DNA of 64,000 bases. It comes from an uncultured Methanobrevibacter sp. (GTDB lineage Archaea; Methanobacteriota; Methanobacteria; Methanobacteriales; Methanobacteriaceae). Below the pieces are notes generated by a model that ran no database searches, was not told where the DNA came from, and saw only the letters and a list, made by a program, of their open reading frames with translations. This document shows positions 1 through 64,000 of the stretch, piece by piece; the stretch's first letter is position 1; every line of letters starts with the position of its first letter. The position numbers were made by a program, and so were the translations under genes. The stretch lies in assembly GCF_902784195.1 (NCBI RefSeq), contig NZ_CACZTX010000001.1, forward strand, positions 372,001 to 436,000, in the 5' to 3' direction.

Positions 1-417
1 AGAGTAAGGCTCTGTTTGAGTAGCTTGACTTAACATGCCTATAACGGCCAATAGTATCAATAGAACAGCAAAGGCTAAAAAGCATTTATTGAAAGTTAAA
101 TTAGATAAAAAATCGTTATTTGTTGATTTTGGCCTATTAGGCTTTGCAGTCTTTGCACTAGAACCAGCAGAGCTAATGGTTTTTTTAGGACTAGAACCAT
201 CAGGACTTTTAGTGCTTGTAGAAGTACTAGAATCAGGAACTTTAGGTTTGGATACAGGACTATCATCTGAACTTATAGGTACAACAACACTTGAATTGTC
301 AGATTCTTGTGATTTGATATCGCTTTCCAATTTAGAAAAGTCAAAGCCGCAATTGGAACAATAACGATTATTGTCATTATGTTGTTCAAACCCACATTCT
401 GGACAGAATTTAGTCAT
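1..417 (-). CDS. Zinc-ribbon membrane protein (partial, C-terminus off the window)
   Basis: The minus strand opens at ATG 417 behind the Shine-Dalgarno AGGGGTGAT and stays open to base 1 (139 codons seen). The N-terminus is a zinc ribbon with two CxxC pairs (FCPECGF and YCSNCGF). A Ser/Pro/Lys-rich linker follows at about residues 35-95, then one hydrophobic transmembrane segment at about 108-125 (CFLAFAVLLILLAVIGML). Zinc-ribbon plus linker plus single-span proteins are common in Methanobrevibacter and usually carry an outside domain, which is missing here. The function is unknown. It is separated by 25 bp from the next minus-strand gene upstream, so the two may be cotranscribed. Confidence 0.75.
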   Translation of the reverse strand, partial: MTKFCPECGFEQHNDNNRYCSNCGFDFSKLESDIKSQESDNSSVVVPISSDDSPVSKPKVPDSSTSTSTKSPDGSSPKKTISSAGSSAKTAKPNRPKSTNNDFLSNLTFNKCFLAFAVLLILLAVIGMLSQATQTEPYS

Positions 418-442
418 ATCATCACCCCTTAAATAAAACTAA

Positions 443-1264
443 TTAACGTCTCCTTCGTCTTCTGCTTCTTAATTTTTCAGACTGGTCTTTCTTAAATCTT
501 CTAGTAAATTTGGTTAAAGGTTCAACAAAGACTCCTGCAATAGCTACAGCCACTCCTACAAGTCCTGTAATAAACATTACCACATAAGTTGGAGCCAAAT
601 GGTCTTCAAAATAATGAACTGTATTTTGTACAGGTCCTTCTATAGAGATTATATTATAATCGCTTTCATTTAAATAATCCCTAACGTCTACCACATCATT
701 TGCATTTACACTCACTTGAATATGAACAAATGCGAATTCAGACCCTACTCCTGCCCTATTGCTTAGCCAATTTACAAGAGATCCTAGCGTAGTGGTTGAA
801 CTTGCAGGATTTTTTAAGTCTACTGAAACGGAATTGTTGGTTACCTTAAATGTTTCAATCTCAGGATCAGCCCTTAAATGATTTTCCACATAAATTTTGG
901 TGCTGTTCTTAATGAAACCTGTTTTCAGCTCAAAACCGTTTGTGGAAACTGAATTTACCCCATTTAGATTGCTAATCTTATTGGTTACATCACTAATGTT
1001 AGAAGTTGATGGAATGTTCAGATTAATCACTTCACTATCCAATGTAAACAGTCCTTGAGCATTACCTATAATATATGGGCTTTCCTCATAAATAGGGTCA
1101 ATGAAGAAGTATCCTCCGATAGCGCCAAGAACAAATCCGATTATAACTATGGACACAATTTCCTTTCTACCAACATATGGGGATAAAATTCCCATGGAAA
1201 AGGCAAATACCATAATTATAAGGAATAGGATAATATATATAATTCCAGTAATTAAATCCATCAT
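443..1264 (-). CDS. Conserved membrane protein with extracytoplasmic domain
   Basis: About 273 aa. Two N-terminal hydrophobic segments (about residues 5-27 and 35-55) are followed by a soluble domain of roughly 150 residues, probably outside the membrane, and a third transmembrane segment near residue 230. The C-terminus is a very basic tail ending in six arginines, which fits a cytoplasmic end. I start it at ATG 1264; an in-frame TTG lies two codons upstream. I do not recognise a named family or function. It lies downstream of the zinc-ribbon gene's promoter side on the same strand. Confidence 0.7.
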   Translation of the reverse strand: MMDLITGIIYIILFLIIMVFAFSMGILSPYVGRKEIVSIVIIGFVLGAIGGYFFIDPIYEESPYIIGNAQGLFTLDSEVINLNIPSTSNISDVTNKISNLNGVNSVSTNGFELKTGFIKNSTKIYVENHLRADPEIETFKVTNNSVSVDLKNPASSTTTLGSLVNWLSNRAGVGSEFAFVHIQVSVNANDVVDVRDYLNESDYNIISIEGPVQNTVHYFEDHLAPTYVVMFITGLVGVAVAIAGVFVEPLTKFTRRFKKDQSEKLRSRRRRRR

Positions 1265-1542
1265 AATCAACTCTTTTAACGATTTTAGATATAAATTTAT
1301 CTTAATTCAGTTTTAATTAATTAAATAAATTTATAAACAAATATTACATTAAAATAAGTCCTAATTTTTAAAATAAAAGAAAATAACTAAATTTATTTAA
1401 GATTTTAAACAATTTTATTATAAATATTTTAAAATTAAGAATTATTATTCTACTTATTATATATAAAAAACTTAATTTATATATTTTATGAAAAGAGTAT
1501 TTTTTAAAATTAAAAAAGAGAATTTGAAAAAAATTAGAGAAA

Positions 1543-1995
1543 TTAAATTAATCTGTTCACTTCAATCATATTTGAATCCTCATCCCATATTACTGTAATT
1601 TTATTAAAGCCCTTTGATAAATGAATATTTTCATTTAAACCATTATAATCAAAAGAGCTGGTGATTTCTTTTGAATTATCTGATAGATTCAAATCAATTG
1701 ATGCAAACCCTTTATTGCCATCATTATAAAGTCTAATATCCACATTTCGATTTAAATCAACATATACAATTCTTTTTGATCCCTTTCCAGATGCATAGCA
1801 AAAGTCAATGGCATCGGTTATTTTAGACAATTCGCTTTTAGCGTTGATTGCATCTATAATATCATTTGAATAATCCATTGCAGCCAATAGAATTGGAACA
1901 GAAATCAAGGTGATAATTAATATCACTATCATGGAACTTAATACGTATTCAAGTGATAATTGGCCTTTATTGTCTAAAATCATATTTCTCATCAT
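1543..1995 (-). CDS. Type IV pilin-like protein with class III signal peptide
   Basis: 150 aa. After a short charged leader comes KGQLSLEYVLSSM followed by about 22 hydrophobic residues. This is the archaeal class III (prepilin-like) signal peptide, with the QxSxEY motif; cleavage is expected between Gly and Gln. The rest looks like a small beta-rich pilin head. The gene lies 47 bp downstream of a prepilin peptidase gene on the same strand, which supports a substrate-enzyme pair. AGGAA precedes the start; ATGs at 1995, 1992 and 1983 are all possible. The product is probably a minor pilin or pilus-like surface fibre subunit. Confidence 0.8.
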   Translation of the reverse strand: MMRNMILDNKGQLSLEYVLSSMIVILIITLISVPILLAAMDYSNDIIDAINAKSELSKITDAIDFCYASGKGSKRIVYVDLNRNVDIRLYNDGNKGFASIDLNLSDNSKEITSSFDYNGLNENIHLSKGFNKITVIWDEDSNMIEVNRLI

Positions 1996-2042
1996 TTCCT
2001 GAAATTCTTTAAAAGTTTAACCTGCAAAAAACTTATTTCATA

Positions 2043-2999
2043 CTAAAGCATTATCTTTATAAATCCTGAAATAATGGATATGAAATCTCCAAAGATTAAA
2101 AAAGCCATATATCCAAGTGTAATGAATGGCATGAATGGAATCTCAATCTTGATTTTAAACTTAGGACTCTTGATCAGATCCATTTTGTATAATGCTTTTA
2201 TTAATTTTATATCTTCTCTAGTCAATCCCATACTGTTTAATGAAGAGAAACAATAAATATCCTCCACTTTAATTGCATTTAAATTAATTTTTGAATTGCT
2301 TTTATTCATTTCATCATTTATCCTATCAAATGCAATTTGACTTTTAAAGAAATATTCATTCAACACCATGCCTTCTTCTAAACTTTCAATGTAAACAGTT
2401 TTATATGTTAATTGCTTAAATGCTAATCTAAAATCCAAAATAGATAATTTTGAATAATATTTTAACTTTTTTTCTCTAATTAGATTGTAAATGACAAATA
2501 GGATAATAAATGCTAAAGCTATTAGAATGCCATTTAGAAGTATTGAGATCATCTTTGGATAAAAGATGAATTGATTTAGGATTGCTAAATCCAAATTGTG
2601 GAAATAATTTATATTGAAATGATTCAAGTCCAAAAAGGATAATGCCAAAGACAAACCAATGAAAAGCTTAAAGTCTCCACCTCCCCAAAAGCCGATATGC
2701 CATAAGATAAATGAAATAAGTGTTATTAAAGCCGTTAAAGCCATTGAAAATATTAAAATTAAAGGATTGCTAAAACATATGCTTAAGATTAAATCAAAGA
2801 GTAAAGCATAAATCAATAGAATTAAGCTTAATTTATTAGGAATAATTCCAAATTTCAAATCATAATAATCAGCAATCAATAGAATTAATAGTATTACGAA
2901 CAAATGTATTTGACATGAATTGATCAAAAGATGTGAACTGTTAAATGAATGATTTATTAATGAATCCAGAATATTCCCAATAAAAATACAAGCATACAA
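2043..2999 (-). CDS. eppA: Archaeal prepilin peptidase, EppA-like (A24 family)
   Basis: 318 aa, strongly hydrophobic, with about six or more membrane segments. It has the two aspartate motifs of A24 aspartic peptidases: Asp47 in DLKFGIIPN and Asp109 in GGGDFK. Family members cleave class III signal peptides; EppA acts on QxSxEY prepilins such as the one encoded directly downstream. The start is TTG 2999, placed about 7 nt after GGAGGT. A soluble insertion of about 90 residues (roughly 190-275) before the last membrane segment is unusual compared with small FlaK-type enzymes. The exact subfamily (EppA rather than FlaK) is inferred from the neighbouring substrate. Confidence 0.8.
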   Translation of the reverse strand: MYACIFIGNILDSLINHSFNSSHLLINSCQIHLFVILLILLIADYYDLKFGIIPNKLSLILLIYALLFDLILSICFSNPLILIFSMALTALITLISFILWHIGFWGGGDFKLFIGLSLALSFLDLNHFNINYFHNLDLAILNQFIFYPKMISILLNGILIALAFIILFVIYNLIREKKLKYYSKLSILDFRLAFKQLTYKTVYIESLEEGMVLNEYFFKSQIAFDRINDEMNKSNSKINLNAIKVEDIYCFSSLNSMGLTREDIKLIKALYKMDLIKSPKFKIKIEIPFMPFITLGYMAFLIFGDFISIISGFIKIML

Positions 3000-3285
3000 G
3001 AGGAAACCTCCAATTTATACTATCAATCTTAAAAAAGCAATCTAATTTATTTAAATTGTTTTTATAAGACAATTGAATATTATTTTTTCATTATATTTAA
3101 GTATAACAGTTTTTATAGAAAAACAAGTACAAATTAATTGTTATATTATTTTTAAAGTATAAATTGAGATTAAATTGAAAAAATAAAAGCAAATCATTAA
3201 TTATAAGTTAATTAAAAAATTTTAATCAAAATGGAAATAAAAAAATTTAAAAAAAATAAAAAAAGTTATAGGAAATTTAAAAAAT

Positions 3286-3864
3286 CTATTTAATAAATGA
3301 ATAAGCTTCAGACAAGATTACAGAAGCGTTTTCAACTACAGCACCATTATTTTTAAAAATTGAGTTGTAATCCATATTGTGCCTTATGCTGATGAATTCG
3401 TAATCCTTGGATCTTGATTCAACAATCAATCGCTTTCCCTCAATCTTATAGACACTATTGTTATTTTTTGAGTGATATGATTCTGGATTGTCAATTCCTC
3501 TTTTTTCCAAGAGTTCCTCATTTGAAATCTTGACAATTCTACCTTCCTGTATAAGATCATTGAGGATGTTTAAAACCAATTCAAAATCCAGCTCCAAATC
3601 AATAGCTATCTCATCTAAAAAGCAATCATTATATCTTATAAAATAGCTTAGAACTTCCTTTTTTGCATCAAAATAATTGATCTCCCTGAAATTGGCAACC
3701 TTATATGTCTTAAGCTGCTCTCGTATTGCTTCCCTTAAAAAATCTGAAATGCTTAAGTAATCGCCGTTTTCTATTAGATTAATCAATTGATTATGTATGT
3801 TTATCGGAACCTTTGTAGCTATTGTTTTTCCAATTTCTTTATTGTTTTTACTTATTTCGCTCAT
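3286..3864 (-). CDS. Ribbon-helix-helix transcriptional regulator with C-terminal helical domain
   Basis: 192 aa. Residues about 14-52 fit a CopG/NikR-type ribbon-helix-helix: a short beta strand (TIATKVPINIHNQL) then two helices ending in FLREAIREQL. A second, winged-helix-like region follows at about 65-115 (LDEIAIDLELDFELVLNILNDLIQEGRIVKI). The start is ATG 3864 behind AAAGGGGATT. It lies upstream of the prepilin peptidase and pilin genes on the same strand, so it may control them, but a 286 bp gap separates them. An inverted repeat about 105 bp upstream may be its operator. The ligand and target are unknown. Confidence 0.7.
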   Translation of the reverse strand: MSEISKNNKEIGKTIATKVPINIHNQLINLIENGDYLSISDFLREAIREQLKTYKVANFREINYFDAKKEVLSYFIRYNDCFLDEIAIDLELDFELVLNILNDLIQEGRIVKISNEELLEKRGIDNPESYHSKNNNSVYKIEGKRLIVESRSKDYEFISIRHNMDYNSIFKNNGAVVENASVILSEAYSFIK

Positions 3865-3969
3865 ATAATCCCCTTTAATAATTTTTTTAATGAATATGTT
3901 ACTAAATAGGTCTTAATTCAATATAAAATGATTTGAAATGCGAAAAAAATAAAAATATTAATTGCACAA

Positions 3970-3993
3970 TTACACAAAATCACAATTGTGTAA
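3970..3993. promoter_or_regulatory. Inverted repeat upstream of the RHH regulator (candidate operator)
   Basis: TTACACAA, 8 nt spacer, TTGTGTAA, with the nested palindrome CACAATTGTG at 3981-3990. It lies about 105 bp upstream of the ribbon-helix-helix gene in otherwise low-complexity DNA. RHH regulators bind short palindromes of this kind. The assignment is inferred. Confidence 0.35.
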
Positions 3994-4156
3994 AATCATA
4001 ATGGTTAAAAAAATTAAAGATTTATTAAAAATAGAAAAATAGAATAAATAGATTAAAATTAGAAAAATAGTTAAAATAGAAAAAATAGTATAAAAATAAT
4101 TAAAATCTATAAAATTAGAAAAAATAGAAAAATAGAATAAAAAAGAAAGAATAAAA

Positions 4157-5785
4157 TTATTCTTCTTTGTTTTCAAAAGATGCCTTTACAAATGAAGCAA
4201 ACAATGGGTGTGCATTGTTTGGTCTTGACTTGAACTCTGGATGGAATTGACATCCGATAAACCAAGGATGGTCAGGCAATTCAACAATTTCAACCAAGAA
4301 GTCATCTGGAGTTGTTCCTGCAATGACAAGACCGTTTTCAGTCAATACATCTCTGTATTCGTTATTGTATTCATATCTGTGTCTATGTCTTTCCTGAATG
4401 AAGTCTTCACCATATGCCTCTTTGGTTCTGGTGCCGTCAATCAATTTACAGTCATAAGCACCTAAACGCATGGTTCCGCCCATGTTCTTGATTTTCTTTT
4501 GCTCTTCCATCATGTCAATAACTGGGTATTTGAGGTCATCTTTGAATTCACTGCTGTTTGCACCGTCCATTCCGATTCTTCTTGCAAATTGAATTACCAT
4601 ACATTGCATACCTAAACAGATACCGAAAATAGGAACTTCATTTTCAATTGCATAGTCAACAGCACTTAACTTACCTTCTACACCACGGTCTCCAAATCCT
4701 CCAGGAATGAGAATACCATCAAGCTTTGAAAGCTCTTCATGGAAAGCATTCAATTCATCTTCATTTTCCACATCCACATCAGATGAAAGGTATACAATTT
4801 TCATTTTAGCGCCAATTTTCGCTGCTGCGTGGTGCAAGGATTCTCTGATACTGATATAAGCGTCTTCCAATTCCACATATTTTCCTACGATACCAATGGT
4901 AACCACTGGATCTTGAATCTTAAGTGAATCCACAATTTCTGCCCATTCATGTAGAGTATTCTTGTCATTTTCAAAATCAATTCCTAAATTAATTCTGTTG
5001 GAAATGTACTGGCCAGCGTTTTCCCTATCCAACACTAATGGAACTTCATAGATTGTTTGAGCATCAGGAGTGTTTACAACAGCATCAAATTCGACATCAC
5101 AGAAGTGAGCGATTTTTCTCTTCAAGTCATCGTCAATAGGCTTTTGACTTCTTAAAACAATCATGTTAGGGTTGATACCCATGCTTCTAAGTTCTTTTGA
5201 AGAGTGTTGAGTTGGTTTTGTCTTGAATTCACCGGCAGCTTCCAAGTAAGGAACGAATGTTACGTGTACAAACATTACGTTTTCAGAGCCTTCCTCATTT
5301 CTCAATTGTCTTAATGCCTCAAGGAATGGTTGGCTTTCAATATCCCCTACAGTACCTCCAAGCTCTACCAAAACGACATCATAGTCATCCTTAGCAGAGA
5401 TTTCACGTACCATCTCTTTGATTTCGTTTGTGATATGCGGGATAATTTGAACGCAAGCTCCGAGGAAATCACCTTTTCTTTCTTTGCTGATAACAGATTG
5501 ATAAACTTTTCCGGTAGTGATGTTTGATATTCCTGGAAGCTCTACGTCCAAGAACCTTTCATAGTGACCTAAGTCAAGATCAGTTTCCATACCGTCATAA
5601 GTGACAAACACTTCTCCATGTTGGTATGGGTTTAAAGTACCAGAATCCCAGTTTAAGTATGGGTCAATCTTAATCGCTGCAACCTTCAAGCCGTAAGAAC
5701 GTAATATACGGCCAATGGATGCAGAGGTAATTCCTTTTCCAATGGAACTTACTACTCCACCAGTAATTATAATATATTTTGTCAG
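4157..5785 (-). CDS. pyrG: CTP synthase
   Basis: Makes CTP from UTP, glutamine and ATP; about 542 aa, normal for the family. The N-terminal synthetase domain has the expected [10 protein letters not shown] loop and DPYLN; the C-terminal class I glutaminase has FGICLGMQC (Cys near residue 390) and HPEF (near 521). No ATG, GTG or TTG lies in frame before the essential [10 protein letters not shown] region. The codon where the family Met sits is CTG at 5785, nine bases after AGGAG, and an in-frame TAG lies four codons further up. I therefore start it at CTG. Starting at the internal TTG (5689) would delete the first 32 residues, including the nucleotide-binding loop. The T-rich tail overlaps the stop, with stem AGAATAA/TTATTCT. 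Confidence 0.92.
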
Positions 5786-6070
5786 ACAAATCCACTCCTA
5801 ATTGATTTAATAATTTTGAATTTATTTGAATTTTCTTATTGTTTTTATATAAAAAAATCCATAATGAATACTCAATAAAATATTAGTTTAATTTATTATA
5901 TAAAACTTATCTTATGAATCTAAAATTTGAAAAATCATAATAAAAAAACTCATATGATTAAATTTTGAAAAAATAGATTAAAATAGTTTAAATTAAAAAT
6001 AAAGAAAAATAAGGGATTTAAGAAAAAATTTAAAATAAAATGAAAAAAAGAAAAAGATTAAAAATGGAAA

Positions 6071-6484
6071 TCATAAAATACTGTCGAAGAATTTACCCCA
6101 TTTGATTACGCGCTTATGATCTTGAACCTTCATTTCATAGGAGTCATCAATAGCAGCATATTCTTTTTCCAAGATTTTCTCTTTAGCTTCAAAGTCATAT
6201 GCAGTGTCTTTTAATTTGTTAATAACATCCATTTCTGCAGTTACTTTTTCTAATTCTGGAGTTAAATCCTTGTCAGTATTTTCCATTTCATCTTCTAATT
6301 TTGATTTTTTAATGACTAACTGTTCAAGCCTTTCTTCAAGAAGCTGATCATTACGAACTCCATAATGGTCACGTAAATAGAAAATCAAGTCAATAGCTTC
6401 ACCTACGCTTAATCCATTTTCTTCCATGATTTGATATCTTTCAAATTGCTCATCATTTAATTCCACAGTAATTTCATTTGCCAT
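6071..6484 (-). CDS. Small coiled-coil protein of unknown function
   Basis: 137 aa from ATG 6484, chosen because GAGGT lies 7 nt upstream. The N-terminal 40 residues (MANEITVELNDEQFERYQIM) look like a ribbon-helix-helix-like or antitoxin-like segment; residues about 45-115 are highly charged and predicted coiled coil. The C-terminus contains a basic stretch followed by WGKFF. It stands alone between pyrG and vapBC. I do not recognise the family; a DNA-binding or scaffolding role would be a guess. Confidence 0.65.
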   Translation of the reverse strand: MANEITVELNDEQFERYQIMEENGLSVGEAIDLIFYLRDHYGVRNDQLLEERLEQLVIKKSKLEDEMENTDKDLTPELEKVTAEMDVINKLKDTAYDFEAKEKILEKEYAAIDDSYEMKVQDHKRVIKWGKFFDSIL

Positions 6485-6612
6485 GTTAAAACCTCTTAAT
6501 ATAATCACAAAAATATTTTGAATTAATAATTATTTATATTATCTATAATTTATTCTATTTAACTATGTTTAATAATTTTCTATTATTTTTAAAAGAAAAA
6601 AGAAAAATTTAC

Positions 6613-6996
6613 TTATTTTATAACGGATAATCCTTTTATCTTAGAAAAATCACTATCGAATGAAACTATCTTATTGATTCCTAACTTTTGCATTGATTCT
6701 AAAATAGTGCAATCTGAAAAGTTAATTGAGGAATTATAGTATCCTGATAATTTAACTGATTCAGCATAATCCTTTTCTTTCAAATAAACAATTTCATTCA
6801 TTTCATTCAAATAAATGAAAAGATCATTGATTTCTTCACCGCCATTACTTCCAAATGCATTTAAAGTTTCATTTAAAACAGTGCTATTGATATACCTTTT
6901 CTCGTTTAGTTGTGGTTCCAATTCAATGGCCCTTTTATGAAACTTATCATCTTCGATTAAGCGGGCAATATAATAACTGCTATCTATAAAAATCAA
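6613..6996 (-). CDS. vapC: PIN-domain ribonuclease toxin VapC
   Basis: 127 aa, a full PIN domain. Acidic residues expected to bind magnesium are Asp5 (MIFIDSSYY), Glu43 (LNETLNAF), Asp95 (FSDCTIL) and Asp114/116 (FDSDFS). VapC toxins cleave specific RNAs and are neutralised by VapB. The start is TTG 6996, directly abutting the TAA stop of vapB; its Shine-Dalgarno (GAGGAG) lies inside the end of vapB, so the two genes are translationally coupled. The target RNA cannot be read from sequence. Confidence 0.88.
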   Translation of the reverse strand: MIFIDSSYYIARLIEDDKFHKRAIELEPQLNEKRYINSTVLNETLNAFGSNGGEEINDLFIYLNEMNEIVYLKEKDYAESVKLSGYYNSSINFSDCTILESMQKLGINKIVSFDSDFSKIKGLSVIK

Positions 6997-7230
6997 TTAT
7001 AGTTCTCCTCTTCCAGCTTTTTTCTTTAATTCAACAGCATTTGTAGGTCCTGTTCCCTTGATTACAAATTTAGATAAATCACTTATTGGTCTTTGTCTTT
7101 TGATTTCTATAATCATTTTACCATCTTCTGTACTCCAATCCAATACATCATCCAAACTCAAATCCAACTCTTTCCTGATTTCTGCAGGAACTACAGTTTG
7201 AAACCCCTTATACAACCTTGTACAAACCAT
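6997..7230 (-). CDS. vapB: AbrB/MazE-type antitoxin VapB
   Basis: About 77 aa. A swapped-hairpin AbrB DNA-binding domain fills the first ~45 residues (GFQTVVPAEIRKELDLSLDD is typical), and the C-terminal tail is basic and probably wraps the toxin. ATG 7230 is preferred to GTG 7239 because AGGTGA lies just upstream. As in other VapB proteins it should neutralise VapC and repress its own promoter; repeats suited to this are seen upstream at 7239-7312. The operon contains only vapBC. Confidence 0.87.
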   Translation of the reverse strand: MVCTRLYKGFQTVVPAEIRKELDLSLDDVLDWSTEDGKMIIEIKRQRPISDLSKFVIKGTGPTNAVELKKKAGRGEL

Positions 7231-7238
7231 TTTATTCA

Positions 7239-7312
7239 CCTAATATTACTATATAATATCAGATATTTATAATTACCTGAAATTTAAATTATCTGATAAA
7301 ATTAATATTAGG
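7239..7312. promoter_or_regulatory. vapBC promoter with nested inverted repeats
   Basis: Two nested inverted repeats: the outer pair CCTAATATTA (7239-7248) and TAATATTAGG (about 7303-7312), and the inner pair TATCAGATA (7257-7265) and TATCTGATA (7290-7298). An extra half-site TACCTGA lies between. This fits autoregulation by VapB or VapBC. The TATA-like element lies inside the array. Confidence 0.5.
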
Positions 7313-7467
7313 TTTAAAAATATTATTAAAGATAGGTTTAAACTAAGTTATTTATAAATTTAACTAGATTTAATCTTTATTTATTCAATACAATGAAAAT
7401 ATTGATTTTATTTTGAAAAATAGCGATTATATTAAAAAATAAGTAAAATTAATTAAAAAAGTAAAAA

Positions 7468-8223
7468 TTATTTTTGATGAGTTTCCAAAAATGAAGATGC
7501 AGCCAATACATTTTCCTTGAATTGGGGATTGATTTCAGTCAGGAATCCCATGAATGACTCTCCAATATCCTCATTTTCATAGTCTATTTCATATTCCTTT
7601 TCAATGCCTAAAAAGTCATTGATCCACTCTTGGGGAACATTGATAAAAGGAAATATAATGTTCTTATTGCTTAAGTCCATATCATATATGCTGGATAAAT
7701 CAAATTTCCTGTCCCATTCGATTCCCTTTCCATCAAATATATCATTCAAGATATGATTAACTTCCTGATTCAGGTTCAATGGAGAAATTACAGAATCAAA
7801 GTCATCTGCACTGATATTTTCATCATATTCAATGAAAGTTATACCATATTTTCTTGAATATGGCTCGATTACTATGTATAAAAACTTGTTGTAATCATTA
7901 TCCATTCTTGGAATGAGAATCCTTTCCTTTGGGCTTAAGGACTCCGCCAATGTCTTTGAAGACCTTGAACAGATCTTTTGAAAAAGAGATGACCTTACCA
8001 CTTCTATATCAGAATAATGCCTGTTGAAGGTTTCTCTTCTTTTTTTGGAAAACTTTGAAAAGCGAAGATTTTCTATATAAAGCTTAATGTCCCCATCATC
8101 AAAGAAGCTTACAAAACGAGTGTCAACACCTATTTGCTTTAAGAACTTCATAACATCCTTCTTTGAATCGGACAGTTCCTTTTCATCCTCTTTCAAAATA
8201 AAATTTGATAGAAAATCATCCAT
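7468..8223 (-). CDS. Hypothetical protein
   Basis: About 251 aa from ATG 8223, preceded by a weak GTGAT. It is acidic, soluble and without clear motifs or membrane segments; the region about residues 55-80 is rich in Lys/Arg. In-frame sequence upstream of the ATG is derived from a tandem duplication of the aroE 3' end, so a longer start (to 8283) would be an artefact. It may be cotranscribed behind aroE. I do not recognise the family. Confidence 0.6.
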   Translation of the reverse strand: MDDFLSNFILKEDEKELSDSKKDVMKFLKQIGVDTRFVSFFDDGDIKLYIENLRFSKFSKKRRETFNRHYSDIEVVRSSLFQKICSRSSKTLAESLSPKERILIPRMDNDYNKFLYIVIEPYSRKYGITFIEYDENISADDFDSVISPLNLNQEVNHILNDIFDGKGIEWDRKFDLSSIYDMDLSNKNIIFPFINVPQEWINDFLGIEKEYEIDYENEDIGESFMGFLTEINPQFKENVLAASSFLETHQK

Positions 8224-8248
8224 AATATCACTAAAAAAAATTAAAAAA

Positions 8249-8362
8249 ATTCTAAACATCCAACAATGCCTTTTCCAAAACAATTAAATTCCTAAAACAT
8301 CCAACAATGCCTTTTCCAAAACAATTAAATTCCTAAAACATCCAACAATGCATTTTCCATAA
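8249..8362. repeat. 41-bp tandem duplication of the aroE 3' end
   Basis: Three head-to-tail copies at a 41 bp period. The rightmost is the true end of aroE; the middle is nearly identical, including the codons for LLDVLGI and the stop; the leftmost differs by a couple of bases. The copies lie between aroE and the downstream hypothetical gene. They look like slippage or unequal exchange products. Confidence 0.85.
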
Positions 8363-9230
8363 CATCTGCAGGAGCTTCTCTTCCTAACCAGATTTCAAAG
8401 CTTCTGATTCCCTGATACAATAGCATCTTATATCCATAAACAACTTCTGCATTAGCCAATTCAGCTTCCCTTATCAATGATGTTTTCATAGGAGTGTAGA
8501 CAATATCATTTACAAGAAGATCCTCATGAAGCATATCTGCACTTGCCACTGGCTTATCATCCACATTCGGATACATTCCGATAGGTGTTGTATCTATAAA
8601 TATGTCTGAATCTGAGAGTTCTCTTTTCAATTCTTCTAAATCATAAGCATTAATACTTATATCAATGCCAATACTTTCTAAATTAATCTTTAAATCATTT
8701 GCAAGAGATTGCGCCTTGCTTAGATTACGGTTCAATATTGACAATTCATCAATTCCACTGTTTGCTATCTGAAAAGCTACTGCCCTTGCTGCTCCGCCGG
8801 CACCGGTAATGCTAACTTTCTTGTCTTTTATTGAAGTTTTTTCCTCAATTGCACGGACGCATCCATATCCATCAGTGTTGAATCCTTTAGTTCTTACATT
8901 GATGCCATTATCTTGATTAGATGATTCATTATCTTCATCATAAATGAATTGGATTGTGTTTACTGCACCAATCATTGAAGCTACTGAATCGATATCATCA
9001 AGGTGTTTAATGACATTGCTTTTATGAGGTATGGTTACATTCAAACCTTTTATCCCCATAGCTTTTGCACCTTGAATGCATTCGCCTAATCTTTCCTCTT
9101 TAACATGAAATGGAAGATAAATGTAATTAAGACCTAATTCATTAAGTCCTGCATTATGCATAGCTGGAGAGAAAGTGTGTTCAATAGGATCTCCAATAAC
9201 TCCTAATATTTTTGTTTTTCCATCTACCAT
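8325..9230 (-). CDS. aroE: Shikimate 5-dehydrogenase
   Basis: Reduces 3-dehydroshikimate to shikimate with NADPH in aromatic amino acid synthesis. 301 aa, normal length. The substrate domain has FSPAMHN (Ser21) and NVTIPHK with catalytic Lys70; GFNTDG gives Asp120; the dinucleotide loop is GAGGAARA at about 143-150; the C-terminal YQGIRSFEIW is also typical. ATG 9230 follows AGGTGATAAA, and the upstream DUF2115 gene ends within this ribosome site, so the two are probably one operon. The 3' end is duplicated in tandem downstream. Confidence 0.95.
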   Translation of the reverse strand: MVDGKTKILGVIGDPIEHTFSPAMHNAGLNELGLNYIYLPFHVKEERLGECIQGAKAMGIKGLNVTIPHKSNVIKHLDDIDSVASMIGAVNTIQFIYDEDNESSNQDNGINVRTKGFNTDGYGCVRAIEEKTSIKDKKVSITGAGGAARAVAFQIANSGIDELSILNRNLSKAQSLANDLKINLESIGIDISINAYDLEELKRELSDSDIFIDTTPIGMYPNVDDKPVASADMLHEDLLVNDIVYTPMKTSLIREAELANAEVVYGYKMLLYQGIRSFEIWLGREAPADVMENALLDVLGI

Positions 9231-9238
9231 TTTATCAC

Positions 9239-9769
9239 CTAAAAATCTAACTGTTCAGCTATACAAAGTCTGCATACAGAATTTGGAGTATCAATATTAG
9301 CCTCTTTAACAGGACAATAATAAACTCCATTTTCCATTATAACCTCTAAAGATCCAGGGAAAGGAGTTCCAATAGGATGAATAGGCTCATCAAGCACAAA
9401 TGTAGTGTAAAGGGACACCACAAAACTAATAATCGAACTTTTGTTCTTTCTGTCTTTAGAAACAAGTTTAAAAATATCCTTTAAATTGTTTAATTTTTCT
9501 ACAAAGTCATCTCTATTGAAATAATCATCATAAACAGTATCATTGCTTCTTATTTCATTCACTCTGTTTATGAAAGAGTCTACATAAATCTTTTTGCTTT
9601 TTTCCTGATAGGATTTCTGAACATATTTGTTGTTTTCAATGATTTCAGCAGAAATAATCATCAAATCAAAAACAGACACAACAATAAGCTCTTCCTTTAG
9701 GACATTCATAAGATCATCCTTTGATATCTTATCATCTTCACCTATCAATGCATCAAACTTTTCAAACAT
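9239..9769 (-). CDS. DUF2115 (UPF0305) family protein, copy 1
   Basis: 176 aa. The C-terminus shows the conserved block of this archaeal family: EPIHPIGTPFPG, YYCPVKEANIDTPNSVC and CRLCIAEQ, with three cysteines that could bind metal. The N-terminal half is helical. Function unknown. A paralogue (12987-13550) lies on the other side of the restriction-modification gene, about 35-40% identical by eye. The stop lies 8 bp before aroE on the same strand. Confidence 0.75.
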   Translation of the reverse strand: MFEKFDALIGEDDKISKDDLMNVLKEELIVVSVFDLMIISAEIIENNKYVQKSYQEKSKKIYVDSFINRVNEIRSNDTVYDDYFNRDDFVEKLNNLKDIFKLVSKDRKNKSSIISFVVSLYTTFVLDEPIHPIGTPFPGSLEVIMENGVYYCPVKEANIDTPNSVCRLCIAEQLDF

Positions 9770-9817
9770 CCTATCACAAAGTGTTATATCATATTTAATA
9801 ATAATCTCAAATTATTT

Positions 9818-12800
9818 TTATTTAATACTTTCTTCAATAATTTTAATTTCTTCATCATTTAAACCATATAATTCATAAACTAAGTGGTTAATTAGATTAT
9901 CTGTATTTTCAATTTGTTTTTTAAGTAGTTTTTTATCTCTTGGAACAATAGCTTCTGATAATTCTTTATTCAAATTAATCATTTTATCAACAAGATTTTC
10001 CAATTCTTCATTTTCTAATTTTTCAGAAGGTAACGGGAATTTTTCAAAAGAATGTTTACCAAAGGAGTAATATCCCCCTCTAAAGCAAGATCCTACTTTT
10101 GAAATAAAAAATGATGTTAATTTAGAGTTTAAAATGCCTAACAAGTATTTTAATTCGCTAATGTTATTGTTTTTAGTAGTTATAGCATATCCTCCTGCAT
10201 TTCCACCACCAACAAAGTAAAATTCTCCTTTTTCATCTAAAGTAAAAGAACCTTTTTGACTTAAAACTTGATATAAAATTTTAGGTTTGGCCATTACTTT
10301 TAAATTCTTTGGATAAGGATAAATCCACCAATTACGAGAATCAACATTACTTCTTTTTAATAATTTATCCCTATTTAATTTTAAATATTCATAACATAAT
10401 TCAAATTGAGATATTTCCTTTCTAGTAAAAGGTATTATTTCATTAGAATCGAAGGCATAGGGGTAAATAAGAACATGATTATTAACTGGATATTCATATC
10501 TTTTAATTTCATTACCTTTTAATAATGGTTTTAAAATATCATTTTCGATGATAAAATTCTCTTTAAGTTCTTTAGACTCTACTTTTGAAGTTTTTTCTGA
10601 TTTTTCAATTAAAGGCATGATATAAACCTTATCTGCACTAGTTTGAAGACCTACTGACAGGGTTGTATAATCAACAATCTTATGAGGCATATCATATAAT
10701 TTATAAAATACCTTTTCTTCATCACCAGAAACAAAAACCCATTCATCAGATGTAACTCTTGAAAAATCAAGAATATTATCCTCTTCAACATAATGCCCAT
10801 TCTTAAATTGTTCTAAATCTGAAATTCTATCATATTCAAATGTTTTATTAATTTTCTTATTCAAAAATAATAAAGCTGTGTAAGTAGTGGCATTATCAAA
10901 GACTTGTTGGTCTCCAAAATGCACTATTTTATATAAATTTTTATTTTCTGCAATTATTTTTCGCAAAGGCTTTCCATAACTAGCTGTAAAGAATTTATGT
11001 GGCAAAATATAGCCCATTTTTCCTTCATCATTTAATAATTGAAGTGCCTTTTCAACAAAAAGCACATAGATATCATAATTTCCTTTTGAAGAAGTTTCAT
11101 ATTTCTCTTTATAATAATCACTTGATTTTGGATAAATACTTCTTAAAATTTGCATTTTAATATATGGGGGATTTCCAACAATAGCATCAAATCCACCATT
11201 CTTAAAGACTGATTCAAATTCATCATCCCAATCAAAAGGATTTATACTTTTAATTTCATCATCAGTTAAATCTTTTTCAAGTATATCGCTAGAAGCTAAA
11301 CTATTTCCATTTTTAATATTATTACTTAAATCAGGTAAAACTCGTTCATGGAATAATTTTTGTTGTTGTTCTACAACATCCTTATTTTGATCTTCTAACA
11401 CTTTTAAAAGTAAGGATAATTTTGTAACCTCAACTGCTAAAAAGTCTAAATCAACCCCGTAAATGTTATTTCTCAGAATTCTTTTCTTTTCAGTGATGGT
11501 TAATCTCCATTCCCCATCCTTGCCTTGATAAATAACATTTTTTGGAGGTTTTTCTAATTTAGTATAATAATCTAAATGATAATTTAATAATTCCTGATAG
11601 GCTACAAGTAAAAAACTTCCACTACCACAAGCAGGATCAAGTATTTTAAGTTTTGAAACTTGATTTGGTGTTTTATCTTGTAATAATTTACCTAAAGTAT
11701 TCTTTATAATATATTTTACAATATATTGCGGAGTGTAAAATACACCACCTGCTTTTTTAACCTCAGGTTTTACTTCAACCTTTGCCATATGTGATGGAGT
11801 GAGACGAATAATGCTGCCTAAAAGCTGTTCATATACTTGCCCTAAAATCTCAGGAGAAATGACACTGAATTCATAAGGACTGTTTGGATAATAAAGACCA
11901 GTGAATATCTCTTTAAATACCCCATCATCAATTGTGAGATGTTCTGTAACCATATCACGATTAATATGTCTATCAGGGTCTGCTGATAAACAGAATAAAC
12001 CACTATTATACTTTAAATCTGCTATTCTGAATATTTCCATTAAGTGTTGATAAATATTATCTTTCTTGGTTAATTCCAAAAGAGTTCCATATTTTTCTAT
12101 TCCTCTATCTTCAGCCATTCTACAGAATAAAATACGGTCAATAGTAATTTGGACTGCATAATTTAGGGAATCCTCATTTAAATCCTTATTTCTCAAGGCA
12201 ATATTACGGGCCAATAAATCTCTCCAATGCTCCATTTCCTTAAGGAATTCATCATCTACCTCACCAGTGCCTCTTTTCTTTTTATCGGAATTAGAGTCTG
12301 CAAAGTTATCAAAGTCGCCATTTAAAACTGCTTCCTTTGAGAAAATGGATGCTATTTCATCCCATTTTTCAATATATTCTGAATAATGATAATATTTTAC
12401 TCTTCCAATGCTTGCACTTTGTTTTTTATCAGGTTTAGTTGTGGTTTCGTAAACTGCAAGCTCTTCAAAATCAGTTAATATGCATAATTTAAGTTTAGCA
12501 CTCCAACCATATCTCCTTACTTGAAAAGCAGGGCTCTTATCAGTTTCAAGATTTACACTTGGTTTTTTAGCTTCCACAAAAAATATAGGAGTTCCACCTA
12601 CACGGAATTCATAATCAGGCGCTTTAGTTTTATTTCCTACTTTTATAGATTTTTCATAAACAACATCTTTAAACTGTGGGCTTCTATGCTTTTTATTTGT
12701 TACATCCCACCCTAAGGCTTCAAAAAATGGATTAATAAAATCAGTTTTGGTGTTTTCTTCATCAAATAAGTCACCATTGGTATAAATATTTTCATTTTTT

Positions 12801-12844
12801 TTAAAAGTTTCAACTAAATCAATAATTGTTTTTGGAGCTACCAT
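9818..12844 (-). CDS. Single-chain restriction-modification enzyme (type IIG / Eco57I-like)
   Basis: 1008 aa combining cleavage, methylation and target recognition. The N-terminal PD-(D/E)xK nuclease has Pro76-Asp77 and Glu91-Ala-Lys93 (FFVEAKK). A helical linker leads to a gamma-type adenine methyltransferase with the SAM motif DPACGSGSF (near residue 403) and catalytic NPPY (near 556). A TaqI-like recognition domain fills the last ~350 residues. All catalytic motifs look intact, so the enzyme is probably active; it would make N6-methyladenine. No separate specificity or methylase gene is nearby. The ribosome site is weak (TAGGG). It sits between two DUF2115 paralogues, suggesting insertion. 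Confidence 0.9.
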   Translation of the reverse strand: MVAPKTIIDLVETFKKNENIYTNGDLFDEENTKTDFINPFFEALGWDVTNKKHRSPQFKDVVYEKSIKVGNKTKAPDYEFRVGGTPIFFVEAKKPSVNLETDKSPAFQVRRYGWSAKLKLCILTDFEELAVYETTTKPDKKQSASIGRVKYYHYSEYIEKWDEIASIFSKEAVLNGDFDNFADSNSDKKKRGTGEVDDEFLKEMEHWRDLLARNIALRNKDLNEDSLNYAVQITIDRILFCRMAEDRGIEKYGTLLELTKKDNIYQHLMEIFRIADLKYNSGLFCLSADPDRHINRDMVTEHLTIDDGVFKEIFTGLYYPNSPYEFSVISPEILGQVYEQLLGSIIRLTPSHMAKVEVKPEVKKAGGVFYTPQYIVKYIIKNTLGKLLQDKTPNQVSKLKILDPACGSGSFLLVAYQELLNYHLDYYTKLEKPPKNVIYQGKDGEWRLTITEKKRILRNNIYGVDLDFLAVEVTKLSLLLKVLEDQNKDVVEQQQKLFHERVLPDLSNNIKNGNSLASSDILEKDLTDDEIKSINPFDWDDEFESVFKNGGFDAIVGNPPYIKMQILRSIYPKSSDYYKEKYETSSKGNYDIYVLFVEKALQLLNDEGKMGYILPHKFFTASYGKPLRKIIAENKNLYKIVHFGDQQVFDNATTYTALLFLNKKINKTFEYDRISDLEQFKNGHYVEEDNILDFSRVTSDEWVFVSGDEEKVFYKLYDMPHKIVDYTTLSVGLQTSADKVYIMPLIEKSEKTSKVESKELKENFIIENDILKPLLKGNEIKRYEYPVNNHVLIYPYAFDSNEIIPFTRKEISQFELCYEYLKLNRDKLLKRSNVDSRNWWIYPYPKNLKVMAKPKILYQVLSQKGSFTLDEKGEFYFVGGGNAGGYAITTKNNNISELKYLLGILNSKLTSFFISKVGSCFRGGYYSFGKHSFEKFPLPSEKLENEELENLVDKMINLNKELSEAIVPRDKKLLKKQIENTDNLINHLVYELYGLNDEEIKIIEESIK

Positions 12845-12986
12845 AGAATCCCTACTTAAATAATTACTAATAGTAATTTATTGTATAAATTATAAATAAT
12901 TATTGAAAAAAATGAAATGAAACATTATACTTATTTAACAAGTATCCTTTTCATTAAAAAAAAAAGTTTATTTAAAAAAATAATCC

Positions 12987-13550
12987 TTAACTGCTTGCAT
13001 TTAATTTCGGATCATAATCAATCTCACGTGAAATGCAGATATTGCAAACTGCCCCTTCAGTATTCTTTTGAGTTGCCTTAACAGGGCAATAATAAAACTT
13101 ACCTAACTTTTTAATCTTCAAATTGCCTGGGAAAGGAGTGTCCAGTGAATGAATAGGTTCATTCAATATGAAAGTGGCATATAGAGAAACCAAGCAGTAA
13201 ATGAGCTGTACCTTATCCTTGTCAAAGTCCACACCATCATAAACATTATGCAAATCCTCTAATGACTTTTCAAACTGTTTTTTATCAATTCTCTCCTTTT
13301 TGCCTCTGCTGTCATAATCTGTATTGTCATTTTTTATATTGTTTATATGGCCGATGAATTGCTTAACATAAGCTTGACGGAAGTCATCCTGATATCTGTC
13401 CTGTACAAACTCCACATCCTGAAGTATATACTGATTGGCCTCCATCAAATCAAAAACAGATATCTTTTGAGCCTTTTCCTTTAAAATAGCCAGGAGCTCA
13501 TTCTTTGAAATCCTTTTGTCCTCTAACAATTCATGCAATTCTTCAAACAT
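12987..13550 (-). CDS. DUF2115 (UPF0305) family protein, copy 2
   Basis: 187 aa, paralogue of the gene at 9239-9769. It shares the N-terminal ISVFDLM segment, LVSLYATFILNEPIHSLDTP and the cysteine block YYCPVKATQKNTEGAVCNIC. The C-terminal Cys pattern is conserved, so metal binding is possible, but no function is known. It starts at ATG 13550 without a strong Shine-Dalgarno and lies 142 bp upstream of the restriction-modification gene. Confidence 0.75.
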   Translation of the reverse strand: MFEELHELLEDKRISKNELLAILKEKAQKISVFDLMEANQYILQDVEFVQDRYQDDFRQAYVKQFIGHINNIKNDNTDYDSRGKKERIDKKQFEKSLEDLHNVYDGVDFDKDKVQLIYCLVSLYATFILNEPIHSLDTPFPGNLKIKKLGKFYYCPVKATQKNTEGAVCNICISREIDYDPKLNASS

Positions 13551-13771
13551 AATTCACACTTAATTTTTTTATATTAATTTATAGTATTTTATCATTTAAA
13601 ATTTTATGTATTATTAAAAAGATTTGTTATAAATGTTTATAATTTTTCTTAATCAATTAATATCAATATTTAATTAATCATTAAATGGAAAAATAGTTGT
13701 GAAAAAATTAGTTTAAAAAAATAAAAATGAAAAAAATAAATTAGGGGAAATGAATAAAAATTGGAAAAAAA

Positions 13772-13786
13772 GAGTTTTTAAAACTC
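13772..13786 (-). terminator. Hairpin terminator of the adhesin gene
   Basis: Short stem GAGTT/AACTC just past the adhesin stop, followed on the minus strand by a run of seven or more T (A run at 13764-13771). Confidence 0.6.
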
Positions 13787-13791
13787 CTTTT

Positions 13792-15783
13792 TTATATTAA
13801 TTTTAGTTTTTTAGCAGTTGCGTAGTCCACTTTTCCAGTGACTTTAAGCTTTTTAGCCTTTTGGAATTGCTTAACAGCCATTTGAGTGTATTTGTGGAAA
13901 AGACCATCAACTTTCAAGTATCTGCCCTTGTAACTAAGGTAGAAACCGTTCTTCTTCAAAGCCCTTTGGATCTTCTTGACCATAGACTTATCCTTGCTGC
14001 CTTTAGCAATAGTCTTCCAAGCAGGAGCCTTAACAGTCAACTTAGCACTCTTGCTAATCTTGTTGTAGTCCTTGTCACCAGCAAAAGAAATAACTGCATT
14101 ATAGGTTCCTTTCTTAGTCAATTTAGCCAATTTGAATGTAGCAACACCCTTGCTATTTGTATTTGCTGTGTAGGTCTTTCCGTTGACTTTCAAGGAAATT
14201 TTCTTGTTTTTCAAGACATTTCCATTATTGTCCTTGAGTGTGACTGTATATTTTTTTGTCTTGTCCTCGAATTTGAATGTCTTTGCTTTGGCAGTCAATT
14301 TAGGAGAAGCCTTGTTGACAGTGACCTTCACATCCAAGGTAGACTTGTCATAGTAGGTATCGCCGTTGAATGTTACCTTTGCCATGTAAGTATTAGGCGC
14401 TAAACCTTTGGTTGACACTTTAACCTGACCGTTGCTGTCGGTAGTGTATGTTTTGGCACCGTTTAAGTCAACAGTGACATTAACACCACTAACTGGATTT
14501 CCATCGCTGTCTTTCAATGTGATAACCAAATCCTTGTTGACATTGTAGGTTGCAGTTATTGCATTGCCAGTTATTTCTGTTTGAATCTTTTTGACGGTTA
14601 TAATGCTCATATAGTTTGCATTTTCAATTGAAGCAGTTACACTACCTGAACCCAAAGCAAACGGTCCAAATATTATTGGTTCACCTAATTTAACAGTATT
14701 TTTATTAATAGTACCATTGATTGCAGTTACATTCAAGTTAACCGGATATAAAAGACCGGAATCATACTCGGATACATCACCGGAATTTGGATTATAAACG
14801 TACAATTTAAAGATGATGTCAGACACATCAATAATGGAGATTGTATCAGGAGTTGCTGTTGCGTTTAAAAACAACCAGCTTTTAATACTGTAATCCTCTT
14901 GTACTGGCATTTCATCATAGTTTGTCGCATTATTTCCAAACCAGTTATTGTCAATATTGTAATTTTGGGTCCAATCAAATGTGATGCTTGAATTGAAGAA
15001 AATGTTGTTGTTAATTTCACATCCATCAGCCTGTGATGCGAAAATATCATTGTCATAAAATACACAGCGAGTAATTGTATTGTAAGCTGCTGCACTCAAT
15101 TGTATCGCACCACCCTGACCTGCAGTGTTGCCAATGAAAACACAATCGGAGATTACATTGTCCCAGCCCTGCAGTTGAACGGCTCCTCCTGAAGGGGCTC
15201 CGTTATTTATGAAAGTGCAGTTTGTAATCTCGACTAATGCAACGCAACGAATTGCACCTCCTCCGAAAAAGTAACTTTGACTTCCATTTTTAAAAGTAAT
15301 ATTTTTCAATGTTGTTTTTCCCTGTTGGAGATCAAGTATTCTTGCTTGGCCTGCACCGTCTATTGTATATCCGTTTCCAATGATTGTCACTGTGCGGTAG
15401 ATTTTCACCCCATTTTTAAAATCAGAATCAATATCAGGATTATAAGTATAATTCTTATCCAAAGTGATTGTGTCATTGCTGCTGAAATCTTCATTAATCA
15501 ATTTATTCAAATCTGAAAATGAGCCTGTTGCACCCTCCTTTAGGGGAGTTGCATCATTTTCACTTCCAACAAGATCATCAGCAGGGGTTTCTAAAATAAG
15601 TTCTTCATCATAATTATTATTAGCGCTTGAAACATCATCATCGATTGCTTCGTCTAAAATAAGTTCGTCATTGTCATCAACGCTAATAATCCCATTTGCA
15701 TTGTCATCTGCTGCGCTAACGGCAGACAGGCTGACTAAAACAAGAAAAATTAGCAATATATATAGATATCTTTTGATATTCAT
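13792..15783 (-). CDS. Adhesin-like surface protein: beta-helix, Ig-like repeats, peptidoglycan-binding-like domain
   Basis: 663 aa. A Sec signal peptide (YLYILLIFLVLVSLSAVSAA) is followed by an acidic linker to about residue 85, then a right-handed beta-helix (about 90-290) with NCTFINN-type coils. Two Ig-like repeats follow (about 400-500 and 500-590, with VTLKDNNGNVL and AKLTKKGTYNAVI). The last ~70 residues match the PG_binding_1 pattern (KIQRALKKNGF, VDGLF, AVKQFQKAKKL, VTGKVDYATAKKL). It is exported and probably attached to the wall through that domain. Methanobrevibacter walls contain pseudomurein, so the ligand could be pseudomurein or bacterial peptidoglycan. The hairpin terminator lies just downstream. 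Confidence 0.85.
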   Translation of the reverse strand: MNIKRYLYILLIFLVLVSLSAVSAADDNANGIISVDDNDELILDEAIDDDVSSANNNYDEELILETPADDLVGSENDATPLKEGATGSFSDLNKLINEDFSSNDTITLDKNYTYNPDIDSDFKNGVKIYRTVTIIGNGYTIDGAGQARILDLQQGKTTLKNITFKNGSQSYFFGGGAIRCVALVEITNCTFINNGAPSGGAVQLQGWDNVISDCVFIGNTAGQGGAIQLSAAAYNTITRCVFYDNDIFASQADGCEINNNIFFNSSITFDWTQNYNIDNNWFGNNATNYDEMPVQEDYSIKSWLFLNATATPDTISIIDVSDIIFKLYVYNPNSGDVSEYDSGLLYPVNLNVTAINGTINKNTVKLGEPIIFGPFALGSGSVTASIENANYMSIITVKKIQTEITGNAITATYNVNKDLVITLKDSDGNPVSGVNVTVDLNGAKTYTTDSNGQVKVSTKGLAPNTYMAKVTFNGDTYYDKSTLDVKVTVNKASPKLTAKAKTFKFEDKTKKYTVTLKDNNGNVLKNKKISLKVNGKTYTANTNSKGVATFKLAKLTKKGTYNAVISFAGDKDYNKISKSAKLTVKAPAWKTIAKGSKDKSMVKKIQRALKKNGFYLSYKGRYLKVDGLFHKYTQMAVKQFQKAKKLKVTGKVDYATAKKLKLI

Positions 15784-16060
15784 TTCAGTTGCCCCCTTGA
15801 AAAATTTATTTTCAAGTTATATATATATGTATATAAAAATAATATATAAATATTTCTAATAGTTTATGATTTCATTCAGCAAACTCTTATCAAAAATGAA
15901 TATTTTTTAAATCATAAACTTCAATAAAACTAATTGAAATTGTATAATATTAACAACTATTATATATAAATAAATATTAAATATAATATTGTTAAACGAT
16001 TTACTATTAAAAATAATAATTATACCCGATTAAATCATTAAAAACATTGGAGAATCAATA

Positions 16061-17365
16061 ATGGAATTTGAAAGACCAAGGGGAACAAGGGATTTCCTCT
16101 TTGAAGAAATGAGGCAAAGAAAACATGCTGAAGACATTTTAAGAAATGTATTTGAAAACTATGGTTTTGGTGAAGTCCAGACCCCTTTATTTGAAGACTT
16201 AAAATTATTCACTACAAAATCCGGTGAGGAAATTGTAGATCAATTATACAACTTTAAGGACAAGGGAGACAGGGATTTAGCTTTAAGACCAGAGATAACT
16301 GCTCCTATTGCAAGATTATACTTAAATGAATTACAGAAAACCTCAAAGCCAATCAAGATTTACTATTATGGAAGCTGTTTCAGATATGAAAGACCACAAA
16401 AAGGCAGATTCAGACAATTCTGGCAATTCGGATGTGAATTGATTGGAGCTAAGACTCCTGAAGGTGAAGCTGAAGTAATAGCTATGTGTAACAATGCTAT
16501 TGAAGAGCTTGGAATCACTACTGCTGAATTCAATGTAAACCACTTGGGAATCATTAGAGGATTATTCGCTCACTTTGATATTGATACTGCTACACAAAGG
16601 GAAATCATGGTTGTCATCGATAAGGGAGATAAGGAATTATTGAAAGAATCCCTTGTTGGAGACAATCCTATCATCAAGGACAATCCAGAATTGAATGACG
16701 TATTGTTCAAGCTTATGGATATGGTTGGAGACTCTTCAATAATTGCGGACATAAGAGACTTAGTTGCTCCATACGAAGAAACCCAAGAAGCATTAGAAGA
16801 GTTTGAAGAACTTGTAAAAACCCTTGAAAGTTTCCAAGTGTTCAATTACAAACTCAATCTTGGAGTTGCAAGAGGACTTGACTACTATACTGGAATAGTG
16901 TTTGAGGTATATGTGGAAGGGCTTGGTGCACAAAAGCAGGTTTGTGGTGGGGGAACTTACAATCTCGTTAAATTATTTGGAGGAGAAGACGTTGTCTCTA
17001 CTGGATTTGCATTAGGATTTGACAGATTGATGAATGCTATCGAAGAGCTAAATGGAAAGCCAGAACTTGAACCTATCGTAAGCACCTATGTAGCAGCCAT
17101 TTCAGACTGTACAAGACATGATGCATTCAACATTGCTCAGACTCTTAGAAAAGCAGACATTCCAACTGAAGTGGACTTGTCCAGAAAGAAATTCAAGAAG
17201 ATCTTGGCTTATGCAAATAAGATAGACGTTAAATACACTGTTTTAGTTGGAGAACGTGACTTGGAAGAAGGAAAAGTTACCGTAAAGGACATGCTCTCTG
17301 GAGAACAGGAATTAGTGGATATTGGTAATGTAGTTGATTACATTAAGGATAAATTATACAATTAA
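16061..17365 (+). CDS. hisS: Histidyl-tRNA synthetase
   Basis: Charges tRNA-His. 434 aa, standard class II length. Motif 1 lies in the N-terminal RGTRDFL to QTPLFEDL region, motif 2 is FRYERPQKGRFRQFWQ, the histidine loops are LGVARGLDYYTG and GGGTYN, and motif 3 is GFALGFDRLM. The C-terminal anticodon-binding domain begins near residue 335. The last codons and stop are repeated twice more downstream (17370-17401). hisI follows after about 95 bp on the same strand. Confidence 0.97.
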   Translation: MEFERPRGTRDFLFEEMRQRKHAEDILRNVFENYGFGEVQTPLFEDLKLFTTKSGEEIVDQLYNFKDKGDRDLALRPEITAPIARLYLNELQKTSKPIKIYYYGSCFRYERPQKGRFRQFWQFGCELIGAKTPEGEAEVIAMCNNAIEELGITTAEFNVNHLGIIRGLFAHFDIDTATQREIMVVIDKGDKELLKESLVGDNPIIKDNPELNDVLFKLMDMVGDSSIIADIRDLVAPYEETQEALEEFEELVKTLESFQVFNYKLNLGVARGLDYYTGIVFEVYVEGLGAQKQVCGGGTYNLVKLFGGEDVVSTGFALGFDRLMNAIEELNGKPELEPIVSTYVAAISDCTRHDAFNIAQTLRKADIPTEVDLSRKKFKKILAYANKIDVKYTVLVGERDLEEGKVTVKDMLSGEQELVDIGNVVDYIKDKLYN

Positions 17366-17401
17366 AAAAAAATTATACAATTAAAAAAATTATACAATTA
17401 A
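17351..17401 (+). repeat. Triplicated hisS 3' end
   Basis: AAATTATACAATTAA, coding the last residues and stop of hisS, occurs at 17351-17365, 17370-17384 and 17387-17401, separated by A-rich spacers (periods 19 and 17 bp). Confidence 0.9.
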
Positions 17402-17461
17402 GATGAACTATCAATAATAGATAATATTCAGTAATTTTTATTTTATAATAAAGGTGTGACA

Positions 17462-17875
17462 ATGGAATTAAATTTCAGACTTAACATGGGTGGAGAAGAC
17501 TTGGTCATTGCAATTGCACAGGATTGGCAAACAAATGACGTATTGATGGTGGCTTTCATGAATAAGGAAGCTGTAGAGCAAACATTAAAGACCAAAAAGG
17601 CTCACTACTACTCCACTTCAAGACAAAAGCAATGGCTAAAGGGAGAAAGCTCTGGAAATGTTCAAACCGTTAAGGAAATGTACATTGACTGTGATGCAGA
17701 TGCAATCATAATGAAGGTTGAACAAATCGGTGCAGCATGCCATGAAGGATACAGATCTTGCTTCTTTAGGCAATTGGACATTGATAAGGAGAATATTGAC
17801 ATTGACAATCTTACAGATGATGACGTTAAAGTCATTTCCGAAAGATTGTTTGATCCAAAGGAAATGTACGGATAA
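17462..17875 (+). CDS. hisI: Phosphoribosyl-AMP cyclohydrolase
   Basis: Third step of histidine synthesis: opens the purine ring of phosphoribosyl-AMP. About 137 aa, the separate HisI form without a HisE fusion. Zinc/magnesium ligands are seen in DCDADAI and CHEGYRSC. The conserved STSRQKQWLKGESSGN block is complete. I start at ATG 17462 because AAGGTG lies 5 nt upstream; an in-frame GTG at 17456 overlaps that site. It lies downstream of hisS. Confidence 0.95.
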   Translation: MELNFRLNMGGEDLVIAIAQDWQTNDVLMVAFMNKEAVEQTLKTKKAHYYSTSRQKQWLKGESSGNVQTVKEMYIDCDADAIIMKVEQIGAACHEGYRSCFFRQLDIDKENIDIDNLTDDDVKVISERLFDPKEMYG

Positions 17876-17986
17876 ATATTTTAAATTAGATTTTAATTAA
17901 TTTTTTCTTAAAATATGAATTTAAATTATTTTCTTTAATTAAACTAAGAATTATTAAATTAATCAAACCTCAAAGGAGGTGAAAAT

Positions 17987-20110
17987 ATGGATTTTAATGA
18001 ATATGAGTACAATAGCGATTATAATGATGAAGATGACTTGAATGATGAGATAAAAAGGATAGTCCCTGATACAAGTGCAATCATAGAAGGAAATGTAGAG
18101 AAAATAATAAAAGAAAAAGGATTGAACTATCCGGAAATCATCATACCAGAAGCTGTAATCGCTGAACTTGAACATCAAGCTAACAATCAAAGGCCAACAG
18201 GAATCAGAGGTCTTGAGAATGTAAAGAAACTTCAGGATTTAGCTGAAATCGGTGAAGTATCCATTAGAATAACCGGCAGAAGGCCTACCAAGTTTGAAAA
18301 GGACAATGCAAAGCTTGGAGAGATAGACGGATTAATCAGAGATGTGGCTAAGGATGAACTTGCACTACTATTAACAAGCGATAAGATTCAAGCAAAGACT
18401 GCAGAGGCACAAGGAATACCTACAATCTATTATGCACAGGAATACAAAGGTGCAATAGACTTGAAAATAGCTAAATTCTTTGACGATGACACAATGAGCG
18501 TTCATTTAAAGGAAAATGTTGTGCCAATGGCTAAAAAGGGTAAGCCAGGACATATTGAACTTGTAAAGCTCGCAGATGAGAAATTCACATACAAGCAATT
18601 GGAAGCGATTGCAGAGGAAATCCTTGAAAAGGAAAGATACGACCCAAAAACATATTTGGAAGTGGACAAGCAAGGTGCTATTGTAGTCCAATCAAGAGAC
18701 CTTAGAATATCAATAGCAAGACCTCCATTTTCAGAAGCACTTGAAATAACTGCAGTAAGGCCTGTAGCTGAAGTCTCACTTGACCAATACCACTTATCAA
18801 GTCAATTGATTGAAAGATTGACAAACAGTGCAAGAGGAATATTGATTTCAGGTTCACCTGGAGCAGGTAAAAGTACATTTGCTCAGGCAATAGCTAAATT
18901 CTATGATGAAGATTTAAACAAGGTAGTTAAAACCATGGAATCTCCAAGAGACTTGCAGGTTGGAGATACAATCACCCAATATGCTCCTCTTGAAGGGGAT
19001 ATGGAGAACACTGCAGACATATTGCTATTAGTAAGACCTGACTTCACCATTTACGATGAGCTTAGAAAGAATCATGACTTCAAGATATTTGCAGACATGA
19101 GACTTGCAGGTGTAGGAATGATTGGTGTTGTTCATGCAACAAGGCCTATCGATGCAATTCAAAGGATTGCAAGCAGAGTGGATTTAGGTACCATCCCATC
19201 AATCGTAGACACTACTATTTATATTGAAGATGGTGAAATATCCGCCATTTATGAAAACAAGCTTACAGTAAAGGTTCCAAGTGGAATGGAAGAAAGAGAC
19301 CTTGCAAGACCAGTGATTGAAGTGAGGGACTTTGAAAGCGGAACCTTGGTTAATGAAATCTACACTTACGGTGAACAGACCATTGTAATGGATATTGGCA
19401 TGGTTGAACAGTCCAAAAAGGCAAATAAAAAGGACAAGACTCCTGTCCAATTGATTGCTGAAAGGGAAATCCTTAAAACCATGAAAAGAATAGCTCCAAA
19501 GGCATCCATTGAAGTGAGCATGGAAAATGACAGAAGAGTTAACATTTACATCACTGAAAAGTACATTCCTAAAATCATTGGAAAAGGCGGTAAAAGAATA
19601 ACCGAACTTGAAAATGAGATTGGAATAAGCATGAATGTTGAACCTCTTGAAAAGGCACCTGACAGCTTTGCTGAAAGACTTACAAAAAGGTCTAAAAAAT
19701 CAAAAAAGGATAAGAAAGACAAGCATAAGAAGTCAAAAAAGTCCCAATTGAAGGAATATAATGATAATATGGATGATTACATTATCGATGAAGGCAAGAA
19801 GGATTACAGCAAGGACAATTACTTTGACTTAAGTGAAGAAGAAGAGGATTATGAAGAAGGAGAAACATCTGAATTCTATTATGAAGTCTTTGAACTATAT
19901 CCAGAAATAAGAAAGGATCATCTTGTATTGCCTATCGGAAAGAAATTCGTAGGAAGTTCATTTGACATTCTTTTAGAGGACAAGTACATGTTCACTGCAA
20001 CCGTAGGCAAAAGGGGCTATGTAAAGCTTCATAAGAACCTTGACCTGACTGATGAAATCATAGACGGTTTGGATAATGGCTTAAGAGTTGTTGCTCGAGT
20101 TAGAGATTAG
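17987..20110 (+). CDS. PIN-domain ATPase with KH domain (PINA family)
   Basis: 707 aa. Order: N-terminal PIN domain (about 25-145, with VPDTSAIIEG), a type II/IV secretion-like ATPase core with Walker A GSPGAGKST (near 288) and acidic Walker B region, then a KH RNA/DNA-binding domain (about 520-560, IIGKGGKRI), a Lys-rich linker (KKSKKDKKDKHKK) and an acidic C-terminal part. The Sulfolobus homologue is a hexameric ATPase that helps branch-migrate Holliday junctions with Hjm/Hjc; the same role is inferred here. It has a near-consensus Shine-Dalgarno (AAAGGAGGTG). Whether the PIN site is catalytic here is unclear. Confidence 0.85.
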   Translation: MDFNEYEYNSDYNDEDDLNDEIKRIVPDTSAIIEGNVEKIIKEKGLNYPEIIIPEAVIAELEHQANNQRPTGIRGLENVKKLQDLAEIGEVSIRITGRRPTKFEKDNAKLGEIDGLIRDVAKDELALLLTSDKIQAKTAEAQGIPTIYYAQEYKGAIDLKIAKFFDDDTMSVHLKENVVPMAKKGKPGHIELVKLADEKFTYKQLEAIAEEILEKERYDPKTYLEVDKQGAIVVQSRDLRISIARPPFSEALEITAVRPVAEVSLDQYHLSSQLIERLTNSARGILISGSPGAGKSTFAQAIAKFYDEDLNKVVKTMESPRDLQVGDTITQYAPLEGDMENTADILLLVRPDFTIYDELRKNHDFKIFADMRLAGVGMIGVVHATRPIDAIQRIASRVDLGTIPSIVDTTIYIEDGEISAIYENKLTVKVPSGMEERDLARPVIEVRDFESGTLVNEIYTYGEQTIVMDIGMVEQSKKANKKDKTPVQLIAEREILKTMKRIAPKASIEVSMENDRRVNIYITEKYIPKIIGKGGKRITELENEIGISMNVEPLEKAPDSFAERLTKRSKKSKKDKKDKHKKSKKSQLKEYNDNMDDYIIDEGKKDYSKDNYFDLSEEEEDYEEGETSEFYYEVFELYPEIRKDHLVLPIGKKFVGSSFDILLEDKYMFTATVGKRGYVKLHKNLDLTDEIIDGLDNGLRVVARVRD

Positions 20111-20150
20111 AATAATATAAAATTATGATCATTTAAATAGAGGAGATTAG

Positions 20151-20921
20151 ATGAAGATAGGAGCTTCAATGTTAGCGACCGAAGACAGAACAATAGAAGA
20201 AGCTTTAGAATACTTTGACAGCAATAAGTATATAGATTATGTTGAAATAGTCCATGATTACCCTTATAGGGAAATCAATGATGACAATGAACTGATAGAC
20301 CTCATTAACTCATATGACTTGAAATACACTATTCACGCTCCATTCATAGACATAAATATCGCTTCCTTGAATCCTGCAGTTGCAGATTTTTCAGTAAGGG
20401 AAATTGAGAGATCAATAGACCTTGCAAACATGATTGACAGCAATCTTGTTGTTGTTCATCCAGGAATTCTTGGATTCCATGGAAGGGGAAAGGAAGACTT
20501 GGTCTATCAAATATCAGAGAAACATCTTGAAGTCATCGGCAACTATTCAAAAGATTGTGGAGTTGATGCATGTATTGAAAACCTGCCGAACATTACTGAC
20601 TTCATGTTTATGGATGTGAATCAACTGAATGATACATTAGTCAAGCTTGACCTTCCTATGACTATGGATATAGGTCATGCCCATACAAATGGCTTCACTC
20701 CAGATGAAATTTACTTCGACTCAATTAAACACATACATGTGCATGATAATCCTGGCGATGATGACACACACCTTGCATTAGGTGATGGGACTTTTGATGT
20801 AAATGGGTTCTTTGATGTTTTTACTAAGAAAAAGTATGATGGCATCTACATGTTAGAGTTAATGTCTGTAGATTTCATTGAAAAAAGTTTGGAATACATG
20901 AAGAATTTAGGATTAATCTAA
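20151..20921 (+). CDS. Sugar phosphate isomerase/epimerase-like TIM-barrel protein
   Basis: 256 aa of the xylose-isomerase-like TIM barrel family, which includes endonuclease IV. Metal-binding positions are recognisable: HAPF (about 63), VVHPG (about 103), IENLPN (about 143), DIGHAH (about 175) and HVHDN (about 201), with a late Glu in YMLELMS. It follows the PINA gene by 40 bp on the same strand. Substrate unknown; it could be an isomerase or a DNA repair enzyme, and the short length argues for the former. Confidence 0.75.
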   Translation: MKIGASMLATEDRTIEEALEYFDSNKYIDYVEIVHDYPYREINDDNELIDLINSYDLKYTIHAPFIDINIASLNPAVADFSVREIERSIDLANMIDSNLVVVHPGILGFHGRGKEDLVYQISEKHLEVIGNYSKDCGVDACIENLPNITDFMFMDVNQLNDTLVKLDLPMTMDIGHAHTNGFTPDEIYFDSIKHIHVHDNPGDDDTHLALGDGTFDVNGFFDVFTKKKYDGIYMLELMSVDFIEKSLEYMKNLGLI

Positions 20922-21024
20922 AATATTAACTATACAAATTAGCATATATAAAAAATAAGAGATTTAATTATAATTATAATAATTACAGAAATTCAAAAAT
21001 TACACAAATAAAAAAGGTTAGAAT

Positions 21025-22326
21025 ATGTGGAATGAAGAAATTGAATGCATGTCAAGAGAAGACATTTTTGAACTTCAATTGAAGAAGTTGCAGGCTACTG
21101 TAAAAAGGGCATTTGACAAGATTCCTTTTTACACTGAAAAGTACACTCAAGCAAATGTTTTCCCTGAAGACATAGAAACCTTAAAGGATATTGAAAAGTT
21201 GCCGTTCCTTACTAAAGATGATTTAAGAGCATGTTATCCATTTGGAATGTTTGCAGTCGATAAGAAGAAAATCATAGAGGTACACTCCTCTTCAGGAACT
21301 ACTGGAAAGCCTGTTGTAAGCGGATACACCCAAGGTGACATAGACAATTGGGGAGAAATCGTTGCAAGAGGGCTTACCATGATGGGCCTTGATGAAGACG
21401 ACATAATACAGAACACACACGGTTACGGATTGTTTACAGGAGGATTCGGTGTTCACTATGGCGCTCACAGATTAGGAGCTACAATCATCCCTATTTCAAC
21501 TGGACAGACCAGAAGACAAGTTGAAATCATGGCAGACTTCGGAAGTACCTGTCTTATCGTCACTCCATCCTATGGTATCTACTTAGGAGAAGTTGCTAAG
21601 GAAGAGGGAATAGATTTCGATGAAATTGGTCTTAAAGCTATAGGTTTCGGAGCTGAAATGTGGACAGCTGAAATGAGAGACAGAATCGAAGAGACATTTA
21701 AGACCAAAGCTTATAACATTTACGGCCTTACAGAATTGATGGGTCCAGGTATTGGTATGGAATGCTGTGCACAGAACGGCTTGCACATTGCTGAAGATTT
21801 CTTCTATCCGGAAATCATTGATCCAAAAACTGGAATCACATTACCTGAAGGCACTCACGGTGAATTGGTATTGACCAACCTTGAAAGAGAAAGCATGCCT
21901 GTAATCAGATTCAGAACCAAGGACCTCACTGCACTTCACTATGACACTTGTGAGTGTGGCCGAACCCTTGCAAGAATGGAAAGGATTACCGGCAGATCAG
22001 ATGACATGATTAAAGTGAAAGGAGTTGCTGTATTCCCATCACAAATCGAAAAGGCGCTTCTTAAGGTCAGTAACATCGAGCCTCACTATCAAATCATTGT
22101 TACAAGACCGGATATAATGGATGAAATTGAAATTAAAGTAGAAGCTTCAGAAGCTCTTTTCTCAGACGACATCAAAGAGATGATGGGTGTAAAACGTAAA
22201 ATTGGTGAATACATTCAAAATGAGATTGGAATTGCAGTAAATGTTAGTTTAGTAGCACCTAAGAGCATTCCAAGAAGCACAAAAGGTAAAATACAAAGAG
22301 TGATTGATAAACGTAATTTACATTAA
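21025..22326 (+). CDS. paaK: Phenylacetate-CoA ligase (AMP-forming)
   Basis: 433 aa, normal length. The adenylate loop is HSSSGTTGKPV (about 90-100), followed by YGLTELMGPG and the C-terminal GRSDDMIKVKGVAVFPSQIE with the catalytic Lys region KSIPRSTKGK. In methanogens these ligases activate aryl acids for reductive carboxylation to aromatic amino acids. It is paired with an ACT protein 15 bp downstream, the usual arrangement. The ribosome site is AAAAAAGGTT. Confidence 0.92.
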   Translation: MWNEEIECMSREDIFELQLKKLQATVKRAFDKIPFYTEKYTQANVFPEDIETLKDIEKLPFLTKDDLRACYPFGMFAVDKKKIIEVHSSSGTTGKPVVSGYTQGDIDNWGEIVARGLTMMGLDEDDIIQNTHGYGLFTGGFGVHYGAHRLGATIIPISTGQTRRQVEIMADFGSTCLIVTPSYGIYLGEVAKEEGIDFDEIGLKAIGFGAEMWTAEMRDRIEETFKTKAYNIYGLTELMGPGIGMECCAQNGLHIAEDFFYPEIIDPKTGITLPEGTHGELVLTNLERESMPVIRFRTKDLTALHYDTCECGRTLARMERITGRSDDMIKVKGVAVFPSQIEKALLKVSNIEPHYQIIVTRPDIMDEIEIKVEASEALFSDDIKEMMGVKRKIGEYIQNEIGIAVNVSLVAPKSIPRSTKGKIQRVIDKRNLH

Positions 22327-22341
22327 TTAGGGAGTTTTAAA

Positions 22342-22776
22342 ATGTATAAAATAACACAATTATCCATATTTTTGGAAAACAAAAGAGGGAATCTTTATAA
22401 CACATTAGATTTGCTTGCTGCAAATGACATAAACATAAGAGCTTTATCATTAGCAGACACAACTGAATTCGGTATTTTAAGATTGGTTGTTCAAGACCCT
22501 ATAAAAGCTAAAAAAATACTTGAAGAACACTGGTACATTGTTAAAAACACTCCAATCGTTGGAGCTGAACTCGATGATACCCCTGGTGGATTGTCTTCTG
22601 TCTTAAAGATATTGAATGATGAAGAGATTGATCTTGAATATCTTTATGCATTCACTCATGAAAAGACTGAAAAAGCTATTCTATTATTGCAAGCAGAAGA
22701 TTTGGACAATCTTATAAACATTTTAACTGCTTATAAGGTTCCTCTTGTACCAGCTGAAGAAGTTTATAATTTATGA
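22342..22776 (+). CDS. Tandem ACT-domain protein
   Basis: 144 aa with two ACT folds (about 3-70 and 72-140; LSIFLENKRGNLYNTLDLLA and SSVLKILNDEEIDLEYLYAF). ACT domains bind amino acids. Proteins like this sit next to PaaK and indolepyruvate oxidoreductase genes in many archaea and probably sense an aromatic amino acid. It lies 15 bp after paaK with GGGAGTTTTAAA before the ATG, so it is cotranscribed. Confidence 0.88.
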   Translation: MYKITQLSIFLENKRGNLYNTLDLLAANDINIRALSLADTTEFGILRLVVQDPIKAKKILEEHWYIVKNTPIVGAELDDTPGGLSSVLKILNDEEIDLEYLYAFTHEKTEKAILLLQAEDLDNLINILTAYKVPLVPAEEVYNL

Positions 22777-22978
22777 TTAAATTATAAACTTATTTTCCTT
22801 TTTTTAAAATCAAATTAACCAATCCATACGAAAAATCTTTTTTAAAATATTAATTGATTAAAAATAGTCTAAAAGTAAAAAAAATAGATAAAAATAGTTA
22901 AAATAAATAAAATACTCTTTTTAAAAAAATGATAAAAATTGATAAAAAGAAATAATAAAAGAATAAAGAAGATAATCA

Positions 22979-23932
22979 TTATTCTTCTTTTAGACTTTCT
23001 CTAACTTCTTCTGTAAGTTTTCCAATCTGTTCAGCAGCTGATTGGAACTTTTTAGTCTCATAATCATTCATATGAATAGGAACAATCATTGCATTTCCCT
23101 TTTCGGATAAAACAGAAGGAACACCTAATGAAACTCCCTTGACACCAGCAATTTCACCATCCAAATATAAGCTTACAGTCAATATCTTATGGGAATTTGT
23201 AATGAGTGTTATGATCAAGTTGGAAATAGCATATGCAGGACCATATTCAGTAGCTCCCTTTTTGGAAATAATAGTGTTTCCTGCATTTCTAAGAGTCTGA
23301 ATGATCTCCCTAATGTCCAATTCCACCTCTCTAATAAAGTATTTCAAAGGGATACCACCAATGGTGGTTGAACTTAAAAGAGGAACCATATTGTCTCCAT
23401 GCTCACCGATAACCCTTGTATGGATTTCACTGCTGTTGATGTTTAATCGTCTTGCAAAGTAATTTTTGAGTCTTAAGGAATCCAAGTGGTTTCCTACACC
23501 AATGACCTTGTCTCTATCGAAACCTGAAGCGTCCAAAGCGATTGTGGTCATTACATCCACAGGATTTGTTGCAACTACTATAATGGCATCTGGAGCATAT
23601 TTAGCCACTTGTCTTGCATAATTTGATACGATTTTTCCATTGACAAAAGCCAAATCCCTTCTGCTCATCCCCTCATGCCTTGGAGCACCTGCAGAAATCA
23701 ATACAATTTGGGAATCTGCAAGATCTTCATAATTGCATGATGGGAAGAGTAAACAATCAATATCCTCAGCAGCCAATGCATCATACATGTCATAGCTTTG
23801 GCCCTTTGCCTTGTCAATGCTTTCAGGTCTTGCAAACAATACAACTTCAGTTATTGTATCTGCTCTAGCCAATTTGAAAGTAACGTTTTTACCTATTACA
23901 CCGGTTGAACCCATTACACTAACCTTTACCAT
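22979..23932 (-). CDS. mdh: Malate dehydrogenase (LDH-like)
   Basis: 317 aa. NAD(P) loop GSTGVIGKN (about 8-16), catalytic loop APRHEGMSRRDL with the Arg that selects dicarboxylates rather than a lactate-type Gln, ATNPVD, and the catalytic His in IGEHGDNMVPL. Interconverts malate and oxaloacetate in the incomplete reductive TCA branch. Strong ribosome site TAAGGAGGCAAATT. The stop is embedded in a near-palindrome (AAGAAGATAATC/ATTATTCTTC) that is probably the terminator. Confidence 0.93.
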   Translation of the reverse strand: MVKVSVMGSTGVIGKNVTFKLARADTITEVVLFARPESIDKAKGQSYDMYDALAAEDIDCLLFPSCNYEDLADSQIVLISAGAPRHEGMSRRDLAFVNGKIVSNYARQVAKYAPDAIIVVATNPVDVMTTIALDASGFDRDKVIGVGNHLDSLRLKNYFARRLNINSSEIHTRVIGEHGDNMVPLLSSTTIGGIPLKYFIREVELDIREIIQTLRNAGNTIISKKGATEYGPAYAISNLIITLITNSHKILTVSLYLDGEIAGVKGVSLGVPSVLSEKGNAMIVPIHMNDYETKKFQSAAEQIGKLTEEVRESLKEE

Positions 23933-24052
23933 AATTTGCCTCCTTAAGATTAATTTTAATTAAAACAATAAATTACTTATATAGTTATATTATTTTATTT
24001 CTAATAAAAATAGTTTACTAAAAATAAAACAAAATGAATTTTAAAATAATAT

Positions 24053-24143
24053 AAAAAAAGATAGTTTTTAAAACTTAAAGTATAAGAATTCAAAAGAATT
24101 CTTAACTTTAAATTTTCATTACTTGGAGTTTGAAATAAACTCT
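24053..24143 (-). ncRNA. Predicted antisense sRNA of module 2
   Basis: On the minus strand a TATA element (ATTATATATTT, about 24173-24164) lies about 25 bp upstream of hairpin 1 (GAGTTT, 5-nt loop, AAACTC; 24142-24126). The next bases, CTCCAAGTAATGAA (24128-24115), are perfectly complementary to the leader and Shine-Dalgarno of the small ORF at 24256-24375. A 16-bp stem with AAAA-type loop and one bulge follows (24111-24075), then T7 at 24059-24053. The design matches the predicted RNA at 28184-28284. Transcription is inferred; it might instead be the 3' end of the small-ORF mRNA. Confidence 0.5.
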
Positions 24144-24255
24144 AACATATATTCTATTTTTAGAAATATATAATCTTTATTATTTTGAAGGTAAAAAACT
24201 ACCCAATGAAAATATTAAACAAAAATTTTTTAAAATTCGACAACAGATTACAAAT

Positions 24256-24375
24256 TTATTTCATTAGCATTATGAAAATCTTCAAGATTTCTAATGAATA
24301 TTTAAGAATATCTCCAGAACGTTCTCTAAAGACCCCAAATGAATATTTAAGAATATCTCTAATTTTGGTTTTCAT
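24256..24375 (-). CDS. 39-aa amphipathic peptide, candidate type I toxin (module 2)
   Basis: ATG 24375 follows TTGGAGGCATAAA, a near-ideal Shine-Dalgarno (GGAGG, 6 nt spacing); TAA at 24258-24256. The peptide is basic and amphipathic with an internal duplication: DILKYSF at residues 7-13 and DILKYSL at 22-28, ending in IFIMLMK. The ribosome site is covered twice: by a 10-bp hairpin in its own leader (24418-24409 with 24384-24375) and by a 14-nt complement downstream (24128-24115). A TATA element at about 24451-24444 predicts a start near 24424 with AAGGTTT. Small size, strong but masked ribosome site and adjacent antisense segment suggest a toxin; the family is unknown. Confidence 0.55.
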   Translation of the reverse strand: MKTKIRDILKYSFGVFRERSGDILKYSLEILKIFIMLMK

Positions 24376-24418
24376 TTTATGCCTCCAAGTAATGAATATA
24401 TTTTCTGCAGGCATAAAA
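24375..24418 (-). promoter_or_regulatory. Shine-Dalgarno-sequestering leader hairpin of module 2
   Basis: TTTTATGCCT (24418-24409) pairs perfectly with AGGCATAAAA (24384-24375), enclosing a 24-nt loop. The stem takes in part of the GGAGG ribosome site and reaches the start codon of the 39-aa ORF. It competes with the 14-bp pairing to the downstream RNA. Confidence 0.6.
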
Positions 24419-24624
24419 AACCTTCAATTGATACTTAATTTTCATTATAAATAAATATTATAGTTTTTTTAGGAGTTAACTTTCATTTTAATTGATATAT
24501 CATAATTATTCAATCAAATTGATGTTATTTCGTAAAAATAAGAGATTTGATTATTGTTTAAATTTAGAGAAAAAATAGTTAAAATTAGAAAATTAGAAAA
24601 AAATAGAAAAAATAAAAAAAGAAA

Positions 24625-24645
24625 AGAATAGATCAAATCTATTCT
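24625..24645 (-). terminator. Ferritin terminator overlapping the stop codon
   Basis: AGAATAGAT, loop CAAA-type, ATCTATTCT; nine-bp stem containing the TAG stop, followed on the minus strand by a T-rich tract. Confidence 0.6.
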
Positions 24646-25136
24646 GCAGTTCCACGACCTGCGAACTCTTCATTGAGTTTGTATAATAAAGAGTTGTCAT
24701 CGCCAGCTAATCTGAGTTTAGCTAAGTTTTCCATAGCGTTTTCTTCTTCTTCAACTTGTTCTTCTACGAACCATTGCAAGAAGTTGTTGGTTGCATGGTC
24801 TTTTTCTTCAATAGCTAAGTCTACTAAATCGTTGATTAAGCCGGTAACCATTTGTTCGTGGGATAAAACATGTTCGAATGCTGCAAGTGGAGATTCCCAT
24901 TCAGTTTGTGGAGCTTCAATTGCAGTAAGGGTTACGCTTGCCCCTCTTCTAATGATGTAATCATAGAATTTCATACCATGTTCTAATTCTTCTGCAGCTT
25001 GTACTCTCATCCAGTTAGCAAATCCTGCTAAGTCGATGTCTTCAAAGTAAGCTGCCATAGATAAGTATAAGTATCCTGAATATACTTCTGCATTTAATTG
25101 AGCATTTAATGCTGCTTCCATTTTTTCATTTACCAT
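24639..25136 (-). CDS. Ferritin
   Basis: 165 aa, bacterial-type non-haem ferritin. Four-helix bundle with ferroxidase ligands in [11 protein letters not shown] (Glu17), [14 protein letters not shown] and [12 protein letters not shown]. Stores iron and consumes oxidant. It sits with two rubredoxins, a usual oxidative-stress and iron grouping in strict anaerobes. ATG 25136 follows AAGGTG. A hairpin terminator overlaps its stop, so it ends a transcript. Confidence 0.95.
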
Positions 25137-25172
25137 AATAACACCTTAAAATTAAAAAATAAAATTTTTATT

Positions 25173-25250
25173 AAATTAAACATTGAAATAATTTAATAAA
25201 TCAAAATCTAGAAAATTTTTTCAAAATTAAACATTGAAATGATAATTTAA
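25173..25250. repeat. Direct repeat between rubredoxin and ferritin
   Basis: AAATTAAACATTGAAAT followed by an AATTTAATAA variant occurs at about 25173-25198 and again at about 25224-25250, a roughly 51-bp tandem duplication in the intergenic spacer that holds the ferritin promoter. Confidence 0.7.
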
Positions 25251-25272
25251 TAATCATGATTTAAAAATTTAT

Positions 25273-25428
25273 TTATTCTTCTACGAAATCTCCTTTTTCT
25301 GCACCGCATAATGGGCAAACCCAATCATCCGGTAAGTCTGCAAAAGCAGTGCCTGGTTCTACACCATTATCTGGGTCACCAGCATCAGGATTATATTCGT
25401 ATCCGCAAATATCACATACAAATACCAT
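25273..25428 (-). CDS. rub: Rubredoxin 1
   Basis: 51 aa. The single iron is held by CDICGY near the N-terminus and CPLCGA near the C-terminus; the [14 protein letters not shown] core is typical. Electron carrier for peroxide or oxygen detoxification (rubrerythrin or flavodiiron partners). Strong ribosome site AAGGTGAATAAA before ATG 25428. It lies 54 bp downstream of a second rubredoxin on the same strand, likely one transcript. Confidence 0.95.
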
Positions 25429-25482
25429 TTTATTCACCTTCGATTAAATTTTAAGAAAGTAGTATCATAAAGTTTAAATCAA

Positions 25483-25641
25483 TTATAATGCTTTAAACAT
25501 GTTTTTAACAGCACCACATAAAGGGCATCTGAAATCATCAGCTACATCTTCCCAAGCAGTTCCTGCAGCAACATCTCTTCTAGATTCACCTTTTTCAGTG
25601 TCGTATACGTATCCGCAAATAGTACATTTGTATTCAGCCAT
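25483..25641 (-). CDS. rub: Rubredoxin 2
   Basis: 52 aa with CTICGYVYD and CPLCGAVKN cysteine pairs. It differs from its neighbour in the middle: a basic SRRDV replaces the usual acidic DPDNG loop, so it probably serves another partner. GGAGG lies 8 nt before ATG 25641. The tandem pair probably arose by duplication and divergence. Confidence 0.95.
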   Translation of the reverse strand: MAEYKCTICGYVYDTEKGESRRDVAAGTAWEDVADDFRCPLCGAVKNMFKAL

Positions 25642-25745
25642 AGTGTTAACCTCCAATAACTAATTAATAATATCTTTAATTCTAATAATATATAAATTGT
25701 TTTATTTTATTACAACTTATTTTAAAAAACAGCAAAAAGCAATAA

Positions 25746-26156
25746 TTATTTAACTAAAATTACAGGAACTTTAGAGACTTTTAAGGCATTTTCAGCTACA
25801 CTGCCAATTTTAGAATAATCAATATTCTCTTGCGTTTCCATAGACTTTCCAAAAGCTCCAAAGACAGCAATGTCAGGGTTTATCTTTCTAATCATTGTTG
25901 CCATGTCCTGAATAGGATCTGCAGTGATGATATGCTCAACTACAACAACATCCTTTTCCTTTCCTTTAGCTGTAATCTCATCCAAAACCGCTCCGCCAGC
26001 ATCATCCAAGTCATCATATGTGAAGTCCAATGCAAAATCCATAACGTATAAAGCAGAAATCTTTGCACAGTATTTGCTTGCCAAATCAATAGCCAAATCA
26101 ACTGCCTTGTCTCCACATTTGGAACCGTCGCTAGCAACTAAAATATTCTTAAACAT
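25746..26156 (-). CDS. Universal stress protein (UspA family)
   Basis: 136 aa, single Usp domain. It starts MFKNILVASDGSKCGDKAVD and ends with the nucleotide-binding pattern FGAFGKSME and GSVAENALKVSKVPVILVK. Probably binds ATP and responds to stress; the exact role is unknown. Stands between rubredoxins and atwA on the same strand. Confidence 0.9.
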   Translation of the reverse strand: MFKNILVASDGSKCGDKAVDLAIDLASKYCAKISALYVMDFALDFTYDDLDDAGGAVLDEITAKGKEKDVVVVEHIITADPIQDMATMIRKINPDIAVFGAFGKSMETQENIDYSKIGSVAENALKVSKVPVILVK

Positions 26157-26221
26157 AGTATCATCTTAAAAAGAATAAAAATTATTGATTAAAAAATAAT
26201 GAAAAATAAAAAATTAACTGA

Positions 26222-27931
26222 TTACATCAAGTAATCAGCCTTACAGAATCCAATGAAATCATCAACTAACCTATCAACATCTTTAGTGTCATCCTTGAGA
26301 AGACCTTGGTCTATGAAGATAGCCCTGTTACTTAATTCCCTAATGAAGTCTGTATTGTGTGAAACCATAACAATGGTAGTACCAAACTCCTTACAGATTC
26401 TCTTAAGTGAGTTTGTGACTGTTCTCAATGTTTTTGGATCCAAGTCTCCAAACGGTTCGTCAAGCAATAGGATATCAGGTTTGGATACAAGCACAAGTGC
26501 AAGCATAGCCCTTACCTTTTGACCACCAGACAATTCAAATGATCTTCTTCCTAAAATGTCTAAAGGCAAGTCAAGCGCTTCAAAGAGGTCTGCAACCTGT
26601 TCTGCAATTTCAGTTTCTGGGAATTTAGGGAACAATTCATCTAAAATGCTTGGTTCAAGTCCTACTTGCTCAAGACGTGCTTTAGCTTCCCTTTCTGGAA
26701 GGTCAGTCAATTGATACAATGCATCAAGCAAAATGTCAGGCAATCCTTCTTCTCTAGCTCTTTCCTTAGCTTCCTGAACCATATCAAATCTTTTATAACC
26801 TAATTTCTTAGCTAATTGGCTTTGAACGGTAGCCCAATAAACTAATGCAAATTCCTGATGCATGAAACCGATGTTTCTTCTAACTTCCATCCTGTCAAGG
26901 CTTGCTTTTCTGATGTCTACCCATTTGATTTCTCCATCCTTTTCAAGCTTGAAAAATACATCTCCACTGTCAGGGACATCCATACCACCTAACATACGAA
27001 GAAGAATTGTCTTACCTGCTCCACTTGGACCTACTAGAGATAGGATATCTCCTCTTTTTACTTCAAAACTGATGTCCTTCATATGCAAAACATCTTTACC
27101 TTTTAGCAAATAGAACCTTTTATCCAAATCACATGCTTTAATCAAGGTTTCATCTGTGGATTCAAGCTTAATGTCAACAGGATCTTCAATGTCAGATAGG
27201 AACTCATCGATAATCTCATCGACATCCCCCTCTTTAGCTATTTCACCATTTTCCAAAAGTATTACCTTTTCAGCTAAGAATTTATGAATCTCAGGCAAGT
27301 GTGATACCAAAACAATAGTGATGTTCAATTCCTCATTGATCTTTTTAACAGCATCCAAGATTTCCTGTTTGGTTTTAGGACATGCCATTGTAGCAGGCTC
27401 ATCAAGAAGCATGACTTTAGGCTTTTTAGCAAGCTGTCTTGCCATGATAAGTCTTTGCTTTTCACCACCACTTAATACAGAAGCCAAGTGGCCGGACTTT
27501 TCCTTAAGGCCTACAAGCTCCAATAGCTCATAAGCTTCCTTATCGAATTGGTCATGAGCCAATTCAAAGTCAGTCCCTGCCTCATCACCGTATTTTGCAC
27601 CATATAGCTTTCTTACAACATTGTCCAGTACAGTTTCAGGCCAAATACCAAAAGACCTTTGCAAGTGAATTGCAGTTTCCTTTTTTACTTGATTGAAATA
27701 AAATTGAGAGGAATCCGGCTTTAAGGTGTATCTTTCTACTCTAACTTCACCTTCATCAAATTTTTCCACACCTCTTAAGATTCTTAAAAGAGTTGTTTTA
27801 CCGGAACCGCTTGTACCTAAAATACCTACGATTTCTCCTTCTTTAACTTCAAGATTAATGTTATTTAGGGCTTTCACTTCTTCCCCATTATCTAATTTAT
27901 ATGATTTAGAAAGGTTTTTAATACTTATCAT
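26222..27931 (-). CDS. atwA: Methyl-coenzyme M reductase activation component A2 (ATPase)
   Basis: 569 aa, cytoplasmic twin ABC ATPase with no membrane part. The first cassette has Walker A GTSGSGKTT (about 35-43), signature LSGGEKQR and LLDEP; the second has GPSGAGKT (about 303), signature LSGGQKVR and LLDEPFGDLDP. It supplies ATP-driven electron steps that reduce the nickel of F430 and activate methyl-CoM reductase, the last step of methanogenesis. The long insertions and pairing identify it rather than a general ABC transporter. This gene marks the organism as a methanogen. Confidence 0.93.
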   Translation of the reverse strand: MISIKNLSKSYKLDNGEEVKALNNINLEVKEGEIVGILGTSGSGKTTLLRILRGVEKFDEGEVRVERYTLKPDSSQFYFNQVKKETAIHLQRSFGIWPETVLDNVVRKLYGAKYGDEAGTDFELAHDQFDKEAYELLELVGLKEKSGHLASVLSGGEKQRLIMARQLAKKPKVMLLDEPATMACPKTKQEILDAVKKINEELNITIVLVSHLPEIHKFLAEKVILLENGEIAKEGDVDEIIDEFLSDIEDPVDIKLESTDETLIKACDLDKRFYLLKGKDVLHMKDISFEVKRGDILSLVGPSGAGKTILLRMLGGMDVPDSGDVFFKLEKDGEIKWVDIRKASLDRMEVRRNIGFMHQEFALVYWATVQSQLAKKLGYKRFDMVQEAKERAREEGLPDILLDALYQLTDLPEREAKARLEQVGLEPSILDELFPKFPETEIAEQVADLFEALDLPLDILGRRSFELSGGQKVRAMLALVLVSKPDILLLDEPFGDLDPKTLRTVTNSLKRICKEFGTTIVMVSHNTDFIRELSNRAIFIDQGLLKDDTKDVDRLVDDFIGFCKADYLM

Positions 27932-28149
27932 TATACCACGATTTTAATTTTTAAATGATTATTTTATTAATTAGAATAATTAATTTAAATAATTTGTTTA
28001 ATTTTAAATATTATTAAAATATTTATACATTATATAATATTAAATTACCTATATTTAAAACCTTTTCAAAATTCCTGAAAAAATTGAAAAATGACGAAAT
28101 TAAAGCAATATTTACTATAAAATAAAGAGAATTAATTAATAATTGATAA

Positions 28150-28190
28150 GATTTAAATAATATAAATCCTAAAATAAGTTTAAGGGTTTA
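28150..28190 (+). promoter_or_regulatory. TATA box and start region for the module 1 sRNA
   Basis: TTTAAATAATATAAAT at about 28152-28167 places a start 22-28 bp downstream, at 28184-28188, exactly where hairpin 1 of the predicted RNA begins. Confidence 0.45.
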
Positions 28191-28284
28191 CACCTTTATG
28201 TAAACTCCTTTATTGGGAAATTGAAACGTTGAAGAATCCTCCTTTTTGGATTCTTTTAACGTTAACTATTACTTGTTATTTTTT
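28184..28284 (+). ncRNA. Predicted antisense sRNA of module 1
   Basis: Hairpin 1 is GTTTACA, loop CCTTTA, TGTAAAC (28186-28205). Bases 28205-28224 (starting CTCCTTTATTGGG) pair with 28511-28531, the leader and Shine-Dalgarno of the 24-aa ORF: 13 bp, one bulged T at 28524, then 7 bp. Hairpin 2 (28225-28263) has about 15 bp and an 8-nt loop TCCTTTTT; with its closing bases it reads CCTCCTTT, exact complement of AAAGGAGG. T6 follows at 28279-28284. The TATA element upstream fits independent transcription. It could also be a long 5' leader of the same mRNA. Confidence 0.55.
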
Positions 28285-28452
28285 ATAATTAAAAATTTTA
28301 ATATACTCTAAACTATTTTTCAAACTAATTTTTAAAAAAAAAATACTAGTTTTGCATAATCTAATTTAATATAAATATTCTAGATAGATTGTTTTTTACA
28401 AAATAAAAGCAATATGATAATTAAAATGTAAACAAAAAGCATAAAATTGGTT

Positions 28453-28539
28453 AAATTTATAAATAATTATTTTAAACTATTATCAAGGTTTCGATATCTA
28501 AAATAAATCCTCAATTTCCCAATTAAAGGAGGTGAAATT
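28453..28539 (+). promoter_or_regulatory. Promoter and leader of the 24-aa ORF (module 1)
   Basis: TTTATAAAT at 28456-28464 predicts a start near 28485 with AAGGTTTCGATATC. The ~55-nt leader contains GATATCTAA (28493-28501), complementary to TTAGATATC at 28668-28676, and the antisense target ending in AAAGGAGGTG. Confidence 0.5.
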
Positions 28540-28614
28540 ATGGTCGTGACTTTGAGACAAGCTTTGCTTGTTATCCTTTTCATAATTCAAATGATCTTAA
28601 TCTTCATTGAATAA
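28540..28614 (+). CDS. 24-aa hydrophobic peptide, candidate type I toxin (module 1)
   Basis: ATG 28540 follows AAAGGAGGTGAAATT, among the best ribosome sites in the window; TAA at 28612-28614. The peptide begins MVVTLRQALLVILF and is one hydrophobic span closed by a single Glu. Its size and start recall short holin-like type I toxins of Firmicutes (MV-T-x3-AL then hydrophobic), a likeness judged by eye. The Shine-Dalgarno is the target of the RNA just upstream. In addition 28532-28543, covering the start codon, pairs with 28616-28627 right after the stop (12 bp including 3 G-U). A strong ribosome site masked this way is typical of type I toxins. Confidence 0.6.
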   Translation: MVVTLRQALLVILFIIQMILIFIE

Positions 28615-28615
28615 A

Positions 28616-28676
28616 CTGTAGTTTCACGATAGTCGAATTTTACAAAAAGTTTATGGTTTGATTTGCCTTAGATATC
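28616..28676 (+). promoter_or_regulatory. Fold-back 3' region of module 1 mRNA
   Basis: 28616-28627 (CTGTAGTTTCAC) complements 28532-28543 across the start codon, and 28668-28676 (TTAGATATC) complements the leader at 28493-28501. Both would close the mRNA into a translationally silent form. Confidence 0.5.
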
Positions 28677-28765
28677 CTTTCATCCTTATTAAAAATAGAT
28701 TAAAAAAAGTTAAAAAATGTAAAATAAGTTATAAAAAAATAAAAAAAAAGTATAAAAAAGTTAAT

Positions 28766-29887
28766 TTATAATTCAATTGGATAGAATTCAGTATAAGTGG
28801 AGTTTCTCTCTATAGGAACTCTTCCCAAGTCATTGACTATTTTAGTTAGGTCCCTAATGCTTGCATTTACACCATCTGGAGCTCCAGAAGCTGCAGACAA
28901 TTCATCTCCACCTAAAGTACCGCCTAAGTCATTTGCACCAGCTAAAAGAGAAACTTGAGCAAATCTAAAGCCCATTTTCACCCAAGAGACTTGAATATTA
29001 GGAATGATATCCCTAAACATTAATCTAGCTACAGCATAAAGCTTTAGGTCTTGAGTTCCTGTAGCTCCCAAATCCCTTTGTCCTTCAAGGAAAATCGGAG
29101 AGTATTCATGCATGAATGTCATTGGAATGAACTCATTGAATCCACCGGTATCAAGTTGAATCTGCCTTAAGATATCCAAATGCTCAACTCTCTCTTCTAT
29201 AGTCTCTACATGACCGTACATCATGGTAGCAGATCCGGTTATTCCCGCTTCCTGAGCTATCTTCACTACATCAATCCATTCTTGAGTTGATACCTTTTTA
29301 GGACAGATTATCTCTCTGGACCTATCAGTCAATATTTCTGCTGCAGTTCCAGGCAATGTGTCCAAACCTGCCTTTTTCAATATCTTGAATGCCTCATCTA
29401 CAGGTATTTCACTATTTAATGCAGCATCTCTAATCATTGTTGGTGAAAATCCATGGATTTCCACTTTAGGATAATGTGATTTGAGCAATTTCAAAAGATG
29501 CTCATAATATTCTATTGTTGCATCTTCAAGCACTCCGCCCATCAAGGTAAATTCACGTGCCCCATCACGATAACCGCCTTCAGCCTTATTTAGAATGCCC
29601 TCATCATCTAATAAGTATGCTTCTGGATCATCAGGATCCTTACCGAAAGCACAGAATCCACAGCGTACATGGCAGATGTTTGTGAAGTTGATATTGCAGT
29701 TATTGATGAAAGTGACCTTATCACCAACAATCTCTTCACGCACTGCATCTGCAGTAGCCAAAAGCGGATAAATTTCTGAACCCTTTAGGTTCATTAAGTA
29801 ATTCCCATCTTCAACTGAGATAGGCTCATCAAAAGCGCTATCTAAAATCTTCTTAGTTTTGGATGCCACATTAATTCTATCGTACAT
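28766..29887 (-). CDS. cofH: F420 biosynthesis radical SAM protein CofH
   Basis: 373 aa. Cys72-x3-Cys76-x2-Cys79 (ICHVRCGFCAF) binds the iron-sulfur cluster; NINFTNICHVRCGFCAF and TLMGGV are typical. Joins tyrosine to 5-amino-6-ribitylaminouracil, which with CofG yields the deazaflavin Fo of coenzyme F420. The length fits CofH alone rather than a CofGH fusion. It has little ribosome site and a TATA element about 30 bp before ATG 29887, so the leader is very short. Module 1 lies downstream. Confidence 0.93.
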   Translation of the reverse strand: MYDRINVASKTKKILDSAFDEPISVEDGNYLMNLKGSEIYPLLATADAVREEIVGDKVTFINNCNINFTNICHVRCGFCAFGKDPDDPEAYLLDDEGILNKAEGGYRDGAREFTLMGGVLEDATIEYYEHLLKLLKSHYPKVEIHGFSPTMIRDAALNSEIPVDEAFKILKKAGLDTLPGTAAEILTDRSREIICPKKVSTQEWIDVVKIAQEAGITGSATMMYGHVETIEERVEHLDILRQIQLDTGGFNEFIPMTFMHEYSPIFLEGQRDLGATGTQDLKLYAVARLMFRDIIPNIQVSWVKMGFRFAQVSLLAGANDLGGTLGGDELSAASGAPDGVNASIRDLTKIVNDLGRVPIERNSTYTEFYPIEL

Positions 29888-30726
<839 letters not shown>

Positions 30727-30759
30727 CCTTATTTAATTTCTATTTTTTTAAAGCAATTT

Positions 30760-30775
30760 TATAACAATCGTTATA
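30760..30775. promoter_or_regulatory. Palindrome between nadM and moaE
   Basis: TATAAC-AATC-GTTATA, perfect 6-bp arms, about 100 bp upstream of moaE. It could be an operator or a weak terminator of nadM; no T run follows, which favours the former. Confidence 0.3.
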
Positions 30776-30873
30776 TTTATTAATAAAAAAATTAAATATA
30801 TTAATGGAATAAGACAAATTAACTTTAAGTATCAAACTTAAATTTTTTATTCATTATTTTTTAGGATGATAAA

Positions 30874-31311
30874 ATGGTAATAAAAATTGTAGAAAAAGAT
30901 GAAGAATACTTTACTATTGGAGACTTAATTGAAGACATTAAAAAATCACAAAGAGTTGATGAAGCTGGAGCAATTTACAGTTTTGAAGGAATTGTAAGAG
31001 GAACAGAAGAAAACAAGACAGTAGATAAACTTACATTAACTCTTCCAGATAAGGAAAAGGGATTATCTGAAATTGAAACCATAGTAGAAACTGCAAAAGT
31101 AAAGCATGGCGTATTTGAAATAAGCGTTATCCATTATATTGGAGAGTTCTACACTGGAGATCAATTGTTCCTTGTAGTTGTTCTCGGACCTCATAGAGGA
31201 GAAACCTTAGAAGCTCTTACCGAAGTTGTAGAAAGAGTAAAACATGAAATAGACTTTAAAAAAGAAGAGCTTTCAAATCAAGGAACTAAAGTTATAATGG
31301 CAGGAGGATAA
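30874..31311 (+). CDS. moaE: Molybdopterin synthase catalytic subunit
   Basis: 145 aa. MoaE fold with GAIYSFEGIVRG, IHYIGEFYTGDQ, LGPHRGETLEAL and the lysine-rich FKKEEL region near the active site. Transfers sulfur from MoaD thiocarboxylate to precursor Z to form molybdopterin, used by tungsten/molybdenum formylmethanofuran and formate dehydrogenases. The MoaD partner is not in the window. ATG 30874 follows AGGATGATAAA. Confidence 0.92.
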   Translation: MVIKIVEKDEEYFTIGDLIEDIKKSQRVDEAGAIYSFEGIVRGTEENKTVDKLTLTLPDKEKGLSEIETIVETAKVKHGVFEISVIHYIGEFYTGDQLFLVVVLGPHRGETLEALTEVVERVKHEIDFKKEELSNQGTKVIMAGG

Positions 31312-31634
31312 TTCTTCTTCCATTAACTATTTTTTAAACAAATATAAATCTTATTTTTTATTAAAAAAATTATTAAAAAACTACTAAAAAACTATTTTTA
31401 AAATTATAAAAAAATATTAAAAAACTATTTAAAATATTTTTAAAATTATATAAAAAGATTAAAAAGAGATAGATTTTAAAAAAATCTATAAATTACCTTA
31501 AAACACCTTAAAACTAATTTTAACGAAATTAATCCATTAAAATATCTTTAATACCTAAATACTATTTAATTAATACAAATTATAAATTCTTAAATTTTTA
31601 AAATTAAAGTTAAACAAAAGTAAATAGAATAAAT
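31312..31634. other. Intergenic region between convergent moaE and molbindin genes
   Basis: 323 bp of A/T-rich low-complexity sequence. It contains a perfect 9-bp stem (ATAGATTTT/AAAATCTAT, 31469-31489) and a 10-bp direct repeat CCTTAAAACA/CCTTAAAACT near 31498-31517. It probably serves as a two-way terminator; no gene is seen. Confidence 0.5.
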
Positions 31635-31841
31635 CTATTTAGCTACCATTACTTCGGTAGATTTAATAATAGCTTTTACTTCATCACCAATAGCTAATTC
31701 TAATTCTTCTGCAGATTCTCTGGTAATTGCTGCAGTGATTAAAGCTGGATCTTCTACTTTAATTTTAATGCTTGCCATTACAGCACCTAATTTTACACTT
31801 TCAACAGTTCCTTTAATACCGTTTCTTGCACTAATTTCCAT
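31635..31841 (-). CDS. Molbindin-like (TOBE/Mop) protein, copy 2
   Basis: 68 aa from ATG 31841, which follows GGTGATAAA; an in-frame ATG 36 bp upstream (31877) is less likely because the resulting protein would not match its twin. A single Mop/TOBE domain: MEISARNG at the start, ASIKIKVEDPALITAAITRESAEEL, and GDEVKAIIKSTEVMVAK at the end. Small Mop proteins assemble into oligomers that bind molybdate or tungstate. Tandem duplicate of the next gene (31883-32089), with near-identical 3' ends. Confidence 0.88.
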   Translation of the reverse strand: MEISARNGIKGTVESVKLGAVMASIKIKVEDPALITAAITRESAEELELAIGDEVKAIIKSTEVMVAK

Positions 31842-31882
31842 TTTATCACCAATAAATAATTTTCTAATAAATGCCATTAAAC

Positions 31883-32089
31883 TTATTTAGCTACCATTAC
31901 TTCGGTAGATTTAATAATAGCTTTTACTTCGTCTCCTTCTTTTAAATCTAATTCTTCTGCAGATTCTCTGGTAATAACTGCAGTGATGACACCAGGTTCG
32001 GTTATTTCAATTTTGATACTTGCCATAACTTCACCTAATTTTACATCTTCGACTTTTCCGGTTAATCCGTTTCTTGCACTAATTTCCAT
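31883..32089 (-). CDS. Molbindin-like (TOBE/Mop) protein, copy 1
   Basis: 68 aa, same length and domain as its neighbour, mainly differing in the middle (TEPGVITAVITRES). First gene of the two-gene unit; a good GAGGTATTATT ribosome site. A 22-bp perfect palindrome lies at the predicted transcription start, so the pair is probably regulated, plausibly by molybdate or tungstate supply. moaE and mobA lie within a few kilobases. Confidence 0.88.
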   Translation of the reverse strand: MEISARNGLTGKVEDVKLGEVMASIKIEITEPGVITAVITRESAEELDLKEGDEVKAIIKSTEVMVAK

Positions 32090-32120
32090 AATAATACCTC
32101 GATATGAATTTGTTAATAAG

Positions 32121-32142
32121 TATGCAATTCGATAATTGCATA
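32121..32142. promoter_or_regulatory. 22-bp perfect palindrome at the molbindin promoter
   Basis: TATGCAATT-CGAT-AATTGCATA. On the minus strand a TATA element (about 32160-32170) sits ~25 bp upstream, so the palindrome covers the predicted start site, a repressor position. The sequence does not match the bacterial ModE site. Confidence 0.55.
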
Positions 32143-32631
32143 TATTATAATTACCCTTAATATTATATAAATCTTACAGTTAATTGATATAAATGCTTAT
32201 TTAATTTTACAATTTAATACATATCGAAAGAAAAATTATGATTTTATTCAATCGATAATAATGAAAGATAATAAAGAAAACCCCACCATTCTCATTAACT
32301 GAATAAAGATATAAAAAAATTTTTTAATTTTAAAACCAATTCAAAAATGAAAACAATATGAAAATGAGATTGAAAATTTCAAATAAAGGAAAATATTGAT
32401 TGAAATTAAAAAATTTTAATTTAACTATCAAAAAAATGGGAATAAAAAGCTTAAACTAATCTAAATATTAGAAAACTTTATTAAATAAGTCTTTTAAAAA
32501 TACCATTAGATAATTATTGAATATTTTAAGATTTAATAATCAAAAATGAAGAGAAAGAAAAAAATAGAGAATAAAAAACTAAATAAATATAATAATTTTT
32601 AAAAATTCAAGATAACTTAAGATGTGTTATT
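32143..32631. other. Intergenic region upstream of the molbindin and HD genes
   Basis: About 490 bp, very A/T rich. It holds the divergent promoters; I see no small ORF with a ribosome site or strong hairpin. Confidence 0.45.
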
Positions 32632-33849
32632 ATGTCACGCCAAAAATTCATCAGAGACAGCATACATGGAAACTTGCCACTAACTGAATTCGAAGTTGAA
32701 GTATTGGATTATCCACAAGTTCAAAGATTAAGAAGGGTGAAACAATTGGGATTCATTTCATTGATCTATCCTGGAGCTAATCACTCTCGTTTTGAGCATT
32801 GCATTGGAACAATGCATCTTGCATCAAAGCTTGCTGAACAATTGGAATTGGATGAACATGACAAGGAATTGGTTAGAATGGCAGGATTGTTACACGATGC
32901 AGGACATGGGCCATTTTCACATGTTTCAGAAGCTGTTTTTGAAGTTCCACATGAGGAATTAACTGGATTTGTAGTTAGAAAAACAAGTTTGGCAGATAAG
33001 CTTTCCGAAAAATTTGACACACAGGAAATCGTTGACATAATAAACGGTAAAGGCAGATTAGGACCCATAATCTCTGGCGAATTGGATATGGATCGTATGG
33101 ATTACCTCATTAGGGATTCACATTATACAGGTGTTGCTTATGGAGTAATCGATACTGAACGTATCATAAGCAATTTGAAGCTAAAGAGAGAATTGATAAT
33201 AGACATCAAAGGTGTTCAAGCTGCAGAAGCTGCTTTAACAGCCCGTTATCTAATGTATCCAAGTGTTTATCAGCATCACACCACAAGAATCATCAACGCA
33301 ATGTTTAGAAGATGCCTAAGGCATATGATAAGCCAAGACATTGTAAATCCTAATGAGATGTACAAATACGATGATGCAGATATGATAAGCATGTGCAGAA
33401 GCTCTGAAGGATTTTCAAGAGACATTATGGAAAGAATTGATAATAGACAGCTATTGAAGGTAGCTAAATCAGAACCCGTAAATGGATTTGAAAAGCCAGA
33501 ACAAATATTTAAAATCGAAAAGGAAAAACTGGCAAAGGCTGAAGAGGAAATCAGTGAAGACTTCGGTTTGGACAGAAATTACGTTATTCTAAATGTATCT
33601 GAATACCCAAGCTTTGATGAAATGAAAACCTGGGTTTCCTTTGGGGAAAACCTATACCATCTGAATGAAATTTCAAGTATAGTAGGTGCATTAAGCAGTG
33701 CAAGGTTCAATTCAGCAGATATTGCACTTTATGTCCCTAAGGAAGATTTGGATAAAATAAACAGATTAAAGCTTGACAATTACATTGATTTGCCAGAAAG
33801 AGTGAATAAATTTGATACAATTCACTTTGAACAGTCAACATTGTTTTAA
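32632..33849 (+). CDS. HD-domain phosphohydrolase (dNTPase/SAMHD1-like)
   Basis: 405 aa. Metal-binding HD motif: His51 region (NHSRFEHC), His88-Asp89 (GLLHDAGHGPFSH) and a later Asp in GELDMDRMDYL; the DSIHGNLPL start is also typical of the COG1078 family. Such enzymes hydrolyse dNTPs or related nucleotides. The start is ATG 32632 after GTGTTATT. The substrate cannot be read directly. It leads a plus-strand group with the UbiX-like and CbiT-like genes. Confidence 0.88.
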   Translation: MSRQKFIRDSIHGNLPLTEFEVEVLDYPQVQRLRRVKQLGFISLIYPGANHSRFEHCIGTMHLASKLAEQLELDEHDKELVRMAGLLHDAGHGPFSHVSEAVFEVPHEELTGFVVRKTSLADKLSEKFDTQEIVDIINGKGRLGPIISGELDMDRMDYLIRDSHYTGVAYGVIDTERIISNLKLKRELIIDIKGVQAAEAALTARYLMYPSVYQHHTTRIINAMFRRCLRHMISQDIVNPNEMYKYDDADMISMCRSSEGFSRDIMERIDNRQLLKVAKSEPVNGFEKPEQIFKIEKEKLAKAEEEISEDFGLDRNYVILNVSEYPSFDEMKTWVSFGENLYHLNEISSIVGALSSARFNSADIALYVPKEDLDKINRLKLDNYIDLPERVNKFDTIHFEQSTLF

Positions 33850-33937
33850 GTAAAATAATAAAGTAATTAAGAAATAAATCATAATTATATAATTTAAATA
33901 TTGATTTAAAAGAAATAATGTTTTTAGAGAGGATAAG

Positions 33938-34495
33938 ATGATAGTAATAGCTATTACAGGTGCAAGCGGAGTAGTTTACGGAGTGGAATTGCTAAAGGCA
34001 CTAAAAAGACTTAATATAGAAACCGGACTAATGATCAGTGATTCAGCTAAAATAGTGATGAAATATGAATTGAATAATTGCAATTTGGAAGAGATTGAAT
34101 CATTGGCAGACCACTATTTCGAAGCAAATGAAATTGATTCATCAATAAACAGCGGTTCATTTAAGTTCGATTCAATGGTAATCATCCCATGTTCCATGAA
34201 AACAGTATCTGCAATAGCTAATGGTTATGCATCCAACTCAATAAGCCGTGTGGCAGATGTTGCATTGAAAGAGCGCAGAAACCTTGTTTTAGTGCCAAGA
34301 GAAACTCCTTTAAGGGATGTTCACCTTGAAAATATGCTTAGAATCTCTAAAGAGGGAGGAATTATCCTACCTGCAATGCCTGCATTCTACCATGAACCTC
34401 AAGAAATCAAGGACATGACTGACTTTATTGTAGGTAAGGTTTTGGATGTTTTAAGAATAGACAATGAAATGTTCAAAAGATGGGAAAAACCATAA
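33938..34495 (+). CDS. ubiX: UbiX-like flavin prenyltransferase
   Basis: 185 aa. The FMN-binding start ITGASGVVYG and the PCSMKTVSAIANGYAS, VPRETPL and HLENMLRIS blocks match UbiX/Pad1. The enzyme prenylates FMN to make the cofactor of UbiD decarboxylases; in methanogens the partner is not an ubiquinone enzyme. Lies 88 bp after the HD gene and 43 bp before the methyltransferase. Confidence 0.92.
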   Translation: MIVIAITGASGVVYGVELLKALKRLNIETGLMISDSAKIVMKYELNNCNLEEIESLADHYFEANEIDSSINSGSFKFDSMVIIPCSMKTVSAIANGYASNSISRVADVALKERRNLVLVPRETPLRDVHLENMLRISKEGGIILPAMPAFYHEPQEIKDMTDFIVGKVLDVLRIDNEMFKRWEKP

Positions 34496-34538
34496 TAATG
34501 GCATAATCTACTTAAATAATCTTTTTTGAGTTGTAAAT

Positions 34539-35102
34539 ATGATTAATGACTTTGATTTATTGACAACATGTGACATTTCAGGATTTATTAAAGAGGAAAT
34601 CAGATCAATCCTAATCTATAAATCTGCTGTGAAGGATTCAGATATTGTTTTAGACATCAATTGTGGTGTTGGAGAGATTTCCTCAGAATTTTCCAATCTT
34701 GCCCAAAAGGTATATGCAATTGATGAAAGTCCACAAGCTATCACAATAAGCCAAAATAATATTGAAAAGCATGGAAATATCGATAATGTTGAAATGATAA
34801 ATGAAGATGGATTATCTGCAATTGAAAAAATAGAGAATTTTGATATTGCTATCTTACATGCTAAAAATGACAAATACAATGAAATTATAGATATTATCCA
34901 TGAAAAAATCAATTCCAAAGGTAGAATTCTTATTTTAACAAATATACTTGACATTGAAGTGAATGTAGTCAATAAATTGGATGAACTGAATTACAATCCA
35001 CAAATCACACAAATAAACATTTCAAAAGGACAATTATTATATAAGGGAATAAAAATGGAAAGTCAAAACCCAATGACAATAATTTTTGCTAAAAAAAGAT
35101 AA
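34539..35102 (+). CDS. cbiT: CbiT-like precorrin methyltransferase
   Basis: 187 aa class I SAM methyltransferase. SAM loop VLDINCGVGEISS, acidic end YAIDESP, and a C-terminal strand pattern (QITQINISKGQLL, NPMTIIFAKK) that resembles CbiT, cobalt-precorrin-6B C15-methyltransferase/decarboxylase. The glycine loop has Asn-Cys where the family usually has Gly-Cys. Corrinoids are essential in methanogens, and other corrin genes are in the window (cbiO, cbiZ). The family call is from pattern alone, so a different small-molecule methyltransferase remains possible. Confidence 0.62.
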   Translation: MINDFDLLTTCDISGFIKEEIRSILIYKSAVKDSDIVLDINCGVGEISSEFSNLAQKVYAIDESPQAITISQNNIEKHGNIDNVEMINEDGLSAIEKIENFDIAILHAKNDKYNEIIDIIHEKINSKGRILILTNILDIEVNVVNKLDELNYNPQITQINISKGQLLYKGIKMESQNPMTIIFAKKR

Positions 35103-35196
35103 TTGTAAAAAAATAGTTAAAAAATAGCTACTAAAAAGAAAAATGATAAAAATAGCTACTAAAAAAATTGATAAAAATAACATTAAAATATAATTA

Positions 35197-35943
35197 TTAT
35201 ATTTCCAAATCCTTAAGATCTTCTTTTCTGTTAAAGTTTCTGAAGTCCTTTTCAAAGAGAACCTTATTGTCAACTTCTATAAAACAAGAATTTTTCAATC
35301 CTTTAATGAATGACTTAACATATAATTTATCTTCTTTTAAAAGCTCATTAATGTTTTCAACATTCTCTTTTTTATAAATGGAATGCAATGGCTCACTGTT
35401 TGCTATTTTCATATCAGCAGTCATTTCACTTGCATCATTAAAGTTAAATTCATCATTATCCTTGAACTTGTCCTTATTTGATTTTATGTGAAATGGTATG
35501 ATTGCATCAACATCATTATTTGAATTTAAATTTTCTTCAAGCAAGGCAAACATTGCATCTATATTATCCTCACTTATAAAAGGAGAATCACAAGGCAATA
35601 CAAGTGCATAATCTGTTTTTATATTCTTAAGCCCAGTCATGATTCCTGATATCGGGCCTTTTTCCTTAATCTCATCTTCAACAAATTCCAATGAATAATC
35701 AAAATTGCTTTCAATATCACCTTCACAATACTGATTAAGTAATGACTGATAATCAGCTATCCTTTGAGCATCATTTAAAACAATTACAGCATCATTTATT
35801 TTATAGTTTAATCTTTCAAGTATGTGTAAAATCATAGGTTTCTCTTGAATAATCATAGATCCCTTATCCTGACCCATTCTTCTACTCATTCCTCCTGATA
35901 AAACTATGCAAGAATACAATTTTTGACCATTCATGATAATCAT
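35197..35943 (-). CDS. mobA: MobA-like molybdenum cofactor guanylyltransferase
   Basis: 248 aa. The N-terminal nucleotide signature is LSGGMSRRMGQDKG, followed by PISGIMTGL and LPCDSPF, as in MobA. Adds GMP to molybdopterin. An insertion around residues 140-180 is rich in Asp/Asn/Lys and unusually long. Either ATG 35943 or ATG 35934 may be the start. Faces the cbiT-like gene tail to tail. Confidence 0.85.
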   Translation of the reverse strand: MIIMNGQKLYSCIVLSGGMSRRMGQDKGSMIIQEKPMILHILERLNYKINDAVIVLNDAQRIADYQSLLNQYCEGDIESNFDYSLEFVEDEIKEKGPISGIMTGLKNIKTDYALVLPCDSPFISEDNIDAMFALLEENLNSNNDVDAIIPFHIKSNKDKFKDNDEFNFNDASEMTADMKIANSEPLHSIYKKENVENINELLKEDKLYVKSFIKGLKNSCFIEVDNKVLFEKDFRNFNRKEDLKDLEI

Positions 35944-36278
35944 CTAATAATACTTTGAAAAATATTCGATTAATTAATTTTTCTGGACAACAGTTAAAAA
36001 AATATTTCTAAATAATTATTTAATAATTAATATTTTTAAATATATTTATTTTTTAATGAAGGAATATATTATAAATTTTTAAATTAATTAATTTTTTATG
36101 AAGGAATATATTATAAATTTTTAAATTTATTAGTTTTTTAATGAAGGAATAGATTATAAATTTCTTAATATATTTATTTTTTTAATGAATAAATGGCTTA
36201 ATAAAAACACTTTTTACCCTAAAATAGTTACAAAAATTTTAAAAGGAATTAATTTTAAAGTTTAATTTAGGTGAAATC
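35944..36278. repeat. Intergenic region with 43-44 bp tandem repeats
   Basis: Three copies of a ~43-bp unit containing AATGAAGGAATATATTATAA start near 36046, 36091 and 36134, and a partial fourth near 36177. The third copy has GGAATAGATT. The region is upstream of both mobA and the DUF1858-like gene, so it may carry repeated TATA-like elements. Confidence 0.8.
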
Positions 36279-36500
36279 ATGATTAAAGTTACAAGCGATT
36301 CAAAATATATGGATCTTTTAAATGAATATCCCTTACTAAAAACTGATCTTGTTCGTTTAAATCCTAAATTTACTTTTTTAGTAACCCAAATGGGAAAAAT
36401 ATCATTATGGGAAGCTAATCTTGAAGAAGTTAGCCTACGTGCAGAAATGAATGTTGATGAAACAGTTAATCTCTTTCAGAATTTAATTGATTCCTATTAA
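36279..36500 (+). CDS. DUF1858-like small protein
   Basis: 73 aa. Pattern MIKVTSDSKYMDLLNEYPLLKTDLVRLNPKF... matches the helical DUF1858 domain found alone or next to hybrid-cluster and ScdA/RIC-type proteins. Lacks the usual Cys. AGGTGAAATC precedes ATG 36279. Function unknown. Confidence 0.7.
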   Translation: MIKVTSDSKYMDLLNEYPLLKTDLVRLNPKFTFLVTQMGKISLWEANLEEVSLRAEMNVDETVNLFQNLIDSY

Positions 36501-36632
36501 TAGCGATAAAATTAAAAAAGATAAAGAAATAAATTAAAAATCCATCTAAAAAAAGTAAAATAAAAAAAGATAATAAATAAAATAAAAATCCATCTAAAAA
36601 AAGAAAGAAAAATATGATAAGATATCATATTT
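36501..36632. repeat. 50-bp duplication between convergent genes
   Basis: AAAAATCCATCTAAAAAAAG occurs at about 36536 and 36586, a tandem duplication within an A-rich bidirectional terminator region. Confidence 0.6.
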
Positions 36633-37400
36633 TTATTCTTTTACATGAACGTCCGCTTCAGTATCGAATGGATTGGTACGGATAGCAAGAGAAATCATGT
36701 AAGGATAGTATTTCTTAAGGTATTTTAAATAATAAACCCATTCATAAACCAATTTAGAGTAAACTCTCTTCATGTCACCGTTTAAGTGATTGAAATCAGC
36801 ATCCTTGATGTCAGAGAATTCACCTCTGCGGGAAAGCTCTTCATCCAAATGCAATAAAGCAAGCAAGAGTGAAGAGAATTCATCTTTCTCTAAAAGATTA
36901 GGGTTGTTGATGAGGTTTACTAAAAATTCCCTTTTTTCAACAAGAATTGAATGAATGTTTGTTAAGAACTCTTCCCTTTCTTCTGGGGAAATATCCGCTT
37001 TGAAATCGAGACCATTTTCTTTCAATTCCTTCATCTTATTATCGAAATCCTTTTCATCCCAGTTTCTGATATCCTTTAGGTTTTCTGTATTGATCTTGTT
37101 TTTATTGACTTTGCTGAGCTCAGCTAAAAGATCATTTCCAATTTCTGAGAAGAAAGTACCCATAAGCATATCTATTTTCTCTAAAATAGCTTCATGTTCC
37201 TTTTTGCCCATTATGCCTTCAAGCAGGAATGCAACAATCAATATGTCAATTGGAATGAAACCTATATGTTTCCAAAGATAAGCAATAATCTCTTCACCAT
37301 CTCCAAAGATAAGATATCTGGCTAAAAAGATGAGAACAGCCAAGACAAACATGATTATTGCAAATCTGATTTTCCAACTTCTTTCGTTGTTATCTCTCAT
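36633..37400 (-). CDS. Membrane-anchored protein of unknown function
   Basis: 255 aa. Two N-terminal membrane segments (about 10-32 and 42-62) and a long soluble, highly charged helical domain, probably cytoplasmic. It ends with a YPYMISLAIRTNPFD block. No known motif. Its neighbour at 37558-37806 is another small membrane protein. Confidence 0.65.
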   Translation of the reverse strand: MRDNNERSWKIRFAIIMFVLAVLIFLARYLIFGDGEEIIAYLWKHIGFIPIDILIVAFLLEGIMGKKEHEAILEKIDMLMGTFFSEIGNDLLAELSKVNKNKINTENLKDIRNWDEKDFDNKMKELKENGLDFKADISPEEREEFLTNIHSILVEKREFLVNLINNPNLLEKDEFSSLLLALLHLDEELSRRGEFSDIKDADFNHLNGDMKRVYSKLVYEWVYYLKYLKKYYPYMISLAIRTNPFDTEADVHVKE

Positions 37401-37557
37401 TATATAAACTCCAATAAAAATTATACAAATTAATAATCACTATAAGACTTTTTAATCAAATAAGCAAATAATTCTTAATTAATTTATATTAGTAGTTTAT
37501 TCCTTTAATTTAATAAAGTATTCGTTTTAAGAGAAATAAATTAAATCCGTTAAGTAA

Positions 37558-37806
37558 TTAATAGCCAGGGTCAAATTTAAAAACCTTCGCAGCTAATTTC
37601 ATACCAGTATCCCTAACGAATGTATTGATTAATAAATAAGCCACTAACCATCTTAAAGGCCATAATATCAAACAGTTTTCCATTGAAATTCCATTTCCAG
37701 TTAAATAAAATGGAATTACACCAAAAATAATTGGCATGATAATGCTCATCATAAAACTAATCCAAAATGCAACAGGATTCCAAAGTCTTTTAATAAAATC
37801 TAACAT
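37558..37806 (-). CDS. Small membrane protein (DUF2798-like)
   Basis: 82 aa with two hydrophobic spans (about 10-32 and 45-65) and the WPLRWLVAYLL segment seen in DUF2798 proteins. AAGGAGATATAT precedes ATG 37806. Function unknown; about 157 bp downstream of the preceding minus-strand gene. Confidence 0.6.
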   Translation of the reverse strand: MLDFIKRLWNPVAFWISFMMSIIMPIIFGVIPFYLTGNGISMENCLILWPLRWLVAYLLINTFVRDTGMKLAAKVFKFDPGY

Positions 37807-38006
37807 AATATATCTCCTTATAGTAAATTTTTTTAAATATTTTATAAAACCTGTTAAAAATAGAATAAATAATTTTTTTTAAAATATTTTATCTACTATT
37901 TAAAGACTTTAAAAAGCAATTCAATTAGAATTGTAAAAAAAGAATTATTTAATTTGAAAAAATAAACAAATTAAAATAAAAATGATTTTTGAAAAAAATG
38001 AAAAAT

Positions 38007-38032
38007 AGAATAATGATAAAATTATTCTAAAA
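38007..38032 (-). terminator. guaB terminator hairpin
   Basis: TAGAATAAT and ATTATTCTA flank a short loop just past the guaB stop, followed on the minus strand by a T-rich run. Confidence 0.5.
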
Positions 38033-38050
38033 TCCATTAAATAATTCAAA

Positions 38051-39544
38051 CTATTCAAAATTTGGGTAGTTTGGACTTTCGTTAGTGATCATCAATTCAT
38101 GAGGATGTGATTCCTTAATACCACTTGCAGTGATTCTAACGAAACGAGCAACTTCCTTCATGGTTTGAATGTCACGAGCACCACAGTAGCCCATAGAAGA
38201 CTTTAATCCTCCAACCAATTGGAAGACAACTTCAGCTACAGTTCCCTTATATGGAACTACACCTTCTACACCTTCAGCCACTAATTTTGAATGTTTCATA
38301 TGGGTGCCTTTATCAACTTCTTGGAAGTATCTGTCAGCTCCACCACCAGATCCACCAGTCATAGCTCCAATGGAACCCATTCCACGGTAGGTTTTGTATT
38401 TTCTACCATTCATGGTCACAATGTCACCCGGAGCCTCCAAGGTTCCTGCAAGCAAGTTACCAAGCATTACAACATCTGCACCAGCACCAATAGCTTTTGC
38501 AATGTCACCAGAGTATCTAAGACCTCCATCAGCAATGACAGGAACTCCAGCTTCGCTAGCAATATCTGCCACTTCTGCAATAGCTGTTACTTGAGGTACA
38601 CCGATACCTGCTACAATACGGGTAGTACAAATGGAACCTGGACCAATACCTACCTTAAGACCATCTGCACCATGAGCAATCAAGTCTTCTGCAGCTTCAC
38701 GGGTTGCAATGTTACCCATACATAAGTCTGCATCGATATTGTCCTTGATGGTTTCTGCAAATTTAACTACATTCATGTTATGAGCATGAGCACAGTCAAT
38801 TGAAATGATGTCTGCTCCAGCCTCATCCAATGCCATAGCCCTGTCCAAATCGAAAGGACCACAAGCTGCTGCAACTAAGTATTTTCCTTTTTTATCAACT
38901 GCAGCGTTAGGATGTTGATCTTGATTTAAAATGTCTTTAATGGTAAGAATACCTACCAAATCACCATCTTCACTTACAACAGGCAATCTTTCAACCTTGT
39001 TTTCATAAGCAATATCCAATGCCTCTTCAGAAGAGATATTCTCTTTAATTGTAACAACTTCAGAGGTCATTATGTCTTTAACTAATTTTTTAGAATCTGA
39101 TTTTAAGAAAGGTCTTACATCCCTTTTTGAGATAATTCCTACAATCTTCTCATTTTCTATAACAGGAAGACCGCTAACAGATTCATTTTCCATAATGTCT
39201 TGGACAGTTTCAATGGAAGATTCAGGGCTGATGGTCACTACATCACGTACTGTAATGTCTTCAGCACTTTTAACTTTCTTAACCTCTTCCACTTGTGCCT
39301 CTTGAGTGATGTTACGGTGAATTACACCAATTCCTCCTTCTTGAGCAAGTGCAATAGCCAAATTAGCTTCAGTTACTGTATCCATTGCAGCACTCATAAT
39401 AGGTATATTTAATTGGATGTCTTTTGTTAAGTTTACTTTAGTCACCACATCTTTTGCTTCAATCCAGGAAGCGTTAGGAACTAATAAAAAATCATCATAA
39501 GTGTAACCAGGTTTTGCATTATATATCTTATCTGAAAATTGCAA
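38051..39544 (-). CDS. guaB: IMP dehydrogenase
   Basis: 497 aa, full length. Oxidises IMP to XMP in GTP synthesis. The TIM barrel is interrupted by two CBS domains (about residues 95-210). Catalytic Cys near 305 in [11 protein letters not shown], then GGLRYSGD and the RGMGSIGAM flap. The start is TTG 39544 after AGGAGGAAAAAAA, and translation from the next in-frame starts would lose the conserved N-terminus. The gene stands alone. Confidence 0.97.
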
Positions 39545-39673
39545 TTTTTTTCCTCCTAAAAATTGTAAAAAAATAAAATTATAATTAAAAATTCATGAAA
39601 ATGATTTAAAAAAAATTATCCTAATTTAAGAAAATTAAGATAATTATAAGCATCAATTAAGAAATATTTGAAA

Positions 39674-40393
<720 letters not shown>

Positions 40394-40736
40394 ATATATT
40401 CCTCCAAACTATATATTTTTACAATATTCTTCATAATATCTATCAATTATAATTTTAATAATTTAATTTATAATTCTAATAAGTTTATTTATAATTTAAA
40501 ATTTTATAAAATATCCATTTAAGAATTATTTGCATGAAGCAAACCCTTAATAAGTTTAATATTCTATAAATATTTTAGATTATCTATAATTATATAAATA
40601 ATAATATAAATACTTTTAATTTTTTTAGAAATTTTTTTAGAAAAAAATAGTTATCAGAGTAAAAGTAAAATAGTGGGCAATTGAAAAATAAAAAAAAGAA
40701 AAAGGAGTTAGAAATAACTCCAAATAAAAAGATAAT
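40394..40736. other. Intergenic region mfnB / adhesin
   Basis: 343 bp, A/T rich. Contains the mfnB promoter, a short TTTGC/GCAAA hairpin near 40528-40545 and the adhesin terminator at its right end. No gene seen. Confidence 0.45.
40704..40721 (-). terminator. Hairpin terminator of the 1290-aa adhesin
   Basis: GGAGTTA, loop, TAACTCC: seven-bp stem followed on the minus strand by a long T tract (A run 40691-40703). Confidence 0.7.
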
Positions 40737-43700
40737 TTAATTTTTCCTAACTTTAACTAAAAATAAAGTCAATAGAGACAATATAACTAAGATTAATGGA
40801 TTTCCTGTTTTTTTAGAAGAAATATTAATATGGCTACTGATTTTTTTGACTGATGAACTTAAAGATTTATTTTTTGAATGAGGATCATTTTCCAATTCAT
40901 CCCTAGAATTGTTTCCTCCATCGTCAGGGAAGTTATAATCATCCAAAGGATAATCATCATCAAAATCATCTTGAGGATCATCAGAATCATTATTTTGTCC
41001 ATCATCAGGATCATCATTTAATGGAACAACTTCAATCCTTGATGAATCGAAATTATTTGATTCATTTATATCTTTTGTTGAAGAATTTGCAGTAGCATTA
41101 TTTAATACAATCCCCTCTTCTAAAGTTTTAGTGGAAATGATTAAAAATGCAGACTCATTATTTTCCAAATCTCCAACTTTCCAAGTTAAATCAATATTTC
41201 CATTTTCATCAGTGACATTCACCACTTCTCCTTTACTGGATTCATGAATCACATATTCCAATCCTTCAGGGATATTGTTAAAGACATTAACATCACTTGC
41301 ATTGTCCGGACCAATGTTAGTTACATTAATTATCCAATTAACAGTTTCACCAACAGCTGTTGGATCCTTATCTGGAATGATTGTAATCAATAAATCACAT
41401 AAAGATGAAACAGTTACTGAATCACAATCGAAATTATTAGATTCATCAGGGTCATAAGTTTCTGCAGTGACATTAGTCGGTAAGATTATCTCTTTATTTG
41501 ATGAATTGACTTTAGTGGAAATTACAAAGCTAATTTCTTCACCAACTGATAAACTTGGAATATCCAATTTTAGACTTGATTGATTAAAATCAGGATTGGA
41601 ACAGTTTAAATAAATCAAATCATCCTCTAATTCACCAAATGAAACTATTAACTTGCTTGCATCATCAGGACCATCATTTCTAATGGTCACTGTCCAATTG
41701 AGAATATCGCCATAATCCACTAGATCTTGTGAAGCCTCAATATCAATAGTCAAATCTGCACTTAAGACTTTAATAGTCTTATTTTTAAAGTTATTGGATA
41801 AATTTGAATCCTCTTCAATAGAAGATACATTTACTGGAAAATCAATTAAACCAGTTTGATTGGTTAATGCATTAATAATCAAGGTTTGATTTTCTCCAAT
41901 GCACAAATTGCCAATAAGCCAAATTCCATCTTCAGGGTCATAAGTTCCGATTGAAGGAGTTGCAGATAAGTATACTAATCCTTCAGGAAGAACAGCACTT
42001 AAATTTACCCCACTTGCATTATTTGGACCATTATTACAGACTTTAATAGTGTACTTTACAGTTTTATTGAAATCAATGTTTACTCTGCTGGATCCAATAT
42101 TTACTGATAAGTCAACTATTGGAATAATTTCAAACTGATTATCCTCATCAATTCCCTTATAGTAATCATCTTCAAAATGCTTTGCATAAATCAGATATTT
42201 TCCTGGTTCAAGGGGTTGATTGAAATAATCACTTAGATTAAGATAAATATCTCCTAAAATACCTGTTTTTAAAGTTTTGTTAAATATTATATCCTCTGAA
42301 ATATCATTGGGACCATTGATACTAATATCCATATCGCTCCTATTGCTAGAAGAGTCATTATTTTGAGAGTCTTTATAAATAATTATATTAACTATTTGAT
42401 TATCTTCCCTATCATCCTGATACAATAAGCTGCCATTATAGCTGTTTTGAGCACCAATTACTGGGTGAATCTCATCTTCAGAAGTGGTTTTCTTGCCTTT
42501 GGAGGATATATAACTTACATTATAGAAATATATTTCATCCATTGAAGCAGCATTATATATTGAATTAGCAATATTATTGCCTCCCACTAATGTGAAGTTA
42601 ATAATTATATCACTTTCATTAAAATAGCTGACAGAAGGATTTACATTTGATTCCAAAGAATAAGACCATGCTTGATTCTTATCAAAACTAGTATTTGATA
42701 AAGTCATATCCAATCCATCAGTGTAAATTGCAGATCCATTTCGTGCTGTATTGAAGTTAAATATTGAAGAGTCAATGGTATTCTCATCGCCTTTAATATA
42801 AATGGCACCACCTAAACCACTATCAAGTTCATTAGGATTAGGAATTGCATTATTATTTAAAAAATTAGATGATATTACTTTAGCATTTGACCCATCAATG
42901 AAAATAGCTCCACCTTTTTGACTGACATCATTGTGACTAAAATTACTTAATATTAAATTAGCATCAGGTCCTTCGATATACAGGCCTGCACCTGACACTC
43001 CAACATTATTTTCAAAAATGCTATCATAGACATATGTGTTTATGCCCTCAATGTATACAGAACCATTTTTTATCATATGATTTGTAAAATTTGAACTGAA
43101 TAGATTAGCATTAGCCCCTAATACATAAACTGCTGCACCAAAATCAGCAAAATTTTTTTCAAAACTGGAATTCAAGATTGATGCATCAGACCCATTAATG
43201 AATATTCCTGCTCCAAAATTTTTTGCAGAATTGGAATTAAATGTGGAGTTTATTATTAAAGCATTATTTCCTACTATGAAAATAGCTCCACCGTCACTTT
43301 CATTCGCTTTATTGCCTTCAAATATGGAATTTGTTACCTTTACATTATGTCCTTTAATTTGAATAGCTCCACCCATAGGAGCAGAGTTATTGATAAAGAC
43401 ACAACCAGTAATATTTACACTAATATCATCCGCTAAAAAGCCAGTGCTTATTGCACCTCCGTACTCTCCAGCAGTATTATTGATAAAAATACAATTTATC
43501 AATTCACCGTCACTATGAAGAGTGGTGGCACCACCAACCTTATTGCAGTAATTATTTATAAAAGTAGAATTAATTACTTTAATTCCAGGACGGAAACATA
43601 AAGCTCCAGCATGTGTATCATTGGCATTGGTTATTACAGTATTATTGGCGAAAGTACAATTAACAATATAACCTACATTAGTACCATTAATTTTTTCACC

Positions 43701-44609
43701 TATCTGCAGAGCAGCTCCATGCCCTTGAAGACCAGTATTATCAATTATTGTATTATTAAAGAAATTAGAATTTTTAACAGTTACATTTTTTGCTAAAAGG
43801 ATAACAGAACTGGATACATCTGAATTAGAAAAAGAAAAATTGCTATTTTCAAGATAAAAGTTTTCTGAACCAATTTCAACAATCAAATGTTTGAAATTAT
43901 TTCTGAAATTACAATTGGACACTGAAGAATCATTTCCTAAAAAATCCACAGCAATAGAAATACCATTAATGAAATTACAATTTAATAAATGGACATTACT
44001 AGATTTAATTTTTAGAATTCTTGATAATTTTTTTGCATCTAAAGTTGCCATATTATCCATAGAACCTCCATTTATAGTTATGGCTTTGTTTATGGTAATT
44101 GGAGTGCCATTACCAATAAATGTTTTTCCATCTAAATTAATAACTGAAGATTCAGGGGAATTGTCAATTAAATTTTGTAAATCACTGAAAGTATATGAAT
44201 TTGCCTTTAAAGGATTAGCATTTAAAGAATTACTATAAACACTAGAATTTTTATTTCCACCATTTGAATTAATATAATCAAGACTAGATTTAAGAGATTT
44301 CTCATCTGAATTAATAGAATTTAAATCTGACTCATCCAAATTTAAATTAGATAATTCATTCATAGAATCTACACAATCCTTATCTTCATTATTATATTCA
44401 ATAGAACCTCTATTCTGATTTAAACTTGTTAAAGAAGATTCAGACTGTGATTTTTCTACAGCTGAATTATTGTTAGATTCCAAAATGGATTCTGAAATGG
44501 AATCAGATATAGAATCCACATTTAAATCAGCTGCACTTACTGTTGAAAATGTTAAAAAAACACAGAGAATCATACAAATTAAATAAATTGATTTAATTTT
44601 CACTGTCAT
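40737..44609 (-). CDS. Large adhesin-like beta-helix protein with DUF11 repeats and C-terminal anchor
   Basis: 1290 aa. Signal peptide with VFLTFSTVSAA; a Ser/Asn-rich stretch to about 135; a right-handed beta-helix (about 140-650) built of NSTFNSNSA-type coils with Gly-Gly-Ala-Ile; then three DUF11 repeats (about 810-1185; NNGPNNASGVNLS, NDGPDDASKLIV, NIGPDNASDVNV). An Asp/Asn-rich spacer and a C-terminal TGNPLILVILSLLTLFLV segment with basic end follow, likely a membrane or sorting anchor. Exported, probably binding partner cells or surfaces. Its leader contains competing hairpins (44623-44689). Confidence 0.88.
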   Translation of the reverse strand: MTVKIKSIYLICMILCVFLTFSTVSAADLNVDSISDSISESILESNNNSAVEKSQSESSLTSLNQNRGSIEYNNEDKDCVDSMNELSNLNLDESDLNSINSDEKSLKSSLDYINSNGGNKNSSVYSNSLNANPLKANSYTFSDLQNLIDNSPESSVINLDGKTFIGNGTPITINKAITINGGSMDNMATLDAKKLSRILKIKSSNVHLLNCNFINGISIAVDFLGNDSSVSNCNFRNNFKHLIVEIGSENFYLENSNFSFSNSDVSSSVILLAKNVTVKNSNFFNNTIIDNTGLQGHGAALQIGEKINGTNVGYIVNCTFANNTVITNANDTHAGALCFRPGIKVINSTFINNYCNKVGGATTLHSDGELINCIFINNTAGEYGGAISTGFLADDISVNITGCVFINNSAPMGGAIQIKGHNVKVTNSIFEGNKANESDGGAIFIVGNNALIINSTFNSNSAKNFGAGIFINGSDASILNSSFEKNFADFGAAVYVLGANANLFSSNFTNHMIKNGSVYIEGINTYVYDSIFENNVGVSGAGLYIEGPDANLILSNFSHNDVSQKGGAIFIDGSNAKVISSNFLNNNAIPNPNELDSGLGGAIYIKGDENTIDSSIFNFNTARNGSAIYTDGLDMTLSNTSFDKNQAWSYSLESNVNPSVSYFNESDIIINFTLVGGNNIANSIYNAASMDEIYFYNVSYISSKGKKTTSEDEIHPVIGAQNSYNGSLLYQDDREDNQIVNIIIYKDSQNNDSSSNRSDMDISINGPNDISEDIIFNKTLKTGILGDIYLNLSDYFNQPLEPGKYLIYAKHFEDDYYKGIDEDNQFEIIPIVDLSVNIGSSRVNIDFNKTVKYTIKVCNNGPNNASGVNLSAVLPEGLVYLSATPSIGTYDPEDGIWLIGNLCIGENQTLIINALTNQTGLIDFPVNVSSIEEDSNLSNNFKNKTIKVLSADLTIDIEASQDLVDYGDILNWTVTIRNDGPDDASKLIVSFGELEDDLIYLNCSNPDFNQSSLKLDIPSLSVGEEISFVISTKVNSSNKEIILPTNVTAETYDPDESNNFDCDSVTVSSLCDLLITIIPDKDPTAVGETVNWIINVTNIGPDNASDVNVFNNIPEGLEYVIHESSKGEVVNVTDENGNIDLTWKVGDLENNESAFLIISTKTLEEGIVLNNATANSSTKDINESNNFDSSRIEVVPLNDDPDDGQNNDSDDPQDDFDDDYPLDDYNFPDDGGNNSRDELENDPHSKNKSLSSSVKKISSHINISSKKTGNPLILVILSLLTLFLVKVRKN

Positions 44610-44622
44610 AACACCTCATAAA

Positions 44623-44689
44623 TTTTGAAGAAAAAATGATTAAGAGAACTAATCTTAATGAATATTTTTCTTCAAAAATATGTTTGAAG
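44623..44689 (-). promoter_or_regulatory. Adhesin leader with mutually exclusive hairpins
   Basis: TTTTGAAGAAAAA (44623-44635) pairs with TTTTTCTTCAAAA (44665-44677), 13 bp, enclosing a second 7-bp stem (ATTAAGA/TCTTAAT). Bases 44670-44676 can instead pair with TTTGAAG at 44683-44689 (7 bp). The elements lie 14-80 bp upstream of the adhesin start. Confidence 0.55.
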
Positions 44690-44999
44690 TAATCATTTAT
44701 AAATTAAACAGTTTTTTGGTCTTTAAAATTGATTTAAGCCCATAATCTTGTTTTAATATTGAAATAAAATTAAAATTACAGATTAATTTACTAAATAATT
44801 ATTATTTTATATTTAAATTGAAATTTATTAAATTAAATTAATTTTTTATTATATTTTTATTTAAAAAAGAAAAAGATTTATAAAAAATAAAAAATTTAAA
44901 AAAAGATAAAAAAATTAGTAAAAAAGATAAAATTACTGAAAAAAGATTAGTTAAAAAAATCAGTGAAAAGAGTTAAGAAAGGGAGAAAAAATAAAAAAA
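44690..44999. other. Intergenic region upstream of the adhesin
   Basis: About 310 bp, extremely A/T rich, with the adhesin promoter (TATA-like TTATAAAT near 44697-44705) and the 3' tail of the LUD gene's transcript. No ORF or other repeat seen. Confidence 0.45.
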
Positions 45000-46226
45000 T
45001 TAATAAGGAGATCCCTTTTCTTTAATGTTATCCCTAATTTTTTTATGTTGCTCTCTAGAAAGTCCATCTTTTTGAGTTGAATTTCTTAAATCCTCAATAA
45101 TCTTATTTGTAGGAGTTAAAACTGGACAATTTTCAGTGCACATACCACATAATGTACACATATACAAACCAGAATCGACAGATCCCTTGTTATCCTTAAG
45201 GTATTTGCTCAATGCAACACCACGGCCACCTAAATAGCTGTGATAACCGAATTCATTACCTACAACATTATAGACAGGGCAATTGACAACGCAATTTCCA
45301 CAGCCAATGCACCAAAGACATTCCTTAATGGCTTCCTTTCTGCCGTTATCCAGTAAAATGACTGCTACTTTTTCAGCACCATACATGTTTTTTAGAAGCT
45401 TTTTCTCAATATCTGCAGTTTTGGAAGGGCCTGCTACAATATTTATATATGAAGTCAAGGGTTTTCCAGTTGCAAATGCTGTTTCAAGCTTACCTATTGA
45501 AACGCAATCCTCAAGCAATGGAACCAATTTATCGATTCCTGCAACAATGATATGAAGCTTTTTGTTTTGAACCAAACTGATGTTTCCTTCATTGTGAACC
45601 ATTAAAACAGCCCCGTCTTCAGCAGCAATTGAATTGGTACCGCTGAGCCCTATGGAAGATTTCTCTAGAAGGCTTAAAACATCCTCCCTAACCGCTTCCA
45701 TAATTGGCCTTGGTTCTGCAGGCAAATCCAAATTCATAGACTCATTGACAATCTTTGCAATGTCATAAACAGTCAAATGGGAAGCAGGGCCAGTAGGATG
45801 AACTGGACTGTTATCATCTTTTTTCAATTGCAGAATACGGTCTCCCAAATCAGTTTCGACAATTGTCATGCCTTCATCTTCTAAAAATTGAGTTGCATCA
45901 ATTTCACGTAGAGTATTGGACTTTGATTTGGCAATATAAACCTCATTTTTATCAATATTGCTATTTTCAATTTCCTCATTTATTAAATCAAGCAATATCT
46001 TTCTTGCCTCTTCATCATCACTTGCATAAAAGCAATCAATATCATTTTCCTTTAAGCTCTTCATTGCAATAGCTAATAGCTCTTCATTATTGTCTATTGC
46101 ATCCTTTCTAATATCTATGACCCTTTTTTGGAGAGCTTGGATCTTTGGAGATTTCACAAGGGGCTCTATCCTGTCCTTTAAGTTATTGAATACCTTTCTC
46201 ATTGATTCAATTTCCTCATCCTTCAT
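45000..46226 (-). CDS. LUD-domain iron-sulfur protein (LutB-like)
   Basis: 408 aa. An LUD domain (about 40-280, with STGLSGTNSIAAEDGA-like sequence) precedes two 4Fe-4S motifs: CLWCIGCGNCVVNCP and CTLCGMCTENCP. Resembles the LutB part of lactate oxidation complexes, here probably used with an unknown hydroxyacid or as an electron-transfer partner. ATG overlaps the end of the CCG gene by 4 bp, so the two are coupled. The true substrate in a methanogen is uncertain. Confidence 0.8.
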   Translation of the reverse strand: MKDEEIESMRKVFNNLKDRIEPLVKSPKIQALQKRVIDIRKDAIDNNEELLAIAMKSLKENDIDCFYASDDEEARKILLDLINEEIENSNIDKNEVYIAKSKSNTLREIDATQFLEDEGMTIVETDLGDRILQLKKDDNSPVHPTGPASHLTVYDIAKIVNESMNLDLPAEPRPIMEAVREDVLSLLEKSSIGLSGTNSIAAEDGAVLMVHNEGNISLVQNKKLHIIVAGIDKLVPLLEDCVSIGKLETAFATGKPLTSYINIVAGPSKTADIEKKLLKNMYGAEKVAVILLDNGRKEAIKECLWCIGCGNCVVNCPVYNVVGNEFGYHSYLGGRGVALSKYLKDNKGSVDSGLYMCTLCGMCTENCPVLTPTNKIIEDLRNSTQKDGLSREQHKKIRDNIKEKGSPY

Positions 46227-46963
46227 TGGATTTCCCCCTCTTTGGAATCAGAACGACTTGTGATTTCATTATCATCGATTGAATTCAAATGCTCTAAAAC
46301 AAATTCAGACAAGTCTAAAATTTCTAAATCATCAGAATTTTGACTTAAATTCAATTTGCAGAATGGACATGCACTAACCAATAAATCTGCATCAGTATCC
46401 TTTGCCTCTTGAATTCTCAAATCAGCGATTGAATTGGATAATTCACCATAAGCGGATTTCACTCCTCCTCCAGAGCCGCAGCATCTTGCCTTTTCCCTAT
46501 TGTTTTCCATTTCAACTAAATTGGAAATGGAATTGATTACATTGCGGGGAGCTTCATATTCTCCAGCATGCCTGCCTAAATGGCATGAATCATGATAGGT
46601 GACCTTCAAGTCTTTATTGACTTTAAGATTGATTTTATTTTCATTAATCAATTGCTCCAATAATTGAGAAATATGAATTACATTTAAGTCAACACCAAGG
46701 TAATTCTTGTAATCTTCCTTTAATGTCTTATAGCAACCTGCACATGAAGTTAGAATGGTTTTTCCTTCCAAATCCTCTAAATTTCCTTTCATCTGCTCGA
46801 TTGCATCATCTACAAAACCAGTTCTCAAGAGTACAGATCCACAACATTTTTCATCTTCTAAGGTCTCATAATTGATTTTTGCTATTTTTAATATTCTTTC
46901 AGTGGCCTTGCTTATGGAATTCAATTTTTCACGTGCTGTGCATCCTCTAAAATATAATAACAT
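46223..46963 (-). CDS. CCG-domain iron-sulfur protein (HdrB/LutA-like)
   Basis: 246 aa with the paired cysteine-rich CCG pattern: KCCGS and SCAGCYK in the first half, DSCHLGR, RCCGSGGGVKS and ACPFCK in the second. Such subunits hold a special 4Fe-4S cluster in heterodisulfide reductase HdrB, GlpC and LutA. Paired with the LUD protein immediately downstream (4-bp overlap), like lutAB. No HdrA or HdrC is nearby. Confidence 0.85.
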   Translation of the reverse strand: MLLYFRGCTAREKLNSISKATERILKIAKINYETLEDEKCCGSVLLRTGFVDDAIEQMKGNLEDLEGKTILTSCAGCYKTLKEDYKNYLGVDLNVIHISQLLEQLINENKINLKVNKDLKVTYHDSCHLGRHAGEYEAPRNVINSISNLVEMENNREKARCCGSGGGVKSAYGELSNSIADLRIQEAKDTDADLLVSACPFCKLNLSQNSDDLEILDLSEFVLEHLNSIDDNEITSRSDSKEGEIQ

Positions 46964-47021
46964 AATATAACCTTACTTAAATCACAATATGACAAATTCT
47001 TTTAATGAATGAAAAAATTTA

Positions 47022-47102
47022 AAAAAATTATTCGTCTTCATTATCTTAGTTATTTGAAAAATGAATAAATAATTAAAAAATTATTCGTCTTCATTATCAA
47101 TA
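47022..47102. repeat. ~52-bp duplication of the DUF2304 3' end
   Basis: AAATTATTCGTCTTCATTATC occurs twice (near 47026-47045 and 47079-47098). The right copy is the end of the DUF2304 gene, including its stop; the left copy is a tandem duplicate with flanking A-rich sequence. Confidence 0.8.
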
Positions 47103-47452
47103 TCTTCTAATTTTATTTCATTTCTAATGGCTAAATCCCTAACTAGCTCAGTTGTATTCCTATTTAACTCATCAACTTTAACATATAGTCTAAAAATTGC
47201 ATAAACTAGAAGTGCATATCCTAAAACAAGCAATAAATCTAATCCTCTACCAAAACCAAAGAATCCTGCAAGAGGATCACTTAATTTAGGAGCAAAAGCA
47301 AAGAAATTAACCAATATACAGACTAAAATCCACAGTACAAATGTAGCAGGAGTGATTTTCTTAACTCTTAATCTCCTATAGAAGAATATAATGACTATTA
47401 TAGTTGCAATGATTAATAAAATTTGATATGTACGAAATGGACCTATAATAAT
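47081..47452 (-). CDS. DUF2304 membrane protein with a non-canonical start
   Basis: About 123 aa. Three hydrophobic segments (near 5-25, 38-55 and 65-90) and the family block FGFGRGLDLLLVLGYALLVY, followed by a charged coiled C-terminus. The reading frame continues upstream of the only NTG (TTG 47314) to give a full first membrane span and basic turn (YRRLRVKK). Without it the protein lacks its N-terminal third. The best start is ATT 47452, 7 nt after AAAGG. It follows a GT2 glycosyltransferase, the usual partner, suggesting lipid-linked glycan synthesis. Confidence 0.72.
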   Translation of the reverse strand: MIIGPFRTYQILLIIATIIVIIFFYRRLRVKKITPATFVLWILVCILVNFFAFAPKLSDPLAGFFGFGRGLDLLLVLGYALLVYAIFRLYVKVDELNRNTTELVRDLAIRNEIKLEDIDNEDE

Positions 47453-47489
47453 AACACTTCCTTTAATTATCCTAAAAGACTTACTTTAA

Positions 47490-48197
47490 TTATATCCTAA
47501 ATAAATCAATAATCATTTTAGTTAAAATTCTTAAGCCAACTATTGCATCGGTCCCCTTGTTTTGGGTTTCGGGAGTATATATTGTAGTAATTGTAACTTC
47601 AGTTAATCTTAAATTCTTATCGCTTATTTCCTTAATGAATTCGGATGATACCCCATATCCTCTTGAAACGATATTTATCACATCAGCTGCATGGGCTGTA
47701 AATGCTCTAAGGCCAGATTGTGAATCCTTAACTTTTCTTCCATAAAATAGGAGAGTTAAAGCGTTCATGATATAATTTGCAAAGCTTTTACTGAGTGGCA
47801 TGTCTTCAAATGGCCTTGCACCAATCACAACATCAGCTTCCCCATCAGCTAAAGGATTGCATACCTTTGGAATATCCTTTATTTCATGCTGTCCATCAGC
47901 ATCAAATGTTACAATGTATTTAGCGCCCTTTTCAAGTGCAAGAACCATTCCAGTTTTCAATGCAGCCCCCAACCCTCTGTTGATTACATGAGAGACTACA
48001 AATATCTGATGAGGATATTTCCTTTTTGATTCAATAGCCAAATCAAGGGTTTTATCTCTAGAACCATCATTTACTAGAATCACATTATATCCTTCAGCTG
48101 CAATCCCTTCAATAATTTGAGAAACTGTTTTCTCTTCATTGAATGCTGGAACAACTAAATAAACATCTTTAGTGATTTCTGAATTTACATCTGACAT
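47490..48197 (-). CDS. Dolichol-phosphate mannosyltransferase-like glycosyltransferase (GT2)
   Basis: 235 aa cytosolic GT-A enzyme. VVPAFNEEKTVSQII, VNDGSRDKT, the DADGQH metal site (near 98) and GARPFEDMPLSK are typical of the DPM1 family. Transfers a sugar to a polyprenyl phosphate lipid on the cytoplasmic side. Followed by DUF2304 about 37 bp downstream. Sugar donor unknown. Confidence 0.85.
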   Translation of the reverse strand: MSDVNSEITKDVYLVVPAFNEEKTVSQIIEGIAAEGYNVILVNDGSRDKTLDLAIESKRKYPHQIFVVSHVINRGLGAALKTGMVLALEKGAKYIVTFDADGQHEIKDIPKVCNPLADGEADVVIGARPFEDMPLSKSFANYIMNALTLLFYGRKVKDSQSGLRAFTAHAADVINIVSRGYGVSSEFIKEISDKNLRLTEVTITTIYTPETQNKGTDAIVGLRILTKMIIDLFRI

Positions 48198-48269
48198 ACT
48201 ATCTTAATTTCAATATTCTTTATAAACTTAAAATTAAATCTTAAATTAAAATATTACATTAAATTAAAA

Positions 48270-48752
<483 letters not shown>

Positions 48753-48889
48753 TTAAAAAGTATTTTATTATTCCAATAAAACTATCTTAATAATTAATCT
48801 TAATATTTTAATACATTATAGAATATGTTTTTAATTATATATAAAGTAAATTAATTATGAAAATTTCTTAATAAAATTTAATAAATTGT

Positions 48890-50086
48890 TTAAATTCTAT
48901 TTTGAATTGAATTGATTTTGCCTAAGATATGATTATCCTTAGTCAAATCATATAGGATTCTATAGAAATACAAAGCCCCTCTATAATATTTCCTATTTTC
49001 CAAATCAGCACAAATAATCCTTAAAGTGTCTAAAATAAACGGATTAACTCCCACTTGAATCTTTTTAGATTCAATGATATTTTCTGCATCCTTTCTATCA
49101 ATTTCAGTATTGATTCCTCTGGATTTCAAATATTCCAGCTCTCTGAATGCCTGCCTATTGAAATCAAAGTTTAGGCTGAAATCATAGAAGACAGCTGCAA
49201 TATCCAATTGATTTTCCTCAACATAGAAGAAACCGAAATTTCTATATGCTCTTGCAATATCTTCATTCTTGTATGCAAACTTTAATGCATCCACATTGTA
49301 TAGGAAAAACCTATTGTAGGTTCGTGTCTTTGATTTGTAAATGTCTGCAAGGGAAAGAATGGTTTTTGAAGAGACTGGATTGATTCTTAATGCCTTAAGA
49401 AGATATTCCTCTGCCTTTGCAAAATCATCATTTTCCAATAGCAATGTCCCATAAATGTAATACAAGTCAAATAATGGTTCATTGAATGGAATATATGCCA
49501 ATTCCTTCTCTAAGCCTATGTATTGATAAAATAGGATTTCTTCAAGAGGATTTAAAAAGCTATGATACTCCTTTTGAACAGAAATTTCTTCATCATTTGC
49601 CTTATTCATCTTATTGATTTTTACATCTTTGCGCCAATTAACTCTATTGCTCTTTTTCTGATTGAGATTATATGACTTAGGACTTCTGGACAATTTGTTT
49701 AACTCATATCTCATATATTGAATTTCAGTGATTGACCTATTTGATTTGAAATCGCTTTCCTTATGAATTTCCTCATTTTCATACTTATCCCCAAAATGAC
49801 TCATGAAATTGTCTAATTTTTCCAAAGCGGTTTTCTTATCACGATTTTCAATAAGTGGAATGACTTCATCAAGAATCCTTGATACATTTGTCTTCTTGGA
49901 TTCCTCATTATTCTCTTCATGATAAAAGTCTAAAGATTGCCAAATCAATCCTGAAATCTCTTTAATGATCTCGTATGCGGATTCATGATTTTTATAATAA
50001 TCCAATTGGGATACCAAATAATCCCTATCCAAATCTGGATTTCCGCTTAAATTCCTCTTAATTTGGTTAATAATCTCTTTAGTCAT
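48890..50086 (-). CDS. TPR-like repeat protein
   Basis: 398 aa, soluble. A charged N-terminal half with no clear motif is followed by at least three TPR-like helix pairs (about residues 205-310; AEEYLLKALRINPVSSKTIL and DIARAYRNFGFFYVEENQLD). Likely a protein-protein scaffold. Stands alone upstream of cbiO with a short gap on the same strand. Function unknown. Confidence 0.7.
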   Translation of the reverse strand: MTKEIINQIKRNLSGNPDLDRDYLVSQLDYYKNHESAYEIIKEISGLIWQSLDFYHEENNEESKKTNVSRILDEVIPLIENRDKKTALEKLDNFMSHFGDKYENEEIHKESDFKSNRSITEIQYMRYELNKLSRSPKSYNLNQKKSNRVNWRKDVKINKMNKANDEEISVQKEYHSFLNPLEEILFYQYIGLEKELAYIPFNEPLFDLYYIYGTLLLENDDFAKAEEYLLKALRINPVSSKTILSLADIYKSKTRTYNRFFLYNVDALKFAYKNEDIARAYRNFGFFYVEENQLDIAAVFYDFSLNFDFNRQAFRELEYLKSRGINTEIDRKDAENIIESKKIQVGVNPFILDTLRIICADLENRKYYRGALYFYRILYDLTKDNHILGKINSIQNRI

Positions 50087-50289
50087 TTAAATCATCACAA
50101 AGAAACAGTAAAGTTTTCTACTAATTTTTTTATTGATAATCCTATTTAAATGATATTATAAGATGAAAAAAAAGAAAAAATGAATGTGCACAATTTCACA
50201 TAAAATAAAAATTAAAAAATAAAAATAAATGGATAAAAATTATCAAAAAATAGCAAATAGTAAAAATTAGTATTGGAAAATAAATTCAA

Positions 50290-51120
50290 TTATTCCAATA
50301 AATCCAGGAACTTTTTACGTGCCTGACCAATAGTTAAGGGATAATCTCCACCGAAATCAATATTATCCTCTTTTTCTAAGATTTCAGCAAGATGCGCCAT
50401 TCTTGGAAGACGTAAATCTGCAGCTCTGATTGTTTCTACATCAGAAAAGACATCATTAGGTTTTCCCTCAGCAATGATTTCCCCATCACTTATCAAATGA
50501 ATCTCACTGGAATAGACAGGAACCAAATCCACATCATGAGTGGAGATGACAATAGTCATTCCTTCCTTATTCAATTCATACAATAATTTAAGAATATGTG
50601 AAGCTCCTTTCGGATCCAAACCGGAGGTAGGTTCATCGAGAATCATCAGTTCTGGTTTCATAGCCAAAATACCTGCAATAGCTACCCTTTTCTTTTGTCC
50701 ACCGCTTAAGTGGTGAGGGGATTTCTTTTCAAATCCGGCCATTCCAACCTTTTCAAGGGAATCCTTAACCATTTGTTCAACCTCTTCAATTGGAAGTCCT
50801 AAATTCATTGGCCCAAAAGCCACATCCTCTTCTACAGTTGGAGCAAACAATTGATTATCAGGGTTTTGAAATACGATTCCTATCTTTTGACGGGCTTTAA
50901 AAAGGCTTTCCTTATCATATTCCAACTTCTCACCATCGATAAAAACTTCACCGGATTTTGGAATATGAATACCATTGAAATGTAAGAATAGAGTTGATTT
51001 TCCTGCTCCATTTCTTCCTAAAAGAGCTACCATTTCTCCTTTATTAACCTTAAAATTAATGTTGTTCAATGCCCTTGTCCCATCCGGATATTCATAAACT
51101 ATATTTCTTGCCTCTAAAAT
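50290..51120 (-). CDS. cbiO: Cobalt/nickel ECF transporter ATPase CbiO, ATT start
   Basis: About 276 aa. Walker A GRNGAGKST, Q-loop VFQNPDNQLF, signature LSGGQKKR and Walker B LMILDEP identify an energy-coupling ATPase for cobalt or nickel uptake. The usual N-terminal strand LEARNIVYEYPDGTRAL precedes the first TTG (51069). No NTG lies in frame there; ATT 51120 is placed 7 nt after GGAGG, and I use it as the start. Membrane subunits are not in the window. cbiZ lies upstream. Confidence 0.88.
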   Translation of the reverse strand: MLEARNIVYEYPDGTRALNNINFKVNKGEMVALLGRNGAGKSTLFLHFNGIHIPKSGEVFIDGEKLEYDKESLFKARQKIGIVFQNPDNQLFAPTVEEDVAFGPMNLGLPIEEVEQMVKDSLEKVGMAGFEKKSPHHLSGGQKKRVAIAGILAMKPELMILDEPTSGLDPKGASHILKLLYELNKEGMTIVISTHDVDLVPVYSSEIHLISDGEIIAEGKPNDVFSDVETIRAADLRLPRMAHLAEILEKEDNIDFGGDYPLTIGQARKKFLDLLE

Positions 51121-51306
51121 ACTAAAACCTCCAACTGATTATTTATTATATAAATAAGAGTATATAAATGTTTAAAAAGTAATAAAAAACCCTATAAAAT
51201 CTTAAAAAAAGTAATACTTTTAAATAAATCAGATTTGAAAAAATATCAAGCATGTAATAAAAAATAGATAAAATAGAAAAAGAAAATGAAAAATATGTTT
51301 TGAAAA

Positions 51307-52434
51307 TCAGTCTAATTGATTCTTGATGATATAATCTAAAAGCAATTTCATGGAAAGCCATTCATCATTATTCAATTGATTTTCCAAAATTGAATTGGAA
51401 GCTTTTAAAACTGTTTTCTTGCTTAACAAGCCATATCTATACTGATCTAAAAGATGAATGATAAGTGAAACATATGAAACCAATTCTGGATTTTTAGAAA
51501 TGCCGATTAATGAAAGAATGAATTCCCTTTTATCATTTTCATCTTCCATTCTCACATGTTTTGGCAAATAATTATTATAAAAATCATCTAAATTGTATTG
51601 GAACCTATCCAATCTAACCAATGCATTCAATTGATAAGTTGGAGTCAACCATTGCAATTTTGCCAAAGCATCCTTGATTGAATCAATAACCACTTTTCCA
51701 ATAAGCTCCCCTATTTTAGCATGTTTGCTTACATTATCAGTGAAGTTTTCACTTTCCAGATTTGAGAAAATAGCTATTCCATCAGTTCCTGTGCCTGTAG
51801 CTATCTCATTTGAATAGTTGCTTGATACCATTAAATCCCTAAGGGCAACTGCTTTTGCCTCTACAGCAATCATTTCTGCCAATAAAAGGGAGCTTTCATC
51901 AAGTTTTGTATTGATTAAAAGGATTGTATTGATAGTTCCAGGCTTATTGGGATTTTGATTATTGTCAGAATCTTCATCTAAATCATAACGATAATCTGCA
52001 TTGATTTCATAATATGAAGCGAGATCTCCTGCTGAAACTGCATTTACTCTAGCACCTGCAGTAGTTATTGCAATAACTTCAATATCTCGGTATCTTTCAC
52101 AAGCTATTGAATAGCTATTCATGTCTGCAGAGGTAATAAGACCGCTTAACTTATCGCTCCTTAAATCCAAATCATTGCAAAAATCAGAGGATAAGTCCTT
52201 TAGGAAATCCAATATTCCTCCATCAACATACTTATCAATGTTTTCCTGAGACAATTGATGATTGAAAACAGCAGATAAATCCTCATTGTAACCTCCATTT
52301 AACCAAGAAGTGATTATCCCATTTCTTTCAGGGCCAAATTTAACAAGCACAGTGTCTGAATTCTTTAGTATTTCATCACCATCACTTGTTTTCATGATCA
52401 ATTCAAATTCCTGATTTTTATCATCAATTGACAT
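51307..52434 (-). CDS. cbiZ: Adenosylcobinamide amidohydrolase CbiZ-like
   Basis: 375 aa. The centre has TTAGARVNAVSAGD, GTINTILLINTKL and TGTGTDGIAIFS, the CbiZ fingerprint. CbiZ removes the amide-linked side chain from cobinamides so they can re-enter cobalamin synthesis. Flanking sequence (N-terminal ~90 and C-terminal ~100 residues) extends past the core, larger than the minimal CbiZ domain. Its neighbour cbiO imports cobalt, so this is a corrinoid supply locus. GAGGAATTTT precedes ATG 52434. Confidence 0.82.
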   Translation of the reverse strand: MSIDDKNQEFELIMKTSDGDEILKNSDTVLVKFGPERNGIITSWLNGGYNEDLSAVFNHQLSQENIDKYVDGGILDFLKDLSSDFCNDLDLRSDKLSGLITSADMNSYSIACERYRDIEVIAITTAGARVNAVSAGDLASYYEINADYRYDLDEDSDNNQNPNKPGTINTILLINTKLDESSLLLAEMIAVEAKAVALRDLMVSSNYSNEIATGTGTDGIAIFSNLESENFTDNVSKHAKIGELIGKVVIDSIKDALAKLQWLTPTYQLNALVRLDRFQYNLDDFYNNYLPKHVRMEDENDKREFILSLIGISKNPELVSYVSLIIHLLDQYRYGLLSKKTVLKASNSILENQLNNDEWLSMKLLLDYIIKNQLD

Positions 52435-52668
52435 AAAATTCCTCTAAAAATAGTTAAAAAACAAATAATAAATTTAAATGATTTTTTTATTTTTCTAAAT
52501 AATAATTTATTAAAAATAGTATTTAAATATATAAAAAAATTAAAAATATGAAAATTAAAAAATTAGATAAAATGAAAATAAAAATATAAAAAGAAAATTA
52601 AAAAAAATAAAATAAAAAAATAAAAAAACTTATGAATATTACTCCAAACTAGAGGAAAAAGTTTTGGT

Positions 52669-52703
52669 CCAGGTTTTGCAGGCCGAAGGCCTGGAAAAGC
52701 TGG
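52669..52703 (-). terminator. Strong GC-rich hairpin after glnK
   Basis: Stem of 4+4+6 bp (CCAG, TTTT, CAGGCC blocks with their complements) split by two like-base mismatches and closed by a three-base loop (GAA on plus). It starts just past the glnK stop; a weaker CCAAAC/GTTTTGG hairpin and T-rich DNA follow. Probably the amtB-glnK terminator. Confidence 0.7.
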
Positions 52704-52705
52704 GT

Positions 52706-53044
52706 CTAAACAGCATCAGAACCTCTTTCACCAGTTCTGATCCTAATCACTTCAGCCACATCAGAAACAAAGATCTTACCGTCTCCAACTTCACCAGTGC
52801 GAGCACTTTCAACAATTACATCCAAAATGCGTTCCAAGTCCTCATCATTGACAACGAGCTCTAGACGTGTTTTAGGAATTAAATCAATGCAGTAACTGGA
52901 ACCTCTATAGGATTCCCTGATACCCATTTGCCTTCCTCTTCCTTTAACCTCTGAAACATTCATTCCTTCACATCCCGCGTCAATCAGTGCTTTTTTAACG
53001 CTTTCAAACTTTTCCTGACGAATAACTGCGATTATCCTTTTCAT
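52706..53044 (-). CDS. glnK: Nitrogen regulatory protein P-II, GlnK
   Basis: 112 aa from ATG 53044, after GGAGTGATATTT. GRGRQMGIRESYRG forms the T-loop that plugs AmtB, and RTGEVGDGKIFV is the second P-II signature. Binds ATP, ADP and 2-oxoglutarate and shuts ammonium transport when nitrogen is ample. It lies 26 bp downstream of amtB in one operon under an NrpR-type operator. Confidence 0.95.
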   Translation of the reverse strand: MKRIIAVIRQEKFESVKKALIDAGCEGMNVSEVKGRGRQMGIRESYRGSSYCIDLIPKTRLELVVNDEDLERILDVIVESARTGEVGDGKIFVSDVAEVIRIRTGERGSDAV

Positions 53045-53070
53045 AAATATCACTCCACTTTAAGCAAATT

Positions 53071-54282
53071 CTACAATCTGTATCCTGATTCATTGTGTAA
53101 GTTTGCATCAAGCCCTTCAATTTCAGCTTTTTCGTCGACTCTAATGCCAATTGTCTTGTCAAGGATTTTTGCAAGAATTATGCTGATTACAAATGCATAA
53201 GCCGCTGTTGCAATAATACTGATGATTTGTATTGTAACTTGGCCAGGATTTCCGAATAATAACCCTGCTGCTCCATTGATTGCAGGTGAAGCAAAGATAC
53301 CAGTAGCTATTGCTCCCCATGCACCAGAGAGACCGTGGACTCCGAATACATCCAATGTATCGTCGTAACCGAATTTTGCTTTTAAGTAGTAGATTCCGAA
53401 GTAAGATACAAATGCAGTAATAAAACCTATTATGATTGCTGCTGGAACATCTACAAATCCTGCTGCAGGAGTAATTGCTACAAGACCTGCAACACCACCG
53501 GTAATTGCACCTAACATAGTAGGTTTGCCGACTTTAACCATATCAATCAATACCCAAGTGATGAGTGCAGTAGCTGCAGCGATATTTGAAACTAAGATAG
53601 CTGAAGCTGCAAGACCGTTTGCTGCAAGAGCAGATCCACCATTGAATCCCATCCATCCAAACCATAGGAATCCTGCACCTAAAACTGAATATCCTAAGTT
53701 ATGAGGTAGCAATGAAGGATTTTTCCTTTTTCCAAGTACAAGTGCTAATGCAAGAGCAGTTACCCCTGAGTTAATGTGTACAACTGTACCACCTGCAAAG
53801 TCTAATGCTCCCATTTGCATTAACCATCCTCCACCCCATACCCAGTGGGCAATAGGGATATATACTATAGTCACCCATGCAATGATGAATAACATCCAAG
53901 CAGAGGTTTTCATCCTTCCGACAATAGCACCGGAAATAAGTGCTGCAGTAAGTCCTGCAAAGGTTAACTGGAATACAATAAACAATATTGTAGGAATGGA
54001 TCCAGTTAAATCATTAACACCAATGCCAGTCATAAAGAAATGTGCTGGCTCAGCAATTAAACCGCTAATGCTTACATCTCCAAAAGCAAATGGATATCCA
54101 TAAGCAACCCATATTATACTTGCTATAGCAAAAGCTATAAAAGTTAAAAACATTGTATTTAAAACATTTTTCCTTTTTGTTAAACCACTATAAAAGAAAG
54201 CTACTCCAGGAATACTCATTAAAAGAACTAAAATGGTAGCTATGAGAATCCATGCAGTATCTCCTGTACTTAACATAACCAT
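53071..54282 (-). CDS. amtB: Ammonium transporter AmtB
   Basis: 403 aa with about 11 membrane segments. Family blocks: [10 protein letters not shown] near the start, [20 protein letters not shown], and [18 protein letters not shown] with the pore histidines. Carries ammonium into the cell. Its cytoplasmic tail, [21 protein letters not shown], is the GlnK contact region. It is the first gene of amtB-glnK. A ~300-nt leader separates it from the operator. Confidence 0.96.
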
Positions 54283-54359
54283 ATTATCATTTACTCATAA
54301 ATCAATTAATAATAAAAATTTAAGGAAATAAATAATTTTAAAATAATTTTTTTAATAAA

Positions 54360-54415
54360 GTAATTTAATAAAGAACTTTAATAAAGAACTTTAATAAAGA
54401 ACCTTAATAAGAATT
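54360..54415. repeat. 14-bp repeat in the amtB leader
   Basis: Three to four head-to-tail copies of AATAAAGAACTTT and variants at about 54360-54410, in the long untranslated leader of amtB. Confidence 0.65.
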
Positions 54416-54570
54416 TCAGCTATTTTTTTGATTATAAACTAATTAAGAAATTTGATGTTTTAGACTAATTTTAGATTAAATTTAAGGATTATATTAATTT
54501 TAATTAGTTTTTAGTTTGAATAATAATCATGAACTCATTCGTTCCAAATGAAAATTATTTATTTCCTATC

Positions 54571-54584
54571 GGAAGACGGCTTCC
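54571..54584. promoter_or_regulatory. NrpR-type operator for amtB-glnK
   Basis: GGAA-GACGGC-TTCC, an exact match to the archaeal nitrogen repressor NrpR site GGAA-N6-TTCC. Within the hairpin-like TCGGAAG/CTTCCGA. A TATA element (TTTATATA) near 54616-54625 on the minus strand predicts a start near 54590, so the operator overlaps the start of transcription. A direct CTTCCGA repeat follows. Confidence 0.8.
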
Positions 54585-54885
54585 GACTTCCGACATAATA
54601 CTATATGTTTTTCAAGTATATAAATATTTCCCATAAAAAATAGATAAAGCAAAATAAGGAAAATAAACTAAATAAATGAAAGGATTAACAAGGATAAATG
54701 ATTTTAATGCTTTAAGTTAAACGAATTAAGGAATAAAGGAAAAATAAGTAAATAAAAAATAATTTTACCATAATATATAAATACTAAATAATTGTAAAAT
54801 TAGTAATGTGTATTAATTTAAAAATATGCTATTAAATTAACTATTATGTTTATGAATAATATTAAAATTTTGAAGAGGTGAGAAT

Positions 54886-55284
54886 TTGAAAGTTGATCGA
54901 AAAGCTAAATTCTGCATATTTTTTGTTATTGCAATCCTTGCCTTGGGATTGAGTAATTTTGCAGCTGCATTTACAGGAGGTTTTGTCAGCACATCATTGC
55001 CTGGAATCAATGATACTGATAAAATGATTGCCTTGGATGACGATAATTTTTCTCCAGCAAGTATAAATGCGGTTTATGAACAAAAAAAAGTTGTAGAAGA
55101 AGTCAATGAAACAGATAATTCAACTGATTCAAATTCCACTATAGAAGATAATACTGATGATGGTTCCAATAGAAACAACAATCAAAACAGTGACTCAAAT
55201 TCAAACAACAATGAAAATGGTGGAGGAGACAATTCACATTCAAAACCAAGTTCCGGTCAAACAGATACTGGTGATGATGAATAA
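54886..55284 (+). CDS. Secreted acidic low-complexity protein
   Basis: 132 aa. TTG 54886 follows GAGGTGAGAAT. The signal peptide (CIFFVIAILALGLSNFAAA) is clear; the rest is hydrophilic and, from about residue 70, almost entirely Asp/Asn/Ser/Thr/Glu. It lacks a folded domain I can name. Probably an extracytoplasmic linker-like or surface protein. No operon partner. Confidence 0.65.
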   Translation: MKVDRKAKFCIFFVIAILALGLSNFAAAFTGGFVSTSLPGINDTDKMIALDDDNFSPASINAVYEQKKVVEEVNETDNSTDSNSTIEDNTDDGSNRNNNQNSDSNSNNNENGGGDNSHSKPSSGQTDTGDDE

Positions 55285-55412
55285 TCTCCATAAATCTTTT
55301 TTTATTAAATTTATTTACTTCTTTATTCTCTTTTTTAAACATTTAATGCAAAATTACTCGTTTATAGAGAATATAATGAAATATTTATAATCAAAAAATA
55401 AAATTTAAAACT

Positions 55413-55527
55413 TTAAAACTAATAAAAATAACTAATAAAAAATAACTAATAAAAAATAACTAATAAAAAATAACTAACAAAAAATAACTAATAAAAAATA
55501 ACTAATAAAAAATAACTAATAAAAACT
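55413..55527. repeat. 14-bp tandem repeat array
   Basis: About eight copies of AACTAATAAAAAAT (one has AACTAACAAAAAAT) fill the spacer just before the XRE-cupin gene and its ribosome site. Variable-number repeats of this kind could shift promoter spacing. Confidence 0.85.
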
Positions 55528-55558
55528 GTAAACAAAAGTTATGTATAAAGGTGAAACA

Positions 55559-56128
55559 ATGAAAGAAAACAAAGAATTTGCTTTAAAGGTAAAAAGCATT
55601 AGAGAAAGACAACATATGAGCATTGAAGAGCTTGCAGAAAAAAGTGATGTGAAATTAGAAGTTCTTCAAGCTATGGAAAATGGTGAAATCATTCCTTCCC
55701 TCACTCCGCTTACTAAAATGGCAAAGGCACTTGGAGTTAGAGTTGGAACTTTCCTTGATGACACCCCACAGATTGGACCTGTTGTAGTAAGAGGCGGAAA
55801 ACCAAACAATGTATTATACTTCTCCGGAAGAGAAGATGTGACAAATGCAAGTAACTTAGAATTCCACTCTTTAGGTGCAGGTAAAATCGACAGAAACATC
55901 GATCCATATATAATTGACATTACCTATGAAGAAGATTACAAATTATCTTCCCACGAAGGAGAAGAGTTCATTTATGTATTAGAAGGAGAAATTGAAGTGG
56001 AATATGGTAAAGATAAATTTACTGTAGCTGCAGGAGACAGCATATTCTATGATTCAGTTGTACCTCATCATTTACACTCCAGCGGTGACAAAGCTAAAAT
56101 ATTAGCTGTTTTATACACTCCTTATTAA
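55559..56128 (+). CDS. XRE-family regulator with cupin sensor domain
   Basis: About 189 aa from ATG 55559, behind AAAGGTGAAACA. The N-terminal helix-turn-helix (about 10-65; MSIEELAEKSDVKLEVLQAME) is followed by a cupin barrel (about 115-185, HEGEEFIYVLEGEIEV and DSVVPHHLH). Cupin regulators usually sense a small acid or metal. It precedes an acyl-CoA synthetase by 107 bp on the same strand and probably controls it. Confidence 0.87.
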   Translation: MKENKEFALKVKSIRERQHMSIEELAEKSDVKLEVLQAMENGEIIPSLTPLTKMAKALGVRVGTFLDDTPQIGPVVVRGGKPNNVLYFSGREDVTNASNLEFHSLGAGKIDRNIDPYIIDITYEEDYKLSSHEGEEFIYVLEGEIEVEYGKDKFTVAAGDSIFYDSVVPHHLHSSGDKAKILAVLYTPY

Positions 56129-56235
56129 ATAAATTAGAATTTGAATAATCTAACCTTTATACGGAAAGCAAATTAAAAGAAAAAAATTAAAAACAAAATA
56201 TAAAACAACTAATAATTATTGAAAATGGTGAAAAT

Positions 56236-57900
56236 ATGAGTGAACTATTTACTGAACTTCCTATTGGTAAATTCTTCGAAAATATGGTTGAAAAGCAACC
56301 AGACCACGAATTTATAATTTATCCTGATAGAAACCTTAGATTTACTTATAAAGAATTTGATGAAAGAGTAGACAATCTTGCAAAAGGAATGCTCTCAATT
56401 GGAATTAAACCTGGAGACAGAGTAGGTATTTGGGCTAAAAACGTGCCTGAATGGTTAACATTTATGTTTGCATGCGCTAAAATCGGTGCAGCCATTGTAA
56501 CTGTAAACACCGCTTACCAATCACATGAACTTGAATATGTATTAGCTCAATCCGAAATGAAAGCTATTGGTATGACAGATGGATTTAGGGACACAAGTTA
56601 CTTTGACATCATTCATGAGCTTGTGCCTGAAATGTTAACAAGTGCTAGAGGAAATTTAAACAGCGAAAAATTCCCTTATTTAAAATACATTATCCATGTA
56701 GGGCAAGAAAAGCACAGAGGAATGTTCAACACTAACGAATTGTTACTTCTTGGTATGAACTATGATGATGATGAGTATCAAAAGATCAAGGATGCAGTTA
56801 CTCAAAACGATGTAATCAATATGCAATATACAAGCGGTACTGAAGGATTCCCTAAAGGTGTAATGCTTACAAGCCGTAACATCCTAAATGACGGTTACTA
56901 CATTGGAGAGAACATGAATTACACTGAAAAGGACAAGCTTCTCTTGCAAGTACCTTTATTCCACTGCTTTGGAACTGTACTTGGTGTAATGGCTGTAATT
57001 ACCCACGGTTCAACCATGGTCGTCCTTGAAGAGTATGACCCTCTTCTTGCTATCTCATCCATTCAAAAGGAAAAGTGCACTTCCATTTATGGAGTTCCTA
57101 CAATGTTCATTGGTATGATGAACCATCCAATGTTTGAGATGTTTGACATGTCTTCACTTAGAACTGGTATCATGGCAGGTTCAACTTGCCCTGTTGAAAC
57201 CATGAAGGATGCAATCAACAAAATGAACATGAAAGAGATTACCAGTGTATACGGCCTTACAGAAGCAGGACCTGGTTTTACTCAAACCAATGCAGCTGAT
57301 TCATTTGAGAAAAAGATCAATACTGTAGGAAGGAAATTCCCTAATATTGAAGTTAAGATTGTAGATCCTGAAACCGGTGAGGAACTTGGACCTGGTGAAA
57401 CTGGAGAAATCATGTGCAGAGGTTTCAATGTAATGAAAGGTTACTACAATATGCCTGAAAAAACCGCTGAAACCATTGAGCCAGATGGATGGTTACACTC
57501 TGGAGACTTAGCTACTGTAGATGAGGAAGGTTACTACTCCATTGTAGGGAGAATCAAGGACATGATTATCCGTGGAGGAGAAAATATCTACCCAAGAGAA
57601 ATCGAAGAGTATCTCTTCACTCATGAATGTGTACAGGATGTGCAGGTAGCAGGTATTCCTGATGAGAAATACGGCGAAATCGTCGGTGCATTCATTATCA
57701 AGGAACCTGGATACGATGATGTTACTGAAGCGGATATCAGAGACTTCTGTATCGGCAGCATTGCTAGATATAAAGTTCCTAAATATGTATTCTTTGTAGA
57801 TGAATTCCCACTTACAACAAGTGGTAAAATCCAAAAATACAAATTAGGCGAAATCGGTTTAAGACTTCTCGATGAGAGAAGAGAAAGAGGAGAATTATAA
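56236..57900 (+). CDS. AMP-forming acyl-CoA synthetase
   Basis: 554 aa. [15 protein letters not shown] is the phosphate-binding loop, [10 protein letters not shown] and WLHSGDLAT follow, and [20 protein letters not shown] with the C-terminal Lys in TTSGKIQKY complete the active site. Activates a carboxylic acid, probably a short or branched fatty acid taken up from the rumen fluid. Regulated, by position, by the XRE-cupin protein. Its palindromic terminator overlaps the stop. Confidence 0.9.
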
Positions 57901-57906
57901 TTCTCC
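57889..57906 (+). terminator. Palindromic terminator of the acyl-CoA synthetase
   Basis: GGAGAATT-AT-AATTCTCC covers the end and stop of the gene; a T-rich stretch follows. Works for both strands, as the neighbouring gene is convergent. Confidence 0.65.
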
Positions 57907-57922
57907 TTAACCCCTCTTTCAA

Positions 57923-58801
57923 TTATTTTTTTAAATATGTGAATTCAAAAGTTGTTTCATCAATACCATAACCAATAGCCACTTTCCTTAAGTCAGCTAG
58001 TGTTGACTCAATACCATTAACATTTTCACTATTCACTGATAATTTAAGCTTGGATGTGAGAACATTTTCTATTCCATCCAATGACCAAATATGAAAATCA
58101 TCAATTGATTCAACATGATTAACACTTAATAAATCTTTTTTTAATGAATCAACATCAATATTGCTTGGACTTGATTGCAAAAGTATTTTAACGCTTGCAA
58201 TTAATGTTTTGGCCAAATTATAGATAACCCAAACACTTACTAAAATAGATGCAATTGGATCGAGAATTGGAATGTTTGCAAAATATAAAATCAAACTGAC
58301 TATTAGAAGAGCAACCCATTCGAATACATCTCCAAGCATATGAATAGAAATGGCCTTTTCATTAAATGTTCTTCCTTTATGCAATCTAATTAAAGAAGCC
58401 CCTTTAAATATTATGCCTAAAATAGCAATCAGGATCATGCCTGAAGCATCAGGAGATTGGCTTATGAATAGTCGATGCAATGCTTCATAAGCAACAGTCA
58501 TAGAGACTAGAATGACTATAGTGGAATTAAGTAAGGCTCCAAAAATGGATAATCTTTGGAAACCGTAAGTAAAATTATCATTGGATTTGCTAATGGAAAA
58601 TTTTTCCAAAATCCATGCAATCAATATTGAAATTGTATCACTTAAATCATGCAAAGCATCAGATAGGATTGCTACACTATTCGTGAAAATTCCTCCGCTG
58701 ATAACGATAATATTAAATATTATATTTAAAACCAATGCAATGGAAAGGTTTTCGCTAGCTTCTTTATGTACATTATGTTTTTTGAAATTTTTTTTAATCA
58801 A
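57923..58801 (-). CDS. Cation diffusion facilitator transporter
   Basis: 292 aa, six membrane segments with metal-binding HDLSD (about 51-55) and HMLGDVFEW (about 155-163), then a cytoplasmic ferredoxin-like domain (about 205-290). Exports zinc, manganese or iron using protons. TTG 58801 follows AAAGGAGGATACT. The long leader carries a hairpin (58922-58949). Metal selectivity cannot be read with confidence. Confidence 0.9.
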   Translation of the reverse strand: MIKKNFKKHNVHKEASENLSIALVLNIIFNIIVISGGIFTNSVAILSDALHDLSDTISILIAWILEKFSISKSNDNFTYGFQRLSIFGALLNSTIVILVSMTVAYEALHRLFISQSPDASGMILIAILGIIFKGASLIRLHKGRTFNEKAISIHMLGDVFEWVALLIVSLILYFANIPILDPIASILVSVWVIYNLAKTLIASVKILLQSSPSNIDVDSLKKDLLSVNHVESIDDFHIWSLDGIENVLTSKLKLSVNSENVNGIESTLADLRKVAIGYGIDETTFEFTYLKK

Positions 58802-59209
58802 AGTATCCTCCTTTTATCAAGATCTTGAAATTAAATTCTATCATAACAATTTTAGAAAGAATAAAAAAATTACAATTATTCTATAAAAGAGTTTTTAAAG
58901 TCCCATAAAGCCATTCACATTTTTTTCTTTATAACTGCATAAAGAAAAATTCTTTTGAATCAGATATTGGCAAAAACCTATCATTATCTTTTAAAAACCC
59001 AAATATAAAAATATAGATTAAAGATTTTTTTAATTGAATCAATATCATATTATATTAAATTGCAAACTCTTATAATTTTATATGTTTTACTATTTAATTT
59101 AAAAATATATAAAATAATAATGATAGAAAAAAATCAAAAAGAATAAAAACTTTTAAAAATAATAAATAATATCTACTATTTTTTACATATAATATTTAGA
59201 GGAATTAAT
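58802..59209. other. Divergent region with leader hairpin
   Basis: 408 bp between CDF and the oxidoreductase. A perfect 11-bp stem (TTTTTCTTTAT/ATAAAGAAAAA, 58922-58949, loop of six) lies ~120 bp upstream of the CDF start, on its presumed leader. Otherwise A/T-rich promoter DNA; no ORF with a good ribosome site. Confidence 0.5.
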
Positions 59210-60667
59210 ATGGATTATGATGTAATATATATTGGAAGTGGAAATGCAGCATGGCAAGGAGGCCGTTTCTTAAGAAAAGCAGACCTTAAAATATTAATTG
59301 TTGAAGAAAGCCTATATGGTGGAACATGTGCAAACAGAGGTTGCAACTCAAAAGCGCTTCTTGATGCTCCATATGAAATAAAGGCATTGGCAGACAATTT
59401 CGAAGGCTGTGGAAAATCCGGTGATTTCGATGTGGATTGGACTGCATTGATGGAATTGAAACGTAAGAGAATTGCAAATATGGCTCCTTTCCTTGATGGA
59501 AAATTTAAGGAATATGACCTCGATGTGGCTCATGGAAAAGGAATAATCATTGATGAGCATACAGTTCAAGTTGGAGAAGAGAAATTCACCACAGAGAAAA
59601 TAGTCATTTGTACCGGTTTAAAACCTGTAATTCCAGACATTCCTGGAAAGGAATACCTACATGACAGCACTGACTTTTTAGACATTGATGAGCTTCCAAA
59701 GCATGCGATTATCATAGGGGCAGGATTTGTTGGAATGGAATTTGCATCAATCCTTGCAGAAGCAGGACTTGAAGCAGATGTGATAATCAGAGGAGATATG
59801 GCATTAAAATACTTCCACCAACCTTACGTTCAACATGTGATTGAAATACTTAAAGAGAAAAACATCAGATTCCACTTCAATGAAACCGTAACAGAAATCA
59901 TTAAAGATGAGAATGTTGTAATCGATAATCCTGAAGAAAGAGTTCTTAATCTTGAAAATGCATTGAATACTGATGATAAATTAAGAGATCCTGATGCTAA
60001 AATAGATAATAAGGCTTATGAAAATGCATTTACAGTAAACTGTGAAAGCGGACTAAGCTTAACTGGAGACTATGTCATTGCAGCTATGGGAAGAGAGGCA
60101 AATGTAGAGGACATTGGCCTTGAAAATGTTGGATTGGCATACACCAAAAGAGGAATTAAGGTAAATGAATACCTCCAAACTGATGTTCCTAATATCTATG
60201 CATGCGGTGATGTAGCGGATAGTGGAATTGCTAAGCTTGTAACCGTTGCGATTCATCAATCCAAATACCTTGGAAAAGCATTATTGGAGAAAAATCCTGA
60301 GAAAATAGATTATCCTGTTGTTCCTGCAGTTGCTTACACCATTCCAAGAATAGCTACAGTGGGAGTTCCTGCATTTGTAGCTGAAGAGATGGATGGATAT
60401 GAAGTTCATAGAATCCAATATGGTAAGTCATATTCACTTGAGCTTAAAAACGATAGGACTGCTGAAGCAAAGGTCATTGTAGATAAGGACCTTCAAATAG
60501 TCGGTGCAGAAATCATGGCAGCAGATGCTGAAAATGTGGCAAATATGTTTACATTCATCATCAATCAAAAAATAAGCCTTAAAGAGCTTGACCATATGAT
60601 TTATGCATTCCCTTCAAGCAGTTCTGTATGTTTGTATAAATTGCATAATATACATTATGCATTTTAA
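59210..60667 (+). CDS. NAD(P)/FAD-dependent disulfide oxidoreductase (mercuric reductase/Lpd-like)
   Basis: 485 aa. FAD loop IYIGSGNAAW, redox-active Cys40-x4-Cys45 (GGTCANRGCNSK), NAD loop IIGAGFVGMEFAS (about 168-180), a second FAD motif YACGDVADSG, and the C-terminal dimer domain ending HAIYAFPSSSS-like. The usual His-Pro of Lpd is replaced by AFPSSS, so the acceptor may differ from lipoamide. Reduces a disulfide or metal with NAD(P)H. Ribosome site AGAGGAATTA. Confidence 0.87.
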   Translation: MDYDVIYIGSGNAAWQGGRFLRKADLKILIVEESLYGGTCANRGCNSKALLDAPYEIKALADNFEGCGKSGDFDVDWTALMELKRKRIANMAPFLDGKFKEYDLDVAHGKGIIIDEHTVQVGEEKFTTEKIVICTGLKPVIPDIPGKEYLHDSTDFLDIDELPKHAIIIGAGFVGMEFASILAEAGLEADVIIRGDMALKYFHQPYVQHVIEILKEKNIRFHFNETVTEIIKDENVVIDNPEERVLNLENALNTDDKLRDPDAKIDNKAYENAFTVNCESGLSLTGDYVIAAMGREANVEDIGLENVGLAYTKRGIKVNEYLQTDVPNIYACGDVADSGIAKLVTVAIHQSKYLGKALLEKNPEKIDYPVVPAVAYTIPRIATVGVPAFVAEEMDGYEVHRIQYGKSYSLELKNDRTAEAKVIVDKDLQIVGAEIMAADAENVANMFTFIINQKISLKELDHMIYAFPSSSSVCLYKLHNIHYAF

Positions 60668-60692
60668 ATAGGAATCAATTATTTTCCTATTT
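60666..60692 (+). terminator. Terminator of the flavin oxidoreductase
   Basis: AAATAGGAA and TTCCTATTT (9 bp, 9-nt loop) directly after the stop, followed by T-rich sequence. Confidence 0.65.
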
Positions 60693-60839
60693 TTTCTATT
60701 TTTTCTATTTTTAATTTTTTATAATTTTATAATTTTTATTATTTTATATATTTTTTAAAATTTTTTATAATGTTTTTATTTTTTTATAATTTTATATAAT
60801 CTTTAAAATTTCTTTTAATGTTTTTATTTTTTTATATTT

Positions 60840-61673
60840 TTATGATTTTTTATAAGGCCCATAATTTTCCAATTTCTTACTTGCTATCCTTGATGCAAAA
60901 TCAGCAGATTCTATTAAAGTTTTATTATTTAATATTGCTAATATATATGCAGCCATATAAGTATCACCACATCCAGTAGCATCTACAATATTATCACATT
61001 TAACTGCATTTATTTTAATAGTTGTACCACCAACTTCAATAATTCTTGAACCTTTGCTACCATTTGTGATAACTAAGTTGGAATCTGCAAATTTTTCACT
61101 TTTTATGATATCAAATTCACTCTCATCCATGAAAATTGTATCACTTATATCAAAAACATGATCTAGATTATCAGATAGTTTTAATATCATCGAATTATCT
61201 TCATCCATAAATCTTAAGAAACCTTGAAGTGAAACATAGATTGGAACTTCAAAAGTTTTCAGAAATTCCAAAGTTTCAATTGGAAAGTCATTGCTGTTAA
61301 GTGGTGTCAAGACAAAGGCATCGATATCATCATTATCAATTTCACATTCTTCAAAAATATTTTTCAATTCATCGCTGAGTATAGGAACATTTGCAAAATT
61401 AGTTGATTGCCTTCTTATATCTAGATTATCCTTATCAGGATATTCATTAATGAAATGATGTGTTTCATCCTTTAAAATGAGTTTAACTTTTGATTTATCT
61501 GGAAATGAATTGATTAAATCCTCACTTGAAGCATTTACAATAGCTAAATAATCCTCATTAAACTCTTCATAGACAAAGCTTTGGAAATAACTGGCTCCCC
61601 CTACCTTTGAGTTTTCCTTATCTCCAATGATAATAAGATCTTCACATGCTGGCCCAATTAAAACAAGTGTCAT
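60840..61673 (-). CDS. PfkB-family carbohydrate kinase
   Basis: 277 aa. Typical PfkB C-terminal motif DATGCGDTYMAAYI (catalytic Asp near 231) and the N-terminal VGGASYFQS. Phosphorylates a sugar or nucleoside; shorter than ribokinase and with a weak lid. Substrate unknown. Its tail meets the oxidoreductase gene's in a T-rich spacer. Confidence 0.8.
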   Translation of the reverse strand: MTLVLIGPACEDLIIIGDKENSKVGGASYFQSFVYEEFNEDYLAIVNASSEDLINSFPDKSKVKLILKDETHHFINEYPDKDNLDIRRQSTNFANVPILSDELKNIFEECEIDNDDIDAFVLTPLNSNDFPIETLEFLKTFEVPIYVSLQGFLRFMDEDNSMILKLSDNLDHVFDISDTIFMDESEFDIIKSEKFADSNLVITNGSKGSRIIEVGGTTIKINAVKCDNIVDATGCGDTYMAAYILAILNNKTLIESADFASRIASKKLENYGPYKKS

Positions 61674-61885
61674 TGCAATCCATCATTATTTGTTTTTAAT
61701 AGAAAAAATAAAATTTCCAATTTAAAAATATTCATTCAAATATTATAAATTTTCAATCTAAAATTATTTTCTTTTTAAAAATATATAAATATAGTGAAAG
61801 ATTAATTAGTATAAAAAAAGAAATTAAATTAATATAAACAAAAAACTAATTTTCGTAAATAAAAAAAACAATTATAGGTAATAAG

Positions 61886-62422
61886 ATGGATATTTTAAGC
61901 TTACCCATTAACATCATCATTGGAAATGTAATATCTTTTTTTGCATCAATTGCACTTATTTTAAGTTGCATTGTCAATGACAAAAGGGAAGCTTATAAGT
62001 ATCAGGTTATTGAAGCGCTCATTCTTACAGTTTCTTCAGCATTTTTCCTATCATGGACCGGAATACTTACCATGCTCATTGCAGCAGCAAGGAACTACTT
62101 AGTAATGAATGAAAAGTTAAGTTCCAAATTAGCGATTATGTTCATCATAATTACCCTAATCATTTGCCCTATAATCAATACAATGGGCTTGATTGGACTT
62201 CTTCCTATGATTGGAATCATACAGCTTACCATTTGCAACTATTACTTGAAAACAATCAAATGGATTAAGGTAGCATTCATTGTAAACGTTTTGATTTATG
62301 CAATTTACTTTATAGGAATCTACGATATTGTATCATGCCTTACTCAAGTGATTACAGCAATAATTGGATTTATTTCATTATTTAAGTTAATTAAAAATGA
62401 AAAAGAAGAAAAAATAATTTAA
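61886..62422 (+). CDS. YgjV-family membrane protein
   Basis: 178 aa with about five or six membrane segments and the YgjV patterns near the start (NVISFFASIALILSC) and TGILTMLIAAARNY. Family members are inner-membrane proteins without an assigned substrate. A short charged tail ends the protein. Starts at ATG 61886 after TAGGTAATAAG. Confidence 0.8.
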   Translation: MDILSLPINIIIGNVISFFASIALILSCIVNDKREAYKYQVIEALILTVSSAFFLSWTGILTMLIAAARNYLVMNEKLSSKLAIMFIIITLIICPIINTMGLIGLLPMIGIIQLTICNYYLKTIKWIKVAFIVNVLIYAIYFIGIYDIVSCLTQVITAIIGFISLFKLIKNEKEEKII

Positions 62423-62500
62423 ATAAAAATAAATGAATAAATACTGCATTAATTCTTTGATAATAAAAAAAGAAAATATTTGAAGAGAGAAACTTAAGAA

Positions 62501-63451
62501 TTACTCTTCATTACTAAAATATTTTGTAAAGATATATGCAAGAATTGATCCTGCAAAGTTTTGCCATACTGAATATAATGCTCCAGGAACTGTTGCCAAA
62601 GTCAATGCTGGGAAATGTGTTTTTGCAAGACTTGTAGACAATCCTGAGTTCTGGAAAGCAAGTTCAATAGCAATGGTAACCATCTGTTTTCTCTTCATTC
62701 CAGACAAGTAACCTACCGCAAATCCTAAAAGCATTGCTATGAAATATTGCAAAACGATTGCAGCAATTATTACAAGAGATGAACTGATGATTGCTTCCTT
62801 GTTTGCTCCAATGACTCCTGCAACGATTATCGCAATAACAACAGAAGACAATGCAGGCAAATAATCCTTCAATTTCTCACAAAAGTCTGGAAATTTATAG
62901 TTAAGGAACAATCCTAAAGCTATTGGAATTATTACAATCTGCACAATTGAAATGAACATGTCAACTGGATTGAACGCTATTGTATTTCCAATCAGAAGCA
63001 ATGTGATTATTGGAGTTAAGATAGGTGAAATAACTGTGGAAACTGCAGTGAGTGAAACTGAAAGCGCCACATCACCTTTTGCTAGAAATGTGATTACATC
63101 AGATGCTGTTCCTCCAGGAACTGTTCCAACAAGAACAAGCCCTACAGTCAATGCCTCATTTAAAGATAAGATGCTTGCAATTGCAAATGCTATCAATGGC
63201 ATTAACAGATATTGGGCACTGACCCCTAACAAAATCTCTTTAGGCCTTTTGAATACATTTACAAAGTTCTCTATTTTTAATGTTGTACCCATTCCAAAGA
63301 GGATTACCCCTAAAAGAACATTAATAACATTTATTCCCATAAACTCTTCCATAACCCAATTGAATGAATTTGGAATGATTACAGCAATTACAACTGCAAT
63401 AAGAATGATTATAAAAAAATATTTTTCAACCAATTTAAAAATTCTTTTCAT
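62501..63451 (-). CDS. Bile acid:sodium symporter family transporter
   Basis: 316 aa with about nine or ten membrane segments. VGLVLVGTVPGGTASDVITFLAKGD-type sequence (about 120-145) and ELAFQNSGLSTSLA (about 265) are the sodium-site motifs of the BASS family. Carries an organic anion with sodium; in a gut archaeon the substrate may be a bile acid or pantoate-like compound, but it cannot be read from sequence. Confidence 0.88.
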   Translation of the reverse strand: MKRIFKLVEKYFFIIILIAVVIAVIIPNSFNWVMEEFMGINVINVLLGVILFGMGTTLKIENFVNVFKRPKEILLGVSAQYLLMPLIAFAIASILSLNEALTVGLVLVGTVPGGTASDVITFLAKGDVALSVSLTAVSTVISPILTPIITLLLIGNTIAFNPVDMFISIVQIVIIPIALGLFLNYKFPDFCEKLKDYLPALSSVVIAIIVAGVIGANKEAIISSSLVIIAAIVLQYFIAMLLGFAVGYLSGMKRKQMVTIAIELAFQNSGLSTSLAKTHFPALTLATVPGALYSVWQNFAGSILAYIFTKYFSNEE

Positions 63452-63572
63452 AACTTTAATATTTGTTAAATCTATAAATAAATGTTTATATTAAAGAATT
63501 AAATCATAAGGAACACATGAAAAAATCTCTTACTTCACTAAACTTAAATATTTTTAAAAATAATATATTAAC

Positions 63573-64000
63573 ATGACTTTCATGAATAATAATGCAAATA
63601 TAAAACAATTCCAATTGATTAAATTCCTAAATGAAAACGTCAATGATGATCATGTGATATCAAGAATTTCAATTGTACTTCGTAGAGACAAATTAGAAGC
63701 TCCTTATTATATGAATACCAAAATCAGACTCTCTTCTTGCCTTGATAATGGAGAAAATGGACTTATTCATGCAATGAACATATTAAATCATAGCAGAATG
63801 TACAATTTAACTGAAGACCGATACAATGAAATTAAATCATTGATTATTGATACATTTGAGAACAAACAATCTGAACAAGTTGAATTCTCTAAAAATGATA
63901 AACAGATTAAAATAGATTTAATGTCTAAAAACGATGAAGAATTCAAGAATCTTTATGAAAACTATCATGAACTTTTTGAGAAAATAGATAATCTGATTGA
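63573..64000 (+). CDS. Hypothetical protein (partial, runs off the window)
   Basis: ATG 63573 opens a frame to the end of the window (142 codons seen), with an alternative ATG at 63582. The product is charged and soluble with a helical Lys/Glu-rich second half. No Shine-Dalgarno; a TATA-like TTAAATATTTTT about 25 bp upstream suggests a leaderless mRNA. I do not recognise it. Confidence 0.55.
   Translation, partial: MTFMNNNANIKQFQLIKFLNENVNDDHVISRISIVLRRDKLEAPYYMNTKIRLSSCLDNGENGLIHAMNILNHSRMYNLTEDRYNEIKSLIIDTFENKQSEQVEFSKNDKQIKIDLMSKNDEEFKNLYENYHELFEKIDNLI

Follow-up and report, generated by a model that had tools for sequence, protein, structure and literature searches.

A candidate type I-like toxin–antitoxin family with tandem, same-strand genes in Methanobrevibacter

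Described RNA-regulated toxin systems and the Methanobrevibacter locus

According to a 2025 paper that proposed cyanobacterial type I toxin–antitoxin systems, such systems had until then been reported from Proteobacteria, Firmicutes and Tenericutes alone, a narrow range suspected to reflect search bias (PMC12390103). The rule applied by TAfinder 2.0 (TADB) expects genes on opposite strands, no more than 200 bp apart, and a peptide of at least 30 aa (PMC10767807). In the zorO–orzO, tisB–istR and shoB–ohsC systems of Escherichia coli, a small hydrophobic peptide is accompanied by a divergently encoded, non-overlapping small RNA with approximately 18–21 nt of complementarity to the toxin leader. 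Paralogous pairs are discriminated by few bases (OrzO vs. OrzP, PMC3919570), and the primary toxin mRNA is self-inhibited (PMC5668327). The full-length hok mRNA is inert by end-to-end pairing until its 3′ end is trimmed (PMC5668327). A pair with an RNA antitoxin is known in haloarchaea, namely CreTA (type VIII), in which transcription of CreT, an RNA toxin with a strong Shine–Dalgarno (SD) sequence and a mini-ORF, is repressed through Cascade (PMC8501985). Our full-text literature search, which left most subscription papers outside its scope, found no type I system in archaea.

The window, i.e., the whole 64-kb stretch of DNA analysed, corresponds to C1:372001-436000 of the 2.05-Mb Methanobrevibacter genome G000. 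Among named relatives, the nearest ones that carry these loci are rumen and gut Methanobrevibacter, including M. olleyae SIG14. The initial annotation had proposed a candidate archaeal type I module made up of a 24-codon ORF with a strong SD, and 20 bp of pairing with one bulge between the leader and an upstream segment flanked by two hairpins, with a TATA box at the right distance and a T6 end. The ORF, the SD and the pairing were located exactly as described; the remaining elements were all present, and the RNA folded in the proposed manner (Table 1). The comparison of loci described below supports the type I interpretation. The best reading of the locus is that it belongs to a new archaeal family of type I-like modules with an unusual tandem layout on one strand, the transcription and toxicity of which are inferred.

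By function, the design would be classed as type I, closest to the non-overlapping zorO–orzO kind. The peptide type, a predicted non-overlapping small RNA and the size of the complementarity are shared with the three E. coli systems, as are the discrimination between paralogous pairs by few bases and, by prediction, the self-inhibited mRNA. The archaeal family differs in its archaeal promoters, in its tandem instead of divergent gene order, in an antitoxin placed either up- or downstream of the toxin and in the lack of any sequence similarity; moreover, the archaeal pairing covers the SD itself, from which the binding sites of these bacterial antitoxins lie far upstream. The zor–orz/tisB–istR subclass was matched in complementarity size but not in gene order. 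The predicted 5′–3′ helix and start-codon stem follow the same logic as hok, but a mok-like coupled frame is absent, neither the helix sequences nor the peptide length and family are those of hok, and Sok is encoded opposite hok and overlaps it. CreTA is likewise archaeal and combines an RNA antitoxin with a mini-ORF behind a strong SD; in Methanobrevibacter, however, the peptide shows conservation and the RNA is aimed at the mRNA leader.

Searches of the peptide against Pfam, NCBIfam and PADLOC returned no match even at E = 10, no Rfam family was matched, and by sequence the peptide belongs to none of the described type I toxin families (Hok, Ldr/Fst, Ibs, TisB and others). The TAfinder 2.0 rule, which is a search rule and not a definition of the type, was not met either (same strand, 24 aa). 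Standard finders would miss all six groups of the family described below, since all are same-strand and five have 24-aa peptides.

Table 1. Features of the two pairs found in the window (positions in nt of the window)
Feature	Position	Strand	Evidence or remark
Antitoxin TATA box TTTAAATA	28152..28159	+	Perfect; starts 30 nt before first hairpin/predicted 5′ end; conserved in group 1
Predicted antitoxin small RNA, ~95–105 nt	28182..28285	+	Folds; helices covary; model R2, 7 genomes
Antitoxin hairpin 1	28182..28208	+	97% of cells paired, 9 sequences; pairs mostly invariant
Antitoxin target-binding segment (anti-SD) CTCCTTTATTGGGAAATTGA	28205..28224	+	20 bp with 28511-28531
Antitoxin hairpin 2	28225..28263	+	Covarying helices
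T6, putative terminator, 3′ of hairpin 2	28278..28283	+	
TATA region of toxin mRNA	28456..28468	+	Conserved across loci, 24–34 nt before conserved mRNA start
Predicted toxin mRNA, ~200 nt	28485..28685	+	Conserved block AAGGTTTC... to CTTTCATCC; models R1, R3
mRNA end-to-end helix, 5′ arm GATATCTAA	28493..28501	+	Pairs with 28668-28676
Antitoxin target in leader, most of SD included	28511..28531	+	Pairing with 28205-28224
SD, GGAGG	28528..28532	+	Sequence
Start-codon stem, 5′ arm GTGAAATTATGGT	28532..28544	+	MFE fold; predicted partner 28615-28627
24-aa hydrophobic peptide, putative toxin MVVTLRQALLVILFIIQMILIFIE	28540..28614	+	ATG 28540, TAA 28612-28614; purifying selection
Start-codon stem, 3′ arm ACTGTAGTTTCAC	28615..28627	+	Directly 3′ of stop codon
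Conserved 3′UTR	28632..28685	+	Holds end-helix 3′ arm 28668-28676
Group 6 toxin mRNA, ends TTGAAGGT/ACCTTCAA pair	24185..24427	-	R3 match 24314-24195, E=7.4e-5; fold
Group 6 ORF, 39 aa, MKTKIRDILKYSFGVFRERSGDILKYSLEILKIFIMLMK	24256..24375	-	Orthologue in L051
Group 6 leader target ATTCATTACTTGGAGG	24382..24397	-	14 bp with 24128-24115
Group 6 antitoxin RNA, downstream of toxin	24063..24145	-	R2 match E=0.04; fold, duplex
Group 6 antitoxin binding segment	24128-24114	-	
Group 6 antitoxin hairpin 2	24111-24075	-	

Members of the family and specificity of the leader–antitoxin pairing

A DNA search of the genus yielded orthologues and one diverged paralogue, models built from those revealed further groups, and a third model (R3) added one more group, inside the window. 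Altogether, 22 intact peptide/small-RNA loci were found in 9 of 19 genomes of the genus and fell into six peptide groups (7, 5, 4, 2, 2 and 2 intact pairs in groups 1–6, respectively); four decayed loci and L121, the toxin of which runs off its contig, came in addition. The numbers of groups and of copies per genome are lower bounds. The genome of the window carries five pairs: the 28540 locus, C6:150182, C2:83248, C2:89578 and the minus-strand pair at 24427-24063 of the window. The initial annotation had not included the groups, of which there are at least six, the five pairs in the genome, the second pair 4 kb away, the downstream antitoxins of some groups or the end-to-end closure of the mRNA that hides the start codon. 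Two AT-rich candidates, C6:116794 (matched in the window's own genome) and C2:148138 (matched by a pattern), were rejected as due to chance.

All loci are chromosomal and the family copies occupy unrelated places. The group 1 loci L010-L014 share one genomic place beside cofG. Phages and plasmids searched for the family gave zero matches, and no mobile-element link was found. Eighteen viral pattern matches to the 3′UTR motif were judged to be chance, and two further motifs searched in viruses had no matches. Weak family-level matches outside the genus proved to be unrelated coding or AT-rich sequence without the ORF and the partner; the family was found in one genus only. The group 3 member at C2:89578 (L126) of genome G000 lies directly behind a PIN-domain-like gene and its relatives behind an M24 peptidase or another gene, which indicates that the modules or their neighbours change places. 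Elsewhere in the window, an AbrB-type and a PIN-type protein form a pair that is VapBC-like by appearance (6613-7239, minus strand), and the region upstream of it (7336-7420, L004) matches the 28540 toxin promoter region with 78% identity over approximately 85 nt. At 31635-32089 (minus strand), two small proteins that are similar to each other and encoded in tandem resemble molybdopterin-binding (MOP) proteins.

The complementary segments CTCCTTTATTGGGAAATTGA (28205-28224) and TCAATTTCCCAATTAAAGGAG (28511-28531) form 20 bp with one bulged A and a duplex energy of -28.3 kcal/mol (RNAduplex). Letter shuffles of the former segment gave a mean of -6.1 (sd 2.2; best of 500, -17.0). When both strands of the 64 kb were scanned in 18,274 windows, the best target of the segment besides its own complement was the toxin leader, the next one reaching -21.7. 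The group 1 units are conserved except for their two pairing segments, which stand out as variable islands even among the loci that share one place. These segments vary more than any other part of the units, yet within each locus they are always complementary. The antitoxin location in groups 3–5 was not known before a 3-kb scan around each leader, which placed the partner downstream and on the same strand in eight of eight complete loci. Both pairing sides of the group 6 orthologue L051 (goat-gut MAG RGIG2528) differ from those in the window and still pair.

For 17 loci, the summed energy of the cognate duplexes was -450.8 kcal/mol in comparison with -195.2 (sd 21.8) on average for random re-pairings, none of which reached the cognate sum in 200,000 trials (minimum -324.5). 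The loci are related, so this figure is not a tally of independent events; relatedness alone would, however, make the sequences alike, and thus kinship does not explain the matched differences. Chance complementarity was ruled out by the shuffles, the window scan and the re-pairing. Every one of the 17 leaders had its own antitoxin as the best one, and every antitoxin had its own leader as the best one except that of L123, the core of which is identical to that of L124. When intramolecular folding was included (whole-RNA cofold), the mean was -15.1 for cognate pairs vs. -4.0, and the cognate partner ranked first in 13 of 17 cases. In the 5 × 5 matrix of the pairs in the window's genome, cognate values on the diagonal ranged from -21.3 to -28.3 and non-cognate values from -4.4 to -13.4; five modules could thus coexist without cross-talk, each locus having its own complementary pair. 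The target includes the SD at each locus, and sixteen distinct natural pairing specificities were counted. The initial annotation had called for covarying pairs in related genomes, and these were found in every locus. Comparison of the loci showed that locus-specific RNA–RNA complementarity has been maintained through compensatory change, and in this respect (an RNA complementary to the toxin mRNA, 17 loci) the type I definition was met.

Putative toxin, its mRNA and the antitoxin RNA

The peptides of groups 1–5 (MVVTLRQALLVILFIIQMILIFIE, MEFNFKQFLLLLILFIQMILLFVE, MEISLRTILLLLEVLIKLFLIFIQ, MELTLKFLLLLISAIISFILIFLE and MELDYKLVLDFLMEVLKIILLFLA, respectively) are all exactly 24 aa long, though the identity between groups 1 and 2 is only 46%. 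The best 17-residue hydropathy mean was 2.5–3.2 in the five representatives tested. The group 6 peptide (MKTKIRDILKYSFGVFRERSGDILKYSLEILKIFIMLMK) is 39 aa long and amphipathic, not fully hydrophobic. The pN/pS ratio was 0.14 in groups 1 and 5, and all eight pairwise changes among the group 2 ORFs were third-position and synonymous (0/8 non-synonymous); the ratio was weaker in group 3 (0.64) and group 4 (0.39), with few changes. TTG serves as the start codon in three members of group 3. Judged by these substitution patterns, the ORF is truly coding and under purifying selection, and conservation in relatives, on which the initial annotation had made its proposal depend, was thereby confirmed. 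A small, strongly hydrophobic peptide gene of 24 aa under such selection satisfies what is required of a type I toxin gene, while toxicity and membrane insertion are inferred, with no toxicity assay.

The mRNA appears to silence itself. In the alignment of five groups, the end-to-end helix had 8 double-change cells vs. 0–2 for slid versions; group 5 is off by one column in this alignment, and its correction would add intact pairs. The end helix was thus shown by covariation, as far as sequence comparison can show it. In the full mRNA of the window copy, the start codon had a paired fraction of 0.99, which fell to 0.31 once the 3′UTR was left out. The 3′UTR sequesters the start codon in most group 1 and group 2 mRNAs, group 2 keeping the corresponding stem with different bases, but sequestration is weaker or absent in groups 3–5. 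Self-inhibition in vivo is inferred.

The predicted antitoxin RNA is built in the order of hairpin 1, single-stranded target-binding segment, hairpin 2 and T-rich end; the binding segment is flanked by two hairpins in all groups, and helix covariation was seen in groups 1–2. TATA-like boxes (at least 7 of 8 matches) were present 24–38 nt upstream of 29 of the 34 predicted unit starts vs. 9.9 ± 2.6 in shuffles. In antitoxin units the box lay almost always at -29 to -31, and a perfect TTTA(A/T)ATA preceded the start by 29–31 nt in 13 of 17. The motif AAAGCAATAT occurs twice in the window (28102-28111 and 28406-28415), approximately 75–80 nt upstream of the antitoxin and the toxin unit, respectively; most loci of group 1 have conserved it, and it may serve as a site for a regulator.

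Three loci, L025 (G004), L138 (G002) and L141 (G017), have lost the toxin ORF with the antitoxin intact, L025 and L141 retaining the 3′UTR end of the toxin. In L016 (G017:C101, reindeer MAG), a group 2 toxin has a one-base insertion in an A run next to an intact antitoxin, which may be decay or an assembly error. No intact toxin without an antitoxin was seen among the loci found, L121 being cut by the contig end. This asymmetry, toxin lost and antitoxin kept, is what a toxin predicts.

The proposed mechanism would operate as follows. A TATA-driven small RNA (~28182-28285) would display the unpaired 20-nt segment between its two hairpins, and a separate, tandem TATA-driven mRNA (~28485-28685) would encode the 24-aa membrane peptide. 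The full-length mRNA is predicted to be weakly translatable, owing to the end-to-end helix and the start codon paired with post-stop sequence. Once the leader opens, either while the mRNA is being transcribed or when its 3′ end has been trimmed, the small RNA could pair with the leader and SD, blocking ribosome entry and probably also exposing the mRNA to decay; the block of translation is inferred. If the antitoxin supply dropped, the peptide would be made, enter the membrane and slow or kill the cell.

Alternative explanations and significance

We consider it likely that the locus is a chromosomal type I-like toxin–antitoxin module, with transcripts, translation block, mRNA self-inhibition, membrane insertion and toxicity all being inferred. 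Against it count the lack of a match to a known toxin family, a layout other than the usual opposite-strand one, the restriction to one genus, start-codon sequestration that is not strong in all groups and the 39-aa, amphipathic peptide of group 6. The most serious alternative, unlikely though not negligible, accepts a real sRNA–mRNA pair but regards the peptide as a useful small membrane protein, e.g., a regulator of a membrane complex. Purifying selection on the peptides, the absence of toxicity data and the exclusively chromosomal loci with no mobile-element, phage or plasmid link found are all compatible with this. However, toxins rather than helpful peptides would be expected to show up to five paralogues per genome with mutually orthogonal, private antisense RNAs, double silencing by structure and antisense, and decay in which the peptide is always lost first and the antisense RNA kept.

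It is also conceivable, at a much lower probability, that both segments belong to a single transcript, in which their complementarity would let the toxin mRNA switch intramolecularly, without an RNA acting in trans. The paired segments are on the same strand, 200–320 nt apart, in all loci, and there are no 5′-end data to separate them. Nevertheless, the small-RNA unit lies upstream of the toxin in groups 1–2 and downstream in groups 3–6, no conservation is seen in the group 1 spacer that separates the units, a TATA box of its own precedes each unit, and the antitoxin unit persists where the toxin has been deleted. These four observations argue for two separate transcripts, which remain an inference without transcript data. 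Least credible of all, to the point of being nearly dismissed, is a type VIII-like RNA toxin as in CreTA, with the ORF as a decoy, a toxic RNA and an antitoxin guiding Cascade. In its favour, a strong SD and a mini-ORF are found in CreT as well, and CreTA is the archaeal toxin–antitoxin pair already known to use an RNA antitoxin (PMC8501985), but here the sequence and length of the peptide are under selection (pN/pS of 0.14 in group 1, fixed length), so that the CreTA criterion of a toxic RNA with an irrelevant peptide sequence is not met. In addition, at every locus the antisense complementarity is directed at the leader and SD of the mRNA, not at promoter DNA, and no rare-codon pair after the start codon is common to the groups.

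If the type I-like reading of this methanogen family is true, it extends type I systems to archaea. To our knowledge, archaea lack the classic bacterial RNase III route, so how an RNA antitoxin works there becomes a testable question. The sixteen natural pairing specificities constitute a ready experiment in orthogonal RNA regulation, and the five pairs in one rumen methanogen may offer handles on growth control.
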